From NCBI GenBank assembly GCA_016223135.1, contig JACRPQ010000009.1, positions 1 to 64,000 of the forward strand: a stretch of DNA of 64,000 nt, read 5' to 3'. Each line of letters opens with the position of its first letter. The stretch's first letter is position 1. Origin of the DNA: Chloroflexota bacterium (lineage in GTDB: Bacteria > Chloroflexota > Anaerolineae > Anaerolineales > Villigracilaceae). The position numbers and the translations under genes were made by a program. The notes beneath the pieces are model-generated. The model had not been told where the DNA came from. It saw only the letters and a list, made by a program, of their open reading frames with translations, and did not search any database. Positions 1 through 64,000 of the stretch are shown here, in pieces.

Positions 1-142
1 GGAGATGGTGATGCCGGGCGACAACGTCAACCTGACGGTGGAGCTCATCGTGCCGGTGGCGTTGGAGCAGGGCTCCAAGTTCGCCATCCGTGAAGGCGGT
101 CTGACCGTCGGCGCCGGCGTCGTCACCAAAATCCTTGAATAG
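1..142 (+). CDS. tuf: Elongation factor Tu, C-terminal end (partial)
   Basis: Only the last 46 codons are present, in frame from base 2. They match the end of EF-Tu domain 3: the segment begins EMVMPGDNV, continues through a LIVPVAL stretch and ends [12 protein letters not shown]-Tu delivers aminoacyl-tRNA to the ribosome in the cytoplasm. It lies 8 bases before rpsJ, the usual str/S10 junction, so the missing part should lie just to the left of the window. Confidence 0.97.
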
Positions 143-150
143 GTGTCGAG

Positions 151-459
151 ATGACCAAGCAGAAAATCCGCATCCGTCTCAAGGCATACGACCACCGCGT
201 CCTTGACCAATCCGCCAAACGGATTGTTGAAACCGCCGAACGCAGCGGCGCTCATGTAGTTGGTCCTGTACCCTTGCCAACCCGCACAGAACGGTTTACA
301 ATACGCCGCTCGACTTTCATAGACAAAGACTCGCACGAGCACTTTGAAATCCGCACCCATAACCGCTTGATTGACGTGCTGGATCCGGATTCAAAAACGA
401 TTGACATGCTGATGCGCCTCAACCTGCCTGCAGGTGTGGACATCGAAATCAAAATCTAA
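151..459 (+). CDS. rpsJ: 30S ribosomal protein S10
   Basis: 102 residues, the normal length. The start reads [22 protein letters not shown] and the middle [14 protein letters not shown], both standard S10 signatures. It is a 30S head protein and, in other bacteria, also NusE in antitermination. It follows tuf by 8 bases but is separated from rplC by 201 bases, the longest gap inside the otherwise tight ribosomal cluster. Confidence 0.98.
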
Positions 460-473
460 ACTGGTCGTTGAAA

Positions 474-510
474 CGAGAGTAGAGACCGCACGACATTATC
501 TCTACTCTCG
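474..510 (+). promoter_or_regulatory. Perfect 12-bp hairpin in the rpsJ-rplC spacer
   Basis: CGAGAGTAGAGA (474-485) pairs perfectly with TCTCTACTCTCG (499-510) around a 13-base loop. No T-tract follows, so it is not a plain intrinsic terminator. In many bacteria the S10 operon leader binds L4 or is processed; a role as attenuator, processing site or protein-binding site is inference from position only. Confidence 0.55.
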
Positions 511-601
511 AATTTCGACAGCGTAAGAACGGCACCGTAACGGGCAAAACAAAAACCCCGCGTCCCGCCGGACCGTTGAACTGCGCTGTGCGGAGATGAT
601 G

Positions 602-619
602 CAGCCTAAGCCCAGGCTG
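602..619 (+). promoter_or_regulatory. Second small hairpin before rplC
   Basis: CAGCCT (602-607) pairs with AGGCTG (614-619) around a 6-base loop, 41 bases ahead of the rplC start and just upstream of an A-rich stretch and the ribosome binding site GAAGGAG. It may help control rplC translation together with the larger hairpin upstream. Confidence 0.35.
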
Positions 620-660
620 ACAGTCTCGTAAAAAAAAATTTTCGAAGGAGAAAACCGAGT

Positions 661-1287
661 ATGTTGAAAGGGCTTATTGGAAAGAAGATCGGCATGACCC
701 AGATCTTCGATGAGCAAGGCGTCGCACAACCTGTGACGATCATCGAAGCTGGGCCATGCTTCGTTACCCAGGTGCGCACTCCCGAAAAAGACGGGTACGC
801 TGCCATCCAACTGGGTTTCGGTGAAGTTCACCCCAAGCGGTTGACCGCTGGTGAACTGGGGCACCTCAATGCACGGGGACTGGCGCCCATGAAATTCCTG
901 CGCGAATTTCGCTCAAAAGAGACTGCCAATGTCGGCGATAAGGTGACCGTCGAAGCCTTTAGCGTGGGTGAGCGCGTGGATGTCGTTGGAACCAGCAAAG
1001 GTAAAGGCTTTGCCGGCGGCGTCAAGCGTTATCACTTTGCCGGTGGCAAGAAAACTCACGGTCAATCCGACCGTCACCGCGCGCCGGGCTCTCGTTCCTC
1101 GGGAACGACGCCGGGACGTGTGTATAAAGGCTCGCGCGGCGCAGGTCACATGGGAACCGACCGAGTGACTGTCCAGGCTTTGAAAGTTATCATGATTGAC
1201 CCTGAACGAAACCTGATTGGCGTGAAGGGTGCGGTTCCGGGCAGCAAAGGCGGCCTGGTCCTGATCAAAGAGGCGCGCAAGCAATAG
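661..1287 (+). CDS. rplC: 50S ribosomal protein L3
   Basis: 208 residues. Starts [16 protein letters not shown], the classic L3 opening, and contains [18 protein letters not shown], the loop that reaches toward the peptidyl-transferase centre. A strong GAAGGAG lies upstream of the ATG. L3 is an early assembly protein of the 50S subunit. First gene after the structured spacer, so it may start a separately controlled message rplC-rplD-rplW-rplB. Confidence 0.98.
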
Positions 1288-1314
1288 GCGCTGAATAAAC
1301 GGAGCAGGATACTT

Positions 1315-1944
1315 ATGAAAGTAGATGTACTAAACATGGAAGGCAAAAAGGTTAGCGAGATGGAACTGCCCGCCGCGATCTTTGAAGCCCCAATCAATGT
1401 GGATTTGATGCACCAGGCTTATATGCGCCAGCTGGCAAACGCTCGCCTCGGCACTCACGACACCAAAGTGCGCGGCGAAGTTGCCGGCGGCGGTGCCAAA
1501 CCGTGGAAACAAAAAGGAACCGGGCGCGCCCGTCAAGGTTCAAGGCGAGCCGCGCAGTGGGTGGGAGGCGGTCGCATTCACACCCCGCATCCGCGCAGCT
1601 ACGAACAGCGCATGCCCAAAAAGATGCGCCAGGCAGCATTGCGGTCGGCGCTTTCTGCCAAAGCCGCAGAAGCCGGTATAGTGGTTGTTGATGATTTGAA
1701 ATTGGAAGAAACCAAGACCCGCGTCGTGGCGAAGGCGGTTTCCAATCTCGTTGGCGCCGCCAGCGCGCTGATTGTCATGCCTTCCAAGGACGCCTCCTAC
1801 GAAGCCGTCATGCGTTCTGCGGACAATCTTGCCGACACCAAAGTTCTGCTTGCCAATTATCTGAACATCCGCGACCTGCTGGGTTTTGACAAAGTCATCC
1901 TGTCCGTCAAGACGCTGGATGCCCTTGTCTCGCATCTTGGCTAG
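1315..1944 (+). CDS. rplD: 50S ribosomal protein L4
   Basis: 209 residues. Contains the L4 loop signature GAKPWKQKGTGRARQGSRR at about residues 60-80, which lines the exit tunnel. In gamma-proteobacteria L4 represses its own S10 operon through the leader RNA; whether that holds here is unknown, but the hairpins in the rpsJ-rplC spacer are candidates. It is followed by rplW after 13 bases. Confidence 0.97.
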   Translation: MKVDVLNMEGKKVSEMELPAAIFEAPINVDLMHQAYMRQLANARLGTHDTKVRGEVAGGGAKPWKQKGTGRARQGSRRAAQWVGGGRIHTPHPRSYEQRMPKKMRQAALRSALSAKAAEAGIVVVDDLKLEETKTRVVAKAVSNLVGAASALIVMPSKDASYEAVMRSADNLADTKVLLANYLNIRDLLGFDKVILSVKTLDALVSHLG

Positions 1945-1957
1945 GAGATAGTGAACC

Positions 1958-2257
1958 ATGAGCACATTCTATGAAATTCTCCGCCGTCCGCTCGTTACGG
2001 AAAAGACCAGCCGTCAGGTGGGGCTGAATCAATATTCCTTCATCGTCGCCGATTCTGCCACCCGCACGCAGGTCAAAGATGCTATTGAGACCATCTATGA
2101 TGTCACTGTGACGCGTGTCAATATCATCAATGTTCCCGCCAAGCGCGGACGCCGCTTGCGCAGCCGCCGCCTGTCCATCCGCAAACCCGGTTTCAAGAAA
2201 GCGGTTGTGACTCTGGCGGAAGGACAAACCTTACCCATCTTCGAAGGGGTGCAGTAA
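1958..2257 (+). CDS. rplW: 50S ribosomal protein L23
   Basis: 99 residues. The start [18 protein letters not shown] and the centre [15 protein letters not shown] fit L23, which sits at the tunnel exit and docks trigger factor and SRP. The stop codon shares its last A with the rplB ATG (TAATG), so the two are probably translationally coupled. Confidence 0.97.
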
Positions 2258-3093
2258 TGCCAGTAAAAAAGTACAAACCCGTTACCCCCGGCACCCGCGG
2301 GATGACCGGCTACACATTCGAGGAAATCACCAAGACCAAGCCTGAGCGCTCCCTCCTCGTGGCTCTCCGCAAAAGCGGCGGACGCAACGCGCAGGGACGC
2401 ATCACCGTTCGTCACCGCGGCGGCGGGAATCGCCGTTTCATCCGCATTGTGGATTTCAAACGCGACAAGCACAACATCCCCGCCAAAGTCGCCGCCATCG
2501 AATACGATCCCAACCGCACCGCCCGCCTGGCGCTCCTTCACTATGCCGACGGCGAAAAACGCTACATCATCGCCCCGCTGGATGTGAAAGTCGGCGATAC
2601 CGTCATGTCGGGCAAAGAGGCGGAAATCCGCCCGGGCAACGCCCTCCCGCTTGCGAATATTCCGGTCGGCACCATGATCCACAACATCGAAATCAAAGAA
2701 GGACGCGGCGGGCAGATGGTTCGTTCCGCCGGCGGTTCGGCGCAATTGCTTGCAAAAGAAGGCGATTTCGCCCAGATCCGCATGCCCTCCGGCGAAGTGC
2801 GGCTGATCCGCCAGACCTGCTACGCGACCATTGGGCAAATCGGCAACCTCGACCACGGCAACGTCAAACTCGGCAAGGCGGGACGCAAACGCCATTTGGG
2901 CATCCGCCCGACGGTGCGCGGCTCGGCAATGACCCCGCGCGACCATCCTCATGGCGGCGGCGAGGGACGTCAGCCAGTTGGTTTGCCCGGTCCAAAAAGC
3001 CCATGGGGTAAACCCACACTGGGCTACAAAACCCGACGCAACAAAAAGACCGATCAGTACATTGTTCGCCGGCGCAGCAAGAAAAGCCGCTAA
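2257..3093 (+). CDS. rplB: 50S ribosomal protein L2
   Basis: 278 residues, the usual length. Carries [20 protein letters not shown] in the N-terminal half and [14 protein letters not shown] near the C-terminus, with the conserved His needed for peptidyl-transferase activity and subunit joining. Overlaps the rplW stop by one base. Confidence 0.98.
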
Positions 3094-3109
3094 GAGGTAA
3101 AGGTACGCT

Positions 3110-3382
3110 ATGTCACGATCACTCAAAAAGGGTCCTTTTGTAGAACCCAAATTACTGAAACGAATCGAAGCCATGAACCAGAAGGGCGAGAAGAAAGTCC
3201 TGCGCACCTGGAGCCGTGCCAGTGTCATCTTCCCCCAAATGGTGGGACACACCATCGCTGTCCACGACGGACGCCGCCACGTTCCGATCTACATTACCGA
3301 GAACATGGTCGGTCACCGATTGGGCGAGTTCGCCCCGACGCGCACATTCCGCGGTCACATGGCTGGCGAGAAATCTGCCTAG
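3110..3382 (+). CDS. rpsS: 30S ribosomal protein S19
   Basis: 90 residues. Starts [19 protein letters not shown] and contains [29 protein letters not shown]-type conserved sequence (read in two halves), as expected for S19. It forms part of the 30S head with S13. Preceded by GAGGTAAAGG and followed by rplV after 14 bases. Confidence 0.98.
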
Positions 3383-3396
3383 CAGGAGAGTGAAAC

Positions 3397-3738
3397 ATGC
3401 ATGATTATCAAGCACATCTGCGTTCTCTCCCCATGTCTGCCCAAAAGGTTCGCCTGGTCGTGGATTTGATCCGCGGCAAGGGCGCCAACGAGGCGCTGGA
3501 AATGCTCCGCTTTGTGAACAAAGCGGCGGCGCAGCCCGTCCGAAAACTGCTGGCTTCTGCGGTCGCCAACGCCGAGGAAAACTTTGGCGTCAGCCGCGAT
3601 GACCTGTATGTTGCGCGCATCTTTGCCAACGAGGCAACCACGCGCAAATGGCGCCGTTTTGGCGCACGCGGGCGCTTCAAGCCGATTTTGCGCCGCAGTT
3701 CCCACGTCACCGTGGTGCTGCGGGAGCGCGGGTCGTAA
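3397..3738 (+). CDS. rplV: 50S ribosomal protein L22
   Basis: 113 residues with the L22 motif SAQKVRLVVDLIRGK near the start and the C-terminal beta hairpin segment KPILRRSSHVTVVLRE, whose tip lines the exit tunnel. GCAGGAGAG provides the ribosome binding site. Lies between rpsS and rpsC in the standard order. Confidence 0.97.
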   Translation: MHDYQAHLRSLPMSAQKVRLVVDLIRGKGANEALEMLRFVNKAAAQPVRKLLASAVANAEENFGVSRDDLYVARIFANEATTRKWRRFGARGRFKPILRRSSHVTVVLRERGS

Positions 3739-3758
3739 CCGGGAGAGAAGGAGATATC

Positions 3759-4508
3759 ATGGGACGTAAAGTTCATCCGATTGGCATGCGCCTTGGCATC
3801 AACCAGGGCTGGCAGGGACGCTGGTTTGCGGAAGGCACACAGTACCGCGACCAGTTGCATCAGGATCTTGCCATTCGTCATTTATTGCTAGGCATCCCAT
3901 CGAAGGGCGGCGCGGCGAAGAACGCCATGGTCCGCAAGCTTCGATCCGACATGCCCGAAGCCATCACAAGCGGTAAAGCCGGCATCTCCCGCATCGAAGT
4001 AGAGCGTTACCCGGGTAAGATTCGCGTGGCGATCTTTACCGCCAAGCCCGGCATCCTGATTGGGCGCAAGGGCGAAGGCGTGAAGAAAGTGCGCACCTGC
4101 CTCGAAGCCCTTGTCGGTAAAAAAGTCGAACTCGATATCAAGGAGATCGCCTCACCCGATACGGATGCCATGCTGGTGGCGAAAAACATTGCCGATCAAC
4201 TCGAGCGCCGTATTGCCTACCGCCGCGCCATGAAGCGCGCCATTCAGCAGGCAATGAAACAAGGCGCCGAAGGTATCAAAATCCTGGTGGGGGGACGCCT
4301 GGGTGGCGCCGAAATGTCGCGTGATGTCTGGCTGCGCGAAGGGCGCGTTCCTCTGCAGACGTTGAGGGCGAACCTGGACTATGCCCGTGCGGAAGCCACC
4401 ACCACCTACGGTCAGATCGGTGTGGCGGTTTGGATCTACAAAGGCGAAGCGGTTCCTGAGACTGAAGAAAAAGCGGAGGCAACCGAAGGTGTGTACGTGA
4501 GCGAATAG
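3759..4508 (+). CDS. rpsC: 30S ribosomal protein S3
   Basis: 249 residues from the ATG at 3759, which follows AGAAGGAGAT and begins MGRKVHPIGMRLGI, the usual S3 start. A longer reading frame exists upstream but runs through rplV, so it is rejected. A KH RNA-binding motif (ILIGRKGEGVKKV) sits around residues 98-110. The C-terminal tail is Glu/Lys-rich. S3 forms part of the mRNA entry site. Confidence 0.97.
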   Translation: MGRKVHPIGMRLGINQGWQGRWFAEGTQYRDQLHQDLAIRHLLLGIPSKGGAAKNAMVRKLRSDMPEAITSGKAGISRIEVERYPGKIRVAIFTAKPGILIGRKGEGVKKVRTCLEALVGKKVELDIKEIASPDTDAMLVAKNIADQLERRIAYRRAMKRAIQQAMKQGAEGIKILVGGRLGGAEMSRDVWLREGRVPLQTLRANLDYARAEATTTYGQIGVAVWIYKGEAVPETEEKAEATEGVYVSE

Positions 4509-4541
4509 CCGCGTACGGGTTGCAATCTGAGAGGTAAGAAT

Positions 4542-4967
4542 ATGTTAATGCCTAAACGTGTAAAGTGGCGCAAGCAAATGCGCGGCCGCATGAAGGGAAA
4601 AGCCCTGCGCGGTGCAGAAGTCAGTTTTGGTGAATACGGTTTGCAGGCTCTGGAACCGGGCTGGGTGACCGCGCGGCAAATCGAAGCGGCGCGCCGCACC
4701 ATCGTCCGCGAAATGAAGCGCCGCGGCAAAGTCTGGATCCGCATCTTTCCGGCGAAACCGTACACCCACAAACCCCCCGAAACCCGCATGGGTTCCGGCA
4801 AGGGCAATGTTGAATACTACGTGGCAGTGGTCAAGCCGGGACGCATCATGTTCGAAGTGGGCGGCTTGGATGAGGAGACCGCCATTCAGGCGCTCCGCAA
4901 TGCCCAGTACAAGTTCTCGATCAAAACCAAGATCGTTTCGAGAAGCGAAGCAGGAGAGCAGGCATGA
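4542..4967 (+). CDS. rplP: 50S ribosomal protein L16
   Basis: 141 residues. Starts [19 protein letters not shown] and contains [18 protein letters not shown], both strong L16 signatures. A second ATG two codons later (MPKR) is an equally good start. L16 organises the A-site region of the 50S subunit. The stop overlaps the rpmC start by 4 bases (ATGA). Confidence 0.98.
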
Positions 4968-5185
4968 AAGCGCTGAAACCCGCTGCGATTCGAAATATGA
5001 AACCGGGCGAAATCGAGACCAAACTTGCCGACGCCCGCGAGGAATTGATGAAACTGCGCTTCCAGCAGGTGACAGGTCAATTGACCGATACCAGCCGCCT
5101 GCGAATTTTGAAGCGTGAAATTGCACGCATGCTGACCATTCTGCGGGAGCAGTCGCATGCTGAAGTTGTGGAAGGTGAAGGATGA
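4964..5185 (+). CDS. rpmC: 50S ribosomal protein L29
   Basis: 73 residues, two predicted helices with the L29 motif [20 protein letters not shown]29 sits next to L23 at the tunnel exit. Overlaps both neighbours by 4 bases (ATGA with rplP and with rpsQ), implying coupled translation. Confidence 0.97.
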
Positions 5186-5469
5186 ACAATCGTCGTCGAA
5201 TCGTTGGTGTCGTCACCAGCAACAAAATGACCAAAACCGTTGTGGTCGAGATTACGCGTAAATTCCGTCACCCGCTCTATCGCAAGGTGGTGTACTCCAG
5301 CAAGCGCGTGAAAGCCCACGACGAAATCGGCTGCCAGGTTGGCGACGAAGTTCAGATCGTGGAATCCCAGCCGATTTCGCGCGATAAGCGCTGGGTTGTG
5401 GAAAAAGTCGTCAAACGCGAGAGCCGCACGGAAGACAGCGGTGTGGCGGACTTAAAGGTGGAGGAGTAA
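5182..5469 (+). CDS. rpsQ: 30S ribosomal protein S17
   Basis: 95 residues. Typical S17 OB-fold sequence: [18 protein letters not shown] near the start and [20 protein letters not shown] in the middle. An extra acidic tail of about ten residues follows the conserved core. Primary 16S rRNA-binding protein. Confidence 0.97.
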
Positions 5470-5471
5470 CC

Positions 5472-5843
5472 ATGATCCAGCATGAGTCTCGTCTGAAGGT
5501 TGCGGATAACTCCGGCGCACGCGAACTGCTGGTGATCCATGTATTGGGCGGTTCCACGCGCAAGTATGGCGGCGTTGGTGATGTTGTGGTCGCCACGGTG
5601 AAGTCTGCCTCTCCGCAAGGCGGCGTGAAGAAGAGCGAAAAGGTACGCGCTGTGATTGTGCGCTGTTCGAAAGAATGGCGCCGCGAAGACGGTTCGTACA
5701 TTCGCTTCGACGACAACGCTGCTGTCATTCTGGACGCCGATGGCGTAAACCCCAAGGGCACCCGCATCTTTGGTCCCGTTGCCAGGGAACTGCGCGAAAA
5801 GGGCTTCATGAAAATCGTCTCCCTCGCGCCGGAAGTGCTCTAA
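5472..5843 (+). CDS. rplN: 50S ribosomal protein L14
   Basis: 123 residues, exact family length. Starts [19 protein letters not shown] and ends [12 protein letters not shown], with [17 protein letters not shown] before it. L14 lies at the subunit interface and contacts 16S rRNA. The start follows the rpsQ stop after two bases with GGAGGAG ahead of it. Confidence 0.98.
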
Positions 5844-5858
5844 GAGGAGTGTAGAGAT

Positions 5859-6191
5859 ATGAAGGTCAAGATTCGCAAAGGCGATACCGTCGAAGTCATC
5901 AGCGGACGCCTGGAAGACAAAGGCAAGCGCGGTCAGGTGATCAATGTTCTCTTGGATGAACGCCGCGTGGTTGTACAGGGTATCAACATCCGTACAAAAC
6001 ACCAGAAGCAGGTACAGACAGCAGCGGGACGCAACATGAATCCCGGGCGGATTCAATTCGAAGGCTCGATTGACATCTCCAACGTGATGTTGGTCTGCCC
6101 GAAATGCAAGGAACCCACCCGCGTTGCGGTTCAACGCTCGGAAGACGGCGTTCACCGTGTCTGCAAACAGTGCCAGGAATTGATTGACTAG
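5859..6191 (+). CDS. rplX: 50S ribosomal protein L24 with C-terminal zinc ribbon
   Basis: 110 residues. The N-terminal KOW segment KIRKGDTVEVISGRLEDKGK is standard L24. The C-terminus has two CxxC pairs (CPKC and CKQC) that would bind zinc, a version known from several Gram-positive and related lineages. L24 starts 50S assembly. Confidence 0.96.
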   Translation: MKVKIRKGDTVEVISGRLEDKGKRGQVINVLLDERRVVVQGINIRTKHQKQVQTAAGRNMNPGRIQFEGSIDISNVMLVCPKCKEPTRVAVQRSEDGVHRVCKQCQELID

Positions 6192-6209
6192 AGCCTGGAG
6201 TAATGAGCG

Positions 6210-6758
6210 ATGAATATTTTGCACGAACGTTATAAGAATGAAATCATACCGGCGCTGCGCAAATCGTTCGGTTACAAGAACATTATGCAGGTGCCGCGCA
6301 TCGAAAAAATTGTCGTCAACATTGGCATGGGCGAGGCGCTGGATAATCCCAAGGCGCTCGAAGCTGCTGTGGCAGATTTGACCGTCATCACCGGTCAAAA
6401 GCCGGTCACCACCAAAGCCCGCAAGAGCATCGCCAATTTCAAGTTGCGCGAAGGACGCCTGATCGGCACCAAGGTCACCCTGCGCGGCGAGCGCATGTGG
6501 TCTTTTTTGGACCGTCTGGTGAATATTGCCCTGCCGCGTGTGCGCGATTTCCGCGGCGTTTCCCCCAACGCCTTCGACGGGCGCGGCAATTACACCCTCG
6601 GCTTGCGCGATCAGTTGATTTTTCCGGAGATCGAATACGACAAAATTGACAAACTGCGCGGCATGGAAGTCACCATCGTCACCACCGCCAAGACCGACGA
6701 CCAGGCACGCGCCCTGTTGCAGATGCTTGGCATGCCGTTCAGCAAGAAGGAAGCGTAA
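6210..6758 (+). CDS. rplE: 50S ribosomal protein L5
   Basis: 182 residues. Contains [13 protein letters not shown] and [17 protein letters not shown], plus [17 protein letters not shown], all typical of L5. L5 binds 5S rRNA with L18 and contacts the P-site tRNA. Followed immediately by rpsN. Confidence 0.98.
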
Positions 6759-6760
6759 TT

Positions 6761-6943
6761 ATGGCAAAGAAATGTATGCAATACCGTGAAGCCCGCCGCC
6801 GCTATCCCTCCCAGGTGAGGAATCGCTGCTCCCGCTGCGGACGTCCGCGCGGCTATATCCGCCGCTTTGGGCTGTGTCGCATTTGCTTCCGTGAGCTCTC
6901 GCTGCAGGGTCAAATCCCCGGCGTTGTGAAGTCATCCTGGTAG
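6761..6943 (+). CDS. rpsN: 30S ribosomal protein S14, zinc-binding type
   Basis: 60 residues, the short zinc form of S14. Two CxxC pairs are present (CSRC at about 23-26 and CRIC at about 39-42), and the end [11 protein letters not shown] is characteristic. Single-copy zinc-type S14 in the spc cluster is normal for Chloroflexota and many other phyla. Confidence 0.97.
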
Positions 6944-6957
6944 GCTGGAGGAAGAGC

Positions 6958-7371
6958 ATGGCTATAAACGATCCAATCGCTGATATGCTGACCCGCATCC
7001 GCAATGCCGTGATGTCCGGTCAAGCCATGGTGGCAATGCCCAGTTCCAAGATCAAGGTGGAGATCGCCAAGATCATGAAGGAAGAAGGCTACCTGGAAGG
7101 CTTTGAGACCGTGGAAGGCGAGACGCCTGCGCAGAAAATCCTGCGGCTCAAGATTAAATATGTTGGCGAACGCCGCGCGCGCCGCCCGGTCATTTCAGGA
7201 CTGGAACGCGTCAGCAAACCGGGACGCCGCATTTACACCAAGAAGCAAAACATCCCCTGGGTGCTCTCGGGAATTGGTGTGGCAATCCTTTCCACGCCCA
7301 AGGGTGTGATGACCGGTGCCCGCGCCCGCCAACTCGGCGTGGGCGGCGAGATTATCTGCAAGATCTGGTAG
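6958..7371 (+). CDS. rpsH: 30S ribosomal protein S8
   Basis: 137 residues. Starts NDPIADMLTRIRNA and ends with the S8 motif VMTGARARQLGVGGEIICKIW. Primary binder of the 16S central domain; in E. coli it represses the spc operon at the L5 site. GGAGGAAGAG lies ahead of the ATG. Confidence 0.97.
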   Translation: MAINDPIADMLTRIRNAVMSGQAMVAMPSSKIKVEIAKIMKEEGYLEGFETVEGETPAQKILRLKIKYVGERRARRPVISGLERVSKPGRRIYTKKQNIPWVLSGIGVAILSTPKGVMTGARARQLGVGGEIICKIW

Positions 7372-7388
7372 CAAGGCAGGAGGTAGAA

Positions 7389-7937
7389 GTGTCTCGCATA
7401 GGACGTTTACCGGTGACCATTCCGGCGGGTGTACAGGTTGAGGTACAAGGCTCGAATGTTCACGTAAAAGGACCCAAGGGCGAACTCAAACGAACGTTTT
7501 CGCCTCTGATTGGCATTGCCCTTGAAAATAATCAGGTCATCCTGAAGCGCAATTCCGATCATCCCGAAGAACGCGCACTGCACGGAACGACACGCGCCGT
7601 GATTGCCAATATGATTCATGGCGTCAGCGCCGGTTTCACCACTGCGCTCGAAGTTGAAGGCGTTGGTTATCGCGCTGAAATGGACGGAAAGACGCTGGTT
7701 TTGAACGTCGGCTATTCCCATCCCGTGCGGGTGGAGCCGCCGGCCGGCATCTCGTTTGAAGTGGATCAGAAGACCCGTCAGATCAAAGTGATGGGGTTTG
7801 ACCGCGAACTGGTTGGACAGACGGCGGCGGAAATCCGCCGGATACGCCCGCCGGAGCCGTATCATGGCAAGGGCATCCGTTATGCGGGTGAAAAGATCCG
7901 CCGCAAGGCTGGCAAAGCCGGGAAAGGAGCCAAGTAA
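7389..7937 (+). CDS. rplF: 50S ribosomal protein L6
   Basis: 182 residues from a GTG start after GGCAGGAGG. Begins SRIGRLPVTIPAGV and ends RPPEPYHGKGIRYAGEKI..., the hallmark of L6, which sits near the sarcin-ricin loop and helps bind elongation factors. Confidence 0.97.
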   Translation: MSRIGRLPVTIPAGVQVEVQGSNVHVKGPKGELKRTFSPLIGIALENNQVILKRNSDHPEERALHGTTRAVIANMIHGVSAGFTTALEVEGVGYRAEMDGKTLVLNVGYSHPVRVEPPAGISFEVDQKTRQIKVMGFDRELVGQTAAEIRRIRPPEPYHGKGIRYAGEKIRRKAGKAGKGAK

Positions 7938-7940
7938 AGT

Positions 7941-8306
7941 ATGGCGAATAAATCTCGTGCCGAGGCGCGTCTGCGCCGTCATGCACGCGTACGCAAAAAT
8001 CTGGCAGGGACGGCGGAGCGTCCGCGCTTGAACGTCTTTCGCAGTCTGACGGGCATTTACGCCCAGGTGATTGACGACCAGGCCGGTCACACTCTGGTCT
8101 CCGCCTCCACACTGGATAAGGACCTGCGCGACAAAATCAAAGGCTTGAAAAAGTCGGAGCAGGCGAAACTGATAGGGCGCACAATTGCCGAGCGCGCCTT
8201 GAGCAAGGGTATCGAAATGGTCGTGTTTGATCGCGGCGGTTATCGCTACATCGGACGCGTCAAAGCCCTGGCAGACGGCGCCCGTGAAGGCGGCTTGCGG
8301 TTCTAG
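7941..8306 (+). CDS. rplR: 50S ribosomal protein L18
   Basis: 121 residues. Contains [20 protein letters not shown] and [20 protein letters not shown], both L18 signatures. It binds 5S rRNA with L5. The gene starts 3 bases after rplF. Confidence 0.97.
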
Positions 8307-8317
8307 TGGAGAACAAG

Positions 8318-8866
8318 ATGGCAGATAACAGAAGAAACGAACAGCAGGATTTCGAAGTTCAGGACCAGTTCGAAGAACGCGTGATCGAAATTGCCCGTGT
8401 TGCCAAGGTGGTAAAAGGCGGACGCCGCTTCCAGTTCCGCGTGACCGTGGTGGTGGGCGACAAGAAAGGTACAATTGCCATGGGCGTGGGCAAGGCGAAC
8501 GCCGTGCCAGACGCCATGCGCAAGGCTTCCGAACGCGCCCGCAAAAAGATGCGCGTGGTCAATCTCTCCGGCACGACCATTCCTCATGAAGTGCTGGGCA
8601 AGGTCGGCGGAGCGCGCGTGATGTTGAAGCCCGCCTCCCCCGGTACCGGCGTGATCGCCGGCGGCGGCGTGCGCGCCGTGCTCGAAGTGGCTGGCGTGCG
8701 CGACATCCTGACCAAATCGCAGGGCAGCGCGAACGTTCTGAACGTTGTGCAAGCCACGTTCGACGCGCTCTCGCAATTGAAGTCACCCCAGGAAGAAGCC
8801 GCCCGCCGCGGCAAGAACGTGAACGAACTGATTCCTTTCTGGGAACGGAGGAAGCAGCATGCCTAA
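8318..8866 (+). CDS. rpsE: 30S ribosomal protein S5
   Basis: 182 residues from the ATG at 8318, chosen over a GTG overlapping the rplR stop because GGAGAA (8308-8313) is well spaced before the ATG. Contains [19 protein letters not shown] and [19 protein letters not shown], typical of S5, which guards decoding accuracy. Its end overlaps rpmD by 8 bases. Confidence 0.96.
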
Positions 8867-9056
8867 GAAAGAATCCGCCGGCAAGACCATTAAGGTGACG
8901 CTTGTCCGCAGTCCCATCGGTTACACCAAAGACCAAAAGGAAACTGCGAAGGCGCTCGGTCTGCGCCGTTTGCATCAGACGGTCGAACATCAGGACACTC
9001 CCGCTTTACGCGGGATGATCCGCAAGATCATCCATCTGGTTCAAGTCGAAGAGTAG
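8859..9056 (+). CDS. rpmD: 50S ribosomal protein L30
   Basis: 65 residues. The core [20 protein letters not shown] and [20 protein letters not shown] identify L30. Not all bacteria keep this gene. The start overlaps the end of rpsE. Confidence 0.96.
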
Positions 9057-9068
9057 CAGGAACGAACG

Positions 9069-9524
9069 ATGAAACTACATGATCTCGTGCCCAATCCGGG
9101 CTCCAAAAAAAATCGAAAACGCGTTGGTCGCGGCATTTCCGCCGGGCAAGGGAAAACGGCGGGACGCGGCACCAAGGGACAGGGCGCCCGCTCCGGCGAA
9201 GGCGGCAAAATCTACCGTCAAGGCGGCAACCTGCCCTTTTACCGCCGCTTGCCGTTCATGCGCGGTCAGGGCTTCACACCTCTGACGCGAGTCGAATATA
9301 ACGAAGTCAACCTGGACCAACTGACCGAATCATTCCAAGCCAACGCCGAAGTCACCCCCGAAACGCTTGCCTCCGCCCATTTATTGCGCGATCCCCGCAA
9401 CCCCGTCGTCATTCTCGGGCGCGGCGATGTCTCGGTGGCGTTGAAAGTGCGCGCCCATCGCATCACTGCCGGCGCCAAAGCCAAGATTGAAAAGGCGGGC
9501 GGCACCGTGGAACTGATCGGCTGA
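9069..9524 (+). CDS. rplO: 50S ribosomal protein L15
   Basis: 151 residues. Opens MKLHDLVPNPGSKKNRKRVG and has the Gly-rich GRGISAGQGKTAGRGTKGQG plus RRLPFMRGQGF. L15 extends deep into 23S rRNA. It precedes secY by 13 bases, the normal order. Confidence 0.97.
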   Translation: MKLHDLVPNPGSKKNRKRVGRGISAGQGKTAGRGTKGQGARSGEGGKIYRQGGNLPFYRRLPFMRGQGFTPLTRVEYNEVNLDQLTESFQANAEVTPETLASAHLLRDPRNPVVILGRGDVSVALKVRAHRITAGAKAKIEKAGGTVELIG

Positions 9525-9537
9525 CAAGGAAACAACC

Positions 9538-10920
9538 ATGCCTGACAAGAAACAGTCCGCCTGGCGTTATTTGTGGTTCTCGCAGGACATCCGCAGGAAA
9601 TTGCTCATTACCATGGGCATTCTGATCCTGTTCCGCATTGCGGCAAATGTGCCGGCGCCCGGCGTTGACCGGGCTGCCCTGCAAACCTTTTTTGCCGGCG
9701 CGGGTTCGGGAGGCTTTATCGGGTTTTTGAACCTGCTTTCCGGCGGCACACTTTCCAACTTCTCCGTGTTGGCAATGGGCGTGTACCCCTACATCACGGC
9801 ACAAATTATCCTGCAGTTGCTTGTGCCTATCATCCCCGCCCTCGAAAAGAAGATGAAAGATGACCCGCGTGAGGGGCGCAAGTGGATGGAAAAGTGGACC
9901 TATTACCTGGCAGTGCCTATGGCGGCGCTTTCCGCAATCGGTCAAATTAACACCTTCAACGCCTTTTCCCTGCAGGCCATCCAGCAGGTCATCATCCCCT
10001 TCGGTTTTACTTCCGAATTATGGCTGTCTTCGGTGACAACGCTGGTGGTCATGACTGCCGGGACGATGTTTGCGATCTGGCTGGGCGAATTGATTTCCGA
10101 ATATGGCATTCGCGGGCAGGGACTGTCGCTCGTGATTTTTGCTGGCATCGTTTCACAAATCCCGCAGCACCTTATTACGTTGTGGAATGACGAGGTCAAC
10201 CGCTGGTCTCTCATCACTGCCATGGTTGTCGTCATGGTATTGACCATCCTTGCCGTCGTGTATGTTCAGCAGGGACGCCGCAACGTTCCCATCATTTACC
10301 CGCAAAAGAGCGCCATCTTCTATGCGATGCAGCGCGGCAAGAATGTCCGCATGCCCCAGCCCACCCTGCCGCTCATGGTCAACCTGGCAGGCATGATCCC
10401 GTTGATTTTCGCCAGCGCGCTGTTGCAGTTTCCCGCCATTGTGGCTGGATTCTTTGTGCAGTCCGAAACGGTATGGGTAAAGAACGCTGCCGATGCCGTC
10501 CAGTCATTTTTCAATAGCACCGGTCCCGGTGCGTGGGGATACTGGACGCTCTACTTCCTCATGGTGGTGGGCTTTACCTACTTCTACACCACTGTTTTGT
10601 TCGACCAGCAAAACTATGGCGACAGCCTGAAACGTTCGGGCGCTCAGATTCCCGGCGTCCATAGCGGCACTGCCACACAGAAATATCTGAGCAAAATTCA
10701 GTCACGCATCACTTTGCCGGGCGCTCTCCTGCTGGGAGTGGTGGCGATCATGCCATTCCTCCTGCAATTGGTACTGCCTGCCGCTTCTTCAAGCGCCGGC
10801 TTATTCCTGGTCTCTTCCTCGGGCTTGCTCATCGTCGTGGGCGTCGTCCGCGACACGTTCATGAACATCGAGGCGGAACTCAAATTGCACGGTTATCAGG
10901 AAAAATTGCTCATCAGTTAG
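9538..10920 (+). CDS. secY: Preprotein translocase subunit SecY
   Basis: 460 residues, with about ten hydrophobic helices. Recognisable SecY segments are IAANVPAPGVD in the plug region, LALGVYPYI-like ALAMGVYPYITAQIILQLL, EYGIRGQGLSLVIFAGI, and QQNYGDSLKRSGAQIPG. It forms the protein-conducting channel of the plasma membrane with SecE and SecG, which are not in the window. Many lipoproteins in this window would depend on it. Confidence 0.97.
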   Translation: MPDKKQSAWRYLWFSQDIRRKLLITMGILILFRIAANVPAPGVDRAALQTFFAGAGSGGFIGFLNLLSGGTLSNFSVLAMGVYPYITAQIILQLLVPIIPALEKKMKDDPREGRKWMEKWTYYLAVPMAALSAIGQINTFNAFSLQAIQQVIIPFGFTSELWLSSVTTLVVMTAGTMFAIWLGELISEYGIRGQGLSLVIFAGIVSQIPQHLITLWNDEVNRWSLITAMVVVMVLTILAVVYVQQGRRNVPIIYPQKSAIFYAMQRGKNVRMPQPTLPLMVNLAGMIPLIFASALLQFPAIVAGFFVQSETVWVKNAADAVQSFFNSTGPGAWGYWTLYFLMVVGFTYFYTTVLFDQQNYGDSLKRSGAQIPGVHSGTATQKYLSKIQSRITLPGALLLGVVAIMPFLLQLVLPAASSSAGLFLVSSSGLLIVVGVVRDTFMNIEAELKLHGYQEKLLIS

Positions 10921-10929
10921 GAACAATCC

Positions 10930-11580
10930 ATGACCAAATACCTTGTCCTTCTGGGACCTCCGGGTGTAGGCAAAGGCACGCAGGCAAAAATACTTTCGGA
11001 AAGGACAGGTTTGGCGCATATCTCGTCCGGCGATTTGTTTCGCGAGAACCTTAAGAATCAGACAGAACTTGGGAAACTGGCTCAGAGCTATATGAGCCGC
11101 GGCGAACTCGTTCCCGATGACGTGACCATTGCCATGATCCGCGAACGCCTCAGCCGCCCGGACTGCAAAACCGGCGCCATCCTGGACGGCTTTCCCCGCA
11201 CCCCAGCCCAAGCAGACGCTCTCGAGGCGATGCTCAAGGAATTCAACGGTTGTGTGGATGCGGTGCCCTTCATCACAGCGGCGGAGGATGTGCTGGTGGA
11301 ACGTCTCAGCGGGCGCTGGACGTGCCGGGCAAACGGTCACATCTTCAATGAAAAGACCAACCCCCCGAAAACGCCGGGCATTTGCGATTTCGACGGCTCT
11401 GAACTTTACCAGCGCGATGACGACAAGGCTGAGACCGTCAAGCGCCGCATTCGCGTTTACCTGGAACAAACCAGCCCGCTTGTGGATTATTACCGCCGTC
11501 ACGGCAAATTGCTCGAAATTGATGGAATGCAGACCATCGAACAGGTTTCCCAAACGCTCGCTTCTGCATTGAAAATGTAG
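10930..11580 (+). CDS. adk: Adenylate kinase
   Basis: 216 residues. P-loop GPPGVGKGTQ at residues 8-17, and DGFPRTPAQADALE is the Adk signature. It interconverts ATP, AMP and ADP. The LID has the long-form sequence, but the zinc motif is incomplete: one Cys in TCRANGH, then CDFD, where zinc-binding kinases have CxxC and CxxC/D. Zinc binding is therefore doubtful. The secY-adk-map order is standard. Confidence 0.96.
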   Translation: MTKYLVLLGPPGVGKGTQAKILSERTGLAHISSGDLFRENLKNQTELGKLAQSYMSRGELVPDDVTIAMIRERLSRPDCKTGAILDGFPRTPAQADALEAMLKEFNGCVDAVPFITAAEDVLVERLSGRWTCRANGHIFNEKTNPPKTPGICDFDGSELYQRDDDKAETVKRRIRVYLEQTSPLVDYYRRHGKLLEIDGMQTIEQVSQTLASALKM

Positions 11581-11585
11581 TCACC

Positions 11586-12356
11586 ATGAGCTGGGCGCGT
11601 CAGATACACATCAAAAGCCAGTCTGAATTACAGGTTATGCGCGAGGCTGGTCGCATCAATGCAACAGTGTTGGCAACTGTAAAGGAACTTTTAAAACCGG
11701 GTGTTTCCACAGCCGACCTCAACGCGGCTGCTGAGGAAGTGCTGAGGAAGCACGGATGTAAATCGCCCTTCAAAGGATACGGATACCCCCCGTTTCCCGC
11801 GTCCATCACCGTGAGCATCAACGAGGAACTCGTTCACGGTATCCCGAGCAAATCGCGGAAGCTGAAAAGCGGCGATATTGTCTCGGTGGATTGCGGCACC
11901 ATCCTGGATGGGTTTGTGGCAGACTCGGCGTTCACTGCCGGGGTGGGAGAAATCTCCCGCGAAGCGCAGACCCTGCTCGAGGTCACGCGAGGCGCGCTCG
12001 ACGCCGCCATCGAAAAGATGCGGATCGGCAATCGCACAGGCGACGTCTCAGCGGCAATCCAGAAATACGTCGAGAGCCGCGGCTTTTTCGTGACGCGCGA
12101 GTACACCGGTCACGGTGTGGGGCGTCAGATGCACGAGGGTCCGCAGGTGCCGAATTACGGCAAGGCGGGCACGGGCGTGCCTCTGAAAGCGGGCATGACC
12201 ATTGCCATCGAACCGATGGTGTTGGTTGGCACGGCGGAAACGCGCGTTTTGCCCGACCGGTGGACGGTTGTGTCTGCAGACGGATCGTTGACAGCCCATT
12301 TCGAGCATTCGGTAGCGGTCACAGAAGGAGACCCTCTCATCCTGACGGACCTATAA
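11586..12356 (+). CDS. map: Methionine aminopeptidase, type I
   Basis: 256 residues. All five metal ligands can be seen: Asp in [12 protein letters not shown] and in VADSAFT, His in [14 protein letters not shown], Glu in IAIEPMV and Glu in [11 protein letters not shown]. It removes the N-terminal Met from new proteins. It follows adk after 5 bases. infA, which often follows, is absent. Confidence 0.97.
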
Positions 12357-12367
12357 TGCTCATGGTC

Positions 12368-12396
12368 TGGACGAAACAAGAGTGAAAGTATATAAT
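12368..12396 (+). promoter_or_regulatory. Probable sigma-70-type promoter for rpmJ-rpsM-rpsK-rpsD
   Basis: TGGACG (12368-12373) and a perfect TATAAT (12391-12396) are 17 bases apart in the map-rpmJ gap. Transcription would begin near 12403 and give a leader of about 42 bases before rpmJ with its AAGGAGAA binding site. This would uncouple the alpha cluster from the spc cluster. Confidence 0.65.
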
Positions 12397-12444
12397 TATT
12401 ATCTTGGCTATTTGCTTCGAGGAATACGAGCAAGGAGAATTGAA

Positions 12445-12558
12445 ATGAAAGTTGCACCGTCAATACGGAAGCGCTGCGCCAAATGCAAAATCATCCGGCG
12501 CAAAGGCAGAGTGTTCGTCATCTGCGAAAATCCAAAACATAAACAGCGACAGGGATAG
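12445..12558 (+). CDS. rpmJ: 50S ribosomal protein L36
   Basis: 37 residues, a very short gene. Sequence starts [20 protein letters not shown] and has the zinc ligands CAKC, then C and H in ICENPKH, the zinc-binding (C+) form. GCAAGGAGAAT gives a strong ribosome binding site. It is immediately upstream of rpsM, its usual place. Confidence 0.96.
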
Positions 12559-12566
12559 TGTGAACT

Positions 12567-12953
12567 ATGGCAAGAATCGAAGGTGTTGACCTGCCCCGCA
12601 ACAAGCGGGTGGAAGTTGGTTTGACATATCTGTACGGCATCGGTCCCACGCGTGCAAGGGAGATTCTGGCTCACACGCGGGTCAATCCCGATACCCGTGT
12701 GAAGGACCTGTCCGAGGCGGATGTGGCGGCGATTCGTGAATATATCAGCAAGAACTTCACGGTGGAAGGCGATTTGCGCCGTGAAGTTCAAATGAACATC
12801 AAGCGCCTGATCGAAATCGGCTCTTATCGCGGCTTGCGCCATCGCCGCAATTTGCCGGTGCGCGGTCAGCGAACGCGGACAAATGCGCGCACACGCAAGG
12901 GCGTCAAGAAGACCGTTGCCGGTCGCGGACGCCGACGCGGCGCCAAGAAATAA
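12567..12953 (+). CDS. rpsM: 30S ribosomal protein S13
   Basis: 128 residues. Starts [20 protein letters not shown] with the helix-hairpin-helix region [12 protein letters not shown]; the C-terminal tail [20 protein letters not shown] reaches the P site. S13 bridges the subunits with L5. Confidence 0.98.
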
Positions 12954-12968
12954 ACGGCTGGAGAAACT

Positions 12969-13373
12969 ATGGCTCAAAGTGTACGTTCCACGCGCCGCAG
13001 CGCAGGCGCCAAAAAAACCAAACGCACTTTGTCTTCCGGACAGGTGCATATCTTTGCTTCCTTCAATAACACGATTGTCACTGTGACCGATATGGAAGGC
13101 AACACCGTTGCCTGGGGAAGCGCCGGTTCGGCAGGTTTCAAAGGCTCGCGCAAGAGCACGCCGTTTGCCGCCCGCCTTGCCGCCGAGCAGGCGATTAAAG
13201 CCGCCCAGCAGTTGGGCATCCAGGAAGTGGAGTTGTATGTCAAAGGTCCCGGCCCGGGGCGCGAAAATGCCATTCGTGCCGTGCAGGCAATGGGGCTGAA
13301 AGTGCGCTCCATTTCGGACGTGACACCGGTTCCGCACAACGGATGCCGCCCGCCCAAAAAGCGACGCGTGTAA
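12969..13373 (+). CDS. rpsK: 30S ribosomal protein S11
   Basis: 134 residues. Contains [19 protein letters not shown] and ends [17 protein letters not shown], both diagnostic of S11, which lines the mRNA exit. The N-terminus carries a short Arg/Lys-rich extension. Confidence 0.98.
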
Positions 13374-13402
13374 TTTGAAGTTGATGTAGAGGAAAGTAAT
13401 TT

Positions 13403-14053
13403 ATGTCGAAAAATATCAGTCCGGTTTGTAAACTTTGCCGGCGCGAAGGCGAAAAACTCTATCTCAAGGGTGAGCGTTGTTTTACCCCCAAGTGCGCATT
13501 TGAACGGAGAAGCTACGCGCCTGGTCAGCATGGACGCACGGGCAGCCGCGGCGGCGGCAGCCGCACGGGGCGCGAATCCGACTACCTTCGTCAGTTGCGC
13601 GCCAAACAACGCGCCCGCCGTGTGTATGGCGTTTTGGAGCGCCAGTTCCGCCGTTACTATGAAGTTGCCCTCCAACGCCGCGGTCTCACCGGTTTGAATT
13701 TATTGCAAATTCTCGAGTCCCGTTTGGACAATGTGGTGTACCGTCTTGGCTACGCCTCCAGCCGGGCGCAGGCGCGCCTCATGGTGACGCACGGGCATTT
13801 CACCGTCAATAACCGCCGCACCGATGTGCCTTCCATGCTGCTGCATGAGGGCGATGTTGTCGCCGTGCGTGAAGGTTCGCGCGACTTGGCATACTTCAAA
13901 GCGCTCAGCGAACAGGCTGAAGCGCGGACGGTGCCTGCCTGGCTGAGCCGGGACACGAAACAGTTATCCGGAGTCGTCCAGCGCCTGCCCGAACGCAGCG
14001 AAATTGACGGCACCCTGAACGAGCAGTTGATCGTTGAATACTACTCGAGGTAA
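13403..14053 (+). CDS. rpsD: 30S ribosomal protein S4, zinc-binding type
   Basis: 216 residues. The first 40 residues hold CKLCRREG...CFTPKC, the four-Cys zinc site of the C+ form of S4. The S4 RNA-binding domain follows ([20 protein letters not shown]). S4 nucleates 30S assembly and, in E. coli, represses the alpha operon. Confidence 0.97.
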
Positions 14054-14063
14054 TCGTTGGAAC

Positions 14064-14099
14064 AAGCCTTCGGCAGTATGCTTGATTGCCGGGGCTTTT
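14064..14099 (+). terminator. Terminator-like hairpin between rpsD and rpoA
   Basis: AAGCC (14064-14068) and CGGCA (14071-14075) pair with TGCCG (14087-14091) and GGCTT (14093-14097), followed by TTTTATT. It has the shape of an intrinsic terminator, but lies inside the operon 26 bases before rpoA. It most likely acts as a partial attenuator that sets rpoA expression relative to the ribosomal genes. Confidence 0.6.
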
Positions 14100-14125
14100 A
14101 TTGAAAAGAATGGGAGAGGTGAACC

Positions 14126-15094
14126 GTGACGGGTATCTCGAACATGGTGATGCCAAAGATCGAGCGTGAGGCTGAGGCTCGAAATTACGGTAAGTTCATT
14201 ATCAGCCCCTTGGAACGCGGCTATGGCGTGACGCTTGGCAACTCGCTGCGTCGCGTCCTGCTCTCCTCGCTGGAGGGCGCGGCGGTGACATCCATGCGCA
14301 TCGCCGATGTGCTGCACGAATTCAGCGACATCCCCGGCGTGCGCGAAGATGTCATCCAAGTGATGCTGCAAGTCAAACAACTGCGCCTCAAATTGGACGG
14401 CGTGGAAAGCACACGTATGCATCTGGAAGTGCGCGGCGAAGGAACAGTCACCGCGGCAGACATCATCACCCCCGCCGAAGTGGAAATCGTCAACCCCGAA
14501 CTGTTCCTCTTCACGGTGGATAACCCCAAAACCAAACTCGACATCGAATTTACCGTTGAGCGCGGACGCGGTTATTCCCCCGCAAACGAACGCAGCGGGC
14601 ACATGCCCATCGGCGAACTGCCGATTGATGCCATCTTCAGCCCGGTCAAGCGCGTCAATTGGGAGGTGACCTCCGCCCGTGTGGGGCAGAGCACCAACTA
14701 CGATAAACTCATCCTCGAAATTTGGACCGACGGCACCATCTCCCCCGAACGCGCCTTAAGCACTGCCGCCAAAATCATCATTGACCAACTGCGCTACATC
14801 GCCGGCATCAGCGAAGAAACCCTGACCGTGCCGGTGGAAAAAGCCGCCGGCAGCAGCCGTATCGCCAGTGAATTGGCGGATACCCCCGTTGAAGCCCTGG
14901 ACCTGTCGGTGCGCGTCTTCAATTCGCTCAAACGCACCGGCATCACCACAGTCGGCGACGTGCTCGACCTGCTGGAAAAAGGCGAAACGGCAGTCATGTC
15001 CATCCGCAACTTCGGTGAAAAGAGTCTCGACGAGCTCCGCCAGAAGATGCAGGAAAAGGGCTTCATGAAAATCGATTCGAATTCTGCGGAGTAA
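14126..15094 (+). CDS. rpoA: DNA-directed RNA polymerase alpha subunit
   Basis: 322 residues from a GTG start preceded by GGGAGAGG. The N-terminal dimerisation domain has FIISPLERGYGVTLGNSLRR; the C-terminal domain has GITTVGDVLDLLEKGE and the NFGEKSLDELRQKM helix that contacts UP elements and activators. A short N-terminal extension precedes the conserved core. Confidence 0.98.
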   Translation: MTGISNMVMPKIEREAEARNYGKFIISPLERGYGVTLGNSLRRVLLSSLEGAAVTSMRIADVLHEFSDIPGVREDVIQVMLQVKQLRLKLDGVESTRMHLEVRGEGTVTAADIITPAEVEIVNPELFLFTVDNPKTKLDIEFTVERGRGYSPANERSGHMPIGELPIDAIFSPVKRVNWEVTSARVGQSTNYDKLILEIWTDGTISPERALSTAAKIIIDQLRYIAGISEETLTVPVEKAAGSSRIASELADTPVEALDLSVRVFNSLKRTGITTVGDVLDLLEKGETAVMSIRNFGEKSLDELRQKMQEKGFMKIDSNSAE

Positions 15095-15101
15095 TGTAGA
15101 C

Positions 15102-15479
15102 ATGCGACACCAGATATCCGGTTACCGGCTCGGACGCAGCACAGGCGCTCGCCTTGCACTGCGCCGCAACCTCATCAAACAATTTTTTATCCACGAGCGC
15201 ATCAAAACCACGCGCGCCAAAGCCGCCGCCATCCGCGGCGAAGCGGAGCGCCTCATCACGCTTGCCCGCAACAGCGCCCAGGCGGATGACGCTCAAAAAG
15301 TCCACGCGCGGCGCCTGGCAGCCGCCAAACTGGGCGACAATCAGGTCATCAAACGCCTGTTCGACGACATCGCCCCGCGTTATGCCAACCGCAACGGCGG
15401 TTACACCCGCGTCCTCAAACTGGGTCCCCGCATGGGCGATTCGGCGGAGATGGTCTTGTTGGAACTGGTAGAAGAGTAA
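15102..15479 (+). CDS. rplQ: 50S ribosomal protein L17
   Basis: 125 residues. Starts MRHQISGYRLGRSTGARLAL and contains IKTTRAKAAAIRGEAERLIT, the L17 core. It lies 7 bases after rpoA, its usual partner, and near the tunnel exit in the ribosome. Confidence 0.97.
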   Translation: MRHQISGYRLGRSTGARLALRRNLIKQFFIHERIKTTRAKAAAIRGEAERLITLARNSAQADDAQKVHARRLAAAKLGDNQVIKRLFDDIAPRYANRNGGYTRVLKLGPRMGDSAEMVLLELVEE

Positions 15480-15480
15480 G

Positions 15481-15510
15481 CCAGTCATTCAGTGATCAGT
15501 AGTCAGTAAG
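15481..15510 (+). repeat. Short R4-type repeat (CAGTGATCAGTAGTCAG)
   Basis: The 30 bases between rplQ and truA are made of overlapping AGTCA/GATCAGT/AGTCAGT units; a second copy lies at 44207-44241. The truA GTG start is fused to its end, so truA has no recognisable Shine-Dalgarno sequence. Confidence 0.5.
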
Positions 15511-16268
15511 TGGCACGTTACAAATTGATCCTTGCCTACGACGGCTCGAACTTCTCCGGCAGCCAGCGCCAGGCAGGCAAGCGGACGGTGCAGGGCGAAC
15601 TTGAAAAAGCTCTGACAAAACTCGGCTGGACGGGACGCTCCATCCTGCTCTCCGGGCGGACGGACAGCGGCGTTCACGCCACGGGGCAGGTGGCTGCGGC
15701 AGACCTCAACTGGTCCCACTCCGACAGCGACCTGCTGCGCGCTTTGAACTCCCTCCTGCCAGCCGATTTAGTAGTGCGGGCGCTCGAAGCAGTGGATGCG
15801 AAATTCCATCCCCGTTTCGATGCCGTTTCCCGCACTTACCGCTATCGCTTGTTCTGCCAGCCTCTGCGCGACCCGCTCCGCGAACGGTTTGCCTGGCGGG
15901 TTCATCCTCCTGCGGATGTCTCTCTGTTGCAGGGAGCCGCGCAGCCATTCCTCGGCACGCACGACTTTTCCGCCTTCGGTTCCCCGACCACTCCCAGAGG
16001 CGGAACCGTGCGAACCGTGATGAAAGCCGCATGGACGCAAACCGGCGGCGACGAATGGCAATTCGAAGTGCAGGCGGATGCCTTCCTCTACCGCATGGTG
16101 CGCCGCATGGTGTTCCTGCAGGTTGCAGCGGCACAGGGAAAGGTGTCAGTGGAGGTCATTGCCCGTTCTTTAGCGAAGCAGGCTGCGGCGGAGTTCCGAA
16201 GCGTCCTGCCGGCAGGTCTTGCGCCTGCGCACGGGCTGACGCTCGTCGAGGTCGAGTATCGTAGTTAG
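15510..16268 (+). CDS. truA: tRNA pseudouridine(38-40) synthase TruA
   Basis: 252 residues from a GTG start. The catalytic Asp lies in LSGRTDSGVHATGQ, and LILAYDGSNFSGSQRQ and FLYRMVRRMV are also TruA signatures. It modifies U38-U40 in the anticodon arm of tRNA. Location between rplQ and rplM is common in bacteria. The region just upstream is an R4-type repeat and lacks a Shine-Dalgarno motif. Confidence 0.95.
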   Translation: MARYKLILAYDGSNFSGSQRQAGKRTVQGELEKALTKLGWTGRSILLSGRTDSGVHATGQVAAADLNWSHSDSDLLRALNSLLPADLVVRALEAVDAKFHPRFDAVSRTYRYRLFCQPLRDPLRERFAWRVHPPADVSLLQGAAQPFLGTHDFSAFGSPTTPRGGTVRTVMKAAWTQTGGDEWQFEVQADAFLYRMVRRMVFLQVAAAQGKVSVEVIARSLAKQAAAEFRSVLPAGLAPAHGLTLVEVEYRS

Positions 16269-16340
16269 GATCAATTGTCTAAAAATAAAATTTGCATCAC
16301 CTGCGCCTGGAAGCGCAGAGTAAGAAACGGAGATTGGAAA

Positions 16341-16787
16341 GTGTACAAATCGTACTATCCGAAAGCAAGCGAAATCGAACGCAAATGGGTGTTGGTGGAC
16401 GCCGAAGGGCAGAACCTGGGACGCCTCGCCTCGCGCATTGCGCATGTGCTGCTGGGCAAGCACAAGCCGACTTTCACGCCGGGCGTGGAAATGGGCGATA
16501 CGGTGGTGGTCATCAACTGTGAAAAGGTGACCGTGACCGGCACAAAGACGAGTTCGAAATTGACATCCAAGATGTATTACAAACATTCGAACTACCCCGG
16601 CGGACTCAAAGCCATTTCTCTGCGCGATCAGTTGCAGCAGCATCCCGACCGCGTGCTGCGTGCGGCGGTGTGGGGCATGCTGCCGCATAACCGCATGGGA
16701 CGTTCCCTGCTCAAGCGCTTGAAAATCTACGCAGGTCCGAACCACCCGCATGGCACGAACAATCCCGAACCGCTGGCGATTGCCTGA
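16341..16787 (+). CDS. rplM: 50S ribosomal protein L13
   Basis: 148 residues from the GTG at 16341, which follows CGGAGATTGG and gives the normal L13 length. A frame open from 16275 would add 22 residues with no family match and is rejected. Signatures: RKWVLVDAEGQNLGRLAS, VWGMLPHNRMGRSLLKRLK and YAGPNHPHG. Confidence 0.95.
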   Translation: MYKSYYPKASEIERKWVLVDAEGQNLGRLASRIAHVLLGKHKPTFTPGVEMGDTVVVINCEKVTVTGTKTSSKLTSKMYYKHSNYPGGLKAISLRDQLQQHPDRVLRAAVWGMLPHNRMGRSLLKRLKIYAGPNHPHGTNNPEPLAIA

Positions 16788-16804
16788 AATAAGGAAGAAG
16801 AAAT

Positions 16805-17197
16805 ATGGCACAATATCATGAAGCAGTAGGACGCCGCAAGGAAAGCACCGCGCGCGTACGCGTGATGAGCGGCTCTGGCGCCTTTATCGTCAACGAGAAG
16901 GCGGCAAACGTGTACTTTCCCCGCATTGGCGATTTGCAGGACATCCTGCGTCCCTTTACCGCAGTCGGCGAGGAAGCCGGCAAGTACGACATCAGCGTCA
17001 AAGTGCAGGGCGGCGGCGTCAGCGGTCAAACCGAGGCGGTGCGCCTGGGTTTGGCGCGCGCCCTCCAAGCGATCAATGCCGATTGGACCGCTGCGCTCCG
17101 CAAGCACGGTTTGCTCACCCGCGATGCCCGCGAGAAGGAACGCAAGAAACCCGGTCTCAAGAAGGCACGCAAGGCGCCTACCTACACCAAGCGTTAA
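16805..17197 (+). CDS. rpsI: 30S ribosomal protein S9
   Basis: 130 residues. Starts YHEAVGRRKESTARVRVMSG and ends KKARKAPTYTKR, whose C-terminal Arg touches the P-site tRNA. rplM-rpsI is a universal pair. It is the last gene of the ribosomal cluster in the window. Confidence 0.98.
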   Translation: MAQYHEAVGRRKESTARVRVMSGSGAFIVNEKAANVYFPRIGDLQDILRPFTAVGEEAGKYDISVKVQGGGVSGQTEAVRLGLARALQAINADWTAALRKHGLLTRDAREKERKKPGLKKARKAPTYTKR

Positions 17198-17224
17198 TCC
17201 TTTTCTGGAGTTACAGCCAGAGTT

Positions 17225-17267
17225 GTAATTGGTAATTCGTGCATTACGAATTACCAATTACCTTTTA
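17225..17267 (+). terminator. R1-type perfect palindrome acting as terminator after rpsI
   Basis: A 16-bp stem (17225-17240 with 17246-17261) around the loop GCATT is followed by CTTTTAA. The arms are GTAATTGGTAATTCGT and its exact complement, the core of repeat family R1 seen at several other places. The stem and short T-run suggest it ends the ribosomal message. Confidence 0.6.
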
Positions 17268-17281
17268 ATGGAGATTTTGCG

Positions 17282-18364
17282 ATGGACTTTGCCCTGCTTT
17301 CTTCGGTATTTGACGCGCTCCGCTTCACGCCGCCCTCGAGGTTGATCCTGCTCGAAGCGCCGACCCTCGCCTCCGCGCATGTGCCGCCCTATCCGCCCGA
17401 TATGCCGGCGCTGCTGATGGGGGTGAATTCGCCGGAACTTGCCGCGCAGTTGAAGAATGTCCTGCTCGCTGTCTATCCAAAAGAACACACGATTGTTGTC
17501 GTGGAAGGTGGAAAGCGAAGAGAAGAAAAAATTGACGACCTGGATAAAGGTTCCTTTTCAGCGCAGACCTGTTGGTACGTCCCGCCTCTCGGCGAGGGGA
17601 CATCCTTCGAGGCGTTCGCTGAAATCGTCGCCCACCTGCGCGCGCCGGAGGGCTGTCCGTGGGACAGGGAACAGACGCACGCCACGCTCCGCAAACACCT
17701 GCTTGAGGAAGCCTATGAAGCCATCTCCGCCATTGACTCGGGCGACTTTGCCGCCATGCGCGAAGAGTTCGGCGACCTGCTCCTGCAAATCGTCCTGCAA
17801 TCGCAGATTGCCAACGAAGAGGGGCAGTTCAACGTCAACCAGGTGATTCACGGCATCCACTCGAAAATTGTGCGGCGGCATCCGCATGTGTTCGGCGACC
17901 TGAAACTGGACGGCGTGGACGGCGTGCTGGCGAATTGGGAGAAACTAAAAGAGAAGGAAAGAGGCAGGAAGAATGATGACAAAGGAATGCTGGACGGCGT
18001 GCCGCTGGCGTTACCTGCCTTGAGCCAGGCGCAGGAATATCAGGAACGCGCCGCGCGCGTCGGGTTTGACTGGACCGAAATCGAGGGAGTTCTTGATAAG
18101 ATTGCCGAAGAAATCGAGGAAGTACGCCAGGCGAACAACAGCGCCGAACTTGCTTCGGAACTCGGCGACCTGCTGTTTGCCCTCGTCAATCTGGCGCGCT
18201 GGAAGAAGGTGGACGCCGAATCCGCCCTGCGCGCGACGAACATGAAATTCAAGAAACGCTTTGCCCATGTGGAGCAGGGCGCGAAGCGACAGGGCAGGAA
18301 TGTATCGGAACTGACGCTGGATGAGATGGAGGCGCTGTGGCAGGAGGCAAAGACGGCGGAGTGA
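17282..18364 (+). CDS. mazG: Nucleoside triphosphate pyrophosphohydrolase MazG with N-terminal remnant domain
   Basis: 360 residues. From about residue 115 it is MazG: CPWDREQTHATLRKHLLEEA, then EEAYE and EEFGD metal-binding motifs, repeated more weakly in the second half (EEIEEV, SELGDLLF). It hydrolyses non-canonical or excess NTPs. The first about 105 residues resemble only the C-terminal half of a tetrapyrrole-methylase-like domain, as in YabN-type fusions, so the methylase part appears to have been shortened. That reading is inference. Confidence 0.88.
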   Translation: MDFALLSSVFDALRFTPPSRLILLEAPTLASAHVPPYPPDMPALLMGVNSPELAAQLKNVLLAVYPKEHTIVVVEGGKRREEKIDDLDKGSFSAQTCWYVPPLGEGTSFEAFAEIVAHLRAPEGCPWDREQTHATLRKHLLEEAYEAISAIDSGDFAAMREEFGDLLLQIVLQSQIANEEGQFNVNQVIHGIHSKIVRRHPHVFGDLKLDGVDGVLANWEKLKEKERGRKNDDKGMLDGVPLALPALSQAQEYQERAARVGFDWTEIEGVLDKIAEEIEEVRQANNSAELASELGDLLFALVNLARWKKVDAESALRATNMKFKKRFAHVEQGAKRQGRNVSELTLDEMEALWQEAKTAE

Positions 18365-18374
18365 CAGGCAAGGG

Positions 18375-18977
18375 TCACCGCTCGCACTGAAACCGTTCCA
18401 GCGCCTGCTCGAACAGCGCCTGCGTGTTCTCCGCCTGCGGGCTATAGACCTTCCAGGCAAAGGCGCGTTCGCCGCAAATCCATGCCCCTGCCGCGCCGAA
18501 AGGCAGGACGGGGGTTGCCGTCGAAGTAATGGGGGTGTAGATGACGTTCATGTCGCGCACCCGCTTCACGTCCAGGCTGGCGGTGCGCGTGTCCACATCG
18601 TCCAAAATCAGGTCGAGCATGAACTGCGGGTCGGCTGTCCCCGGCGCAATTTGCCAAATCATCTGAATGAACAGATTGGCGTTGAACGCTGCGATGATTC
18701 CCTGCGAGTAAGTGCTGGGGGAGACGGGATTCTTCTGCGCGCTGACATCGAAGAACGCCATATCGGCAGGATGCCCCACACAGAACTGATATTCGCAAAA
18801 CACCCCCTTGAGGTCGAATGGCGTGGCGGTGGGGAGGGGGACGGGCGGCGGTTGTACGGTATTCGTCGGCATTGCTGCCACGGTTTGCAGCACCGCCACC
18901 TGAATCTGCACATTCGGGTCAGGACGGGGCGCGCAGGCTGTTAGAATCAAAACCAGCAACAATGCTCGGAAACGCAT
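18375..18977 (-). CDS. Predicted lipoprotein of unknown function
   Basis: 200 residues from the ATG at 18977; a longer frame upstream has no coding character. Signal peptide MRFRALLLVLILTACAPRP has a lipobox (LTAC), so the protein should be anchored outside the membrane. A Pro/Thr-rich linker precedes a domain of about 150 residues with CEYQFCVGHPADMAFFD. Its -10 box lies 6 bases before the ATG, suggesting a leaderless message. It is divergent from the next lipoprotein gene. Confidence 0.75.
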   Translation of the reverse strand: MRFRALLLVLILTACAPRPDPNVQIQVAVLQTVAAMPTNTVQPPPVPLPTATPFDLKGVFCEYQFCVGHPADMAFFDVSAQKNPVSPSTYSQGIIAAFNANLFIQMIWQIAPGTADPQFMLDLILDDVDTRTASLDVKRVRDMNVIYTPITSTATPVLPFGAAGAWICGERAFAWKVYSPQAENTQALFEQALERFQCER

Positions 18978-18983
18978 TGGGCG

Positions 18984-18989
18984 ATTATA
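18984..18989 (-). promoter_or_regulatory. -10 box for a leaderless lipoprotein message
   Basis: Read on the minus strand this is a perfect TATAAT, six bases before the ATG of the lipoprotein gene. A start at the usual distance from the -10 box would put the first RNA base on the A of the ATG. No Shine-Dalgarno sequence is present. Confidence 0.55.
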
Positions 18990-19039
18990 CAATGGAACAA
19001 ATCCGGCGGCGGGTTCGTCCCTTTTGCAAAGGAGTGCGA

Positions 19040-20056
19040 ATGAAAACACTTTTGAGTTTACTGATATTGGCTGTGCTTGTGAGCGCCTGCGCGCCTGCGC
19101 CGACCAGACAGCCTGAGATTCCTGCCACTGCATCGTATCCGAATCCCTCCTACCCGAACCCCTCTTACCCCAACCCCTCTTACCCCAACCCCACCGATGC
19201 ATCTGCCGCAAATCTGACTCCCGCCCAGCAGGCGGCTCTTACGCTTCTTTCCCAGACCCTGAACCTGCCCCTTGACCAACTGACCCTCGTCTCCACCGAA
19301 GCCGTGACCTGGTCCAACGGCTGCCTGGACGTGGAACGTCCCGACACGATGTGTACGCAGGCTGTGGTGGAGGGGTATCGCATCATGATTGAAGCGAACG
19401 GCAGGGAATACGAGGTCCGCACCAATGAAACGGGGAGCATGGCGGTGCTTGCCAGCGGCGCGGACGCCGGCGCTTTGATTGAAGTCATCCTCATCCGCCA
19501 GTTGGCTGAAAATCTGGGTTTGGATGCTGGAAGCATTTCTGTGGTCAGTAATGAAGCGGCTGAGTTCCCCGATGCCTGTTTGGGCGTTGCCATGCCGTCT
19601 GTGATGTGCGCGCAGGTCATCACGCCCGGCAGGATCATTGTGCTGGATGCGAACGGCGTCCAATACGAATACCATGTCAGCGACGACGGCAGGCGAATCC
19701 AGCCCGCCACGCTCGCGCTGACCTGGTCACGGGATGGCGGCATTGCAGGGTTTTGTGACCGCTTGACCGTTTTTCTCTCCGGTGAGGTGTATGGCAGTTC
19801 GTGTAAGTCCCACCGCGAGGAGAGGGTGGCTGCCCTCTCTGCACTGCTTTCTGCCGATGAGATGAGCCAGTTTCAAACATGGCTGGACGAATACGGCGCT
19901 CTTACGCTCGACGCCTCCGACCCTGTGGGCGTCTCCGACCGCATGTCGTTGACGCTGAGTCTGTATGGGCGTGGGTCTGCCAAGCCTCTGAAAAATGCCG
20001 AAGCGGAGTTATTCGCCTGGGCGCAAACGCTGTACCAGAAACTCTATGAACGATAG
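19040..20056 (+). CDS. Predicted lipoprotein with SYPNP tandem repeats
   Basis: 338 residues from the ATG at 19040, after AAAGGAG; a frame extended upstream overlaps the divergent gene and is rejected. Signal peptide with lipobox VSAC, then four tandem SYPNP units encoded by a 15-base repeat (19133-19192). Two related domains follow, each with a conserved Cys pair (GCLDVERPDTMC and ACLGVAMPSVMC), which suggests an internal duplication. Function unknown. A strong terminator follows. Confidence 0.82.
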   Translation: MKTLLSLLILAVLVSACAPAPTRQPEIPATASYPNPSYPNPSYPNPSYPNPTDASAANLTPAQQAALTLLSQTLNLPLDQLTLVSTEAVTWSNGCLDVERPDTMCTQAVVEGYRIMIEANGREYEVRTNETGSMAVLASGADAGALIEVILIRQLAENLGLDAGSISVVSNEAAEFPDACLGVAMPSVMCAQVITPGRIIVLDANGVQYEYHVSDDGRRIQPATLALTWSRDGGIAGFCDRLTVFLSGEVYGSSCKSHREERVAALSALLSADEMSQFQTWLDEYGALTLDASDPVGVSDRMSLTLSLYGRGSAKPLKNAEAELFAWAQTLYQKLYER

Positions 20057-20066
20057 ATGTATTGCC

Positions 20067-20107
20067 AAACATCCCGGAGGTCTCATGCCTTCGGGATGTT
20101 TTTTTTA
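20067..20107 (+). terminator. Strong intrinsic terminator
   Basis: AAACATCCCGGAGG pairs with CCTTCGGGATGTTT (one G-T) around a 7-base loop, followed by seven T. It lies 10 bases after the SYPNP lipoprotein gene. Confidence 0.9.
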
Positions 20108-20113
20108 TTCTTG

Positions 20114-20195
20114 ACTTACGCAAAATTGCTTTCTTGTCCGCTAATCTGTGCCAATCTTCGCGAATTTTGAACGAATTAGCGCAGATTAGTGACTC
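20114..20195 (+). repeat. R5 dispersed repeat (GCTAATCT / AATCTTCGCG family)
   Basis: Bases 20122-20148 (starting AAAATTGCTTTCTTGTCCGC) recur exactly, inverted, near 41620-41646, and homology continues through AATCTTCGCGAAT and TTTGAACGAA to GCGCAGATTAG. The two copies share roughly 75 bases. No coding frame is present. The rest of the 20057-20320 gap holds no gene I can see. Confidence 0.7.
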
Positions 20196-20320
20196 AAGTG
20201 AAGAACCAAAAAACTCTGCAGCTCAGTGTTTCGACGGTAAAGTTTCGGACTTGAGCCGTTTGTCCCGAAGTGGGGTTTCGTTGGCGTAAACTTTCGACCA
20301 AAATAGTGCTGTTTGTCATG

Positions 20321-20378
20321 TTGACAGGTGGTTTCCTGCTGCGGTATATTTTGGCACACCCCTCCCCCCTGGGAGGGG
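20321..20378 (+). promoter_or_regulatory. csoR-copZ-copA promoter with palindromic operator
   Basis: TTGACA (20321-20326) and TATATT (20345-20350) are 18 bases apart. Right after the -10 box, CCCCTCCC (20359-20366) and GGGAGGGG (20371-20378) form a palindrome over the likely transcription start. GC-rich palindromes in this position are typical CsoR operators, so copper would release CsoR and open the promoter. Caution: family R8 repeats look similar. Confidence 0.7.
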
Positions 20379-20422
20379 GTAAGTTCGGAGCCCAACGTGA
20401 GGTCTGAACGAAAGAGGAAACC

Positions 20423-20692
20423 ATGATGGATGAAAATACCCTCAAACGATTGAAAACCATCGAAGGACACCTGCGCGGGGTCATCCGCATGGTGGAAGAA
20501 GACGCCTATTGCATTGACGTTATCCGGCAAATTCAGGCGGTCGAAGCCGCCTTGAACAAGGTCAGTTCGCGCATTTTGGAAGATCACCTCAATTCCTGCG
20601 TCATCACCGCCATTCAGGGCAGTGACAAAAAGGAACGCGAGCGCGTGTTGAAGGAGATTACTGAAGTGTTCGAGATGTCCACGAAGGTCTGA
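20423..20692 (+). CDS. csoR: Copper-sensing repressor, CsoR family
   Basis: 89 residues. The copper ligands of CsoR are present in the right spacing: Cys30, His55, Cys59 (YC...DHLNSC). CsoR is a helical, DNA-binding tetramer that lets go of the operator when Cu(I) binds. It leads the operon with copZ and copA, downstream of a promoter with a palindromic operator. GAAAGAGGAAACC lies upstream of the ATG. Confidence 0.92.
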   Translation: MMDENTLKRLKTIEGHLRGVIRMVEEDAYCIDVIRQIQAVEAALNKVSSRILEDHLNSCVITAIQGSDKKERERVLKEITEVFEMSTKV

Positions 20693-20730
20693 TAGTCGAA
20701 TAGTCGAATAGTCTGATAGTCGGTAGTCGA
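20689..20730 (+). repeat. R3 repeat array (TAGTCGAATAGTCTGATAGTC)
   Basis: Tandem, imperfect TCTGATAGTC/GAATAGTC units begin in the csoR stop codon. A related array lies at 52751-52797 before pruA. The array is within the operon, 58 bases before copZ. Confidence 0.6.
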
Positions 20731-20788
20731 GCGCGATTCAGCGAGGCTGCCGAAAATCGTAAATCCCAAATCTCTAAAAGGAGTTCCC

Positions 20789-21007
20789 ATGACCACTGTA
20801 ACCTATTCCGTCCCCGCTATTCATTGCGGACACTGCACTCACACCATTGAAATGGAATTGAGCGAGCTGCAGGGCGTCCAGTCTGTCAAAGCGGAAATTG
20901 ACACCAAGAAAGTGACCGTCACCTTCGACGCGCCCGCCAGCGAGGAAAAAATCAAGGCGCTGCTGGCGGAGATCAATTATCCCGCCGAGGGATTGATCAC
21001 GTTGTAG
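20789..21007 (+). CDS. copZ: Copper chaperone, CopZ-like HMA protein
   Basis: 72 residues, a single HMA domain. The Cu(I)-binding motif is HCGHC (Cys13, Cys16), giving CxxC next to a His. It would carry Cu(I) in the cytoplasm to CopA. AAAGGAG precedes the ATG. It lies between csoR and copA. Confidence 0.9.
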   Translation: MTTVTYSVPAIHCGHCTHTIEMELSELQGVQSVKAEIDTKKVTVTFDAPASEEKIKALLAEINYPAEGLITL

Positions 21008-21009
21008 TC

Positions 21010-21045
21010 ATTGGTAAATGGTGATTCCCATCACCATTTACCAAT
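21010..21045 (+). repeat. R1-related perfect palindrome between copZ and copA
   Basis: ATTGGTAAATGGTGAT (21010-21025) pairs perfectly with 21030-21045 around the loop TCCC. No T-tract follows. It stands just before copA, where a ribosome binding site would be expected, so the stem may modulate copA translation. Confidence 0.65.
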
Positions 21046-21060
21046 CTCCAATTACCCAAT

Positions 21061-23517
21061 ATGACTGCTCCCAAGCAATTAACCCTCCCCATCACCGGCA
21101 TGACCTGTGCCAACTGTGTTGCCACCGTCGAGCGCAACCTCAAGAAACTGGACGGTGTGCAAAGCGCCGTGGTGAATCTCTCATCCGAACGCGCCACGGT
21201 GGATTTCGATCCATCGAAACTCACGCTGATTGATTTTATCTCTCGCGTTGAACGGGCTGGCTATGGCGTCGCCACCGGCGAAGCCGACCTCATCATCAAG
21301 CGCCTCGCCGACGATAACGACGCCCGCCGCCTCGAAAAAGCATTGACCAGCCTGGATGGCGTGCTGGAGGCGCAGGTCAATTTCACAACCGAAAAGGCGC
21401 GCGTCAAGTACGTGCCGACCATTATCACGCAAGCCGAACTGCGCCGCGCGGTGGCGGCGGCTGGCTTCGAAGCGCTCGAACTGGGCGGCGAGGCGGAAGA
21501 CGCCGAAGCCAAGGCGCGCGAACATGAGATCAACGAACAGCGCCGCCTGCTCATCATCGGGCTTATCTTCACCGTGCCGCTGTTTCTCTTTGCGATGGCG
21601 CGCGATTTTGGGCTCCTGCCCGATGCGTTTTATGCGATGTCTGCAATGGAAGGCATGGCGCGCGTCCCCGCCGCATGGACGAACTGGCTGATGCTGGCGC
21701 TCGCCACGCCCGTTCAATTCTATGTGGGCTGGCAGTATTATGTCGGCGCATACAAGGCGCTCCGCAACAAATCTGCCAACATGGATGTGCTTATCGCCAT
21801 GGGGTCTTCGGCTGCGTATTTTTATTCCATCCCGATCACCCTTGGTCTGCTGATGGGACACGTCTATTACGAGACGGCGGCGGTCATAATCACGCTCATC
21901 AAACTGGGAAAGTTTCTCGAAGCCCGCGCCAAGGGACGCACCTCCGAAGCCATCAAAAAACTGATGGGCCTGCGCGCCAAAACCGCCCGCGTCATTCGTG
22001 ACGGGGAGGAGACGGAGGTCTCGATTGACGACGTGCGCGTTGGAGACATTGTCCTCGTCCGCCCGGGCGAGAAGATCCCGGTGGACGGTGTGGTCATCGA
22101 AGGGCGCAGCGCCGTGGACGAATCCATGCTGACGGGCGAATCGCTCCCCGTTGAAAAGAAGCAGGGCGATACCGTCATCGGCGCGACCTTGAACAAACTC
22201 GGCATGTTGAAATTCGAGGCGACCAAAGTCGGCAAGGAGACCGCGCTCGCGCAGATCATCAAACTTGTCGAAGACGCTCAAGGGAGCAAGGCGCCCATCC
22301 AAAAACTGGCGGATCAGGTTTCGGCGGTGTTCGTCCCGATTGTCATTGTCATTGCTTTGTTGACGTTCGCAGGCTGGTATTTCTTTGCTCCGCAGGTTGA
22401 CGACCAATTCACGCGAGCGCTCATCAATATGGTTGCCGTGCTGGTGATTGCCTGCCCGTGCGCGATGGGGCTTGCCACGCCGACCGCCATTATGGTGGGG
22501 ACGGGCAAAGGCGCAGAAGCAGGCATCCTCTTCCGCAACAGTGAAGCGTTGGAACGGGCGGGCAAGGTCAACGTGGTGGTGCTGGATAAGACCGGCACGA
22601 TCACGAAGGGTCAGCCTGCCGTCACGGATGTAATCACCAATCCCCAATTGCCATTTACTGCGGACGAATTACTCCGCCTCGCCGCCTCCGTGGAAAAAGG
22701 CTCCGAACACCCTCTTGGCGAAGCCATCTGGGCGGAAGCCACCACGCGCGGGCTGCGTTTGGCGGAAACGGCCGGGTTTAAGGCAGAGCCCGGACACGGC
22801 GTCCAGGCTGAGGTCGAAGGAAGAAGCGTCATTGTTGGGAACAAGAGGATGTTCGAGAGTCGCGGAATCCCGTTGGGGAGTCTTGAGTCCGAAGTGTCGC
22901 GTCTCCAATCTGAAGCCAAGACCGCCATGCTGGTTGCAGTGGATGGCGTTGCCGCAGGCGTCATTGCGGTGGCGGATACCATCAAGGACGGCTCGAAAGA
23001 GGCGATTGCCGAACTGCACAAGATGGGCTTGAAGGTGGCGATGATTACAGGCGATAACCAGAAGACCGCCGAAGCGATTGCGCGTGAGGTTGGGATTGAC
23101 CAGGTTCTGGCTGAAGTATTGCCCGAGGGAAAATCTTCCGAAGTCAAGAAACTCCAAACTCACCAGTCGCCAATGAATATCGTTGCCATGGTTGGCGACG
23201 GCGTCAACGACGCTCCCGCCCTCGCGCAAGCCGACGTGGGCATTGCCATTGGCACAGGCACCGACGTGGCGATGGCTGCCGCGCCTGTGACCCTGATGAG
23301 CGGCGACCTGCGCGGCGTGGCGCGGGCGATTCAACTCTCGCGCAAGACGCTCCGCACCATCAAACAGAATTTGTTCTGGGCGTTCTTCTATAACGTCATC
23401 CTCATCCCTGCTGCGGCGCTGGGGTATCTCAATCCCATGCTTGCCGCCGGCGCAATGGCGTTCAGCAGTGTGTTCGTGGTAAGCAATAGTTTAAGGCTGC
23501 GCCGTGCGAAAATCTAA
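21061..23517 (+). CDS. copA: Copper-exporting P1B-type ATPase CopA
   Basis: 818 residues. The first HMA domain has TCANC (Cys16, Cys19); a second HMA-like domain (about residues 75-150) has lost its CxxC. Eight predicted membrane helices surround the core motifs: transduction site CPC (465-467), DKTGT with phosphorylated Asp509, MITGDNQ and [10 protein letters not shown]. It expels Cu(I) from the cytoplasm. The ATG has no clear Shine-Dalgarno; a palindrome stands in its place. Confidence 0.95.
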
Positions 23518-23521
23518 AGAT

Positions 23522-23600
23522 TGTACACAGGTATACAGGTAAATAAGTACACACGTCGCCTGTATACCTGTATACCTGTGTACCTGTGTACCTGTATACT
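23522..23600 (+). repeat. R2 repeat array (TATACCTGTATACCTGTGTACC)
   Basis: Units of TACCTGTATACCTGTG are repeated after an opposite-strand copy (GTACACAGGTATACAGGT), so the array can fold on itself. Related arrays lie at 24111-24188 and 58311-58366. It fills the gap between copA and the YHS gene and ends in TTCCTCCTT. Confidence 0.75.
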
Positions 23601-23608
23601 TCCTCCTT

Positions 23609-23818
23609 ATGCTCACTACCGACTCTTCCCCTCGCTACAAAACCGCCTGTGGTGGTTTTATCAAAGACCCCTCGCGGTATCCCAGCGCCGAATTTCACGG
23701 CGAGACCATCTACTTTTGCACGCAAGCCTGCCTGAACGCTTTCCGGAAAGCCCCGGAAGCGTTCATGGCAGGAGAAATCGAGCATCCCCTGGATGATGCT
23801 GAAAACGAAACTCAGTAA
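23609..23818 (+). CDS. YHS-domain protein
   Basis: 69 residues. The YHS pattern is YPSAEFHGETIYFCTQACLN: Tyr-His-like start, then CxxxC in a small metal-binding fold. YHS domains often accompany copper ATPases and may bind or pass on metal. It follows copA across an R2 array. The stop codon lies in the first bases of an R7 repeat. Confidence 0.78.
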   Translation: MLTTDSSPRYKTACGGFIKDPSRYPSAEFHGETIYFCTQACLNAFRKAPEAFMAGEIEHPLDDAENETQ

Positions 23819-23850
23819 CTGATGTTACGCGGCAGCGCGAGATTTTGCAG
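23816..23850 (+). repeat. R7 repeat, truncated copy
   Basis: TAACTGATGTTACGCGGCAG followed by CGCGAGATT matches the starts of the fuller copies at 26354 and 62436. It overlaps the YHS stop codon. Confidence 0.6.
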
Positions 23851-23888
23851 AATAACAATTCAACCTGACAATCCGCTGCACTTGACGC

Positions 23889-23962
23889 CGCACGGGGATT
23901 AACCCCCGTGCTATTCCTGCCAAGTCCGCTCAAGCGGACTAGTCCCGCCAAGGCGGGACTTT
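23889..23962 (+). repeat. Three successive hairpins in the YHS-DUF2203 gap
   Basis: CACGGGG/CCCCGTG (23891-23897, 23904-23910), AGTCCGC/GCGGACT (23923-23940) and AGTCCCGCC/GGCGGGACT (23941-23960) stand in a row. The third is followed by TTTG only. I read them as a dispersed palindromic element, possibly with a terminator role for the copper unit. No gene is visible in 23819-24202. Confidence 0.5.
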
Positions 23963-24043
23963 GTACGAGTAGCACGGACGCCTGCCCTGAGCCGCCGGGC
24001 TGAGTTTGTCGAAGCCCTGTCGAAGGGTTCACGTCCGTGCGGG

Positions 24044-24093
24044 CTTAAATCAGCGTAATCAGCGTTCATCTGCGTCCTAAAACAAAAGTGTTG
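24044..24093 (+). repeat. R6 repeat (AATCAGCGTAATCAGCGTTCA)
   Basis: CTTAAATCAGCGTAATCAGC and the following CATCTGCG and AACAAAAGTGT match, inverted and with few changes, 55696-55744. Two copies in one window, in unrelated gaps, show a dispersed repeat. Confidence 0.65.
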
Positions 24094-24110
24094 AGCGGCT
24101 AAAAAAAACC

Positions 24111-24188
24111 GTACACCTGAAAACAGGTATACAGGTCAGGGCGTTGCCTTGTTTACCTGTATACCTGTTTACCTGTATACCTGTTTAC
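24111..24188 (+). repeat. R2 repeat array upstream of the DUF2203 gene
   Basis: Opposite-strand ACAGGTATACAGGT is followed by three direct TTTACCTGTATACCTG units. The last unit supplies a -35-like TTTACC (24169-24174), 16 bases before TATACT (24191-24196). Confidence 0.7.
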
Positions 24189-24196
24189 GTTATACT
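24169..24196 (+). promoter_or_regulatory. Promoter formed at the edge of an R2 array
   Basis: TTTACC and TATACT with 16 bases between. The -10 ends 6 bases before the ATG of the DUF2203 gene, so the message is probably leaderless. Confidence 0.45.
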
Positions 24197-24202
24197 CTTT
24201 CC

Positions 24203-24586
24203 ATGCCGCGTTATTTCACCCTTTCGGAAGCCAATGAAACCTTGCAAGCCATCCGCCCGCTTGTGGGTGAGATGTTGGCGATTCGCGCAAAAATCCTTGC
24301 CGCCCAGCCCGAAGCCTGGGATGCCATCGAAAAGTCCGCAGGCAACGGGGGGAATCAGGCTTTGAGCGCGATGGTGCAGGATTTCGGTCGGTTCGATGCG
24401 CTTGTCCATCAGATTTTGGCAAGCGGCGCCCAAATCAAAGATATCAACATTGGTTTGCTGGATTTTCCCGCCCTGCGGGAGGGACGGGAAGTGTACTTGT
24501 GCTGGAAGTATGGAGAGGACAAGATCGCCTTCTGGCATGAAGTGGATGCAGGGTTTGCCGGGCGGCAGCCCATCGAGACGTTTTGA
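24203..24586 (+). CDS. DUF2203 family protein
   Basis: 127 residues from the ATG at 24203. MPRYFTLSEANETLQAIRPL, LREGREVYLCWKYGEDKIAF and WHEVDAGFAGR match the DUF2203 family, which has no known function. Upstream sequence in the same frame is an R2 repeat, so an earlier start is rejected. No Shine-Dalgarno; a -10 box sits 6 bases before the ATG. Confidence 0.85.
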   Translation: MPRYFTLSEANETLQAIRPLVGEMLAIRAKILAAQPEAWDAIEKSAGNGGNQALSAMVQDFGRFDALVHQILASGAQIKDINIGLLDFPALREGREVYLCWKYGEDKIAFWHEVDAGFAGRQPIETF

Positions 24587-24601
24587 ACCCCATGGAGACG
24601 A

Positions 24602-25501
24602 ATGAATAAAGGCATTTTGTACGGCATTGGCGCGTATGCGCTTTGGGGATTTTTCCCCATCTACTGGAAGTTTTTGCACGATGTACCCGCCCTGCAAGTG
24701 ATCGGTCACCGCATTGGCTGGTCGTTTGTTCTGTTGGCGGCGTACCTTGTGTTGACCGGTCAATGGCACAGCTTTCGCTCCGCTGCCTTCAATCGCAAGA
24801 CGGTTGGAATCTATGCCATTGCAGGGATTTTGCTTTCCTTCAACTGGCTTATTTACGTGTGGGGCGTGAACGCCGGCTTCATTGTGGAAACCAGCCTGGG
24901 ATATTTCATCAACCCCTTGTTGAGCGTCCTGCTGGGCGTCATTTTTCTGCGGGAACGCCTGCGCCCGTGGCAGTGGGTTCCCGTTGGGCTGGCGGCGGTG
25001 GGGGTGGGGTATCTCACCTTTGTCTATGGGCGTCCGCCATGGATTGCGCTTTCGCTGGCGTTTACCTTCGGCTTTTACGGCTTTGTCAAAAAGCTTTCGC
25101 CGCTGGGATCGTTATATGGGCTTACGCTTGAAACCGCCATTGTCTTCCCGGCGGCGCTGGCGTATCTGGTCTTTGTGGCTGTCAACGGCTCGGGAGCGTT
25201 CCTCCATAACGGCATGCAAGTGGATTTGTTCCTCATCGGCGCAGGGCTGGTGACCACCGTCCCTCTGCTCATGTTTGCCTCGGCGGCGAAGCAAATCCCG
25301 CTGACGGTGGTGGGGCTTTTGCAATATATCGCCCCCACGCTTCAATTCCTCATCGGCGTGCTGGTGTATAAGGAGCCTTTCGATTTTGCCCATTTCATCG
25401 GCTTTGCCATCGTCTGGGCGGCTCTCATCATCTTTGGCATTGAGAGTTATATGGCAAACCGCCTGCCGGTTGAACCCATCCCCGAATTGGGAGAAGACTG
25501 A
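24602..25501 (+). CDS. EamA-family transporter, RarD-like
   Basis: 299 residues, about ten hydrophobic helices in two EamA halves. The start GIGAYALWGFFPIYWKFL and FNWLIYVWGVNAGFIVETSLG are close to RarD proteins. Substrate unknown. ATGGAGACG precedes the ATG. It follows the DUF2203 gene after 15 bases and is probably on the same message. Confidence 0.85.
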   Translation: MNKGILYGIGAYALWGFFPIYWKFLHDVPALQVIGHRIGWSFVLLAAYLVLTGQWHSFRSAAFNRKTVGIYAIAGILLSFNWLIYVWGVNAGFIVETSLGYFINPLLSVLLGVIFLRERLRPWQWVPVGLAAVGVGYLTFVYGRPPWIALSLAFTFGFYGFVKKLSPLGSLYGLTLETAIVFPAALAYLVFVAVNGSGAFLHNGMQVDLFLIGAGLVTTVPLLMFASAAKQIPLTVVGLLQYIAPTLQFLIGVLVYKEPFDFAHFIGFAIVWAALIIFGIESYMANRLPVEPIPELGED

Positions 25502-25506
25502 AAGTT

Positions 25507-26361
25507 CTACCTTATCTCCAATTCCTTTACTTCCAGCCAAGCGGGTTCGGGGTTTGCCAACACCCCGAACCCGATTTTTCCTTCGGGCGTGAACGCCGCA
25601 TATTGATTATCAATCCAGATGACCACTCCCAGAGGCGGATTCGGACTCACCGCCGACTCGAACACCCGAACCTCATCCACCTCAAAAGAGACACGCTTCA
25701 GACTCCACTCCAGCCTGTATCGGTGCCATTGAGCCGGGTCCACACGGACGGCTTCTTCCTGCGGCGTTACAACTGCGCTGGCGGGCGCTGCCAGGGGAGA
25801 ACGCCTGCTGATCCTATCCGCGTACTCGGCGCTCTCTTGCGCCGGCGGCGGATTTAACGCCCTGCCATCCTCCAGAATGACCCTGCTTAATAACCGCCGC
25901 GTCCACTTGCGCGAGAAGGGAAGCGCCAGCCCCGCCAGCAACAGCAGAGGGTGAAACTTTGGCGAGCGAAAGGTTTGGGCGAGAAAACCATTTGCCGGTT
26001 TGTTGGAGAACGAAAGATAATTTTCCCTCGACGCTCCAAAAAACCAAGCCACATTCGGCAGGGCGGGGATGCGGAAGGGCTTCCCTCCAAAACCAAGCGA
26101 CCACCCGAAAGGGTCGTTCCACAGACCGAATCCCCAGGTTCCGGGGAGGGAAGCGTTCGAGGTGCGGGCAGACAGGCTGAGGGTCAGACCGAAGCGGTGG
26201 GGGAAAAGATGTCTCTTTGGGATTTGCGTGTAGTCGTCAAGTTGAGCGAGGCGATATTCGTCTGCTTGTCCGGCGGGAATGCTCAAACGGTAATGCCCGC
26301 TTGAAATTTCCTCCACATGCGCCAATGGCGTGAAACGAGGGCGTAGATGTGAGTAACTCAT
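25507..26361 (-). CDS. Hypothetical protein with a concanavalin-A/GH16-like region
   Basis: 284 residues. The C-terminal third (WHRYRLEWSLKRVSFEVDE and GVVIWIDNQYAAFTPEGKIG) looks like a beta-sandwich lectin/glucanase fold such as GH16 or LamG, but I see no catalytic ExDxE, so a hydrolase role is not supported. The ATG lies inside an R7 repeat; the real start might be further in. Convergent with the RarD gene. Confidence 0.55.
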   Translation of the reverse strand: MSYSHLRPRFTPLAHVEEISSGHYRLSIPAGQADEYRLAQLDDYTQIPKRHLFPHRFGLTLSLSARTSNASLPGTWGFGLWNDPFGWSLGFGGKPFRIPALPNVAWFFGASRENYLSFSNKPANGFLAQTFRSPKFHPLLLLAGLALPFSRKWTRRLLSRVILEDGRALNPPPAQESAEYADRISRRSPLAAPASAVVTPQEEAVRVDPAQWHRYRLEWSLKRVSFEVDEVRVFESAVSPNPPLGVVIWIDNQYAAFTPEGKIGFGVLANPEPAWLEVKELEIR

Positions 26362-26440
26362 GTTACGTGGTAGCGCGAGATTTATCTCGCGTTTTCGGGC
26401 GACATGACCCGCCCTACGAAGGAACTTCGTAAGGTGAGTG
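26354..26440 (+). repeat. R7 repeat, long copy
   Basis: TAACTCATGTTACGTGGTAG, then CGCGAGATTTATCTCGCGTTTT (a hairpin), GGCGACATGA, CCTACGAAGGAACTTCGTAAG. The order matches the copy at 62436-62541. The start codon of the minus-strand gene lies in its first bases. Confidence 0.65.
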
Positions 26441-26487
26441 AGTAAGTCATAGGGGGATAGTTGGCGTCATGACAGTCATTGCCGGTA

Positions 26488-26594
26488 ATTGTACCCGCTG
26501 AAAGTGGTCCTTGCCCCACGCCCTAAAGTCTTCCTGTTTGTTTCATGTTGCGCGCCCGTTGAGCGCGTGAGGAAACGCCGCTTGCGGGTACAAT
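26488..26594. promoter_or_regulatory. Inverted pair of GCGGGTACAAT boxes in a divergent gap
   Basis: ATTGTACCCGC (26488-26498) and GCGGGTACAAT (26584-26594) are exact inverted copies 85 bases apart in the gap between two divergent genes. TACAAT is a good -10 hexamer on each side, one for each direction, so these may be divergent promoters or the two half-sites of a regulator. No gene is supported in 26362-26656. Confidence 0.35.
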
Positions 26595-26643
26595 GTGGTA
26601 CCAATTTATCATTCATTTTCGGTCTCTTTTTTCTTGTTGCACT

Positions 26644-26649
26644 TATAAT
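26644..26649 (+). promoter_or_regulatory. -10 box for leaderless BTAD regulator message
   Basis: Perfect TATAAT, 7 bases before the ATG at 26657; no Shine-Dalgarno. No clear -35 at the right distance, so an activator may be needed. Confidence 0.5.
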
Positions 26650-26656
26650 CTTAAAC

Positions 26657-29600
26657 ATGTTTACGCCCGTTTTGCAGATTTTCCTCTTCGGTGAGCCGTG
26701 CCTTGAAATTGACGGGCAAACGATTGCCCTGCCCCAGCGCGAGAAGTTGATCTGCCTGCTAACGCGGCTGGTCTTACAGCCTGGTCAATCCCTTTCACGA
26801 AAAAATCTGGCATTTGCACTTTGGTCCGATGGCACTGAAGCCGAAGCCTTGGCGAATCTGCGCCGTCATTTGTATCTGCTTCGCAATTTACTGCCGCCCC
26901 CGCTGCATGACTTGCTCCAGATCTCTCCGCAGAGTGTGGGATGGCAGGCTTCGCCTCTGTGTTGGGTGGATGTGAATGAATTTGAGCAGGCGGGTGAAAG
27001 CCTCGAAGCGCTGGAACATGCCGTGGAGCTGTATCGCGGCGGCTTGGCGTTGGGGGTGGAGGGCGATGATTTTTTGATTGCTCGCCGCGAAGCCTTGCGC
27101 AGCCGCTACTTGGATTTTCTCAAAAAATTGGCGGAAGGCTATTTGGAACGCCGGGAATTCGCCCGCGCTCTCGAATGGGCGCGCCGCCTGGTTGCCCTGG
27201 AGCCTTGGGACGAAGAAGCAGTGCGCCTCAAGATGACCCTTGAAGCGCAAACCGGTAACCGCGCTGCCGCGCTTGCCACCTATCAAAACCTGGCGCGCGA
27301 TTTGGAGCGTGAACTGGATACCCAGCCCATGCCGGAGACAATGGCGCTTTACAGCGACATCCTGCACAACCGGCTGGCGCGCCCGTCCCTCTCTCAAAAA
27401 GCCGCCGCGCCGCCCTTTGTCAGCCGCGAAGCGGAGTTGGAGCAACTCGCTGGTTTATTCCGCAGCCTGGTCAATGGGCAGGGACGGGTCGTTTTCATCT
27501 CCGGCTTGGCGGGAGTGGGCAAGACGGCGCTCCTGCAAGAAGCCATACGCCGCCTGGCAGAAGATTTGGGAGATGCCGCGCCGCGCGTCTTGTGGGGGAC
27601 TTGTCCGCCGCCAACAGGCGATTCGCCGCCGCGCCCTTATGCGCCTTGGGAGCAAATTCTCAACGCCGCCGCGCCTCTGCTGGCGCGCAGCGAGCAGATG
27701 CCGCCCGAATGGCTGAACCGCCTCCTGCCGCTCGTCCCTGACCTGGCGCTGCTCAAGCACGGTCTGCTTGCCCATTCGCAGCCCAACGCCGACGAATTGC
27801 GCGCCGCCCTGCGGCAGGCTTTTCACGCCATGACGTTGGACCGCCCGCTTATCCTCATCCTTGAAGATGCGCACTGGGCGGATGACGCCTCGCTGGAGGC
27901 GCTGCAGGAACTGACCGAGACCTGTCTGGCGCTTCCCTTGCTGATTCTCGTCACGCAGCGGCTGGATGACCTGCCCCCGCCACTCTTGCAAATCAAACGC
28001 GCTCTGCGCCAGCGGCGCGCCCTGGTTGAACTCCCGCTCCAAACTTTCAGCCCCAATGAAGCACAACTGCTCCTGAAGACTCTGCTCCGCGAAAAGACTC
28101 TGCCGCCCTCGCTCTACGAAGAATTGACCCGCTATGCCAATGGCTTGCCGCTTCTGCTGCGTGAATCCGCCGAAACCATCCATCACGCGCGAGGGGGACG
28201 CCCGGCTCTGCCCACCCTGCGCGATTCGATTGCCTTGCGATTGGGAAAGTTGAGCCGCGCCGGGCACGAGATGCTCGAAGCCGCGGCTCTGCTTGGTTTT
28301 TCGTTTTCCAGCCGCGAGTTGGAAGCCGTGCTTGGCTGGTCTGAATCAGCCTTTACTGCCGCGCTCGATAACTTGTCAGCCAGCCGCTTCCTGACCGAAG
28401 TCTCGCTGCCTGGCGCGCCAGACTATGCCTTTCCTCATCAGTTGATTCACGAAATCATCCTCGAAACGATTCCCTCCGCGCGCGCCGTTCATCTCCATCA
28501 GCAGGTTGCCCTTGCCTTGCGGCAGGTTCACGCAGCCGAGAGCGGATTTGCCGGACGGATTGCCGCGCATTACGAGGCTGGCGGTTTACCTCTGCCCGCG
28601 GCGCGCTTCTGGCTGGAACACGCCCGCGAAAACACCGACCTGGCGGCATTCGACGCGGCGCTGCAATCCATCGAACGCGCCGAATCTCTGCTGGGAAGCG
28701 ACTCCTCACTCGAAAGCCGTGAACTGCGGGCGCAGGCAGCCATCCAGCGCGGCGTCATTGCCCATTATCGCGGTCAGGTGTCCGACGCCTTGCCGCTCTT
28801 GAAAGAAGCCTTGCGTCTTTCGAGCGACTTTCCAGCCTTGCGCACCCATGCCCTCTCCCGTCTGGCTTACGCGCTCTACACCAGCGACCGTTACGCCGAA
28901 GCCTGGAAGTTCGCTGACGAATCGCTTTTGCTTGCCCGCGCTTTGGCTGATTCGCAGGCTGTCACCCGCGCCCTCAACATTCGGGGCATGGCTGTCCTGA
29001 TGTTGGGACGTACCCAGGAAGCCATTCGTGATTTTCGTGAAGCGCTTTCAATAGAGACAGTCAATTCCGCGCCATCGGTGCAAACTGTGCAAAGCCTCAA
29101 TCATTTGGGGACGGCGTTGGTCTTTGCGCAGGACTATACCGGCGCAGCCGAGGCGCTCGCCAAAACGATAGACCTTGCCCACCGCGGCGGTCTGCGGCGC
29201 TTGGAATCCGCGGCGCTGACCATGCAGGGACAGGTGGCGTTCAACTGTGGGCGCTATTCCCAAGCCATCGGAATCTACCGTCAGGCTATCGAGGTGGCTG
29301 GAGATTCGTATCTGCCTGGCTTGTGGGGCAAATTTGCCGGACGCGGCGCGGCGTTTTTACGGATGGGATGTCTGGCGGAGGCGCAATCTGATTTTGAACG
29401 CGGTGCAGAGATAGCCCGCCAGGTGGAAAGCCGTTACGGTCAGTTACTCATGCGGGGCTATCTGGCGTTCATGGCGCTGGCAGCCGGGCGCGTCCCTGTT
29501 GATTCGCTTCTCGCTCTGGAGAGCGATGCCGCCGCGCTGGATTTGCATGCAGTTGTCCTCATGACCGCTTTGTTTCGCGCCCGCTTGCAACGACTGGCAG

Positions 29601-30088
29601 GAGATTTGGAACGATCGGATGCGGCGCACCGGCGCGCCATTCAGGCTGCACAAGCCACCGGCGTGCCGCAATTCCTTCAAAACGCGCAGCTGGAATGGCT
29701 CTACACTCAGGCGCAACGCAGCATGGCAGAGCGGGAACTGTTGGAGACGCTTACCCGCCGCGCGGAAGATTCCGGCGAATTGCCGCAGCAGGCACTGGCA
29801 AAACTCACGCTGGCAGCCATGTTGCGTTTCGAGAACCGTCCCGCTGAAGCGCTGACCGCCGCCGGCGAAGCCCTCGCTCTGGCGCGCGCCTGCCCCGACG
29901 CGATTCTCATCGGCGAGTCGCTCTGGCTGATGATGGGGCTGCGCCAGGCGATGGGGCAAGAGAACGAAGCCCAAGCCGCGCGCGCCGAACTGCTCTCGCT
30001 TGCCCAAACCGCGTTTGCGCCGTTTCGGCTTGCGGCGGAGGACCCTTCTTCCGAATCTCTGCGGGAAATCGTGAGGGGCAATTCGTAA
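26657..30088 (+). CDS. Large transcriptional regulator with BTAD, AAA-type ATPase and TPR regions
   Basis: 1143 residues from the ATG at 26657; an upstream extension of 56 codons has no family character. Residues 1-100 form a winged-helix domain (QIFLFGEPCLEIDGQ, LRRHLYLLRNLL), followed by a bacterial transcriptional activator (BTAD) domain to about 245. An ATPase domain has Walker A GLAGVGKT (283-290) and Walker B LILILEDAHWADD (about 395-407). The last 450 residues are TPR-like repeats. Such ATP-driven regulators are common in Chloroflexota. It may control the secreted-protein genes downstream. Confidence 0.85.
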   Translation: MFTPVLQIFLFGEPCLEIDGQTIALPQREKLICLLTRLVLQPGQSLSRKNLAFALWSDGTEAEALANLRRHLYLLRNLLPPPLHDLLQISPQSVGWQASPLCWVDVNEFEQAGESLEALEHAVELYRGGLALGVEGDDFLIARREALRSRYLDFLKKLAEGYLERREFARALEWARRLVALEPWDEEAVRLKMTLEAQTGNRAAALATYQNLARDLERELDTQPMPETMALYSDILHNRLARPSLSQKAAAPPFVSREAELEQLAGLFRSLVNGQGRVVFISGLAGVGKTALLQEAIRRLAEDLGDAAPRVLWGTCPPPTGDSPPRPYAPWEQILNAAAPLLARSEQMPPEWLNRLLPLVPDLALLKHGLLAHSQPNADELRAALRQAFHAMTLDRPLILILEDAHWADDASLEALQELTETCLALPLLILVTQRLDDLPPPLLQIKRALRQRRALVELPLQTFSPNEAQLLLKTLLREKTLPPSLYEELTRYANGLPLLLRESAETIHHARGGRPALPTLRDSIALRLGKLSRAGHEMLEAAALLGFSFSSRELEAVLGWSESAFTAALDNLSASRFLTEVSLPGAPDYAFPHQLIHEIILETIPSARAVHLHQQVALALRQVHAAESGFAGRIAAHYEAGGLPLPAARFWLEHARENTDLAAFDAALQSIERAESLLGSDSSLESRELRAQAAIQRGVIAHYRGQVSDALPLLKEALRLSSDFPALRTHALSRLAYALYTSDRYAEAWKFADESLLLARALADSQAVTRALNIRGMAVLMLGRTQEAIRDFREALSIETVNSAPSVQTVQSLNHLGTALVFAQDYTGAAEALAKTIDLAHRGGLRRLESAALTMQGQVAFNCGRYSQAIGIYRQAIEVAGDSYLPGLWGKFAGRGAAFLRMGCLAEAQSDFERGAEIARQVESRYGQLLMRGYLAFMALAAGRVPVDSLLALESDAAALDLHAVVLMTALFRARLQRLAGDLERSDAAHRRAIQAAQATGVPQFLQNAQLEWLYTQAQRSMAERELLETLTRRAEDSGELPQQALAKLTLAAMLRFENRPAEALTAAGEALALARACPDAILIGESLWLMMGLRQAMGQENEAQAARAELLSLAQTAFAPFRLAAEDPSSESLREIVRGNS

Positions 30089-30146
30089 TTGGTGATTGGC
30101 GCTTCACCGCGAGCATTCCCTTACCAAGTACCGATTACCACTGCCT
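30087..30146 (+). repeat. Degenerate R1-type sequence
   Basis: AATTGGTGATTGG and, 25 bases on, TTACCAAGTACCGATTACCA resemble the two arms of family R1, but with several mismatches. It follows the regulator stop codon and may end its message; no T-tract is present. Confidence 0.35.
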
Positions 30147-30230
30147 CCCCCAAATTACCTATTTCCACACGCCCGCTAAGGACGTTTCGAGGACGCTCTT
30201 TCCATACAATGGGGATAAAGGAGAGAGAGA

Positions 30231-30857
30231 ATGTCTCGCTTATCACGTATTGTTTCCCTTTTTAGTCTGCTGCTGACATCCTTGGCTTGTACCTTGCCGA
30301 GCGTTGTTGCATCGCCGCAGGCTGTTCCAACCATAGATATCCCCACCTTTACGCCAACAGTACAGGCGGAAATCAAACCAACCGACCCGCCCGCTCCGCC
30401 CACCCTGACCCCTGAGCCAACCGCCCTACTGCCGCAGCCCCGCCTGATTGACCCGCGCGCCCTCTCCGGCTGCGATATTTTCCTCGAATCGGACTTCCCC
30501 AACACAGTCGGCAGCGTGCCCGCCTCCGCGCAGACGCTTTCCGATGCAGAAAAGAAAGCCTGCCAGTATACCTTTGCCAGCGGGACGATTTTCGTTTCGA
30601 TTGCTACCAGCCTGCCGGGACGCGAAGCCTTCGAGAATGTGCGTCAGTTCGACGCCATATCGGGAGGAACGATTGAACCTGTCATCTTGGGAGAAATTGC
30701 CGTCTTCAAGTCTTTCGGTGAGGGGCGTGTGACGCTCGAAGCCGTGCTGAATGGCTGGTATGTTGTGCTGGACACACAGGGGTTTGACAGGAAGCACCTG
30801 CTCCTGCTGGCAGAGTTGCTGCTTGCCAACCTTACGCCTTATTCTCCCGCTCCATAA
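30231..30857 (+). CDS. Predicted lipoprotein, unknown function
   Basis: 208 residues. Signal peptide ending in the lipobox SLAC, then a Thr/Pro-rich linker (about 30-65) and a domain of 140 residues without a family I recognise. GATAAAGGAGAG precedes the ATG, and TACAAT at 30205-30210 could be its -10. It is the first of five exported-protein genes in a row. Confidence 0.75.
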   Translation: MSRLSRIVSLFSLLLTSLACTLPSVVASPQAVPTIDIPTFTPTVQAEIKPTDPPAPPTLTPEPTALLPQPRLIDPRALSGCDIFLESDFPNTVGSVPASAQTLSDAEKKACQYTFASGTIFVSIATSLPGREAFENVRQFDAISGGTIEPVILGEIAVFKSFGEGRVTLEAVLNGWYVVLDTQGFDRKHLLLLAELLLANLTPYSPAP

Positions 30858-30872
30858 CCTGAAAGGATTCCC

Positions 30873-31688
30873 ATGAAAACCTCCTATTTTGCCTTGACCA
30901 TGCTCGCTCTGGTCTCGTTGGCATGTTCCCTGAGCAGCGCGCTCCCACCCCAAGGAACGGAACCAACCGCCGATGTCCCCTTCAACCCGGCAAGCGAACC
31001 CACCGTGCAGTCATCGACTGTCGAAGCGCCCCCAACTGCTGCAAGCGCTCCGGTTGAGCCCGCGCCTCCCGTCAGCCAGTGTCAGAATCCCTACTACCCA
31101 GTCGCCGAGGGCGCAACTTGGGAATATCAATTGAGCGGCACAACCAGCGGCACGTTCACACGAACTCTGACCGCCGTCCGTGCCGATGGTTTCGATGACC
31201 AGGACGTGTTCAGCGCCGGCACCACCCGCCAGGGGAGTTGGGAATGCAAAGAAGGTGCCCTCATCACCCTGACCCCCAATTCCGGCGCTGCTGTTACCGC
31301 TGCAGGTGTGCAAGCCACCTACACCATCGAATCGAACAGCGGTATTTCCTTCCCCGCCAACCCGCAGCCCGGTCAAGAATGGGCACAAAACATCGTCTAC
31401 CTCGGTCAAGAAAGCTCCAACGGCGTTGCCATCGAAACTCGCAACGTGATGAATGTATCGTGCAAGGCGGTTAACATCGAAAAAGTCAGCGTCCCCGCCG
31501 GAGATTTCGAAGCCTTGCGAATTGATTGTTCCACCACGATAGACATTTTCGTTTCTGGCAACCTGGTATTTGCCTTCACCAGCGCCAGTTCCGCCTGGCA
31601 CGCGCCCGGCGTGGGGATGGTCAAATCGAGCGGCACGAGCAACATGGGAGCGACGGAAATCGTCCTGCTGGGCTATAACCTTCCGTAA
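30873..31688 (+). CDS. Predicted lipoprotein, unknown function
   Basis: 271 residues. Lipobox SLAC at about 15-18, linker to about 65, then a beta-rich domain with YYPVAEGATWEYQLSGT and VPAGDFEALRIDCS, a pattern of extracellular DUF3108-like proteins that measure or bind something outside the cell; the match is loose. It follows the previous gene after 15 bases with AAAGGA, so they share a message. Confidence 0.72.
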   Translation: MKTSYFALTMLALVSLACSLSSALPPQGTEPTADVPFNPASEPTVQSSTVEAPPTAASAPVEPAPPVSQCQNPYYPVAEGATWEYQLSGTTSGTFTRTLTAVRADGFDDQDVFSAGTTRQGSWECKEGALITLTPNSGAAVTAAGVQATYTIESNSGISFPANPQPGQEWAQNIVYLGQESSNGVAIETRNVMNVSCKAVNIEKVSVPAGDFEALRIDCSTTIDIFVSGNLVFAFTSASSAWHAPGVGMVKSSGTSNMGATEIVLLGYNLP

Positions 31689-31689
31689 C

Positions 31690-31705
31690 GCGGAATTCAT
31701 TCCGC
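31690..31705 (+). other. Small palindrome between lipoprotein genes
   Basis: GCGGAAT and ATTCCGC around TC, directly after the lipoprotein stop and 17 bases before the next ATG. There is no T-run; it might affect message processing. Confidence 0.3.
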
Positions 31706-31721
31706 AATAGGCTCTTTTCCC

Positions 31722-34022
31722 ATGAAACAACGTACAACCTCGCTCTTCTTCGTCATCCTCCTCTTGCTTCTCTTGTGCGGCGGGACGGCTGGATGGCTTG
31801 CTTGGCGCTCTGTCCAGAACCAGCCCCCGCCCTTCGTGCAGATTCGCGCTCCCGAAAGCGGCGCGCTGACCGACCTGAACGAGACCCTGCCGCTGATGGC
31901 GTATGCCGAAGCCAGCCGCCCCGTGCTGCGCTTGGAAGTGTACGCCGACGGCGCATTGATTGCCGCCGCCAACGGTGAAAATAACTCACTGACCCTCGTC
32001 CAACCCTGGACGGTGACTACGCCGGGGCGGCATGTGCTGGTGGCGCGCGCCTTCTTCAGCGCCGATGACTTCGCCGATTCACAAGTCGTCTTTGTGGATA
32101 CAGCGGATTTGAGCGGACTGCCGGTCACGGTCAATGTGGATGACTTGCCGCGCGGCGAAGGCGTGACTGAAGTGCGCGTGGGCGATTTAGCCTCCGCCGC
32201 CGGCACGACCCCGGAGGAAATTGCCCGCCTCAACCCCGGCTTGCCCCCCGCGCCGGATGCCATCATTCCGCCGGGGACACCGCTCAACCTGCCGCGTCGT
32301 TCGGACCCGCCGCCTGCCGCTCCGCCGCCCGCGCCTGATACGCCCCGCAGCGACTCCGTCGCTCTGCCCGCCTCGCGCTTCGATGGCGAGACGCACGCGT
32401 GCAATCAGATTTCTCTGCGCTGGAGCGATACTCCCGACGAAACGGCTTACCTGCTCTATCGCATCGCCGTTGGCGAAGACGTGCAAACCCTGCTTGCCAC
32501 CCTCCCCGCCAATCAGTTGACTTACACTGATACCACCGTCAACCGCGCCGGAACATACCGTTATCTGATTGCACCGCGCCGCCCATCCGGCAGCAGTATC
32601 AGCGATATGGTAAGTATCGCCTTGGGACCGGAGTGCGAACCCGCATCTTCCGCCGGGATGACCTCCCTGCGTCTGGCGATGTTGCGCATTCAACTGCAAA
32701 AATCTTTTGACGGAATTTACTGCTATGTCTCGTTCAACGGTTCGCGCTACGAGCGCATCCCTGCCGGCGAAGACCTGTTGCGCCCCTCCGACGATTGGAG
32801 CGTGTACCAACTTCCCATGCAGATTCCCAGCCGGGGACAATACGCCTTGCAATCTCCCGAAGATGGCACAGTGGATATTGCGCTGGAATGTTGGGGGCGG
32901 CGAGGTCCAGGCAGTGAATCGCTCGGTAAATACTCTGCCAGTCACCCCGCCGAAGAGTGGGATGGACGCGAACTTTCCGGCTGGAGCGAAAACACTGATC
33001 CGATCGCCCCTAAGAGTTATGTTTTCAATCTGTCCTATCGCATCTTTCGCCCGCTCAACGTTCTCGACCAAACACAGATTTACGCAGGCACGATTGAACC
33101 TCAATACCTGAACGTCCCTCCCATCCTTGACCCGCTCTCAAGGCAGGTTTCGGGCATTCCCACCCCCACCAATGTTGCGTTGGAATGGGGCTTTGGCTGT
33201 GACCCGCTCCTGTACCTGTACGCCGAAGGCGGCTATCGCTGCGCCGTGGTCACGCCGCGTCTTGCCTGGTCCTGGTGGGCGTCCGAAACCGTGACCCGCT
33301 CCATGCTGACCGGTTTCGACGTGAACCTGGAATTTGCCCGGCGGGACAATCCAGCGCGCCGCGAGCCGGGACCGCAATTCCGCGTGGACGGGCAGAATCA
33401 ATTCCTTTCGCTCCTGCCCCTGCCGCTGGCGTACCGCTGTGGTGCGACCGTTTACATCACCGTCACGGCGCGCACGTCTCAGGGTAATTCCGCCCCTAGC
33501 GCGCCGCTCGTCCTGCACATGCCAGAATGTAAGCAGGACAAACTGCGCGTGCGCATCACCTCTATTGAACTCACTGCAAGCGGTGAGACCCGCCAACTGC
33601 GCGATGACGGCGATATCTGTATCCTGTGCGATGACCGCCGCTTGGAAGTGTTCGGCTCGGTCTATTTGAATGGTTATGGCGTGCGCCGCGAAAGTCTTGG
33701 GCATGGCGCGGATGCCATCCTGTTTGGGATATGCCCGGCGAGTACCACCTGCCTGACGGCTGGAAATTACTCATTCGACGGGTTTTCTAACCGCATCCCC
33801 TGGCTATTTGAGAGGGACGTACCGCACAACGGTTCTGCCATTTTGACCGTTTTGCTGAGCGACTACGATACCCAAAACGGACCCGACCTCTTGTGCGTGG
33901 GCAGCGCCGAAGTAAAACTCGGTCCGCTGGCGGCTCGAAATTTCCGCCAGGCATTGACGGTTTCCAGCGATTTCGGTGAGGCATCCTGCCGCGTGACCGC
34001 CGAAGTGACGATTGCGCCCTGA
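31722..34022 (+). CDS. Membrane-anchored extracellular protein with LysM-like domain, paralog A
   Basis: 766 residues. One N-terminal membrane helix (about 8-28). Then an Ig-like domain (about 38-130), a LysM-like domain (about 137-192: VRVGDLASAAGTTPEEIARL, NPGL, PPGTPLNLP), a Pro-rich linker, and a fibronectin-III-like part followed by a long C-terminal region with a conserved DICILC pair. LysM suggests cell-wall or glycan binding. Very similar at its N-terminus to the gene at 34346. Confidence 0.75.
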   Translation: MKQRTTSLFFVILLLLLLCGGTAGWLAWRSVQNQPPPFVQIRAPESGALTDLNETLPLMAYAEASRPVLRLEVYADGALIAAANGENNSLTLVQPWTVTTPGRHVLVARAFFSADDFADSQVVFVDTADLSGLPVTVNVDDLPRGEGVTEVRVGDLASAAGTTPEEIARLNPGLPPAPDAIIPPGTPLNLPRRSDPPPAAPPPAPDTPRSDSVALPASRFDGETHACNQISLRWSDTPDETAYLLYRIAVGEDVQTLLATLPANQLTYTDTTVNRAGTYRYLIAPRRPSGSSISDMVSIALGPECEPASSAGMTSLRLAMLRIQLQKSFDGIYCYVSFNGSRYERIPAGEDLLRPSDDWSVYQLPMQIPSRGQYALQSPEDGTVDIALECWGRRGPGSESLGKYSASHPAEEWDGRELSGWSENTDPIAPKSYVFNLSYRIFRPLNVLDQTQIYAGTIEPQYLNVPPILDPLSRQVSGIPTPTNVALEWGFGCDPLLYLYAEGGYRCAVVTPRLAWSWWASETVTRSMLTGFDVNLEFARRDNPARREPGPQFRVDGQNQFLSLLPLPLAYRCGATVYITVTARTSQGNSAPSAPLVLHMPECKQDKLRVRITSIELTASGETRQLRDDGDICILCDDRRLEVFGSVYLNGYGVRRESLGHGADAILFGICPASTTCLTAGNYSFDGFSNRIPWLFERDVPHNGSAILTVLLSDYDTQNGPDLLCVGSAEVKLGPLAARNFRQALTVSSDFGEASCRVTAEVTIAP

Positions 34023-34024
34023 CC

Positions 34025-34273
34025 ATGAGCAAGCCGCGCCGCGAAATTACCTACATCCTGCGCATCTGGCAGGAGCCAAGCGAAGTCTCTCCCCCCGGTG
34101 AATGGCGCGGTGTGCTGCGCTCGCTGGATGGCAGCCAGGAAAGGCTTTTCAAATCGGCAGAGGAACTGTGGATGCTGCTCGTTCAGAGCGAATCGCCTAC
34201 CGACGCGGGAACAATGAAAGCCGAAGATTTACGCTCGAAAATAAAAAATCTGAAACGTCCCGAAGACTTTTGA
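34025..34273 (+). CDS. Small hypothetical protein
   Basis: 82 residues, starts 3 bases after paralog A. Contains YILRIWQEPSEVSPPGEWRG and a LWMLLV helix; no signal or membrane segment. Small proteins with this WRGVLRSL...G pattern occur in Chloroflexota, but the function is unknown. It lies between the two LysM paralogs. Confidence 0.65.
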   Translation: MSKPRREITYILRIWQEPSEVSPPGEWRGVLRSLDGSQERLFKSAEELWMLLVQSESPTDAGTMKAEDLRSKIKNLKRPEDF

Positions 34274-34345
34274 GACAACGGCTTCGAGGGCAAGATCAGC
34301 CTTCGGGACGCTTATCCCGAACTGACATCAAGAAAGGATAAATTT

Positions 34346-36772
34346 ATGAAAAAACGTACTGGTTGTTTGCTGACAGGCGGCTTGCTGCTCCTGCTTCTGC
34401 TATGCGGTGGCGTGGCAGCCTGGCTGTACCTGTCCTCCCAATCTCAGGGGACGCGCGCCTTCGTGCAGATTCGCGTCCCCGAAAGCGGCGCGCTGACCGA
34501 ACTGAACGAAACCCTGCCGCTGATGGCGTATGCCGAAGCCAGCCGCCCCGTGCTGCGGCTGGAAGTGTACGCCGATGGCGCGTTGATTGCCGCCGCCAAC
34601 GGGCAGGAGAGCTCCCTCACCCTCGCACAACCCTGGACGGCGACCACGCCGGGGCGGCATGTGCTGGTGGCGCGCGCCTTCTTCAGCGCCGATGACTTTG
34701 CTGATTCCCAAGTCGTCTTTGTGGATACCGCCGACATGAGCGGCGCGCCTGTCGCGGTCAATGTGGATGACTTGCCGCGCGGCGAAGGCGTGACTGAAGT
34801 GCGCGTGGGCGACCTCGCCTCTGCCGCCGGAACGACCCCGGAGGAAATTGCCCGTCTGAACCCCGGCTTGCCTGCCGCGCCGGATGCCGTCATCCCGCCG
34901 GGGACGCCGCTCAACCTGCCGCGTCGTTCGGACCCGCCGCCTGCGGCTCCGCCCCCTGCTATTCCGCCGCCCGCGCCTGGCGCTCCCGGCACCCCTGCCG
35001 ATTCCGGCGCTTCGAGCGCGGCGCCGCGCTTTGATGGCGAGACACATTCTTGCAGTCAGGTCTCTCTGCGCTGGACAAGCACCGAATTTGAAACCGGCTA
35101 TCGCCTCTACCGCATTGCCCCTGGCGAAGACCATATGAGTCTGCTTGCTACTCTGCCGGTCAGCACGAACGCTTATACCGATACCCCTGTCACGCGTGTG
35201 GGAACATACCGCTATTTCCTCGCTCCCATCTGGCGCAGCGGCGAGGGGATTTCCTCCATGATAGACATCACGATTGGTCCGGAGTGTTCCCCTGCCGGGA
35301 CGGGTGAAACCGCCTCCCTGCGCCTGCTCCTGCTCAGCCTGACAACGCAGGAAGCCTACGACGGCGTGTATTGCTACGCCTCGTTCAACGGTTCGCGTTA
35401 CGAGCGCCTGCCTGCCGAGCCGGAATTGCTGCGCCCGACCAGCGGCGAACTGGTTTACGAACTGCCTCTACAATTGCCCAGCCGGGGATTGTATTCCATC
35501 ACCGTCCCCTCAGATGGCTTGGTGCGGCTGGATGGGGAGTGTTGGGGGCGGCGCGGCGTGCAAAGCGTGCGAATTGGGCGCTTTTCAGGCAGTCACGCCG
35601 CGCCCGAATGGGATGGACGCGACCTCACCGGCGAACTGTTGGCATTTGAGCCGCGCCAATTGGCATCTGCCCAGGGCGTACCTCCCGGCGCCGGCGGCGC
35701 TTCCTTCGTACGCTACCGCATTCAGCCCGCCGGTTCACGCTTCGACCTGAGTAATATCGCTCCTGGCGCGCTCCAGTCCATTTATCTGAACATTCCTCCT
35801 ATCCTTGACTCGCTTGAAGGGAGGGATACAACCATCCCCGCTCCCACAAACGTGCGGGTGCGAAATCTGCTCTCTAACTGCGAACCATTGCCCAGCACCG
35901 ACCCCAATATTGGCACGTCGATCTGTGATGCGGAGATGATCCGTTCGCTGGAATGGGACTGGCGCGGAAACAGTTTTTACACCGAAGCCGATATTACCGG
36001 CTGGCGGGTGAATGTTTCGTTTATCAATGATGAATTTCGACCTGGAACAACTTTCCAGCCGGGACCGGTAGTGCAAGTGGGACGATTGAACGCCTCCAGC
36101 GCCGGGCGCAGAGCCCCTATGCCGGTCATCCCCTCCAATTTTGCCTGCAGCGCCACTGTCCGTATCACCGTCACCGCACTGACGAATCGCGGCAATTCGC
36201 TGCCCAGCGAACCGCTAACCATCTCCCAGCCTCGCTGCCCCGACCTCGGACTCGTCCGCATCACCATTCAGTCCATTACCGTCGGTCCCAGCACGTTCAC
36301 CGGCGAAGTGCGTGATGACGGCGACATCTGCATCCTGTGCGCCGACCGTCGCCTGGAAGTCTTTGGCGATATTTTCATCGGCATCCATAACTATGCTCCC
36401 ACCTTCCGCGACGATCCAAGTCACAATTTCGGAACAATTTTAACCGGCGGTTGTCCGCGCGGCACAGCCTGCCTGAACGAAAGAACCTATGTCTGGATGG
36501 GGACTCCCGCCATCCCCTGGTTGTCCGAACTGGAAGCGCCTGCCCAGAGTTTGGGAAGCCGCGGCGAAATTACTTTCGTGGCGGTGCTGAGCGATTACGA
36601 CACCGAAAACGGTGCCGACCATTATTGCGTGGCTTCCAGCACTCTCCAGCCTCGCAACAAATCGGAATGGACGCGCATCAACGAAACGATTGTCTTGACC
36701 GGCGGTTCGGGCGAAGCCTCCTGCCGAATCGAAATTCTTGTGCAAGGCATTCCCACCTTTAGCGCGCCGTAA
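34346..36772 (+). CDS. Membrane-anchored extracellular protein with LysM-like domain, paralog B
   Basis: 808 residues with the same layout as paralog A: N-terminal helix, Ig-like domain, LysM-like domain at about 135-195, Pro-rich linker, FN3-like part, and a C-terminal DICILC pair. The first 200 codons are almost the same as in paralog A even at DNA level, while the rest is only moderately similar. AAAGGA precedes the ATG. Confidence 0.75.
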   Translation: MKKRTGCLLTGGLLLLLLLCGGVAAWLYLSSQSQGTRAFVQIRVPESGALTELNETLPLMAYAEASRPVLRLEVYADGALIAAANGQESSLTLAQPWTATTPGRHVLVARAFFSADDFADSQVVFVDTADMSGAPVAVNVDDLPRGEGVTEVRVGDLASAAGTTPEEIARLNPGLPAAPDAVIPPGTPLNLPRRSDPPPAAPPPAIPPPAPGAPGTPADSGASSAAPRFDGETHSCSQVSLRWTSTEFETGYRLYRIAPGEDHMSLLATLPVSTNAYTDTPVTRVGTYRYFLAPIWRSGEGISSMIDITIGPECSPAGTGETASLRLLLLSLTTQEAYDGVYCYASFNGSRYERLPAEPELLRPTSGELVYELPLQLPSRGLYSITVPSDGLVRLDGECWGRRGVQSVRIGRFSGSHAAPEWDGRDLTGELLAFEPRQLASAQGVPPGAGGASFVRYRIQPAGSRFDLSNIAPGALQSIYLNIPPILDSLEGRDTTIPAPTNVRVRNLLSNCEPLPSTDPNIGTSICDAEMIRSLEWDWRGNSFYTEADITGWRVNVSFINDEFRPGTTFQPGPVVQVGRLNASSAGRRAPMPVIPSNFACSATVRITVTALTNRGNSLPSEPLTISQPRCPDLGLVRITIQSITVGPSTFTGEVRDDGDICILCADRRLEVFGDIFIGIHNYAPTFRDDPSHNFGTILTGGCPRGTACLNERTYVWMGTPAIPWLSELEAPAQSLGSRGEITFVAVLSDYDTENGADHYCVASSTLQPRNKSEWTRINETIVLTGGSGEASCRIEILVQGIPTFSAP

Positions 36773-36789
36773 CTTATTATCCCAAAAGT

Positions 36790-36860
36790 GTCACCCGAGC
36801 GAAGCGAAGAGTCTCAACCATCAAAAAGAGACTCTTCGGTCGCTGCGCTCCCTCAAAGTG
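36790..36860 (+). repeat. Palindromic repeat after paralog B
   Basis: CGAAGAGTCTC (36805-36815) pairs with GAGACTCTTCG (36828-36838); the outer parts, TGTCACCCGAGCGAAGCG and CGCTGCGCTCCCTCAAAGTG, are imperfect inverted copies. It looks like a dispersed palindrome and may end the message. Confidence 0.5.
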
Positions 36861-36887
36861 GCATGTTTTGATGTTTTACGACAGTCT

Positions 36888-37011
36888 ATAAATCATCTCT
36901 CTACCGTACATTTCTCTCGTGAAAAACCCTAAAGGTCTTTTTGGAAATTCTCAAATTCACGAAGGGAAAGCAGACCTTTAGGGTTTCTGTGTACGGTAAA
37001 GAATAAATCAT
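36888..37011. mobile_element. MITE-like nested palindrome with 9-bp direct repeats
   Basis: ATAAATCAT occurs at 36888-36896 and again at 37003-37011. Between them lies a nested palindrome: TACCGTACA (36902-36910) pairs with 36990-36998, and AAACCCTAAAGGTCT (36924-36938) with 36972-36986. The 9-base direct repeats look like a target-site duplication made on insertion. No transposase is encoded in the 106 bases between them. Confidence 0.6.
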
Positions 37012-37028
37012 TTGAAAACGGAGCCTCC

Positions 37029-38015
37029 ATGAAACGCTTATCCACTTTTCTCATCCTGCTTGCCCTGCTCTTGGGCGCCTGTTCTGCGCCCGGTGCCAGC
37101 CTCTCTGCGAGTGGGGTTCAATCTTGGCTTGACCAGCCCATTTCCGGTTCAATTCTGCCATTGGGCGCGTTTCCGCTCAAGGCGCATGCCCGTCATGCGG
37201 ATGGCAGCGGCATTACCCGCATCGAATTCCTGGTCAACGGCGTGACCATTGGCGCGGTGGATACCAACCCCGCCGCCCCCATCGTCTATGCCGAAACGAA
37301 CTGGAACGCATCTGCCCCCGGCGAATACAACCTGACAGCGCGCGCTTATGCGGGCAGCGCATTTTCCGACAGCGCTCCGGCGCGAGTGTGCGTCTTGCAG
37401 GAAGCCAAAGAACCGGTTATCTCCCAAACTGGCGGCTGTGACGCGTCTGAAGCCCCTGCCGCTCCCGCAGAATCGGGACCGACCGAGGCGCTGCCGCCCG
37501 ATAAAGCCACCGAAATCGCTGCGCTGACAGCCACTGCTCTTGCCCCCACCTTCACGCCCCCTCCAGCCAGCGTCACCCCGCCGCCCACGTTTACGCCCGT
37601 TCCACCTACCGCTACCTTTATTCCGCCCACCTTCACGCCTGTGCCGGTGGATACGACCCCTCCGGTTGTGGATATTACCTACGTTGACCCCCCTGTTCTC
37701 TACTATGGACAAGGCTGCAGTACACAAAGCGGCATCCTGACCGTCGAAGCCTATGTTAGCGATGGACAATCCGGAGTTGGTCAGGTGTACTTGGCGTATG
37801 GTTTCACGGGCGCCGGCACGGAGGGAATCTTTACCGAAATGACATCCATTGGCAGCGGTTACTACCGTGCGGTCATTGACATCGGCGCTCAGGCATACAA
37901 CTTTTATCAAGGCGCCAACGGTTCCATCGGTATCGCCGTCATCGGCAACGACGGCGCCGGCAACTCGGCGCAGGATACCGCGCCCGACGTGCCGCTCATA
38001 TTCTGCCCCGGATAG
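37029..38015 (+). CDS. Predicted lipoprotein with Ig-like domains and Pro/Thr linker
   Basis: 328 residues. Signal peptide with lipobox LGAC, an Ig-like domain (about 35-125; IEFLVNGVTIGAVDTNPAAP resembles that in the LysM paralogs), a repetitive linker of TFTP and TATF units (about 160-210), then a second domain with VEAYVSDGQSGVGQVYLAYG. Probably a cell-surface protein. GGAGCC precedes the ATG, next to a MITE-like element. Confidence 0.76.
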   Translation: MKRLSTFLILLALLLGACSAPGASLSASGVQSWLDQPISGSILPLGAFPLKAHARHADGSGITRIEFLVNGVTIGAVDTNPAAPIVYAETNWNASAPGEYNLTARAYAGSAFSDSAPARVCVLQEAKEPVISQTGGCDASEAPAAPAESGPTEALPPDKATEIAALTATALAPTFTPPPASVTPPPTFTPVPPTATFIPPTFTPVPVDTTPPVVDITYVDPPVLYYGQGCSTQSGILTVEAYVSDGQSGVGQVYLAYGFTGAGTEGIFTEMTSIGSGYYRAVIDIGAQAYNFYQGANGSIGIAVIGNDGAGNSAQDTAPDVPLIFCPG

Positions 38016-38056
38016 CCCGGCAGACACGTTGCCGCCAAGGTGACCCCTTGCAATAA

Positions 38057-38093
38057 AAAGACATCGGAAGTCGCTGAGACTTCCGATGTCTTT
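38057..38093. terminator. Bidirectional terminator between convergent genes
   Basis: AAAGACATCGGAAGTC (38057-38072) pairs perfectly with 38078-38093 around GCTGA; A-run and T-run on the two sides let it act in both directions, for the Ig-like lipoprotein (+) and the methyltransferase (-). Confidence 0.9.
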
Positions 38094-38099
38094 CGCTTT

Positions 38100-38954
38100 C
38101 TATGCCGTCTTCTCCTGCGCGTGGGCGCGGTAATACTTCAAATACCTCATGCCATAACTGTCGCGTCCGCGCAGCAGGTCAATGGCGCGGATGGCGAGGG
38201 TGTACTTGATGGGGTCGGTGATGGCGCAGGTTGCCCCCGCGCTAATGGCAAGCGCAAGAAAGGCTTGATTGATGACATCCCGCTCAGGCAAACCAAATGA
38301 GACGTTGCTTGCGCCGAGATTGATATTGACGCCGAACTCCTTCCGCACCAGTTCGATGGTGGTCAGCGTGACCAGCCCGGCGCTGCTATCGGCGCCAACG
38401 GTCATGACCAGCGGGTCAATGATAATGTCCTCGAGGGGGATGCCGATTTGCGCGGCGCGTTCGATAATTTTGCCTGCCGCGGCGAGACGTTTTTGCGGGT
38501 CGTTGGAAATGCCGCCTTCGCCGATGGTCAGACCGATGACTGCTGTTCCATATTCCTTGACGATGGGCAGCACCGCCGCCAGCGACTTTTCCTCGCCGTT
38601 CACCGAATTGACCAGCGCGCGTCCCTGCACCAGCGGCAGCGCCGCCGCCAGCGCCTTCGGGTTGGGCGAGTCGAGGCAGAGTGGAATATCGAACTCCTCC
38701 GCCAGCATCTTCACGATGGCAGGCAGATAGTCCACATCGTCGGTGCCTGCCATGCCCACGTTGACATCGAGGACATCCGCGCCCGCTTCGATTTGTTTTT
38801 TGGCGAGGTCGCGCACATAATCGAGATTGCCCTCCTGAAGCGCGGCGGCAAGTTTCTTACGCCCGGTCGGGTTGATCTTCTCACCGATGATGGTAAAAGG
38901 ACCATCCGTGCTGATTTCCACTTTTTTGGTTTTGCTTTTCAAGATGGTTTTCAT
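38100..38954 (-). CDS. Methyltetrahydrofolate:corrinoid methyltransferase (pterin-binding family)
   Basis: 284 residues from the ATG at 38954; a GTG seven codons earlier is possible. TIIGEKINPTGRKKL and AGADVLDVNVG are the pterin-binding signatures shared with MetH and AcsE-type methyltransferases. It would move the methyl group of methyl-tetrahydrofolate to the cobalt of the corrinoid protein encoded just upstream. No acetyl-CoA synthase genes are near, so a role in methionine or methyl supply is more likely than in acetogenesis; this is inference. Confidence 0.85.
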   Translation of the reverse strand: MKTILKSKTKKVEISTDGPFTIIGEKINPTGRKKLAAALQEGNLDYVRDLAKKQIEAGADVLDVNVGMAGTDDVDYLPAIVKMLAEEFDIPLCLDSPNPKALAAALPLVQGRALVNSVNGEEKSLAAVLPIVKEYGTAVIGLTIGEGGISNDPQKRLAAAGKIIERAAQIGIPLEDIIIDPLVMTVGADSSAGLVTLTTIELVRKEFGVNINLGASNVSFGLPERDVINQAFLALAISAGATCAITDPIKYTLAIRAIDLLRGRDSYGMRYLKYYRAHAQEKTA

Positions 38955-38978
38955 GGTTGCGTTGCCTTTCCACAAAGA

Positions 38979-39626
38979 TTATCCCTTCACCAGTTGTTTC
39001 GCCACGTTCACCGCGCCGACCGCGTCTTCGCTGTAGCCGTCCGCTTCGATTCTCTGCGCCCAGTCCTTTGTCACGGGCGCGCCGCCGACGATGACCCGCG
39101 TTCGCTTTCGCAGACCCATCCGATCCATCGTTTCGATGACTTCCCTCTGCCGAATCATCGTCGTCGTGAGCAGTGCGCTCAACCCGACGATGTTGGCGCC
39201 CACCTCTTCCGCTTTGGCGATGATGGCATCCGCCGGCACGTTGACGCCCAAATCATACACTTCAAAACCTGCCGCCGTCAACATCGTCCCCACCAGCGAC
39301 TTGCCGATTTCGTGAATATCGCCCTCGACCGTAGCCAGCACCACCCTGCCGAGCGTCTCGCGCGAAGCGCCCTGCTTTTTCAATTCAGGCTCCAGCACGG
39401 CAACGGCGGCTTTCATCGCTTCGCCTGCCATCACCAGTTCGGGCAAAAATACATTCCCGCAGGCATAACTATCGCCCACCTCGTTCACCCCCGCCATGTA
39501 TCCTTTTGTGATGGCTTCCAACGGATTCATCCCCGCCTCCACAGCCTGCCGCGCCAGGTTCGCGGCGGCATCTGCGTTTCCCTCCACGATGCTCTGAGCC
39601 ATGGCTTTCAACATTTCTTCTGCCAT
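38979..39626 (-). CDS. Corrinoid (B12-binding) methyl carrier protein
   Basis: 215 residues. A helical cap domain (GYMAGVNEVGDSYACGNVFL) comes first, then the B12 domain with EGDIHEIGKSLV, whose His coordinates cobalt, and LGVNVPADAI and GLSALLTTTM. Partner of the pterin methyltransferase 24 bases downstream. GGAGGAGG precedes the ATG. Confidence 0.9.
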   Translation of the reverse strand: MAEEMLKAMAQSIVEGNADAAANLARQAVEAGMNPLEAITKGYMAGVNEVGDSYACGNVFLPELVMAGEAMKAAVAVLEPELKKQGASRETLGRVVLATVEGDIHEIGKSLVGTMLTAAGFEVYDLGVNVPADAIIAKAEEVGANIVGLSALLTTTMIRQREVIETMDRMGLRKRTRVIVGGAPVTKDWAQRIEADGYSEDAVGAVNVAKQLVKG

Positions 39627-39721
39627 ACCTCCTCCTCATTCGATATCAATTTCCCTCCATTATTGCACGCTTTATCGTCTTCGTCATGTGATTTTTGTCG
39701 TAATTTTGTTTGAGCGTAGTG

Positions 39722-39727
39722 TAAAAT
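39722..39727 (+). promoter_or_regulatory. -10 box for leaderless mtnA message
   Basis: TAAAAT, 6 bases before the mtnA ATG; no Shine-Dalgarno in between. Same spacing as three other genes in the window. Confidence 0.45.
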
Positions 39728-39733
39728 ACACCC

Positions 39734-40780
39734 ATGCGAACTGTATTCTGGGAAGATGGTCAACTCAAGATGATAGACCAGCGCGTTTTGCCTGGTCGTT
39801 TCGAGATATTGTCGTTCAAGGATCACAAGTCAGTTGCGTGGGCAATCAAGGAGATGGTGGTGCGCGGCGCGCCTGCCATTGGAGCCGCCGCCGCGTTCGG
39901 TCTTGCGCTGGCGGGATTCGAATCCGCTTCCTCCTCGACCTCGGACCTGCTTGCCGATCTACAAGCCGCATCCAACACTCTGAAATCCGCCCGCCCCACG
40001 GCGGTCAATTTGGCTTGGGCGGTGGAGCGGGTCATGGGTGTGGCGGCAGGCGTCGGCGGGGAGCGAAGCGCGGATAAAGTCCGTCAACTTATCCTCGCGG
40101 AGGCGCAGCGCATCGCCGACGAAGATGTCGAAATCAACAAACGCATGGCGGAACACGGCGCGAAGTTAATCAACGACGGCGACACGGTCATCCATCACTG
40201 CAACACGGGCGCGCTGGCAACGGTGGATTGGGGGACGGCGCTGGGTGTCATCCGCATGGCGCATGAGCAGGGCAAGCGCGTGCATGTGCTGGTGGATGAA
40301 ACCCGCCCGCGTTTGCAGGGGGCGCGGCTCACGGCGTGGGAACTGGAGCAGTACGGCATTCCCTATGAAATCATTAGCGACAACATGGCGGGCTACTTCC
40401 TGAAGACTGGTCAGGTGCAGAAGTGTTTTGTCGGCTCCGACCGCACCGCCGCCAACGGTGACGTGGCGAACAAGATTGGGACGTATATGCTGGCGCTCGC
40501 CGCCTTCGATAACGGCGTGCCGTTTTATCCCGTCGTCCCCACCTCCACGATTGACTTGTCGCTCCCGCACGGCGGTTTGATTCCCATCGAAGAGCGCGAC
40601 CCCGAAGAAGTGCTCGGCTTGGAATTTCACGGCGAACGCATTGCGCCAAAGAACGCCAAAGCCCGCAACATCGCTTTCGATGTGACGCCCAGCCGCCTGG
40701 TCACTGCGATTGTGACGGAGAACGGCGTGGTGGTTCCGCCGTTTGAAGTGAATCTGAAGAAAGCCGTCTTGGGAGAATAA
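39734..40780 (+). CDS. mtnA: S-methyl-5-thioribose-1-phosphate isomerase
   Basis: 348 residues. MVVRGAPAIGAAAAFGLALA, HHCNTGALATVDWGTALGVI (active-site Cys) and GSDRTAANGDVANKIGTY (active-site Asp) match MtnA of the methionine salvage pathway. The same family includes eIF2B-like and ribose-1,5-bisphosphate isomerases, but these motifs fit MtnA. Apparently a leaderless message. It is divergent from the corrinoid gene. Confidence 0.92.
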   Translation: MRTVFWEDGQLKMIDQRVLPGRFEILSFKDHKSVAWAIKEMVVRGAPAIGAAAAFGLALAGFESASSSTSDLLADLQAASNTLKSARPTAVNLAWAVERVMGVAAGVGGERSADKVRQLILAEAQRIADEDVEINKRMAEHGAKLINDGDTVIHHCNTGALATVDWGTALGVIRMAHEQGKRVHVLVDETRPRLQGARLTAWELEQYGIPYEIISDNMAGYFLKTGQVQKCFVGSDRTAANGDVANKIGTYMLALAAFDNGVPFYPVVPTSTIDLSLPHGGLIPIEERDPEEVLGLEFHGERIAPKNAKARNIAFDVTPSRLVTAIVTENGVVVPPFEVNLKKAVLGE

Positions 40781-40787
40781 CACCGTC

Positions 40788-41531
40788 ATGTTTCAAGCCC
40801 TGCCCCCCACCCGTTATGATTTGCGGTTCTTCATCGGCGATATTCCTGTGCGCGTGCATCCCCTGTTCTGGCTGATTGCCCTCCTGCTGGGTTCCTCCGG
40901 CGACCTGTTGACAATTCCCATTTGGATTCTCGTTGTGTTTGTATCTGTACTTGTTCATGAACTGGGACACGCATTGGCTTTTCGGTTTTACGGCATCCGC
41001 TCGCAGATTGTGCTTCACGCCATGGGCGGGCTGACCATTCCCGAAGCGGCGCCTTTGGGCTTTGGCTGGGCAAGTGTCTCGCCAAGCCCCAAACAGGAGG
41101 TTGTCATTTCGCTGGCGGGTCCGTTTGCCGGCTTCACGTTTGCCGTGCTGGTCATGCTGGGGGTCGTCGTTTCGGGCGGGACTCTGCTCATCAGCCGGCT
41201 GTTCGGCATCCTGCCTCTGCCGTTGACCGCCATCCTGCCGTTTGGGGGAAACGTGCCGAGCATTTTTGTGACCATGCTCCTGTTTGTCAATGTCTTCTGG
41301 GGCATTTTCAACCTCCTGCCCGTTTTCCCGCTCGATGGCGGTCAGGTGACGCGCAACCTCCTCATTCAGTATGACCCGTGGGATGGGGCGCGCAAGGCGC
41401 AGTGGGTGTCGGCGATTGCCGGTGGAGTCATTGCCTTGTTTGCCCTGCTGGTGATGCGAAGCGTGTATGTGGCGCTGTTGTTTGGCATCCTTGCGTTTCA
41501 AAGTTATCAGTCGTTGCAGCGTCGGTATTGA
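40788..41531 (+). CDS. Site-2-protease-like zinc metalloprotease (M50 family)
   Basis: 247 residues, about six hydrophobic helices. HELGH (His57, Glu58, His61) is the zinc site; the third ligand is in NLLPVFPLDGGQ. These proteases cut within the membrane, often releasing anti-sigma factors. There are no CBS or PDZ domains. Starts 7 bases after mtnA, so it is probably cotranscribed, though a link to methionine salvage is not obvious. Confidence 0.87.
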   Translation: MFQALPPTRYDLRFFIGDIPVRVHPLFWLIALLLGSSGDLLTIPIWILVVFVSVLVHELGHALAFRFYGIRSQIVLHAMGGLTIPEAAPLGFGWASVSPSPKQEVVISLAGPFAGFTFAVLVMLGVVVSGGTLLISRLFGILPLPLTAILPFGGNVPSIFVTMLLFVNVFWGIFNLLPVFPLDGGQVTRNLLIQYDPWDGARKAQWVSAIAGGVIALFALLVMRSVYVALLFGILAFQSYQSLQRRY

Positions 41532-41535
41532 TTTC

Positions 41536-41655
41536 TAACTTACGCAAAACTTGAATTTAATCCACCAATCTTCGCTAATCTGCGCTACTTCGTTCAAAAA
41601 TATTCGCGAAGATTGATGCAGATTAGCGGACAAGAAAGCAATTTTCCAAACAGGT
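41536..41655 (+). repeat. R5 dispersed repeat, long copy
   Basis: AACTTACGCAAAACTT, then AATCTTCGCTAATCTGCGC, TTCGTTCAAAAATATTCGCG, and GCAGATTAGCGGACAAGAAAG. The right half is the inverted copy of 20114-20195. No gene is visible in 41532-41853; the gap holds this repeat, a terminator and an R9 repeat. Confidence 0.7.
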
Positions 41656-41723
41656 AAATTCGTCCGGTGAATTTCTAGACAATGCGCCCATCACATGATA
41701 AACTTTTGCCCGCACGAAACATT

Positions 41724-41750
41724 GGCGTGACGCTTGGCGTCACGCCTTTT
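41724..41750 (+). terminator. Intrinsic terminator after the M50 protease gene
   Basis: GGCGTGACGC (41724-41733) pairs perfectly with GCGTCACGCC (41737-41746), loop TTG, then TTTT. Confidence 0.8.
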
Positions 41751-41762
41751 AGTGTGAATACT

Positions 41763-41849
41763 TGTCATGGCAAAGCCGAAGGGCAAAGCAATTTCCTTAT
41801 ACAGCAACGAGTGCTTCGCCGCGGCAAACGCTCTTTGCAATGACAGAGG
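41763..41849 (+). repeat. R9 palindromic repeat (TGTCATGGCAAAG ... CTTTGCAATGACA)
   Basis: The ends TGTCATGGCAAAG and CTTTGCAATGACA are inverted copies with one mismatch, and inner GCAAAGCAAT/GTGCTTCGCC parts are also inverted. It resembles the widespread GTCATTGCGAGG-type palindromes of many bacteria. An ATG inside it is in frame with the next gene but would translate repeat sequence. Confidence 0.55.
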
Positions 41850-41853
41850 TACC

Positions 41854-42808
41854 ATGGATATTCTTCTCACTGGCTCGGTAGCCTACGATTACCTGATGAC
41901 CTTCCCCGGTCACTTCAAGGAACAAATCCTTCCCGAACGGCTGGAATCGATCAGCCTGTCATTTCTGGTGGAGGGCATGACCAAACAGCGCGGCGGCATT
42001 GCCCCCAACATCGCCTACACCATGGCGCTGCTTGGCGAACATCCGCGCGTCATGGCAACGGTGGGCGAGGATTTTGGGGATTACCGCCACTGGCTCGAAT
42101 CGAAGGGCGTGGATACCTCGCTGATGAAGGTAATTCCCGGCGAATTCACCGCTTCGTTTTTCGCGACGACAGACCGGGCGTCCGCTCAAATTGCCTCGTT
42201 CTACCCCGGAGCGATGGCGCACTCCGCGACCCAATCCATCAAGGAGTTGGATAAGAAACCGGATTTGGTCATCGTCTCCCCGTCCGCGCCGGAGGCGATG
42301 AAAAAGTTCCCAGCCGAATGCCGCGAGTTGGACATCCCCTATTTCTATGATCCCAGTCAGCAGGTGCTTCGCCTCGAAGGGCATGAATTGGCGCGCGATA
42401 TGGAAGGCGCACAGTTCCTCTTCTGTAACGACTACGAGTTCGGTTTGATCTCGAAGAAAACGGGCTGGAGCCTCGACCAGATTCTCGAACACGTCAAAAT
42501 TCTGGTCATCACGCGCGGGAAGGATGGGGCAGACCTCTATGTGGGAGGCGACGCGGTTCACATTCCTACCGTTCCAGAAAACGAAATCGTGGATCCCACC
42601 GGCGTGGGCGACGCCTTCCGCGGCGGTTTTCTTGCCGGTTACTCGCGCGGCTTCGACTGGAAGTTGTGCGGCGAGATCGGCTCGCTGGCGGCGGTCTATT
42701 GCCTCGAGCAAAAAGGGACGCAAAGCCATTATTACACACGCGAAGAGTTTGTCGCCCGTTTTAGAAAACACTTCGACGATGGCGGCAAGTTGGATGAGTT
42801 ATTGAAGT

Positions 42809-42810
<2 letters not shown>
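41854..42810 (+). CDS. PfkB-family kinase, adenosine-kinase-like
   Basis: 318 residues from the ATG at 41854, after ACAGAGG. MDILLTGSVAYDYLMTFPG, TKQRGGIAPNIAYTMALLG and VDPTGVGDAFRGGFLAGYSR (catalytic Asp in GVGDAF) place it in the PfkB family. The neighbour ahcY makes adenosine, so adenosine to AMP is the most likely reaction; this is inference. An upstream ATG at 41767 lies in an R9 repeat and is rejected. Confidence 0.87.
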
Positions 42811-44206
<1,396 letters not shown>

Positions 44207-44241
44207 GTCAGTGATCAGTAAGTAGTGATCAGTGAGTCAGT
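44207..44241 (+). repeat. R4 repeat (CAGTGATCAGTAAGTAGTGATCAG)
   Basis: Overlapping GTCAGTGATCAGT and AGTGATCAGTGAGTCAG units directly after the ahcY stop. Same family as 15481-15510. Confidence 0.5.
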
Positions 44242-44242
44242 G

Positions 44243-44276
44243 AAGCCTCGCGGATGAGAGTCCGCGAGGCTTTTTA
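44243..44276. terminator. Bidirectional terminator between convergent genes
   Basis: AAGCCTCGCGGA (44243-44254) pairs perfectly with 44261-44272 around TGAGAG, followed by TTTTT. It ends ahcY on the plus strand; the minus-strand nuclease-like gene has its stop codon within the T-run. Confidence 0.88.
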
Positions 44277-44834
44277 TTTGAAAACCCCATGCTTCTGCAG
44301 CGTCTCCAAATACACCGCCTGTTTCTTTCCGACCAATTTGCTCAAACGCGGTGCCTCGAAGATGAGTTGTTTGATCTTTCTCGGAGGGTACACAACACAT
44401 TCATTCCCCTCTTTCAAATCTTCATACACCACCAGGCAGACCCACGCATCAGGCATGTCAAGGATGGGGTCGCGGCGTTGGGGGGAGTCTTGAAATGTCC
44501 ACGAGAGACCGTAGCGGTTGGCGGCGGATCGGCGCTGGGTCTTGACCGCCACCTCCAGACCGTTGACCTTGAGATCCGCCTCCCATGACTTCCCTTTGCC
44601 TGTGTACACCTGATAGTCTGGTCCCTCCACCTGACAATTTCGCGCTTCGAAGACGAACCTCACCGCCTCCTCGCCCAACTTGCTGACGAAGTGGTCGTCG
44701 CGGATTTTTTGCTTCACCGTCTGGTTGCTGTCGCGGTAGTTGACCGTGGAAGTCACGGCATCGGCAAAGGCAGCGGCGCGCTCGACGCTCTCAGGCGGAA
44801 GATGAACGGTCTGCGGGGTGCGGAAGGTGGGCAT
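44274..44834 (-). CDS. Putative PD-(D/E)XK nuclease-like protein
   Basis: 186 residues from the ATG at 44834; upstream frame is out-of-frame shadow of the neighbour. Residues 55-115 have GEEAVRFVF, then WEADLKVNGLEVAVKTQR, which fits the E...D...xxK active site of PD-(D/E)XK nucleases, as in some restriction enzymes. There is no methyltransferase near. The ATG is one base from the stop of the membrane protein gene (TGAaATG), so translation is probably coupled. Function uncertain. Confidence 0.6.
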   Translation of the reverse strand: MPTFRTPQTVHLPPESVERAAAFADAVTSTVNYRDSNQTVKQKIRDDHFVSKLGEEAVRFVFEARNCQVEGPDYQVYTGKGKSWEADLKVNGLEVAVKTQRRSAANRYGLSWTFQDSPQRRDPILDMPDAWVCLVVYEDLKEGNECVVYPPRKIKQLIFEAPRLSKLVGKKQAVYLETLQKHGVFK

Positions 44835-44835
44835 T

Positions 44836-46833
44836 TCAGGGAATCTGGTAAATCGAATAGACGCCGTCCGCGGTTTGGCGGGTGAGGGAGAGCAGGGCGA
44901 GCGTTTCTGCAAGGGCGTTTTGCAGGGTGGGAGATTGGTAGTCGAGGTTGTTTTCGAGCATGAACTGCCGCCCGCGTTCATAGACGAGGATGTAGGAGTA
45001 TCCCTGCGCTTTCCATTGGCGGATGATTTCTTGCGGCGTTTTGTAGAGGTGAAGGTCGTGGGCAAAGTTGGCGACGATGGGGTCAGGTTGGATGGAACGG
45101 GGCAGGGCGTAGGAACGCGGCTCGAACAGGCTGTACATGCGGGCGTTTGCCGGCAAGCCTTCCATGATTTGAATCAACGCGGCATAGGATGGGTCGACCC
45201 GCGCGATGTATTGTTCGCGGGTCTGCGCGCCGACGGCAGCCGCCAGCGGGTTGCGCTGAAGGGTGAAGAGCCCGGTCTCGAAGACGGTCAAGGCGAGGAC
45301 GAGGCGGACAACGGTGTTGAAGAGAAAACTGAGGCGCAGGTTCGAGGTGTCGAGGCGGGTCAGGGCGTCCCAACCCAGCGCGGCAGGGATGGCGAAGGGC
45401 AGGAGAGCAGGGAAGAGCAGGCGTGTCTGCCAGAGGGCGGAGGATTGGATGACGCCGTAAGTCCAGGCGGCGAAGGATAAGGCGGAGAAAAAGCCGATGG
45501 AGGTCAGCGACCAGGCTGCGGCGGAGTCCCGACGCGGAGCGGTCAGCAAAATCCAAATCGCGGCGGGGAGCAGGATGAGGAAGAGGGGTCCGATGCGTCC
45601 GTCGAAGTAGTTGGCGTCGCGGTAGCCGAGGGTAGCGTCGAGGGGGAGGCGGAGCAGTTGAAGGAAGTCCCAGCCGATGCCGGTGCCGGGTGCGGCGTAC
45701 CAGTTGGCGAGGAAGTCGTCCCAGTATCTGCCACCGAAGGCAAAGGGATAGAAGGGGTTGTTCATGTAGGCGGCGTTGCGCAGGTACCAGGGAAGCGCGG
45801 TGAGGATGGCAACGGCGCTGAAGTGCGCGGCGAGACGGAACGAGCGGGAGAAGGGACGCTGGAGGAGCAGGAGTAAGCCGCAGGCGAGGGGCAGGACGAA
45901 CGAGGTGTATTTGACGCCCATCGCCAGCCCGCTGACGATGCCCAGCGCGTTGAGGAGCGCGAGGGACGGGGCGGTTTTGAAGCGGGCGACCAGAAAGAGC
46001 GCGGCGGCGGTGTAATAGCACAGCGCCATGTCGGCGTATGCCCAAGAGGCGACGATGGGCAGGGAGGGCATGACCGCCAGCAGAAGGATGGTCTTGCGCC
46101 CGACGCCTCCGCCCCACGTGCGTGACGCCCACAGGAAGAGCAGGGCGGCGGTGAGAACGCCCCAAGTGAAGTGCATGAGTTGGGCGGAGCGTTCGGCTTT
46201 GAACGCCAAGCCCCACAGGTAGAGGTTTTCGGTCAGGTTGGGAAACCAGAAGTGCGGGATGTTAATCGGTTGAATGCCGCCGTCCTGAAGGATGCGGGCG
46301 GGTTGTGTGAGGTGATAGAGCAGGGCGTCGAAGGCTTCGAATTGGGGGGCGAGGCTGAGCGCAAAGGAGAAGAGCAGGAGCAGGAGGAGAGCGAGTCTTT
46401 CGAGCGGTCTCCATCCGCTGGCGTGGAGGTGAAGTTCGCGGGCAAGTTCACGGGCGTCTCTTTGGAACACGCGGTGATTGCCGCTAAGCAGGAAGAACAG
46501 CGTCAACAGGAAGAGGCTAAGACGGAGCAGAGGTGGGTTGGCAATTTGAACAAGCGAGAAGAGCAGCCCCAGGATGCCGAGAATCCCCATCCCGATGCCC
46601 AGGCTCAGGAGGAGGCGAAGAGGCGGGTCATCATCGGACCTCCAGCCTGCCCAGCGGAGGGAGGCTTTTCCCAGAGCGTAAGCGTTGAAGAGCAGCAGGG
46701 CAGTGATGAGCAGAGTCCAGAGGGTATCTGCCAGCCCGGCAAAGGCGGCGAGGGGCGGCTTTTGGACGACATAGAAAGCCGCCAGGAGAATGCCCGTCCA
46801 TGCAACGGCGATGAGCGCCAGAGCCCGCTTCAT
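44836..46833 (-). CDS. Polytopic membrane protein, glycosyltransferase-39/83-like
   Basis: 665 residues with about 12 hydrophobic helices and a soluble C-terminal part. FEAFDALLYHLTQPARIL and HFWFPNLTENLYLWGLAF have the acidic loop typical of lipid-phosphate-dependent mannosyltransferase-like proteins; it resembles that superfamily but I cannot name the substrate. It starts right after the CoA-transferase subunit B gene and ends next to the nuclease-like gene. Confidence 0.7.
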   Translation of the reverse strand: MKRALALIAVAWTGILLAAFYVVQKPPLAAFAGLADTLWTLLITALLLFNAYALGKASLRWAGWRSDDDPPLRLLLSLGIGMGILGILGLLFSLVQIANPPLLRLSLFLLTLFFLLSGNHRVFQRDARELARELHLHASGWRPLERLALLLLLLFSFALSLAPQFEAFDALLYHLTQPARILQDGGIQPINIPHFWFPNLTENLYLWGLAFKAERSAQLMHFTWGVLTAALLFLWASRTWGGGVGRKTILLLAVMPSLPIVASWAYADMALCYYTAAALFLVARFKTAPSLALLNALGIVSGLAMGVKYTSFVLPLACGLLLLLQRPFSRSFRLAAHFSAVAILTALPWYLRNAAYMNNPFYPFAFGGRYWDDFLANWYAAPGTGIGWDFLQLLRLPLDATLGYRDANYFDGRIGPLFLILLPAAIWILLTAPRRDSAAAWSLTSIGFFSALSFAAWTYGVIQSSALWQTRLLFPALLPFAIPAALGWDALTRLDTSNLRLSFLFNTVVRLVLALTVFETGLFTLQRNPLAAAVGAQTREQYIARVDPSYAALIQIMEGLPANARMYSLFEPRSYALPRSIQPDPIVANFAHDLHLYKTPQEIIRQWKAQGYSYILVYERGRQFMLENNLDYQSPTLQNALAETLALLSLTRQTADGVYSIYQIP

Positions 46834-47610
46834 TTAGCCTCCGCTTTTGAGGTAGATGCCTTTGGGGTCGAGTTCTTCGCGCAGGATGCGCAGTTCGTTT
46901 TCTGTGGGCGGCGCGGTGGTTCGCAGCTGCGGAGCGATTTTCAAGTCCCAGCCGGTGTTGGCTTTTGCCTCGTCGGCTGTCCTGCCGGGGTGCAGGGCGG
47001 TGAGAGTCATTTCACCGTTTTCATCGGGTTCGAGGATGCCGATGTCGGTGACGACCGCCAGCATGCCGCCGCCGCGCAGTCCTGCCTTTTCACGGTCGCC
47101 GCGCCCGCCGATGAATCCGGCGGAGGTCATAAACTCAACCTTTTCGGGGAAGCGCCGCTTTTGATGCGGGGTCATAATGTAACAGCGGTTTGCCCATGCG
47201 GCAATTTCCTGCGAGCCGCCGGAGCCGGGCAAACGCACTTTGGGATGGTCGTAACTGCCGATGACGGTGGCGTTGATGTTGCCGAATTTGTCAATCTGTG
47301 CGCCGCCCATGAAGCCCACGTCCACGTTGCCGCGCTGGAGGTAGTTGGCGAAGATGTCGTACATGCTCACCACCGAGAGCGCGCCGCTCACGAGGGTGGG
47401 GTCGCCGATGGAAAGCGGCAGGCGGGCAGGTTCCGCGCCAATCACGCCCGCTTCGTAGATCATGACGAGGTTCGGTGCGTGAGTCCGCTTGGCGAGGTTG
47501 CAAGCCAGGTTGGGCTGACCAACGCCCACGAAGACCACGTCGCCATCGCGCAGCAGGCGCGCGGCGTTGATGATCATCAGTTCGGCGGATGAATAGGTGG
47601 TTTCGCTCAT
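46834..47610 (-). CDS. CoA-transferase subunit B (GctB/IpdB-like)
   Basis: 258 residues. VFVGVGQPNLACNLAKRTHA, IYEAGVIGAEP with Glu53 (the position of the catalytic Glu54 of glutaconate CoA-transferase beta), and GFMGGAQIDKFGNINATVIG match family I CoA transferases. The IpdAB steroid-ring enzymes are equally similar in length. Subunit A lies at 49092, separated by two other genes. The start overlaps the hydrolase stop by 4 bases. Confidence 0.85.
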   Translation of the reverse strand: MSETTYSSAELMIINAARLLRDGDVVFVGVGQPNLACNLAKRTHAPNLVMIYEAGVIGAEPARLPLSIGDPTLVSGALSVVSMYDIFANYLQRGNVDVGFMGGAQIDKFGNINATVIGSYDHPKVRLPGSGGSQEIAAWANRCYIMTPHQKRRFPEKVEFMTSAGFIGGRGDREKAGLRGGGMLAVVTDIGILEPDENGEMTLTALHPGRTADEAKANTGWDLKIAPQLRTTAPPTENELRILREELDPKGIYLKSGG

Positions 47611-48452
47611 AGGACCTCTTTTAGAAATGATTGCATGATGTCAAAGACTTCCTTTGGACGTTCCAGCGGAAGCAGGTGTGTGGATTTTTCCAGCGCTTCA
47701 ATCCTGACCTTCGGCTGTTTCTTCCTCACAAGCCTTGCGGCGTTCTCGAGGAAGGTATCCGTCTCTGCGCCGCGCAGGATGATGGTCGGTGTTTCGAGTT
47801 TGGGCAGGCTGCGCCAGATGTCGAAGTCGTGCAGTCCCGTGCGGTAGATTTGCGCTTCCCATTCGGGAGAGTAAACCAGTTCATGCCTGCCATTGGCAGA
47901 CGGTTTGGTGATGCCGGCAATGTACGCCCGCAGGTTTTCGTCGCTCATGTAGCGGAAGATGGGACGACTGCGGTAGCCGCGAAAGACGGTTTCCAAGTCA
48001 TCGAAGGCGCGCCGCCGCTTTTGAGCAGATCGAATGAGGGGATGCAGCCGCTCGCCCAAGCCGAGTGTGCGGATGATGCTCCACGCAGCGAGGCGGGCAG
48101 GAACGAACAAGACCGGGTCAATCAACACCAACGCGCGAAATCTGCCCGGCTCGCGCAGCGCCGCCCGCAGGGTGACGACTGCTCCCACCGAGTGCCCAAC
48201 TCCGATGACGGGACCCGCCTCGTGTTCCGACAGGAATCGCAGCAAGTCATCCGATAGCGGGTGCCAGGTGCGAATCTCGTGCGGCTTGGAACCCTCCCAC
48301 AGCGGGCGCAGGCACATTCCAAAGACGCGGTATTCGGTTTTCAAGAGTTCGAACAACGGTTTGTAACATTCGGGCGGGTAACCGTTGGCATGAAGAAAGT
48401 GCAGGGGTTGACCCGTGCCATTGTAATCAAAGGGTTTCATTTGCTGATCCAT
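47607..48452 (-). CDS. Alpha/beta hydrolase
   Basis: 281 residues. LHFLHANGYPPECYKPLF holds the oxyanion region, GVGHSVGAVV has the nucleophile Ser, and STHLLPLERPKEV has the catalytic His. Substrate unknown. The second Met (fifth codon) is an equally good start. Cotranscribed with CoA-transferase subunit B, so a thioester or ester of the same pathway is a possible substrate (inference). Confidence 0.82.
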   Translation of the reverse strand: MDQQMKPFDYNGTGQPLHFLHANGYPPECYKPLFELLKTEYRVFGMCLRPLWEGSKPHEIRTWHPLSDDLLRFLSEHEAGPVIGVGHSVGAVVTLRAALREPGRFRALVLIDPVLFVPARLAAWSIIRTLGLGERLHPLIRSAQKRRRAFDDLETVFRGYRSRPIFRYMSDENLRAYIAGITKPSANGRHELVYSPEWEAQIYRTGLHDFDIWRSLPKLETPTIILRGAETDTFLENAARLVRKKQPKVRIEALEKSTHLLPLERPKEVFDIMQSFLKEVL

Positions 48453-48467
48453 GCTATCTTCGCTGAT

Positions 48468-48545
48468 GGTTGGGTGTCCACTAATCTTCGCTAATCTACG
48501 CTAATTGTTGGGTGTCCGCTAATCTTCGCTAATCTACGCTAATCG
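48468..48545 (+). repeat. R5 tandem repeat (35-bp unit twice)
   Basis: A unit beginning GTTGGGTGTCC and going on with CTAATCTTCGCTAATCTACG is present twice in a row. It lies between the hydrolase gene and the GxxExxY gene and provides the stop codon of the latter. Confidence 0.7.
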
Positions 48546-49003
48546 CTGTCAATGGGCTTGGGGTCATTGATGCGCGGCGGTTTTTGAGGCGTAAGAATCT
48601 TGGGCTTTGGGGTGGATTTTGCCGGCGTCAAAACCATTCTTTTCCATTCGAGGTTTCTTTCTCCTCCGAAATTGACAAGCACACCGACAGGAAGCCCTGT
48701 GGCTTTGAGATAATTAAGAAGCTGTGTTTCTTCGCGTGATGTCAACTGGTCAAGAGCTTTAAGTTCAACGACAACCTTTTCGTAACAAATCAAGTCGGGT
48801 TTGAAGAAGTTCTTGAGTTTTTGCCCTTTATAGAAAACGAAAACATCCTGTTGAGAGACATTCGGAATTTTGCGGCTCTTGAGTTCGATTTCCATAGCAT
48901 CCTGGTAAATCGCTTCTCCAAACCCTGGACCTAACTGATTGTAAACCTCCATGGCTGCGCCGATGATGGCATAGACTTCGTCTTTGAGCAATAACTCTGC
49001 CAT
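48539..49003 (-). CDS. GxxExxY protein
   Basis: 154 residues. GPGFGEAIYQDAMEIEL contains the GxxExxY signature, followed by FKPDLICYEKVVVELKAL with the D...ExK pattern of a PD-(D/E)XK fold. Family role unknown; often found in repeat-rich or mobile surroundings. The last residues and stop are in an R5 repeat. AAGGAG precedes the ATG. It interrupts the CoA-transferase cluster. Confidence 0.83.
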   Translation of the reverse strand: MAELLLKDEVYAIIGAAMEVYNQLGPGFGEAIYQDAMEIELKSRKIPNVSQQDVFVFYKGQKLKNFFKPDLICYEKVVVELKALDQLTSREETQLLNYLKATGLPVGVLVNFGGERNLEWKRMVLTPAKSTPKPKILTPQKPPRINDPKPIDSD

Positions 49004-49038
49004 GTCGTCTCCTTTCGCATCCGATGAAATGAAACGAT

Positions 49039-49090
49039 CTGCTAATCTCTGCGAATTGTGGATTAGTGCAGATTAGCGTAGATTAGTGGA
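49039..49090 (+). repeat. R5 repeat (GCTAATCTCTGCGAATTG ... GCAGATTAGCG)
   Basis: Two inverted parts, GCTAATCTCTGCGAATT and GATTAGTGCAGATTAGCG, lie between the GxxExxY gene and the CoA-transferase A stop. With the copy at 48468, R5 repeats flank the GxxExxY gene on both sides. Confidence 0.6.
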
Positions 49091-49091
49091 T

Positions 49092-49994
49092 TTAATACCT
49101 TCCATAATTGACCCGCTCGCTGTAGCGCGCTTCCACTTTCAAGCGTTCATGTGTTTCGCTGCCGAGTTTTTGCCAATATTCGGCGCGGTCTTTCACGCCG
49201 AATACCCATTCATCCAGCCAGGCTCGCACGCCCTCCAGCGACTCGCTGATTTTGTCCCACGCCAGATAAAACTCGTTATCGCGGTCATAGTATCCCTGTG
49301 CATAACTCGGATGACAAGCGAACGGGACGTGACAGACCGCGCTGACGACAATGCCGGGAATCATCGTTCGGTTCGGGTCGGACCTGATGACGGATTCGTC
49401 CACAATTTCCTCCGCCGTGACGATGACCTTTTTCGCCGCAAAGGCGGCTTCCTTCTGCTCGCCGATGATGCCCCACAAATGGGCATTGCCGTTTGCGTCC
49501 GCACGCTGCACGTGGACGATTGCCACATCGGGGTTGAGGGCGGGGACGACGATCACGTCCTTGCCGCCGTAAGGGTCGGGGATGCGCTTGATGTTGGGGT
49601 TGACGCGCTCGAGGTCGGTGGCGCCGGTCTGGTTCATGGGTAAAAAGGGCAGACCCGCTGCGCCCGCCTGCAGGCGCGTAATCATGCCGAAGTGGGAATA
49701 CTCCTCCCATTCCAATTCGCCCTTTTCAATGGCTGAACGGACGATGCGCAGGCTCCCCACGCCGGGATTGCCCATGTAGGAAAAGATGACCTTCCTGGCG
49801 CATCCCGCCGCGACCATTTGGTCGTAAATCAAATCTGGCGTGGCGCGGGCGAGGGTGAGATTCTTCTTCCCCTGGCGGATGATTTCATGTCCCGCCGCAA
49901 AAGGGATGAGGTGCGTAAATCCTGCCGCATAGACGGTATCGCCGTCGTTCACATATCTGGCGATGGCATCCGAGAGCGACATAAGTTTGGTCAT
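49092..49994 (-). CDS. CoA-transferase subunit A (GctA/IpdA-like)
   Basis: 300 residues. DGDTVYAAGFTHLIPFAAGH and FSYMGNPGVGSLRIVRSAIE are family I CoA-transferase alpha motifs; PALNPDVAIVHVQRADANGN is also conserved. Works with subunit B at 46834 to move CoA between acids, possibly of an aromatic or ring-cleavage route. Overlaps the small membrane gene by 4 bases. Confidence 0.85.
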   Translation of the reverse strand: MTKLMSLSDAIARYVNDGDTVYAAGFTHLIPFAAGHEIIRQGKKNLTLARATPDLIYDQMVAAGCARKVIFSYMGNPGVGSLRIVRSAIEKGELEWEEYSHFGMITRLQAGAAGLPFLPMNQTGATDLERVNPNIKRIPDPYGGKDVIVVPALNPDVAIVHVQRADANGNAHLWGIIGEQKEAAFAAKKVIVTAEEIVDESVIRSDPNRTMIPGIVVSAVCHVPFACHPSYAQGYYDRDNEFYLAWDKISESLEGVRAWLDEWVFGVKDRAEYWQKLGSETHERLKVEARYSERVNYGRY

Positions 49995-50257
49995 TTTTTC
50001 GCCTCTTCTTTGGGTTTGGATTTAAGTTTTTTCAAAATGCTGAAACGTCCGCTGGGCGGCAGCGCTTTTTTGTATTGGGCGCGAAAGAGAAACCCCACAA
50101 TGAGCAATACCATGCTCCAGCAAAAGTAACTGAAGATGGGGTTTTGCTCGGCTTCGGACATCATGAAGAAAATCAGCAGTCCCACTCCAACGAGCAGGAA
50201 GAAGGTGCCGATGCGGTAGAGAATTTCCTTGCGGTCGTAATCCTGCGGTTCGCCCAT
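49991..50257 (-). CDS. Small two-helix membrane protein
   Basis: 88 residues from the ATG at 50257; upstream frame is a shadow of the methyltransferase gene. Two hydrophobic helices (GTFFLLVGVGLLIFFMM and FSYFCWSMVLLIVGFLF) and a Lys-rich cytoplasmic tail. Unknown function. Stop overlaps the CoA-transferase A start by 4 bases. Confidence 0.68.
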   Translation of the reverse strand: MGEPQDYDRKEILYRIGTFFLLVGVGLLIFFMMSEAEQNPIFSYFCWSMVLLIVGFLFRAQYKKALPPSGRFSILKKLKSKPKEEAKK

Positions 50258-50267
50258 GGTCGTTGTT

Positions 50268-51026
50268 TTAGTTTGGCTTTTTTGCGGAGAAAAGTATGCG
50301 CCGGAACGGATAAAATACCGGGCTGCCCGGCAGGGCGGAGCGCATCTTGGCGCGCAGGACTTGAAGAAATTCGTCCTTGTGACTGCCCAGCCGTTCAAAA
50401 TAAGGGATGAGCGCCGTGCCGGAAATCCATTCTACCACCGCGTCGGAATCCTCCAGAACGTGCGGGTACACCTTCTCGAAGACGGTGATTGCCTCCGCGC
50501 TGCACTCGAAGAGCAGACGGGCATACTCATCAATGGTCAGCACAGGGGAATGCCGCTGAAAGCCTGCGAGGATGGAACGGAAGGGTTCCTCCGCCGCGGT
50601 CTCGCGATAGATTTGATGGGAAATGTGGTTGTGGTTGGATGGCACCTGCACGGCAATTTGTCCGCCGGGCGCGAGACAGCCAAACAGGCGGGGGATGAGT
50701 TCGGCGTGGTTTTCACTCCATTGCAGAGCGGCGTTGCTGAAGATGAGGTCCCATTCCCCCGTCAGCGTGGATTGGTCTCCGAGTTGGAAGATCAGGCTGG
50801 AGGTCGAGAAAGAGGCGGCTTTTTTCAGCATGTCCGGCGAGTTATCCAGCCCGGTCACGCGGCTGTGTGGGAGGCGGTCTGCAAGTTGACGGGTCAGTTC
50901 GCCGCTGCCGCATCCCAGGTCAATGACTTTGAGATTCGGGCGCACGTCCACCAGCGCGAGCAGGTCGTAGAACGGCGCGGCGCGTTCGGATTGGAATTTG
51001 TGATAGAGGTCGGGGTTCCAGGGCAT
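50268..51026 (-). CDS. SAM-dependent methyltransferase, trans-aconitate methyltransferase-like
   Basis: 252 residues. VIDLGCGSGELTRQLADRLP is the SAM-binding motif I, and MPWNPDLYHKFQSERAAPFYDLL plus FSNAALQWSENH are close to Tam, which methylates trans-aconitate. Similarity to Tam is good but the substrate is not proven. Its ribosome binding site lies in a stem (51037-51059). Confidence 0.8.
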   Translation of the reverse strand: MPWNPDLYHKFQSERAAPFYDLLALVDVRPNLKVIDLGCGSGELTRQLADRLPHSRVTGLDNSPDMLKKAASFSTSSLIFQLGDQSTLTGEWDLIFSNAALQWSENHAELIPRLFGCLAPGGQIAVQVPSNHNHISHQIYRETAAEEPFRSILAGFQRHSPVLTIDEYARLLFECSAEAITVFEKVYPHVLEDSDAVVEWISGTALIPYFERLGSHKDEFLQVLRAKMRSALPGSPVFYPFRRILFSAKKPN

Positions 51027-51036
51027 GACAAAAACT

Positions 51037-51059
51037 CCCCTCTCCTTTTGGGAGAGGGG
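51037..51059 (-). promoter_or_regulatory. R8 hairpin carrying the methyltransferase Shine-Dalgarno
   Basis: CCCCTCTCC and GGAGAGGGG pair perfectly around a 5-base loop. On the minus strand the 3' arm is the AAGGAGAGGGG binding site, and AGTTTTT follows, so it can serve as a weak terminator for pruA and could hide the ribosome binding site. The sequence belongs to the GC-rich R8 family. Confidence 0.5.
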
Positions 51060-51083
51060 CAGAGGGTAAGGGCTGGGGAGCGG

Positions 51084-52733
51084 TTATTTGCGTTTTGCGG
51101 TTTTTTTGCCAGCCTTTTTGACCGGCTTCTTGGCGGCTTTGGCTGCCTTTTTGACGGGAGCGGGTTTGATGAGCGTTTGGATTTGTTCGTGCATGTAGAG
51201 CTGGACATAGTAGTAGCCGCCGCCATTCTTGCCGGTGGCGCCGGAGCCTTTCCAGCCGCCGAAGGGTTGGAAGCCGGGCCACGCGCCGGTGGTGGCGCCT
51301 TGCGGACGGTTGGCGTAGGTGACGCCCGCTTCGATGTTGTCGAAGAACCACTTGACTTCCTTGGCGTTGCCGTAGAAGCCGGCGGTCAGCCCGTAGTTGA
51401 CGCTGTTGGCGATTTGCATGGCTTCGTCGAGGCTGCTGACCTTGCCAATGGTGGTGATGGGCAGGAACATTTCGTGCTTCCACAGGCGGTGGTCGTAGGG
51501 CAGATCGGTGACGAGGGTGGGTTCGCAGAAGTAGCCCTTGTCGAACATGCCGCCGGTCTTTACGTGACCGCCGGTCAGGAAGTTGCCGCCTGCCTGGTTG
51601 ATTTCTTCGCAGAAATTCTTGAAGTCGTTGTAGGCGTTCTGGTTGATGACGGGACCGAGGTAGGTGGTGCGTTCAGTCGGGTCGCCAATGACGAGTTTTT
51701 CGGTCTTTGCTTTGAGCAGGGCAACCAGTTCATCGTAAACCGGTTCTTCCACCAGCACGCGCGAGGCGGCGGAGCATTTCTGTCCCTGCAAGCCAAACGC
51801 CGAGCGGACGATGCCGGTCGAGGCGTCTTCCAAGTTGGCGTTGCGGGAGACGATGGCGGGGTTCTTGCCGCCGAGTTCCAGCACCACCGGGCGGACGTAG
51901 TTGCGGTTGGCGAGGTCGCGGTACATCTTCATGCCCACATCGAAGGAACCGGTGAAGGTGGCGCCATCCAGTTCGGGGCTGTCCACCAGCGCCTGTCCCA
52001 GCGTGGAGCCGGGACCGGTCACAAAGTTGAACACGCCGGGCGGGAAGCCGGCGTCGCGCAGGCATTCAGCGTAGAGGCGGACAATCCAGGCGGTGTCGGT
52101 GGCAGGCTTGAGGACGACGGTGTTGCCCGCCACGAGAGCGGCTCCGACGGGACCTCCGCTCAAGGCGAAGGGGAAGTTGAACGGCGAGACCACCAGCCAC
52201 ACGCCGTAGGGCTTTAGCACCGAGATGTTCGTCGCGTCGTAACCGACCAGCGGGTCCTTGCCCATCTCGCGGATGAAGCCGTTATTTTCCTCCATCATCT
52301 GCGCCGACCAGTACATCAAGTCGGCGGTTTCCTGCACGTCGCCGAGCGATTCCATGCGGTTTTTGCCGACTTCCAGCGCCATCGCCGCGCCGAGTTCGAA
52401 GATGCGCTTCTCGATCAGCGCCGCCGCCTTGCGCACCAATTTGACGCGGGTCTTCCAGGGTGTGCGGCTCCAGGCGGGGAACGCTTTGCGGGCGGCTTCC
52501 ATCGCCATTTGCGCGTGCGAGGCGTTGCCTTTCTGCATCACCGCCAGCACCCAGTCGGTATTGACCGGCGAGCGGTCTTCATATTTCTCGTCCGCGAAGA
52601 CATCCTGCCCGTCAATGAACATGCCGTATTCCTTGCCCAGGTTGTCCTTGAGTTTGGCGACAGCCTTGTCAAAGCCTTTGTGCAGTTCTTCGGGCGGATT
52701 GAACATCGTGGCGTAAGTAAGTTTGAAAGCCAT
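51084..52733 (-). CDS. pruA: L-glutamate gamma-semialdehyde dehydrogenase with lysine-rich tail
   Basis: 549 residues. Aldehyde dehydrogenase with SPFNFPFALSGGPVGAAL, LELGGKNPAIVS (Glu) and GQKCSAASRVLVEEPVYDEL (nucleophile Cys, about 319), the PruA pattern. It oxidises the semialdehyde to glutamate in proline breakdown. The final 25 residues (from PAPVKKAAKAAKKPVKK) are Lys/Ala/Pro-rich like histone H1 tails, unusual for this family. No proline dehydrogenase is nearby. Strong AAGGAGG site. Confidence 0.9.
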   Translation of the reverse strand: MAFKLTYATMFNPPEELHKGFDKAVAKLKDNLGKEYGMFIDGQDVFADEKYEDRSPVNTDWVLAVMQKGNASHAQMAMEAARKAFPAWSRTPWKTRVKLVRKAAALIEKRIFELGAAMALEVGKNRMESLGDVQETADLMYWSAQMMEENNGFIREMGKDPLVGYDATNISVLKPYGVWLVVSPFNFPFALSGGPVGAALVAGNTVVLKPATDTAWIVRLYAECLRDAGFPPGVFNFVTGPGSTLGQALVDSPELDGATFTGSFDVGMKMYRDLANRNYVRPVVLELGGKNPAIVSRNANLEDASTGIVRSAFGLQGQKCSAASRVLVEEPVYDELVALLKAKTEKLVIGDPTERTTYLGPVINQNAYNDFKNFCEEINQAGGNFLTGGHVKTGGMFDKGYFCEPTLVTDLPYDHRLWKHEMFLPITTIGKVSSLDEAMQIANSVNYGLTAGFYGNAKEVKWFFDNIEAGVTYANRPQGATTGAWPGFQPFGGWKGSGATGKNGGGYYYVQLYMHEQIQTLIKPAPVKKAAKAAKKPVKKAGKKTAKRK

Positions 52734-52750
52734 GCTTCCTCCTTGTGAAG

Positions 52751-52797
52751 TCTGATAGTCTGAAAGTCTGATAGTCTTATAGACTTATAGTCTGACT
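52751..52797 (+). repeat. R3 repeat array before pruA
   Basis: Units of TCTGATAGTC, TGAAAGTCTGATAGTC and TTATAGACTTATAGTC. The array lies upstream of pruA on the minus strand. Related to 20689-20730. Confidence 0.6.
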
Positions 52798-52929
52798 AAC
52801 GGCGAACGAAGTATAGCGTAGGATTTTACAGCCGTCAAAGATGAGCATCGGGATTTGTCATGACGAACATCCGTTATCCTGACGTAAGGATTTTTGGATA
52901 TAAGATGTCCTATTGGCAAAGGACAAACC

Positions 52930-53475
52930 ATGAAATCTCGCCTCTTTCCGACCCTTATCCTGATTGCCCTTCTATTGGCTGCGTGCGCCCCGGCGGCTTC
53001 CCCTGCTCCCAGCGTGGATCAGCCGTCGGTTCAGGCGCCCGCCTCCCCCGTCGTAGTGGAAGCGAGCGCCACGCCCCTTCCCAGCGAAACGGCGTCTCTT
53101 CCCCCCGAATCCGCCGCACCGACGCCTCTCCCCATCGCCACCTCGCGCGGTCCCGACCTGCACGCCACCGACCCGGCGACGGTCAACCTGGCTTCGGGGC
53201 AGTTGCAGTTTGTGGAGTTTTTCCGCTTTACCTGAGGCACCTGCCGCGCCATGGCGCCCATGGTTCATGGGCTCGAAGCGAAATATTTTGGCAAAATTAA
53301 TTTTGTCTATCTGGATGCCGACGACCCTGCCACCCGTCCGTTTCAACAGCAACTTGGGTTTTACTACCAGCCGGAGGTCTATCTGCTGGATGGAGACGGC
53401 AATGTATTGAAAAAGTGGGTGGGTTTTACGACAGAGCAGGAATTTGAAGAGGAATTTGCAAAATACGTGGAATAG
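52930..53475 (+). CDS. Thioredoxin-like lipoprotein, candidate selenoprotein (in-frame TGA)
   Basis: 181 residues if the TGA at 53233-53235 is read as selenocysteine (residue 102). Signal peptide with lipobox LAAC, a Pro/Ser-rich linker, then a thioredoxin fold: VEFF-RFT, U-G-T-C, RAMAPMVHGLEAKY, INFVYLDADD and a cis-Pro at YYQPEVYLLDGDG. The TGA replaces the first Cys of the CxxC motif, while the same frame continues intact to a normal end. AAAGGA precedes the ATG. The alternative is a nonsense mutation. It faces the cytochrome b fusion gene. Confidence 0.75.
53256..53272 (+). promoter_or_regulatory. SECIS-like hairpin after the in-frame TGA
   Basis: GCCCATG (53256-53262) pairs perfectly with CATGGGC (53266-53272) around the loop GTT. 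The loop begins 28 bases after the TGA and starts with G, in line with what is known of bacterial SECIS elements, which lie within the coding region soon after the UGA. A nearby GCGCCATGGCGC could compete as a fold. Confidence 0.5.
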
Positions 53476-53522
53476 AAGGATGCAGTTGCTCTAAAGCAGA
53501 AACTTCTTGACTCGGGATATGG

Positions 53523-55604
53523 TCATCGCACCACAAACGCATCCCTTGCTTCGTCATACAGCAGGAGCATGACCTTTCCCTTGTCAAATACCACTTGATT
53601 GGAAAACGCAAGACGATACTCGTCCGAATCATCCTTGACCCACACCTCCACTTGATGCGCGCCCGGTTCGATTTCCAGGAACTCCAGCGCCGAGATGCGG
53701 CCGTTGCCGCTGATTCCCGAAGGTTTGTAGGTTTCATCGAGCATCGTCATGCTGTCCACCAGGACGCGCACACTCATCGGATAATGCTCGCCGCCGAAAA
53801 TCTTCGCGGGGTCAGCGCCTTCGGGCAGCGCCACCCCTTCGGGAATATCCGCCAGTTGCACCTTCCCCTTTGCGTCCACTGCCACCCGTAGAGCGGACTT
53901 CTCCGCAGCAGACATGCCCGCCTTCACATCCAACGGCAGCGCCAAGGCGAACAGACCCAACAACAGCGCGGTTCCAACCAGTGCGCTTACAAACGAAGGC
54001 ACAAGTTTGTTGCGTCCCTTCACGGGCGGCAGGAGCGGCGCGGTTTTGTTTGCCTGCCCGCGCTCGCTGTGCAATTCGTCCAAAAATTTCGCCACCGTCC
54101 CCGCATCGCCGGGTGTGACCTCCAGCCAGTGCAGTCCCTTCGTCAGCAAGGCGGGACGCAGATGCAGGCGGTTCAAAATCCAATGCGCGTCCTCGCGATT
54201 CAGAGCATCGTCATATGGATGTGACAGGATGACGACATCGCGCGCGCCGTCGCCGTTGAGCAGGGACTTGATCCACTCGATATTGACCGCGCCTACGCTC
54301 GGCAGCACCGCCGTGATGACGCGCGCCGCTTCATCCCCGCCCCAGCCTGTTACTGTGATATGAGGATGCTCCCTCATCCCCTGCCCTTCTTCCTGTGGGA
54401 GAAGGGTGATAGGCAATCCGCCCAATGCCTGCGCGCGTTGACTGGCAAATAGCACTGTGACGGTATGTCCCTCCTTCACCTCGCGGTGTACTGCGCCTCT
54501 CAGGGCGTTGAAGGTTTGCTCGCTGTTATAGCCTCCCTGCAAATGAATCGCATCGGTGGGACAGGCGCCCACGCAAATGCCGCATCCCGTACACTGCGCG
54601 GCGTTGATGACCGCCAGTTTCTGGTAGCCCGAGTTGTCGTTTCGTTGAACCATGCGGATGGCGTCATACGGACATTCGGCGTAGCAGAGAACGCATCCCG
54701 TACACTTGGGATCGGTCACGAGAGCAGGTCCGAGGTCCCGCCCCGAGGCGAGCCAAGGGAGCAGGAACAGGCTTCCGCCGATGAGGATCGCCAGTCCCCA
54801 GAAAATCACGTTGCCCAGTTTGTCTATCAACGGCAGAAAGCCGAGATAGTAGGCGTCCATCGGCACGGATTGAATCAACGTGGAAAGGTCCGCCGGCGCG
54901 AAGGATTGCACGGGTTTGATGAGCGAGAGAACGAGGAGACCGACGGCGGCTTGAATGCTTACCCAGCGCGGCGACCACCAGCGGGCGCGCGAGAGGCGCA
55001 GACCGTGAATGTAAATGCCGAGGAACCCGATGAGCGGAAGAAAGACATGCAGGAAGAGGATGATGACAAAGTTGGAAAACGTGCGCGACTCGATGTCTGC
55101 CGCGATATAGGTGAGACCCGATGAACCTGCCAGCGTTTCCATCATGTATTCGGTCATCCATTGCGCGCGCTGATCCCAGACCAGCCAATAGCCCATCGTG
55201 CCGACCAGCCAGGTGACTGCCAACATAATCCAGCCGCTTGTCCATGCCAGCCAGCGCTGACCCCAGAACTTGTCGCTGACGAGTATCTTGACGAGGTGCA
55301 GGATGGTGAGCAGGATCATCGCGTCGGCGGCGTAGCGGTGCACGCTGCGCATGAGCGAGCCGAACCAATTGGAATCAATTTTTTCGACGGTGGCGTATGC
55401 CACATCCAAACCGGGGCGGTAGATGACCGTGAGGTATGCGCCTGTGGCGATGAGGACGACCAGCATGAAGATGGTCAGCGTGCCGAGGTGATACAACGGA
55501 TTGAAATCCGAGTGGGCGAATCGGTTGATGGAGCCTTCAATGAAAGCCCAGGCTTTTTCAAGTGTGCGTAAGAAACGTCGTTCGGTGTAGAGTTTTTTGG
55601 TCAT
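53523..55604 (-). CDS. Cytochrome b - 2x[4Fe-4S] ferredoxin - MvhD-like fusion protein
   Basis: 693 residues from the ATG at 55604. Residues 1-285 are a cytochrome-b-type membrane part with heme His in HRYAADAMILLTILHLVKIL and FLHVFLPLIGFLGIYIHGL. Two ferredoxin clusters follow, CTGCVLCYAECP (about 299-310) and CTGCGICVGACP (about 337-348). Then a region like the small iron-sulfur subunit MvhD (VEWIKSLLNGDGARDVVIL-like, without its Cys), a membrane helix near 485, and an outer domain. It probably passes electrons between quinones and a low-potential or other carrier. Contains an in-frame R8 repeat. Confidence 0.78.
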   Translation of the reverse strand: MTKKLYTERRFLRTLEKAWAFIEGSINRFAHSDFNPLYHLGTLTIFMLVVLIATGAYLTVIYRPGLDVAYATVEKIDSNWFGSLMRSVHRYAADAMILLTILHLVKILVSDKFWGQRWLAWTSGWIMLAVTWLVGTMGYWLVWDQRAQWMTEYMMETLAGSSGLTYIAADIESRTFSNFVIILFLHVFLPLIGFLGIYIHGLRLSRARWWSPRWVSIQAAVGLLVLSLIKPVQSFAPADLSTLIQSVPMDAYYLGFLPLIDKLGNVIFWGLAILIGGSLFLLPWLASGRDLGPALVTDPKCTGCVLCYAECPYDAIRMVQRNDNSGYQKLAVINAAQCTGCGICVGACPTDAIHLQGGYNSEQTFNALRGAVHREVKEGHTVTVLFASQRAQALGGLPITLLPQEEGQGMREHPHITVTGWGGDEAARVITAVLPSVGAVNIEWIKSLLNGDGARDVVILSHPYDDALNREDAHWILNRLHLRPALLTKGLHWLEVTPGDAGTVAKFLDELHSERGQANKTAPLLPPVKGRNKLVPSFVSALVGTALLLGLFALALPLDVKAGMSAAEKSALRVAVDAKGKVQLADIPEGVALPEGADPAKIFGGEHYPMSVRVLVDSMTMLDETYKPSGISGNGRISALEFLEIEPGAHQVEVWVKDDSDEYRLAFSNQVVFDKGKVMLLLYDEARDAFVVR
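54367..54412 (-). repeat. In-frame R8 repeat inside the cytochrome b fusion gene
   Basis: CCCTTCTTCC and GGGAGAAGGG are inverted with one mismatch; the flank CCCTCATCCCCTG matches the R8 copy in the copper ATPase gene. Translated it reads LLPQEEGQGMRE (about residues 398-412), just after the ferredoxin domain. Confidence 0.6.
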
Positions 55605-55627
55605 CAATGATTTTCCAGAAGATTTTT

Positions 55628-55790
55628 TTCACCACGAAGGTCACAAAGTACACGAAGGAAAGAAACCACGAAGTTCTATTTTTACTAACCACCCGACACT
55701 TTTGTTTCAGGGCACAGATGAACGCTGACTTACGCTGATTTAAGTTGTTTTTTTTCTGCGTTTATCTGCGTTTTTCAGCGTCCCATTTGA
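55628..55790 (+). repeat. Repeat-filled gap (R6 and a CACGAAGG element)
   Basis: CACCACGAAGGTCACAAAG and TACACGAAGG come first; then ACACTTTTGTTTCAGG to CTTACGCTGATTTAAG (55696-55744) is the inverted copy of 24044-24093; then TCTGCGTTTATCTGCG. No gene is visible in 55608-55848. Confidence 0.6.
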
Positions 55791-55848
55791 AACTGTCAGG
55801 TCGCTAGTTTTTTTACCTTTGAGATCGTTGTGCCCTTTGTGTTTAGAT

Positions 55849-58284
55849 TTATTCCTCATCCAGCAAGGGATATCTGTTCATCCGCGTGGCGTTGACTGTG
55901 ACGAAGATACTGCTCATCACCATTGCCAGCGCGGCGAAGACGGGCTGCATCACTCCTGCCATCGCCAGCCCCACGCCGACGATGTTATAGATGAACGCCC
56001 AGCCGAGATTTTCCCGCACGCGGCGCATGGCTGTTTTCGATAGGTCGAACAGCCATGGGATTGCGCGCAGGTCGTCGCGCATCAACACCACATCGGCGGC
56101 GGTGCGCGCCACGTCTGTGCCGTGATTCATTGCCAGCCCGATTGTGGAGGCGGCGAGCGCGGGTCCGTCGTTGATGCCATCGCCGATCATGGCAGTATGC
56201 CCGACCAGATGCGACATCTTCCCATCGGGGCTTAACCCTGCGTGAACGGGAATGCCCAGCGCCTGTTCCCACTTCCTGCCTGCTTGTGCCTCGTCGCCTG
56301 TCAACACGCCGAGACTGAGTCCGCGAGCCCTCAACTGATTCAACACATCCCTCGCCTCCTCGCGGACCGTCTCGCCGAGCCCCACCAATCCCTGCACCTG
56401 CCCATCCCACCCCGCAAAGACAACCACCTGCCCTGCCTCTCTCATGGTTTCCGCGCGTTGATTTATCTCGTTTGAAATTGTGAAGCCCTGCTGTGTGAGC
56501 AAGCGTTCGCTGCCAATGACAACGTGTAATTGGTTGGTTATTGGTAATTCGGCGGTGACGCCCATGCCAGGGATGACTTTGAAGGATACAGGCTTGATGA
56601 GTTCAACCCGATTTGCTTTGGCAAACTCGACAATGGCTTTGGCAAGCGGATGTTCCGATTCATTTTCCACAGAGCCGATAATTTGAAGAACGGCTTTTTC
56701 CCTCACCCCTAACCCCTCTCCCCACGGGAGAGGGGGATTCTGGCTCCCTTCTCCCCTGGGGAGAAGGGCCGGGGATGAGGGCACAAACACCTCCCTCACC
56801 CGCATCGGCAATTTGGTCAACGTGCCTGTCTTGTCGAAGAAGACCTTCTCCACCTTTGCCAGCCGCTCCAATGCCGACGTGCTCCGCAGGAGGATGCCCG
56901 ACTCGGCGGCGCGACCGAGCGAGAGCCACAACGTCAATGGGGTTGCCAGCCCCAGCGCGCAAGGACAGGCAATCAACAGCACCGATAGCGCCACGAGCAA
57001 TCCCTCTTCGACGCCTGCTTGATGATTCCAAAACAGGAATGCAATCGCCGCCAGACTCAACGCAATGGGAGTCATCCACGCCGACAACTTGTCCGCCAGG
57101 CGTTCGAGCGGAGAGCGATTCCACAGCGCCTGATGCAGTAAACGGCTAATCTGCCCGGCAGTAGTGGAGTCGCCGACAGCGGTGGCGATGACCTCGAAAC
57201 TGCCGTCCAGGCTCAAGGTCCCAGCCTGAACCGCATCGCCGGGACGGTGAGTCACGGGACGAGGCTCCCCCGTCAGCAGGGATTTGTCCACGTCTCCTTC
57301 GCCACTGGCGATGAGTCCATCCACAGGGAACTTTTCGCCGGGGCGCACGCGCACGCGCTGACCTGCGCGCAAGTCTGAAACGCGAACGACTTTATCGCCT
57401 TCGGGGGTGACAACCGTTGCCTCATCGGGAATCTGTTCGAGCAGGCGCGTCACTGCCTGATTGCTGGATTTGTGTGCCTGCATTTCGAGCCAGCGCCCAA
57501 TTGAAACCAAAAAGATGAGCATGGTTGCCGTGTCGAAATACAAACCGCCATGCCCCACGATTAGATTACGGATCGATAATCCAAACGCGGAAAACGTGCC
57601 GATGGTGATAAGCGTGTGGATGTTGGGCTGCCCGCGCAGCAAACTCGCCAAGCCTGCCCGCAAAATCGGCAACCCAAGCAGGATCAAAACAGGCAGGCTG
57701 GTGACGAGCATCATCACTTGAAAGAAATCCACCAGCGGCTGCGATTCGGGCGTTGCCCAGCCCATGATTTCACGGGCGTAAATCCCCGCGCCTACGATCA
57801 TGTCGTGCAGCACCATCACGCCGCCAATCAGCAGACGCGTGAAAAACGTCTCTTCCTCATCGTATGGTTTTTCATTGGGAAGAGCGGCTTTGTAGCCGAG
57901 CGAACGGATACGCTTTTTTAGTGATTGGTAATTGGTAATTTTTGGATCGTAGGTGATATTGGCTTGCCCCTGGATGAAACTGACTTCCGCATCCACCACG
58001 CCTTTTGTCCGTTTGAGTTGTTCGCCCACCAGCCACGCGCAGGAGGAACACCACATGCCGCTGAGGCCCAATGTGACGTTCTGCGCTTCTCCCCGGACCT
58101 CGGAACGGGTGGCGGTTTCAGACGCCTTCTGCGGCGCTTCGGCTAGGAGCGCCGCCACCTCGCGGCACGAGGGACAGCAGAACACATCCCCGCGTTGATT
58201 GGTGAGGGGATGCAGAGTCGTCAGCCCGCACACCGAACAGGTGACGAGGGAACGTGAGGAGGAGGCGGTGGTTGCGAGGGTCAT
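55849..58284 (-). CDS. Copper-translocating P1B ATPase, CcoI/FixI-type
   Basis: 811 residues. N-terminal Cys cluster TCSVCGLTTL...FCCPSC, an HMA domain with MWCSSC, then transport core motifs SLLTGEP, CPCALGLATP, DKTGTLT and MIGDGINDGPAL. The N-terminal Cys cluster plus HMA is the layout of CcoI ATPases that supply copper for heme-copper oxidases, and this gene lies among them. Three in-frame repeat insertions are present. No clear Shine-Dalgarno; R2 repeats lie upstream. Confidence 0.87.
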   Translation of the reverse strand: MTLATTASSSRSLVTCSVCGLTTLHPLTNQRGDVFCCPSCREVAALLAEAPQKASETATRSEVRGEAQNVTLGLSGMWCSSCAWLVGEQLKRTKGVVDAEVSFIQGQANITYDPKITNYQSLKKRIRSLGYKAALPNEKPYDEEETFFTRLLIGGVMVLHDMIVGAGIYAREIMGWATPESQPLVDFFQVMMLVTSLPVLILLGLPILRAGLASLLRGQPNIHTLITIGTFSAFGLSIRNLIVGHGGLYFDTATMLIFLVSIGRWLEMQAHKSSNQAVTRLLEQIPDEATVVTPEGDKVVRVSDLRAGQRVRVRPGEKFPVDGLIASGEGDVDKSLLTGEPRPVTHRPGDAVQAGTLSLDGSFEVIATAVGDSTTAGQISRLLHQALWNRSPLERLADKLSAWMTPIALSLAAIAFLFWNHQAGVEEGLLVALSVLLIACPCALGLATPLTLWLSLGRAAESGILLRSTSALERLAKVEKVFFDKTGTLTKLPMRVREVFVPSSPALLPRGEGSQNPPLPWGEGLGVREKAVLQIIGSVENESEHPLAKAIVEFAKANRVELIKPVSFKVIPGMGVTAELPITNQLHVVIGSERLLTQQGFTISNEINQRAETMREAGQVVVFAGWDGQVQGLVGLGETVREEARDVLNQLRARGLSLGVLTGDEAQAGRKWEQALGIPVHAGLSPDGKMSHLVGHTAMIGDGINDGPALAASTIGLAMNHGTDVARTAADVVLMRDDLRAIPWLFDLSKTAMRRVRENLGWAFIYNIVGVGLAMAGVMQPVFAALAMVMSSIFVTVNATRMNRYPLLDEE
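56526..56552 (-). repeat. In-frame R1 repeat in the copper ATPase gene
   Basis: TAATTGGTTGGTTATTGGTA is an R1-type sequence. In the protein it reads ELPITNNQLH-like (about residues 577-586), between GVTA and VVIGSERLL, where related ATPases have a short Val-Asp-Gly turn. Confidence 0.55.
56698..56786 (-). repeat. In-frame double R8 repeat in the copper ATPase gene
   Basis: Two palindromes stand head to head: CCCCTCTCCCCACGGGAGAG and CCCTTCTCCCCTGGGGAGAA. They encode about 29 residues (about 499-528) with two LLPRGEG / LPWGEGLGVRE segments between REVFVPS and KAVLQIIGSVE. The frame is kept. Confidence 0.7.
57918..57945 (-). repeat. In-frame R1 repeat in the HMA domain of the copper ATPase
   Basis: TTAGTGATTGGTAATTGGTA plus ATTTTT encodes KITNYQSL (about residues 113-121), in the loop between strand 3 and the last helix of the HMA domain (before KKRIRSLGYKA). 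Confidence 0.55.
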
Positions 58285-58310
58285 ATTTGTTCCGAGTTGC
58301 GTATTCCGTG

Positions 58311-58366
58311 TTTACTTGTGTACTTGTGTACTTGTGTACCTGTATACCTGTGTACCTGTATACTTC
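58311..58366 (+). repeat. R2 repeat array between two minus-strand genes
   Basis: TTTACTTGTGTACTTGTGTA is followed by CCTGTATACCTGTGTACCTG; three GTGTACTT units turn into TACCTG units. It lies upstream of the ATPase gene. Confidence 0.65.
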
Positions 58367-58371
58367 TCCAT

Positions 58372-59043
58372 CTACCAAAGCATGAACGAGCCAAGCATAA
58401 AATGCTCCATCCAACCCAGCGCAGCGAACCCGCGCATGGCGAACTGGAAGCCGAAGATCATCATCACAAGGGAAGCGAGGCTTCTTGACCAGTTTCTTGA
58501 AACCGTTTTTTGCGCGAGCCATTTCACGGCGAACAGACTCGGTACAGTGGCGGCGCCAAACACAATCATGTTCAACGCGCCTTGTAACGCGCTGGCTGAG
58601 GCAATGGCAGGTATCAATGCGGTAAGGACGAGCCCGCAGGGGAGCAAGCCCCATATCATGCCTGCTGCAAACGGCGCGGGGGCGCGCAGTCCGCGCATGG
58701 TTTGTCCCCATTTGGCGACGATGGTTGATAAGAATAATTCAGGCGATTTGGCAAGTCCAATGAAAGCGAACGCCATGTAAAAGGCGAGGACGGCGAAAAG
58801 CATCGAGAGCAGTCCCTGCAGGCGCGGCAGGGGGGTGGAGAAAAGGCTCAGGGTCTCGCCGAGCAAGCCAAAGGTCAAGCCGAGAAGCGCATACGTGAAC
58901 AAACGTCCCGCATGGGCAAGCATCCAGGAGCGGTTGTTTCCCTGAAAGGCGGGTTGGCGGTCGAGAAGGATAATCACGGCGCTGCACATCCCCACGCAGT
59001 GACCGAGGCTTCCGAGCAATCCCAAAAGAAAAGATGTCAGCAT
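58372..59043 (-). CDS. TauE/SafE-like membrane protein (heme-copper assembly type)
   Basis: 223 residues, about six hydrophobic helices. LGSLGHCVGMCSAVIILL has the His-Cys-x-Gly-Met-Cys motif of the family found beside CcoI genes, and GLLPCGLVLTALIPAIASA gives the second repeat. Probably involved in copper or thiol transfer for oxidase assembly; that is by association. Next to the ATPase gene on one side and the heme-copper subunit I gene on the other. Confidence 0.8.
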   Translation of the reverse strand: MLTSFLLGLLGSLGHCVGMCSAVIILLDRQPAFQGNNRSWMLAHAGRLFTYALLGLTFGLLGETLSLFSTPLPRLQGLLSMLFAVLAFYMAFAFIGLAKSPELFLSTIVAKWGQTMRGLRAPAPFAAGMIWGLLPCGLVLTALIPAIASASALQGALNMIVFGAATVPSLFAVKWLAQKTVSRNWSRSLASLVMMIFGFQFAMRGFAALGWMEHFMLGSFMLW

Positions 59044-59069
59044 GATAAACCGCTAAAGCCAAGCAAGGA

Positions 59070-59104
59070 AAGACTTCGGAAGTCTACAAGACTTCCGAAG
59101 TCTT
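59070..59104. terminator. Long perfect hairpin after heme-copper subunit I
   Basis: AAGACTTCGGAAGTCT (59070-59085) pairs perfectly with 59089-59104, loop ACA. On the minus strand it follows the subunit I stop and can end or weaken transcription into the assembly genes. T-run is short (CTT), so strength is uncertain. Confidence 0.6.
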
Positions 59105-59111
59105 CACAAAC

Positions 59112-60836
59112 CTATCGAATGAACCACGTCCTGCCCAACAGCCACCAGTTGGTGAGGTAATAGACTGCGAACCAGACGAGGAAGGCAAAGACGAGGACGA
59201 GTGTGCCGCGCGGCTGGTTCTGCTTGTCCTCCATTTGCTGGTCGGTCAGTTTGGTGGACTCAAGCAGGGGATTGTGCGTGCCAGCCGTGAGGAGCAGGCT
59301 GCTCGCTTCCAAACGCGGACCCGTCAGGATGGATACCAGCACGACGGTCACGTACATGATGCCGCCAGCGACTGCAATCAACGCGCCAATGCCCAGGATG
59401 GCGAGCGTGAGGTTGACGGTGCCGGGAATTGCGCCGGAGAAGGTGATGTCCCAGTTGCGGCGGGAGACGCCCTGCAGACCGCTGGTAATCATGCCGAGGG
59501 AGACCAGCATGGTGCCAAAGCCGAAGACGTAGGGCTGCCAGGTTGCCCACTTCTTGAGTTTCAATTCCTTACGGAAGATGAGCGGGATGACGTAGTAGGT
59601 GAAGCCCATGAAGGCGGTGGTCGTGCCGCCGACAACGGTGGCATGGAAGTGACCGGGCAGGCGCAGGGTGTTGTGCGCCAGCATGTTGATTTGTTCCGTG
59701 CCGATGGTGACGCCGGTCACGCCGCCGATCCAGCCGAACAGGATCATGGACATGACCAGCGCGCCGAAGCCCGGTTCGTTCCATGGTCCATTGCGGAGCC
59801 AGCCAAACAGACCTTTGCGATAGCCTTTGGCGCGCAATGCCACTTCCATCGCGGCGGGGATCGAGAAAGCGTGCATCATTGAACCCAGCACGGCGAGGTA
59901 CATGGCGTAGGAGGTGTTGACGGCTTTCCAGCCGAAGGTCAGACCGGGGTCAACCAGCAGGTGATGCGCCGAGCCGAGGTTGATGAAGAACAGGTACAGG
60001 ATGAAGGCGAGACGCGAGAACTTTTCGTTGAGCGGGCGGATGCCGACGGTCATCTGCGCCAGCGCATACCAGATGGCGACCATGGCGGCAAGGTTGACCT
60101 GCTGCGCGGGGTGTCCGAACCCCCAGAAGAAGTTGCGGTAGATGCCGGGATCGAGGTCCATCAGCCCAAGCGACCAGAAAAAGGCAGGTACGATCGCCGC
60201 CGCGCCTTCGAGCAGGGTGTAGGTGGCAAGAATGGCGGCGGTCATCAAGCCGAAGACCACGAGCGGAAGCGAACCCTCGAAGCGTTTCTCGCGTTTGGCA
60301 ACCACGATGTTGATGAAGAACGTGATGACCGCAATCAACGCGCCGACCGCGAACAGGATGTAACTCAGATAGAACAGCGGATGCGCTTTCATTGGCACGT
60401 AGGCGGTGAAGGTCACGATGCTGTTGGTGTCGAACAGCACTACGAAGTTTGCCATCAGCCCGCCGACGGTCATCAGGATGAAGCCGAGCCAGGCAAGTTT
60501 GGGCGCGGCGTGACGCGCGTTCAACAGCACGGTCGAGCCGAAGTGCAAGCCCGCCATCTCGAAGAACACGATCCACGCCACCAGCATGTCAATGCCGTGC
60601 AGCGTGAGCAGGCGGTAGAACCAGAGCGCATCGAGCAAATGGATCGCCTGCCAGCGGGTCAACGCAATCAACAACGCAGCGATGCCGCCCAGCACCAGAC
60701 ACACGACAGCCATTACGGCGTTGGCGATGACCAGCCGCTCAGTGTGCATGTCCACTTTGAGCGTGGTGACGGGGCAGGCGCGATACTCGTCCTTGGCGCC
60801 TGCTGCCCAGGGGAAGGTGGGGGAAAGTGCAGACAT
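59112..60836 (-). CDS. Heme-copper reductase subunit I, B-type; Gln at the active-site Tyr position (NO-reductase-like)
   Basis: 574 residues, about 13 hydrophobic helices. Low-spin heme His80 (LTLHG) and His398, high-spin heme His396 (LPGHFHATV), CuB ligands His242 (GFGHPAQQVN), His291 and His292 (SAHHLLVDPG). The ba3 oxidases have HPIVY, with Tyr cross-linked to His; here the Tyr place is Gln246. Loss of that Tyr is a feature of non-canonical NO reductases in this superfamily, so NO reduction is more likely than O2 reduction. Start 12 bases after subunit II. Confidence 0.85.
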   Translation of the reverse strand: MSALSPTFPWAAGAKDEYRACPVTTLKVDMHTERLVIANAVMAVVCLVLGGIAALLIALTRWQAIHLLDALWFYRLLTLHGIDMLVAWIVFFEMAGLHFGSTVLLNARHAAPKLAWLGFILMTVGGLMANFVVLFDTNSIVTFTAYVPMKAHPLFYLSYILFAVGALIAVITFFINIVVAKREKRFEGSLPLVVFGLMTAAILATYTLLEGAAAIVPAFFWSLGLMDLDPGIYRNFFWGFGHPAQQVNLAAMVAIWYALAQMTVGIRPLNEKFSRLAFILYLFFINLGSAHHLLVDPGLTFGWKAVNTSYAMYLAVLGSMMHAFSIPAAMEVALRAKGYRKGLFGWLRNGPWNEPGFGALVMSMILFGWIGGVTGVTIGTEQINMLAHNTLRLPGHFHATVVGGTTTAFMGFTYYVIPLIFRKELKLKKWATWQPYVFGFGTMLVSLGMITSGLQGVSRRNWDITFSGAIPGTVNLTLAILGIGALIAVAGGIMYVTVVLVSILTGPRLEASSLLLTAGTHNPLLESTKLTDQQMEDKQNQPRGTLVLVFAFLVWFAVYYLTNWWLLGRTWFIR

Positions 60837-60847
60837 TACATCGCCTC

Positions 60848-61366
60848 CTATTTCACAATAATTTTGCCGATCATCGTGTGATGACCCAGAAAACAGTATT
60901 CATTGCATACAATGGTAAATTCGCCCGTAGTGGTCGGTGTGATGGTGGCGACATAATCGTACCCCGGCACCACTTGTAAATTGATGTTCACAGGCTGGAG
61001 CGAAAAGCCGTGGTTGTAATCCATCGAGGAAACATGCAGACGGTATTCCTTGCCCTTTTCCAATTGCAAAATGGGATACCATTGCCAGGTGCTGGCGCGC
61101 AGGTACACGTCACTGCCGGGCGGCGGTGCGACAATGGGAACCCCGTTCTCCTCGCCGACCTGATACGTCGCCACAAACTCATTTACCTTGGCGGCATAAT
61201 CCTGCGGCGTGGTGCGGTACGTTTCCGTCGGTACGTTCTGTTTCCCCATGAAATACCAAAGCGGCATCATAATCGTCAGGAAAATGCACCAGACCAATGC
61301 CACTGTCAGCCAGGTCTTCTCCAGCCGACCCATCGGCTTCCACCAGGTTTGTTCAGGAGCCAACAT
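60848..61366 (-). CDS. Heme-copper reductase subunit II with CuA site
   Basis: 172 residues. One N-terminal membrane helix (about 18-40), then a cupredoxin domain. All CuA ligands are present: His119 (DYNHGFS), Cys154, Cys158, His162 and Met165 (CNEYCFLGHHTM), with Glu156 as carbonyl ligand. It takes electrons from a cytochrome c, perhaps that at 61964. GGAGAAGAGAT-type site upstream. Confidence 0.93.
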   Translation of the reverse strand: MLAPEQTWWKPMGRLEKTWLTVALVWCIFLTIMMPLWYFMGKQNVPTETYRTTPQDYAAKVNEFVATYQVGEENGVPIVAPPPGSDVYLRASTWQWYPILQLEKGKEYRLHVSSMDYNHGFSLQPVNINLQVVPGYDYVATITPTTTGEFTIVCNEYCFLGHHTMIGKIIVK

Positions 61367-61391
61367 AATCTCTTCTCCTTTCGGGTTCCGC

Positions 61392-61550
61392 CTATGGAAC
61401 AGGCGGCACGTTTAACAGGTCATAAATCCCCCAGGCGTTATAGATCAATCCGCTGATCAACAGCGACAGCAGAAACAACAGCCAGATGTTATCGAACATC
61501 TTTTGCCATTTCTTGGCGGACGCGTCCTCATGCTTTTCCTTCTCAGACAT
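61392..61550 (-). CDS. Small single-helix subunit of the heme-copper reductase
   Basis: 52 residues, below usual gene-finder limits. Charged N-terminus MSEKEKHEDASAKKWQKMFD, then one helix (about 22-40, IWLLFLLSLLISGLIYNAW) and GIYDLLNVPPVP. AAGGAGATGACC gives a strong ribosome binding site. Such one-helix proteins (subunit IIa type) accompany B-type heme-copper enzymes. It is the first gene of the operon. Confidence 0.8.
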   Translation of the reverse strand: MSEKEKHEDASAKKWQKMFDNIWLLFLLSLLISGLIYNAWGIYDLLNVPPVP

Positions 61551-61603
61551 GGTCATCTCCTTTTAGTGTTCATTTTCACAAAGTTTATCTATTTAGTATT
61601 CTT

Positions 61604-61646
61604 ATTGTAGTAAATAAGCCGCGCTGATGCTGTAACAAAAGTCACA
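61604..61646 (-). promoter_or_regulatory. Activator-dependent promoter of the heme-copper operon
   Basis: On the minus strand TGTGACTTTTGTTACA (61631-61646) is a near-perfect palindrome of Crp/Fnr type. The -10 box TACAAT occupies 61604-61609. With a start at about 61597 the palindrome centre lies at -41.5, the class II activator position. There is no good -35 box. Confidence 0.7.
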
Positions 61647-61882
61647 AGAACCCGGGGAAAACTGATCGGACGTTTCGCTTCTTTCCCCGCCGATACCTGC
61701 TTCCCCTCAAGGGGCTTTCTCCACCCCTCAAGCGGATTCCCTTTTGTGACGGCGCACATCAAGCCTTCTTTCCCCTTACCCCTTTGCGCTCAAAACTGCC
61801 ACTGGAAAACATCCTGAAAGTTTGCATGCGCTTGGAATCCGCTTCCGCCATCGAGGCGAGGCGCCAAATTACATGCCAGCAT

Positions 61883-61926
61883 CAGTGACTTAAGTCACTG
61901 TATTGATGATTCAATTTGCATATAAT
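61883..61926 (+). promoter_or_regulatory. Activator-dependent promoter of the cytochrome c gene
   Basis: CAGTGACTTAAGTCACTG (61883-61900) is a perfect 18-bp palindrome, and TATAAT is at 61921-61926. With a start at about 61933 the palindrome centre is at -41.5, and there is no -35 box. Both half-sites share GTGAC with the site at 61631-61646. The rest of the 61551-61963 gap shows no gene. Confidence 0.75.
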
Positions 61927-61963
61927 TTGTCCATATTTTGGAACTCAAAACTAGGAGAGTGAA

Positions 61964-62371
61964 ATGAAAAAGCACCTTTTGATTGTTATGTTGCTTGGCG
62001 CGCTGTTACTTGCTGCCTGCGGAGGCGGCGCTAATTCCTCAAGCCAAACCGCCGCGCTGGACCCCGTCCCTGCGGAATATGCCGGCAAAACAAATCCCCT
62101 CGGCGCGGATGCTGCAGCCGAAGGCGCAAAAATATTCAAAACCAACTGTGAAACTTGCCACGGACCGCAGGGGCATGGCGATGGACCCGCCGGACAAGCA
62201 CTCGACCCCCAACCCAAGAACCTCCCCGAACTGGCTGCTCAAGCGGGGGATGACTATCTGTTCTGGCGCATTTCCGAAGGCAAACCCGGCACCTCCATGG
62301 TTTCCTGGAAGAGCATTCTCACTGAAGAACAAATCTGGCAGGTAGTGGCATTCATCCGCACCCTGAAATAA
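61964..62371 (+). CDS. Cytochrome c lipoprotein, mono-heme
   Basis: 135 residues. Lipobox LAAC (Cys19), then a class I cytochrome c with CETCH (Cys62, Cys65, His66) and the distal Met112 in GTSMVSWKS. It should sit on the outer face of the membrane and pass electrons, most likely to the CuA subunit coded on the other side of the shared regulatory gap. CTAGGAGAG precedes the ATG. Confidence 0.93.
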   Translation: MKKHLLIVMLLGALLLAACGGGANSSSQTAALDPVPAEYAGKTNPLGADAAAEGAKIFKTNCETCHGPQGHGDGPAGQALDPQPKNLPELAAQAGDDYLFWRISEGKPGTSMVSWKSILTEEQIWQVVAFIRTLK

Positions 62372-62391
62372 ACAGCGAAGCAAGCCAAAAT

Positions 62392-62433
62392 AACAAGGAG
62401 TCCTCGCAGTAAGAGAGACTCCTTGTTTTTTTT
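62392..62433 (+). terminator. Intrinsic terminator after the cytochrome c gene
   Basis: AACAAGGAGTC (62392-62402) pairs perfectly with GACTCCTTGTT (62417-62427), then six T. Confidence 0.9.
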
Positions 62434-62435
62434 CT

Positions 62436-62541
62436 TAACTGATATTACGCGGTAGCGCGAGATTCTTGCCTTGTGCCTGTGAAGGGTATCTCACGTTTTT
62501 AGGCGACATGAATGTCGCGCTACGAAGAAACTGGGTAAGAT
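62436..62541 (+). repeat. R7 repeat, long copy
   Basis: TAACTGATATTACGCGGTAG, CGCGAGATT, ATCTCACGTTTTT, GGCGACATGA, CGCGCTACGAAG and AACTGGGTAAG follow in the same order as at 26354-26440. No gene in 62372-62617. Confidence 0.65.
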
Positions 62542-62572
62542 GACCTGCCAAACAGTGACCGTTTGAATAAAT

Positions 62573-62603
62573 ACGACCTCCGAATTTTTCGGAGGTCGTG
62601 TGT
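62573..62603. terminator. Hairpin at the end of a minus-strand unit
   Basis: ACGACCTCCGAA (62573-62584) pairs perfectly with TTCGGAGGTCGT (62588-62599) around TTT. On the minus strand it follows the last small gene; ATTTATT comes after. Confidence 0.75.
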
Positions 62604-62617
62604 TTTGAGAGTATGTC

Positions 62618-62937
62618 TTATGCCGCTTTCTGGTCCTTTTGCCTTTGCTTCTTCTCGGCTTCGCTCAAGGCGGGGTTCTGAAGCATTACTTCGAGCGCGG
62701 CTTTGCTTTGCAGGTAACTTTGAATTTTCGCCTGCTCGCGCGCCTGCTCTTTCTGGCGGTGCAGGGACTCGGTCTTGGCGTCCGCTTCGGCGCGGACCCG
62801 TTCCCCCTGGGCGCGGTCAGGTCGGGGTAGCGCGCTGGGGATGATGCGCCGGGAGTCGTCCATGCCCGCGCTGAGTTGCTCGCCGCGTTTGCGGGGTCAT
62901 CTTTGTCTGTTGCCAAAGTTTTATCAGCCCTCGCCAT
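62618..62937 (-). pseudogene. Small gene with an apparent 1-base frameshift
   Basis: From ATG 62937 the frame reads MARADKTLATDKDDP, then becomes poor in character. One extra C in the C4 run (G4 at 62893-62896 on the plus strand) would join it to RKRGEQLSAGMDDSRRIIPS and a charged helical end (QKEQAREQAKIQSYLQSK) that stops at 62618. The joined protein would have about 106 residues. Function unknown; a sequencing error is possible. Confidence 0.4.
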
Positions 62938-63358
62938 CCCTTTTTCGATCCTGTTCCGCAAGTCTGCTTTTTATTTTTTCCATTTCTTCTACTGACATCC
63001 TCTTCTTCCTTACATCTTCTTCCATTCTCATAATCAATATCGCAGCCGCTGTTTCGTGTCGGAACTGGTCATCTTTTGGGTCGTGACCTATCCATTTTTT
63101 CAAAAACTGCTTCGCCACATTAATCGCATCATCCAGGCTCGACGCTTTGCCAAACGGGTATGGTATGAAGCTTCCCCCATAGCTATAAACGACAAAGAAC
63201 ACTTCTCCATCCAAGTATTGAAAGTGGTATTCGCTCTCTATTTCCCAGCCAGTCTCTTCCTCGAGGAGACACTTAATACCTAGAAAACCGGGTATCTTAC
63301 CGTCAGGTAGATACCGTACACGCAGGAATTTAGGAAGTTCGGGATTATAAGAACCCAT
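62924..63358 (-). CDS. Hypothetical protein, possible immunity-type partner
   Basis: 144 residues from the ATG at 63358, after TAGGAGACC. MGSYNPELPKFLRVRYLPDG, SEYHFQYLDGEVFFVVYSYG and a charged helical end. No family recognised. It lies right behind a gene end that looks like a toxin tail, the place of an immunity gene, which is the only basis for the suggestion. Confidence 0.5.
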   Translation of the reverse strand: MGSYNPELPKFLRVRYLPDGKIPGFLGIKCLLEEETGWEIESEYHFQYLDGEVFFVVYSYGGSFIPYPFGKASSLDDAINVAKQFLKKWIGHDPKDDQFRHETAAAILIMRMEEDVRKKRMSVEEMEKIKSRLAEQDRKRDGEG

Positions 63359-63368
63359 CGTCGGTCTC

Positions 63369-63860
63369 CTATGGAGTTGCAAAAGGCGTGTGAATCACCG
63401 TGCCATCGGGATTGAAAATAATCGAGCCGGGCGGCACATTGATGCGCGGATCGGACCAGCCAAGTTCTATTTTCTCCAGAGACAGGTTCTGATAGAAATC
63501 AACTTTAAATCTCGGGTCATCGTCCGGATTGAAAACCTCAAGCCGCTGACGAATCAAATTCTGCTGCTCAGACGACAAGGCGTCCCAAGCATCTTTTGGA
63601 ATAAACACGTCAACTTCAGGATCACCGCTTGACACTTTCACCTGATGTGGATTAATTCCAAACTCGCCGGCTGCCTGTAGCCTTGCCAGATTTTCGTCCA
63701 TGCCCTGTGCCACCAAATCTTTCATCCTCTCGGCTGCCTGAGCGCGTTTCGCTGCATCTGCTGGCGTATCTGCCCAACGCCCAGTAATTGTAATCGGTAT
63801 GTCAAGTTCCTGCGACAATTCGCTGACGACATATCCCTGCTCTAGGTTGATATTTACCAA
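63369..63860 (-). CDS. C-terminal part of a possible polymorphic-toxin-like protein
   Basis: 163 residues if started at the TTG at 63860. Contains AAKRAQAAERMKDLVAQGMD, PEVDVFIPKDAWDALSSEQQ and ends PPGSIIFNPDGTVIHTPFATP. The frame is open upstream too (SEQRADVDLVNINLEQGYVV) and, with one extra base near 63885, would join the partial gene that runs off the window. I therefore think it is the end of a larger protein. No enzyme motif recognised. Confidence 0.45.
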   Translation of the reverse strand: MVNINLEQGYVVSELSQELDIPITITGRWADTPADAAKRAQAAERMKDLVAQGMDENLARLQAAGEFGINPHQVKVSSGDPEVDVFIPKDAWDALSSEQQNLIRQRLEVFNPDDDPRFKVDFYQNLSLEKIELGWSDPRINVPPGSIIFNPDGTVIHTPFATP

Positions 63861-64000
63861 GTCAACATCCGCTCGTTGTTCAGATAGCGGTATGCGTCAT
63901 CCTGATGTTCCGCCAATAACTCCGCGCCTTCGTTGCCAAACCGCCTGACCAGCCTGGCAATCTCGTCTCCATGCCGCCCAACCAGCGTGGAAAGCGCCTC
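63854..64000 (-). CDS. Partial gene entering from the right, probably the same protein upstream of a frameshift
   Basis: 48 codons, EALSTLVGRHGDEIARLVRR and FGNEGAELLAEHQDD, then NNERMLTW and stop. The text up to DDAYRY reads well; what follows fits better in the next frame (SEQRADVDLV). The start is outside the window. Confidence 0.45.
   Translation of the reverse strand, partial: EALSTLVGRHGDEIARLVRRFGNEGAELLAEHQDDAYRYLNNERMLTW

Follow-up and report, generated by a model that had tools for sequence, protein, structure and literature searches.

A predicted exported thioredoxin-like selenoprotein in Anaerolineae (Chloroflexota)

The window, the whole 64,000-nucleotide stretch of Chloroflexota DNA that was analysed, carries a short plus-strand gene between a divergent aldehyde dehydrogenase and a convergent respiratory cluster (Table 1). 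When TGA is read as selenocysteine (Sec, U), the only inner stop in this frame is a TGA at residue 102, which takes the place of the first Cys in a thioredoxin CxxC motif, as an initial annotation of the stretch had pointed out. The upstream features described there are also in place. The ATG start is preceded by AAAGGAC, and a hydrophobic signal peptide with the lipobox LAAC, recognised by eye and with a similar stretch in alignment A1, is followed by a linker. By the lipobox rule, Cys19 is the predicted lipid-bearing residue. Because standard gene calling stops at TGA, a protein of this kind is probably prone to losing its thioredoxin half in annotation and to appearing as a short orphan lipoprotein.

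Table 1. Features of the candidate selenoprotein locus and its surroundings (window coordinates).
Feature	Position	Strand	Remarks
Divergent aldehyde dehydrogenase	51084-52733	-	Nearest NCBIfam models are L-glutamate gamma-semialdehyde dehydrogenases, below cut-offs
Thioredoxin-like selenolipoprotein gene (predicted)	52930-53475	+	181 residues, Sec at 102, stop TAG
Hydrophobic signal peptide, lipobox LAAC (residues 16-19)	52930-52986	+	By eye; similar stretch in alignment A1
Low-complexity Pro/Ala/Thr-rich linker, then conserved TSRGP-LHATDP stretch	52987-53196	+	Mostly modelled with low confidence
Thioredoxin domain, about residues 90-179	53197-53466	+	PF00085, pLDDT, Foldseek
In-frame TGA, putatively read as selenocysteine	53233-53235	+	First residue of U-G-T-C, in FFRFT-U-GTCRAMAPM
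Candidate bacterial SECIS hairpin GCCCATG-GTT-CATGGGC	53256-53272	+	7-bp stem, loop GTT
Pro148 codon, cis-Pro position	53371-53373	+	Invariant in alignments A1 and A3
Convergent respiratory cluster	53523-61366	-	Cytochrome b/ferredoxin protein, copper-type P-ATPase, DsbD_2 protein, COX1, subunit-II-like protein
DsbD_2 membrane protein	58372-59043	-	GHCVGMC and GLLPCG motifs; between copper-type P-ATPase and oxidase
Oxidase subunit-II-like protein	60848-61366	-	CNEYCFLGHHTM CuA-type motif, by eye

Profile and structure predictions bear out the complete thioredoxin fold, with its cis-Pro, that had been proposed behind the TGA. With the TGA read as Cys, Pfam PF00085 matches residues 90-174 (E 3.3e-8; 33.9 bits against a gathering cut-off of 23.5). 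AlphaFold2, run on alignment A3 (16 rows), gave a mean pLDDT of 81.3 and a pTM of 0.62; ten-residue pLDDT means exceed 90 throughout residues 81-180, and the signal and linker are modelled with low confidence. Foldseek listed 50 PDB matches (best E 2.6e-8, TM by target 0.80), all of them thioredoxins, alone or in fusions and complexes, and the 60 matches listed by a PDB profile search comprise thioredoxins and proteins of the protein disulfide-isomerase type. All 20 aligned sequences of A1 share Pro148, the proline at the cis-Pro position. The protein passes the cut-off of no NCBIfam model, and the nearest profiles are of thioredoxin and DsbE type. Scores were 34.6 for TIGR01068 (cytoplasmic TrxA; cut-off 96.8), 28.9 for TIGR00385 (cut-off 123.15) and 13.1 for NF002854 (cut-off 170). 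NF041057 scored 22.8 against a cut-off of 190, aligning with residues 9-107, mostly signal and linker, and the protein is not a member of that family.

The initial annotation had called for a search of the genome for selA, selB, selC and selD, and all four components are encoded. The tRNA-Sec has the anticodon TCA (UCA) according to ARAGORN, selB lies at G000:C17:140921-142804, and selA and selD are likewise present. Across the 18 genomes of the genus, the present one included, tRNA-Sec (RF01852 search), selA and selD were each found over cut-off in 18/18, and selB in 17/18, the exception being G011, given as 88% complete. Other long tRNAs fell below the RF01852 cut-off and were excluded. In controls with 14 known genomes, the searches for tRNA-Sec, selB and selD matched in every genome and passed the cut-off in 5, 2 and 2, respectively, and the selA search matched in 4 and passed it in 1. 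Since sub-cut-off matches are thus widespread, only matches over cut-off were counted. The selD frame itself (G000:C1:218290-219225 in the present genome) holds one TGA in all 18 genomes of the genus, which makes Sec decoding look like an established trait of the genus.

At 45-92% identity, nine relatives from a contig search carry TGA at the codon of residue 102 without exception; among them, L003-L006 are probably the same records as the genus genomes G010, G006, G008 and G014. Within the genus, 14 of 18 genomes carry the gene, each with the TGA (14/14), and weak matches only were found in G001, G007, G013 and the 80%-complete G015. Genus matches confined to the signal or linker (e.g. G000:C6) were set aside as low-complexity. 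A Cys codon (TGC or TGT) at 53233 had been named as evidence against recoding, and the other genomes, too, show TGA there. A broken homologous frame had likewise been named; none was seen, save in G003, where the gene (locus L024) is interrupted by a run of N and the TGA is visible. Three pieces of L024, one with the TGA and two without TGA or Cys codon, were dropped from the comparisons.

At the family level, 104 genomes that are at least 90% complete were searched; 72 of them contain a match to the gene at E 1e-12, and the other 32 are without one. The best match in each of the 72 has one TGA and no other stop, the position of the codon having been extracted for a subset of them. One of the 72, G787, is a weak match (E 7.5e-14), and four stop-free second copies occur in the family (G769, G775, G776 and G791). 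In the 54 distinct TGA sequences extracted, the TGA is aligned with the first Cys of CxxC. The gene is also present in many other families of Anaerolineae. A class search with a broader profile matched 345/396 genomes, a figure that includes ordinary thioredoxins and gives no family count, and a phylum search with a stricter profile matched 26/400, some of which are again ordinary thioredoxins. The protein is dispensable, given the 32 family genomes without a match, which include G001, G007 and G013 of the same genus, where the Sec machinery is present.

Behind the TGA, the predicted 7-bp hairpin with a G-first loop begins after 20 bases, as the initial annotation stated, and the loop is reached after 27. 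The published bacterial SECIS model gives a loop of 3-9 nt, a stem of 4-16 bp, a G in the first two loop positions and 16-37 nt from UGA to loop (PMC13188914). The hairpin in the window (7 bp, GUU, 27 nt) lies within these limits for loop, stem, G and spacing. Taken alone, it is not significant. Its fold z-scores are -0.48 and -0.89, and among 20000 synonymous re-draws encoding the same peptide, 5183 yield a stem of at least 7 bp within the SECIS spacing and loop limits. Hairpin strength as the sole evidence was therefore ruled out, and an Rfam scan of the window, with no match at gathering, was of no help for bacterial SECIS here. As the single hairpin is no better than chance, the case for recoding rests on comparison.

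This comparison used a gap-free alignment of the 54 distinct TGA sequences found in the loci collected, with 500 shuffles that ignore relatedness. In total, 92.3% of stem cells are paired, against a shuffled mean of 83.3 (0/500 as high), and double, compensatory changes occur in 6/7 pairs (1/500 as high). The covariation score, 0.277, compares with 0.139 for the shuffles (reached by 0/500), and versions slid along the alignment score at most 0.162. One of five whole-structure covariation measures, further pair types, did not stand out (8 against 7.2 in shuffles, 191/500). Although the shuffles take no account of kinship, pair 27/37 (CG in 41, UA in 12 and UG in 1) and pair 28/36 (AU in 40 and GC in 14) both change in rows that are separated on the tree. 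In 22/54 sequences the innermost pair is not formed, which leaves a five-base loop with G second, and all 54 have G as the first of the three bases in the centre of the loop.

The reading frame behind the TGA is under purifying, protein-level constraint. Its 77 codons give a dN/dS of 0.029 against L003 and 0.04-0.19 against eight other sequences, dS being computable in 9 of the 17 comparisons; these figures are rough, because most comparisons have an almost saturated dS and the SECIS holds down synonymous change. Inner stops behind the TGA are absent in all 17. Together with the covarying hairpin, the low dN/dS argues strongly against a true stop, in which the gene would be a pseudogene or the TGA a sequencing error, and the downstream part would be reinitiated at an in-frame ATG or dead. 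In-frame ATGs do occur behind the TGA and the hairpin lacks significance of its own, yet the TGA recurs in 54 distinct sequences with Cys in others, and reinitiation would give a thioredoxin without its first catalytic residue and first strand. A true stop is accordingly very improbable. Decoding of the TGA as a different residue (Trp or Gly), by an altered genetic code or a suppressor tRNA, has a very small probability. No point was found in its support, the genome has a tRNA-Sec with UCA, TGA ends 3 of 12 checked neighbouring reading frames and so also serves as a stop locally, and the homologues without TGA carry TGC or TGT in 11/11 rows. On this comparative evidence, the gene almost certainly encodes a genuine selenoprotein with Sec at residue 102.

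These 11 rows supply the Cys homologues that the initial annotation had suggested looking for. Three of them, L027, L079 and L080, have CGPC and resemble ordinary thioredoxins, and three lie side by side in one genome, within about 1.5 kb (L153, G647:C2:364347-365861). The 54 Sec and 11 Cys rows do not measure how common the two forms are, since the loci are the best matches listed for a profile built largely from Sec rows. The clearest case is L115 (G618), a Cys form that is the sister of the Sec form L074 (G291) with support 100/99, the two genomes sharing the same gene order around the gene (loci L139 and L135). As the tree is built on few columns and requires the Sec/Cys label to change four times, only this pair is named as firm. 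L115 retains 5/7 paired hairpin positions, a SECIS remnant. Six paired positions are kept by the Cys form L082, on a long branch, five by L132, with a break, and three each by L081 and L075. SECIS remnants behind Cys codons have earlier been reported in other families (PMC1794560). The remnant in L115 has the look of one left after a recent change from Sec to Cys.

Recoding signals, machinery, conservation and predicted fold are all given by sequence evidence, and from them we infer Sec insertion itself, export, anchoring, the direction of redox transfer, the donor and the substrates, along the following lines. UGA codon 102 would be decoded as selenocysteine, with the SECIS hairpin starting 20 nt downstream recruiting SelB with Sec-tRNA(UCA). 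The product is very probably exported, and its N-terminal lipid would hold it on the outer face of the cytoplasmic membrane. There, the linker would carry the thioredoxin domain, whose U-G-T-C site may reduce disulfides, Sec102 attacking the disulfide and Cys105 resolving. Recharge would probably come from a DsbD/CcdA-type membrane reductase of the genome, in which five DsbD_TM matches over cut-off were found; the DsbD_2 protein of the window is a possible electron donor. A general role as an extracytoplasmic disulfide reductase is favoured, with some reserve.

Several known systems are close to the predicted protein. The name Rcas_1661 comes from Roseiflexus castenholzii, also a Chloroflexota. 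TlpA, ResA and DsbE share a membrane-anchored, outward-facing thioredoxin fold with CxxC; the present protein is alike in its predicted outward-facing, anchored fold and in its weak matches to TIGR00385 and NF002854, and differs in having Sec rather than Cys and in profile scores far below the cut-offs. UxxC thioredoxin-like selenoproteins have long been known (PMC1088965, PMC2398784, PMC9312934, PMC13188914), and the groups described in these sources include Trx (PF00085) and the 'Trx-like 1-3' of the Sargasso and GOS surveys, Trx-like 1 being COG0526. These have in common with the present protein a Trx-type domain, Sec as the first residue of CxxC, Cys homologues and a SECIS just behind the TGA; by contrast, the present protein has a putative lipobox signal and a long linker and passes no NCBIfam thioredoxin cut-off. 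The family NF041057, Rcas_1661 thioredoxin-like (seleno)lipoprotein, is a lipoprotein with a thioredoxin-like fold and UxxC, judging from the NCBIfam title and a table in a 2026 review, where it is entered as DsbG-like; the same features are predicted for the present protein. SaoT (NF040730) is also a UxxC thioredoxin-like selenoprotein in that review, yet NF040730 is not among the 12 models matched by the selenolipoprotein at E 0.1.

The open-access literature yielded no earlier report of this Anaerolineae protein among the matches listed; one of the sources, PMC5736913, discusses Sec in formate dehydrogenases. Since UxxC thioredoxin-like selenoproteins are a well-known kind, the epithet 'unusual' in the initial annotation was an overstatement. 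Its central proposal of an exported selenocysteine thioredoxin, on the other hand, is strongly supported by the Sec machinery, the conserved TGA, the covarying SECIS, the Sec/Cys pairs and the thioredoxin fold. What is new here is most likely a lineage-typical exported selenothioredoxin.

The surroundings of the gene are conserved on one side. The aldehyde dehydrogenase adjoins it in all 21 family loci compared (18 further loci and L007, L009 and L010), and L011, L102 and L103 are without it. This upstream divergent block of aldehyde dehydrogenase and CoA-transferase is most simply explained by vertical synteny. On the downstream side, tblastn with four query proteins of the cluster (53523-60836) found none beside the gene in the 21 family loci, apart from a P-ATPase in G002, within the roughly 2-10 kb seen downstream (9 kb in the nearest relative, G010); the gene at 60848-61366 was not a query. 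The subunit-II-like protein encoded there matched no Pfam or NCBIfam model at the thresholds used. Downstream genes otherwise vary and include ferritin-like, ECF-transporter-like, MFS-like and other genes, as read from the sequences rather than from profiles. Operon logic was set aside as a functional clue, because these genes differ between genomes, and no conserved operon partner pointing to a substrate or donor was found in the loci compared. Short-period tandem arrays (8 and 16 base) were also observed in the window, at 52749-52795 beside the aldehyde dehydrogenase gene and at 58309-58365 upstream of the P-ATPase gene.

The respiratory neighbours raise the question of a more specialised function, which the initial annotation had sought in the maturation of cytochrome c or CuA. 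TlpA of Bradyrhizobium reduces ScoI and COX II, according to PMC6696091. A TlpA-like protein dedicated to reducing the copper chaperone SCO and the CuA cysteines in cytochrome oxidase subunit II would fit the COX1 gene, the subunit-II-like gene with its CuA-type motif, the copper-type P-ATPase and the DsbD_2 protein within 8 kb in the window. A P-ATPase also lies directly downstream of the gene in G002, where it is 31% identical, and in G136, outside the family. Among 22 distant loci scanned, SCO-type cluster members occur within 4.5 kb in four (L136, L137, L138 and L141) and PCuAC-type members near the gene in three of these, all in genus g20 of family f5. In L138, the only distant SCO locus profiled, Pfam gives PCuAC and two SCO1-SenC proteins, but PCuAC and the nearer SCO are on the opposite strand to the thioredoxin gene, and the second SCO, on the same strand, is more than 3 kb off. 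The other distant loci have no SCO- or PCuAC-type neighbour among the recurring clusters, and, as noted for the family loci, the oxidase cluster is not found beside the gene.

Co-occurrence is similarly loose. COX1 was found in 69 of the 72 family genomes with the gene and 24 of the 32 without it (Fisher p 0.003), and SCO in 68/72 and 22/32 (p 0.0009), both tests ignoring kinship. Exceptions run in both directions: G764 and G765, and likewise the weakly matching G787, have the gene and no COX1 or SCO match, G776 has the gene without an SCO match, and G001, G007 and G013 have COX1 and SCO without the gene. Given these exceptions (G764 and G765 on one side; G001, G007 and G013 on the other), a strict role in CuA maturation is unlikely, and with respiratory neighbours that are not conserved the earlier suggestion of such a redox partner is weak. 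A looser tie of the selenothioredoxin to aerobic life is possible. A further alternative is an oxidase, an isomerase or a peroxide-linked electron donor rather than a general reductase. Thioredoxin folds are known to serve all these roles, and T101, which replaces the Trp usual before the motif (alignment A1), may shift the redox potential. The nearest NCBIfam profiles, however, are thioredoxin and DsbE-type, and no peroxiredoxin partner was noticed in the neighbourhoods, which were profiled in part, so that these roles, although somewhat easier to entertain than the SCO/CuA one, are doubtful too.

Anaerolineae are a large class with few cultured members. Because the gene recurs in 72/104 family genomes and across many other families, these bacteria may as a rule carry out selenium redox chemistry with exported proteins. 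A bolder proposal is that the extracytoplasmic selenothioredoxin is a class-wide part of envelope redox control in Anaerolineae that serves SCO/CuA assembly, with some lineages swapping Sec for Cys while a SECIS remnant lingers. This is less probable still than the dedicated SCO/CuA role; if true, it would tie selenium supply to aerobic respiration in Anaerolineae. The Sec/Cys pair of G291 and G618 offers a clean case of what advantage Sec confers on an extracytoplasmic thioredoxin.

Another thioredoxin-like protein with an in-frame TGA, divergent from the first, was also observed, in L029, L030 and L083 and in G012:C341 and G017:C131. It occurs in several family members that also carry the first one. 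Its motif is U-M-E-C in L029 and L030 and U-R-D-C in L083, and the innermost hairpin pair in L029 is C-G, not G-C.
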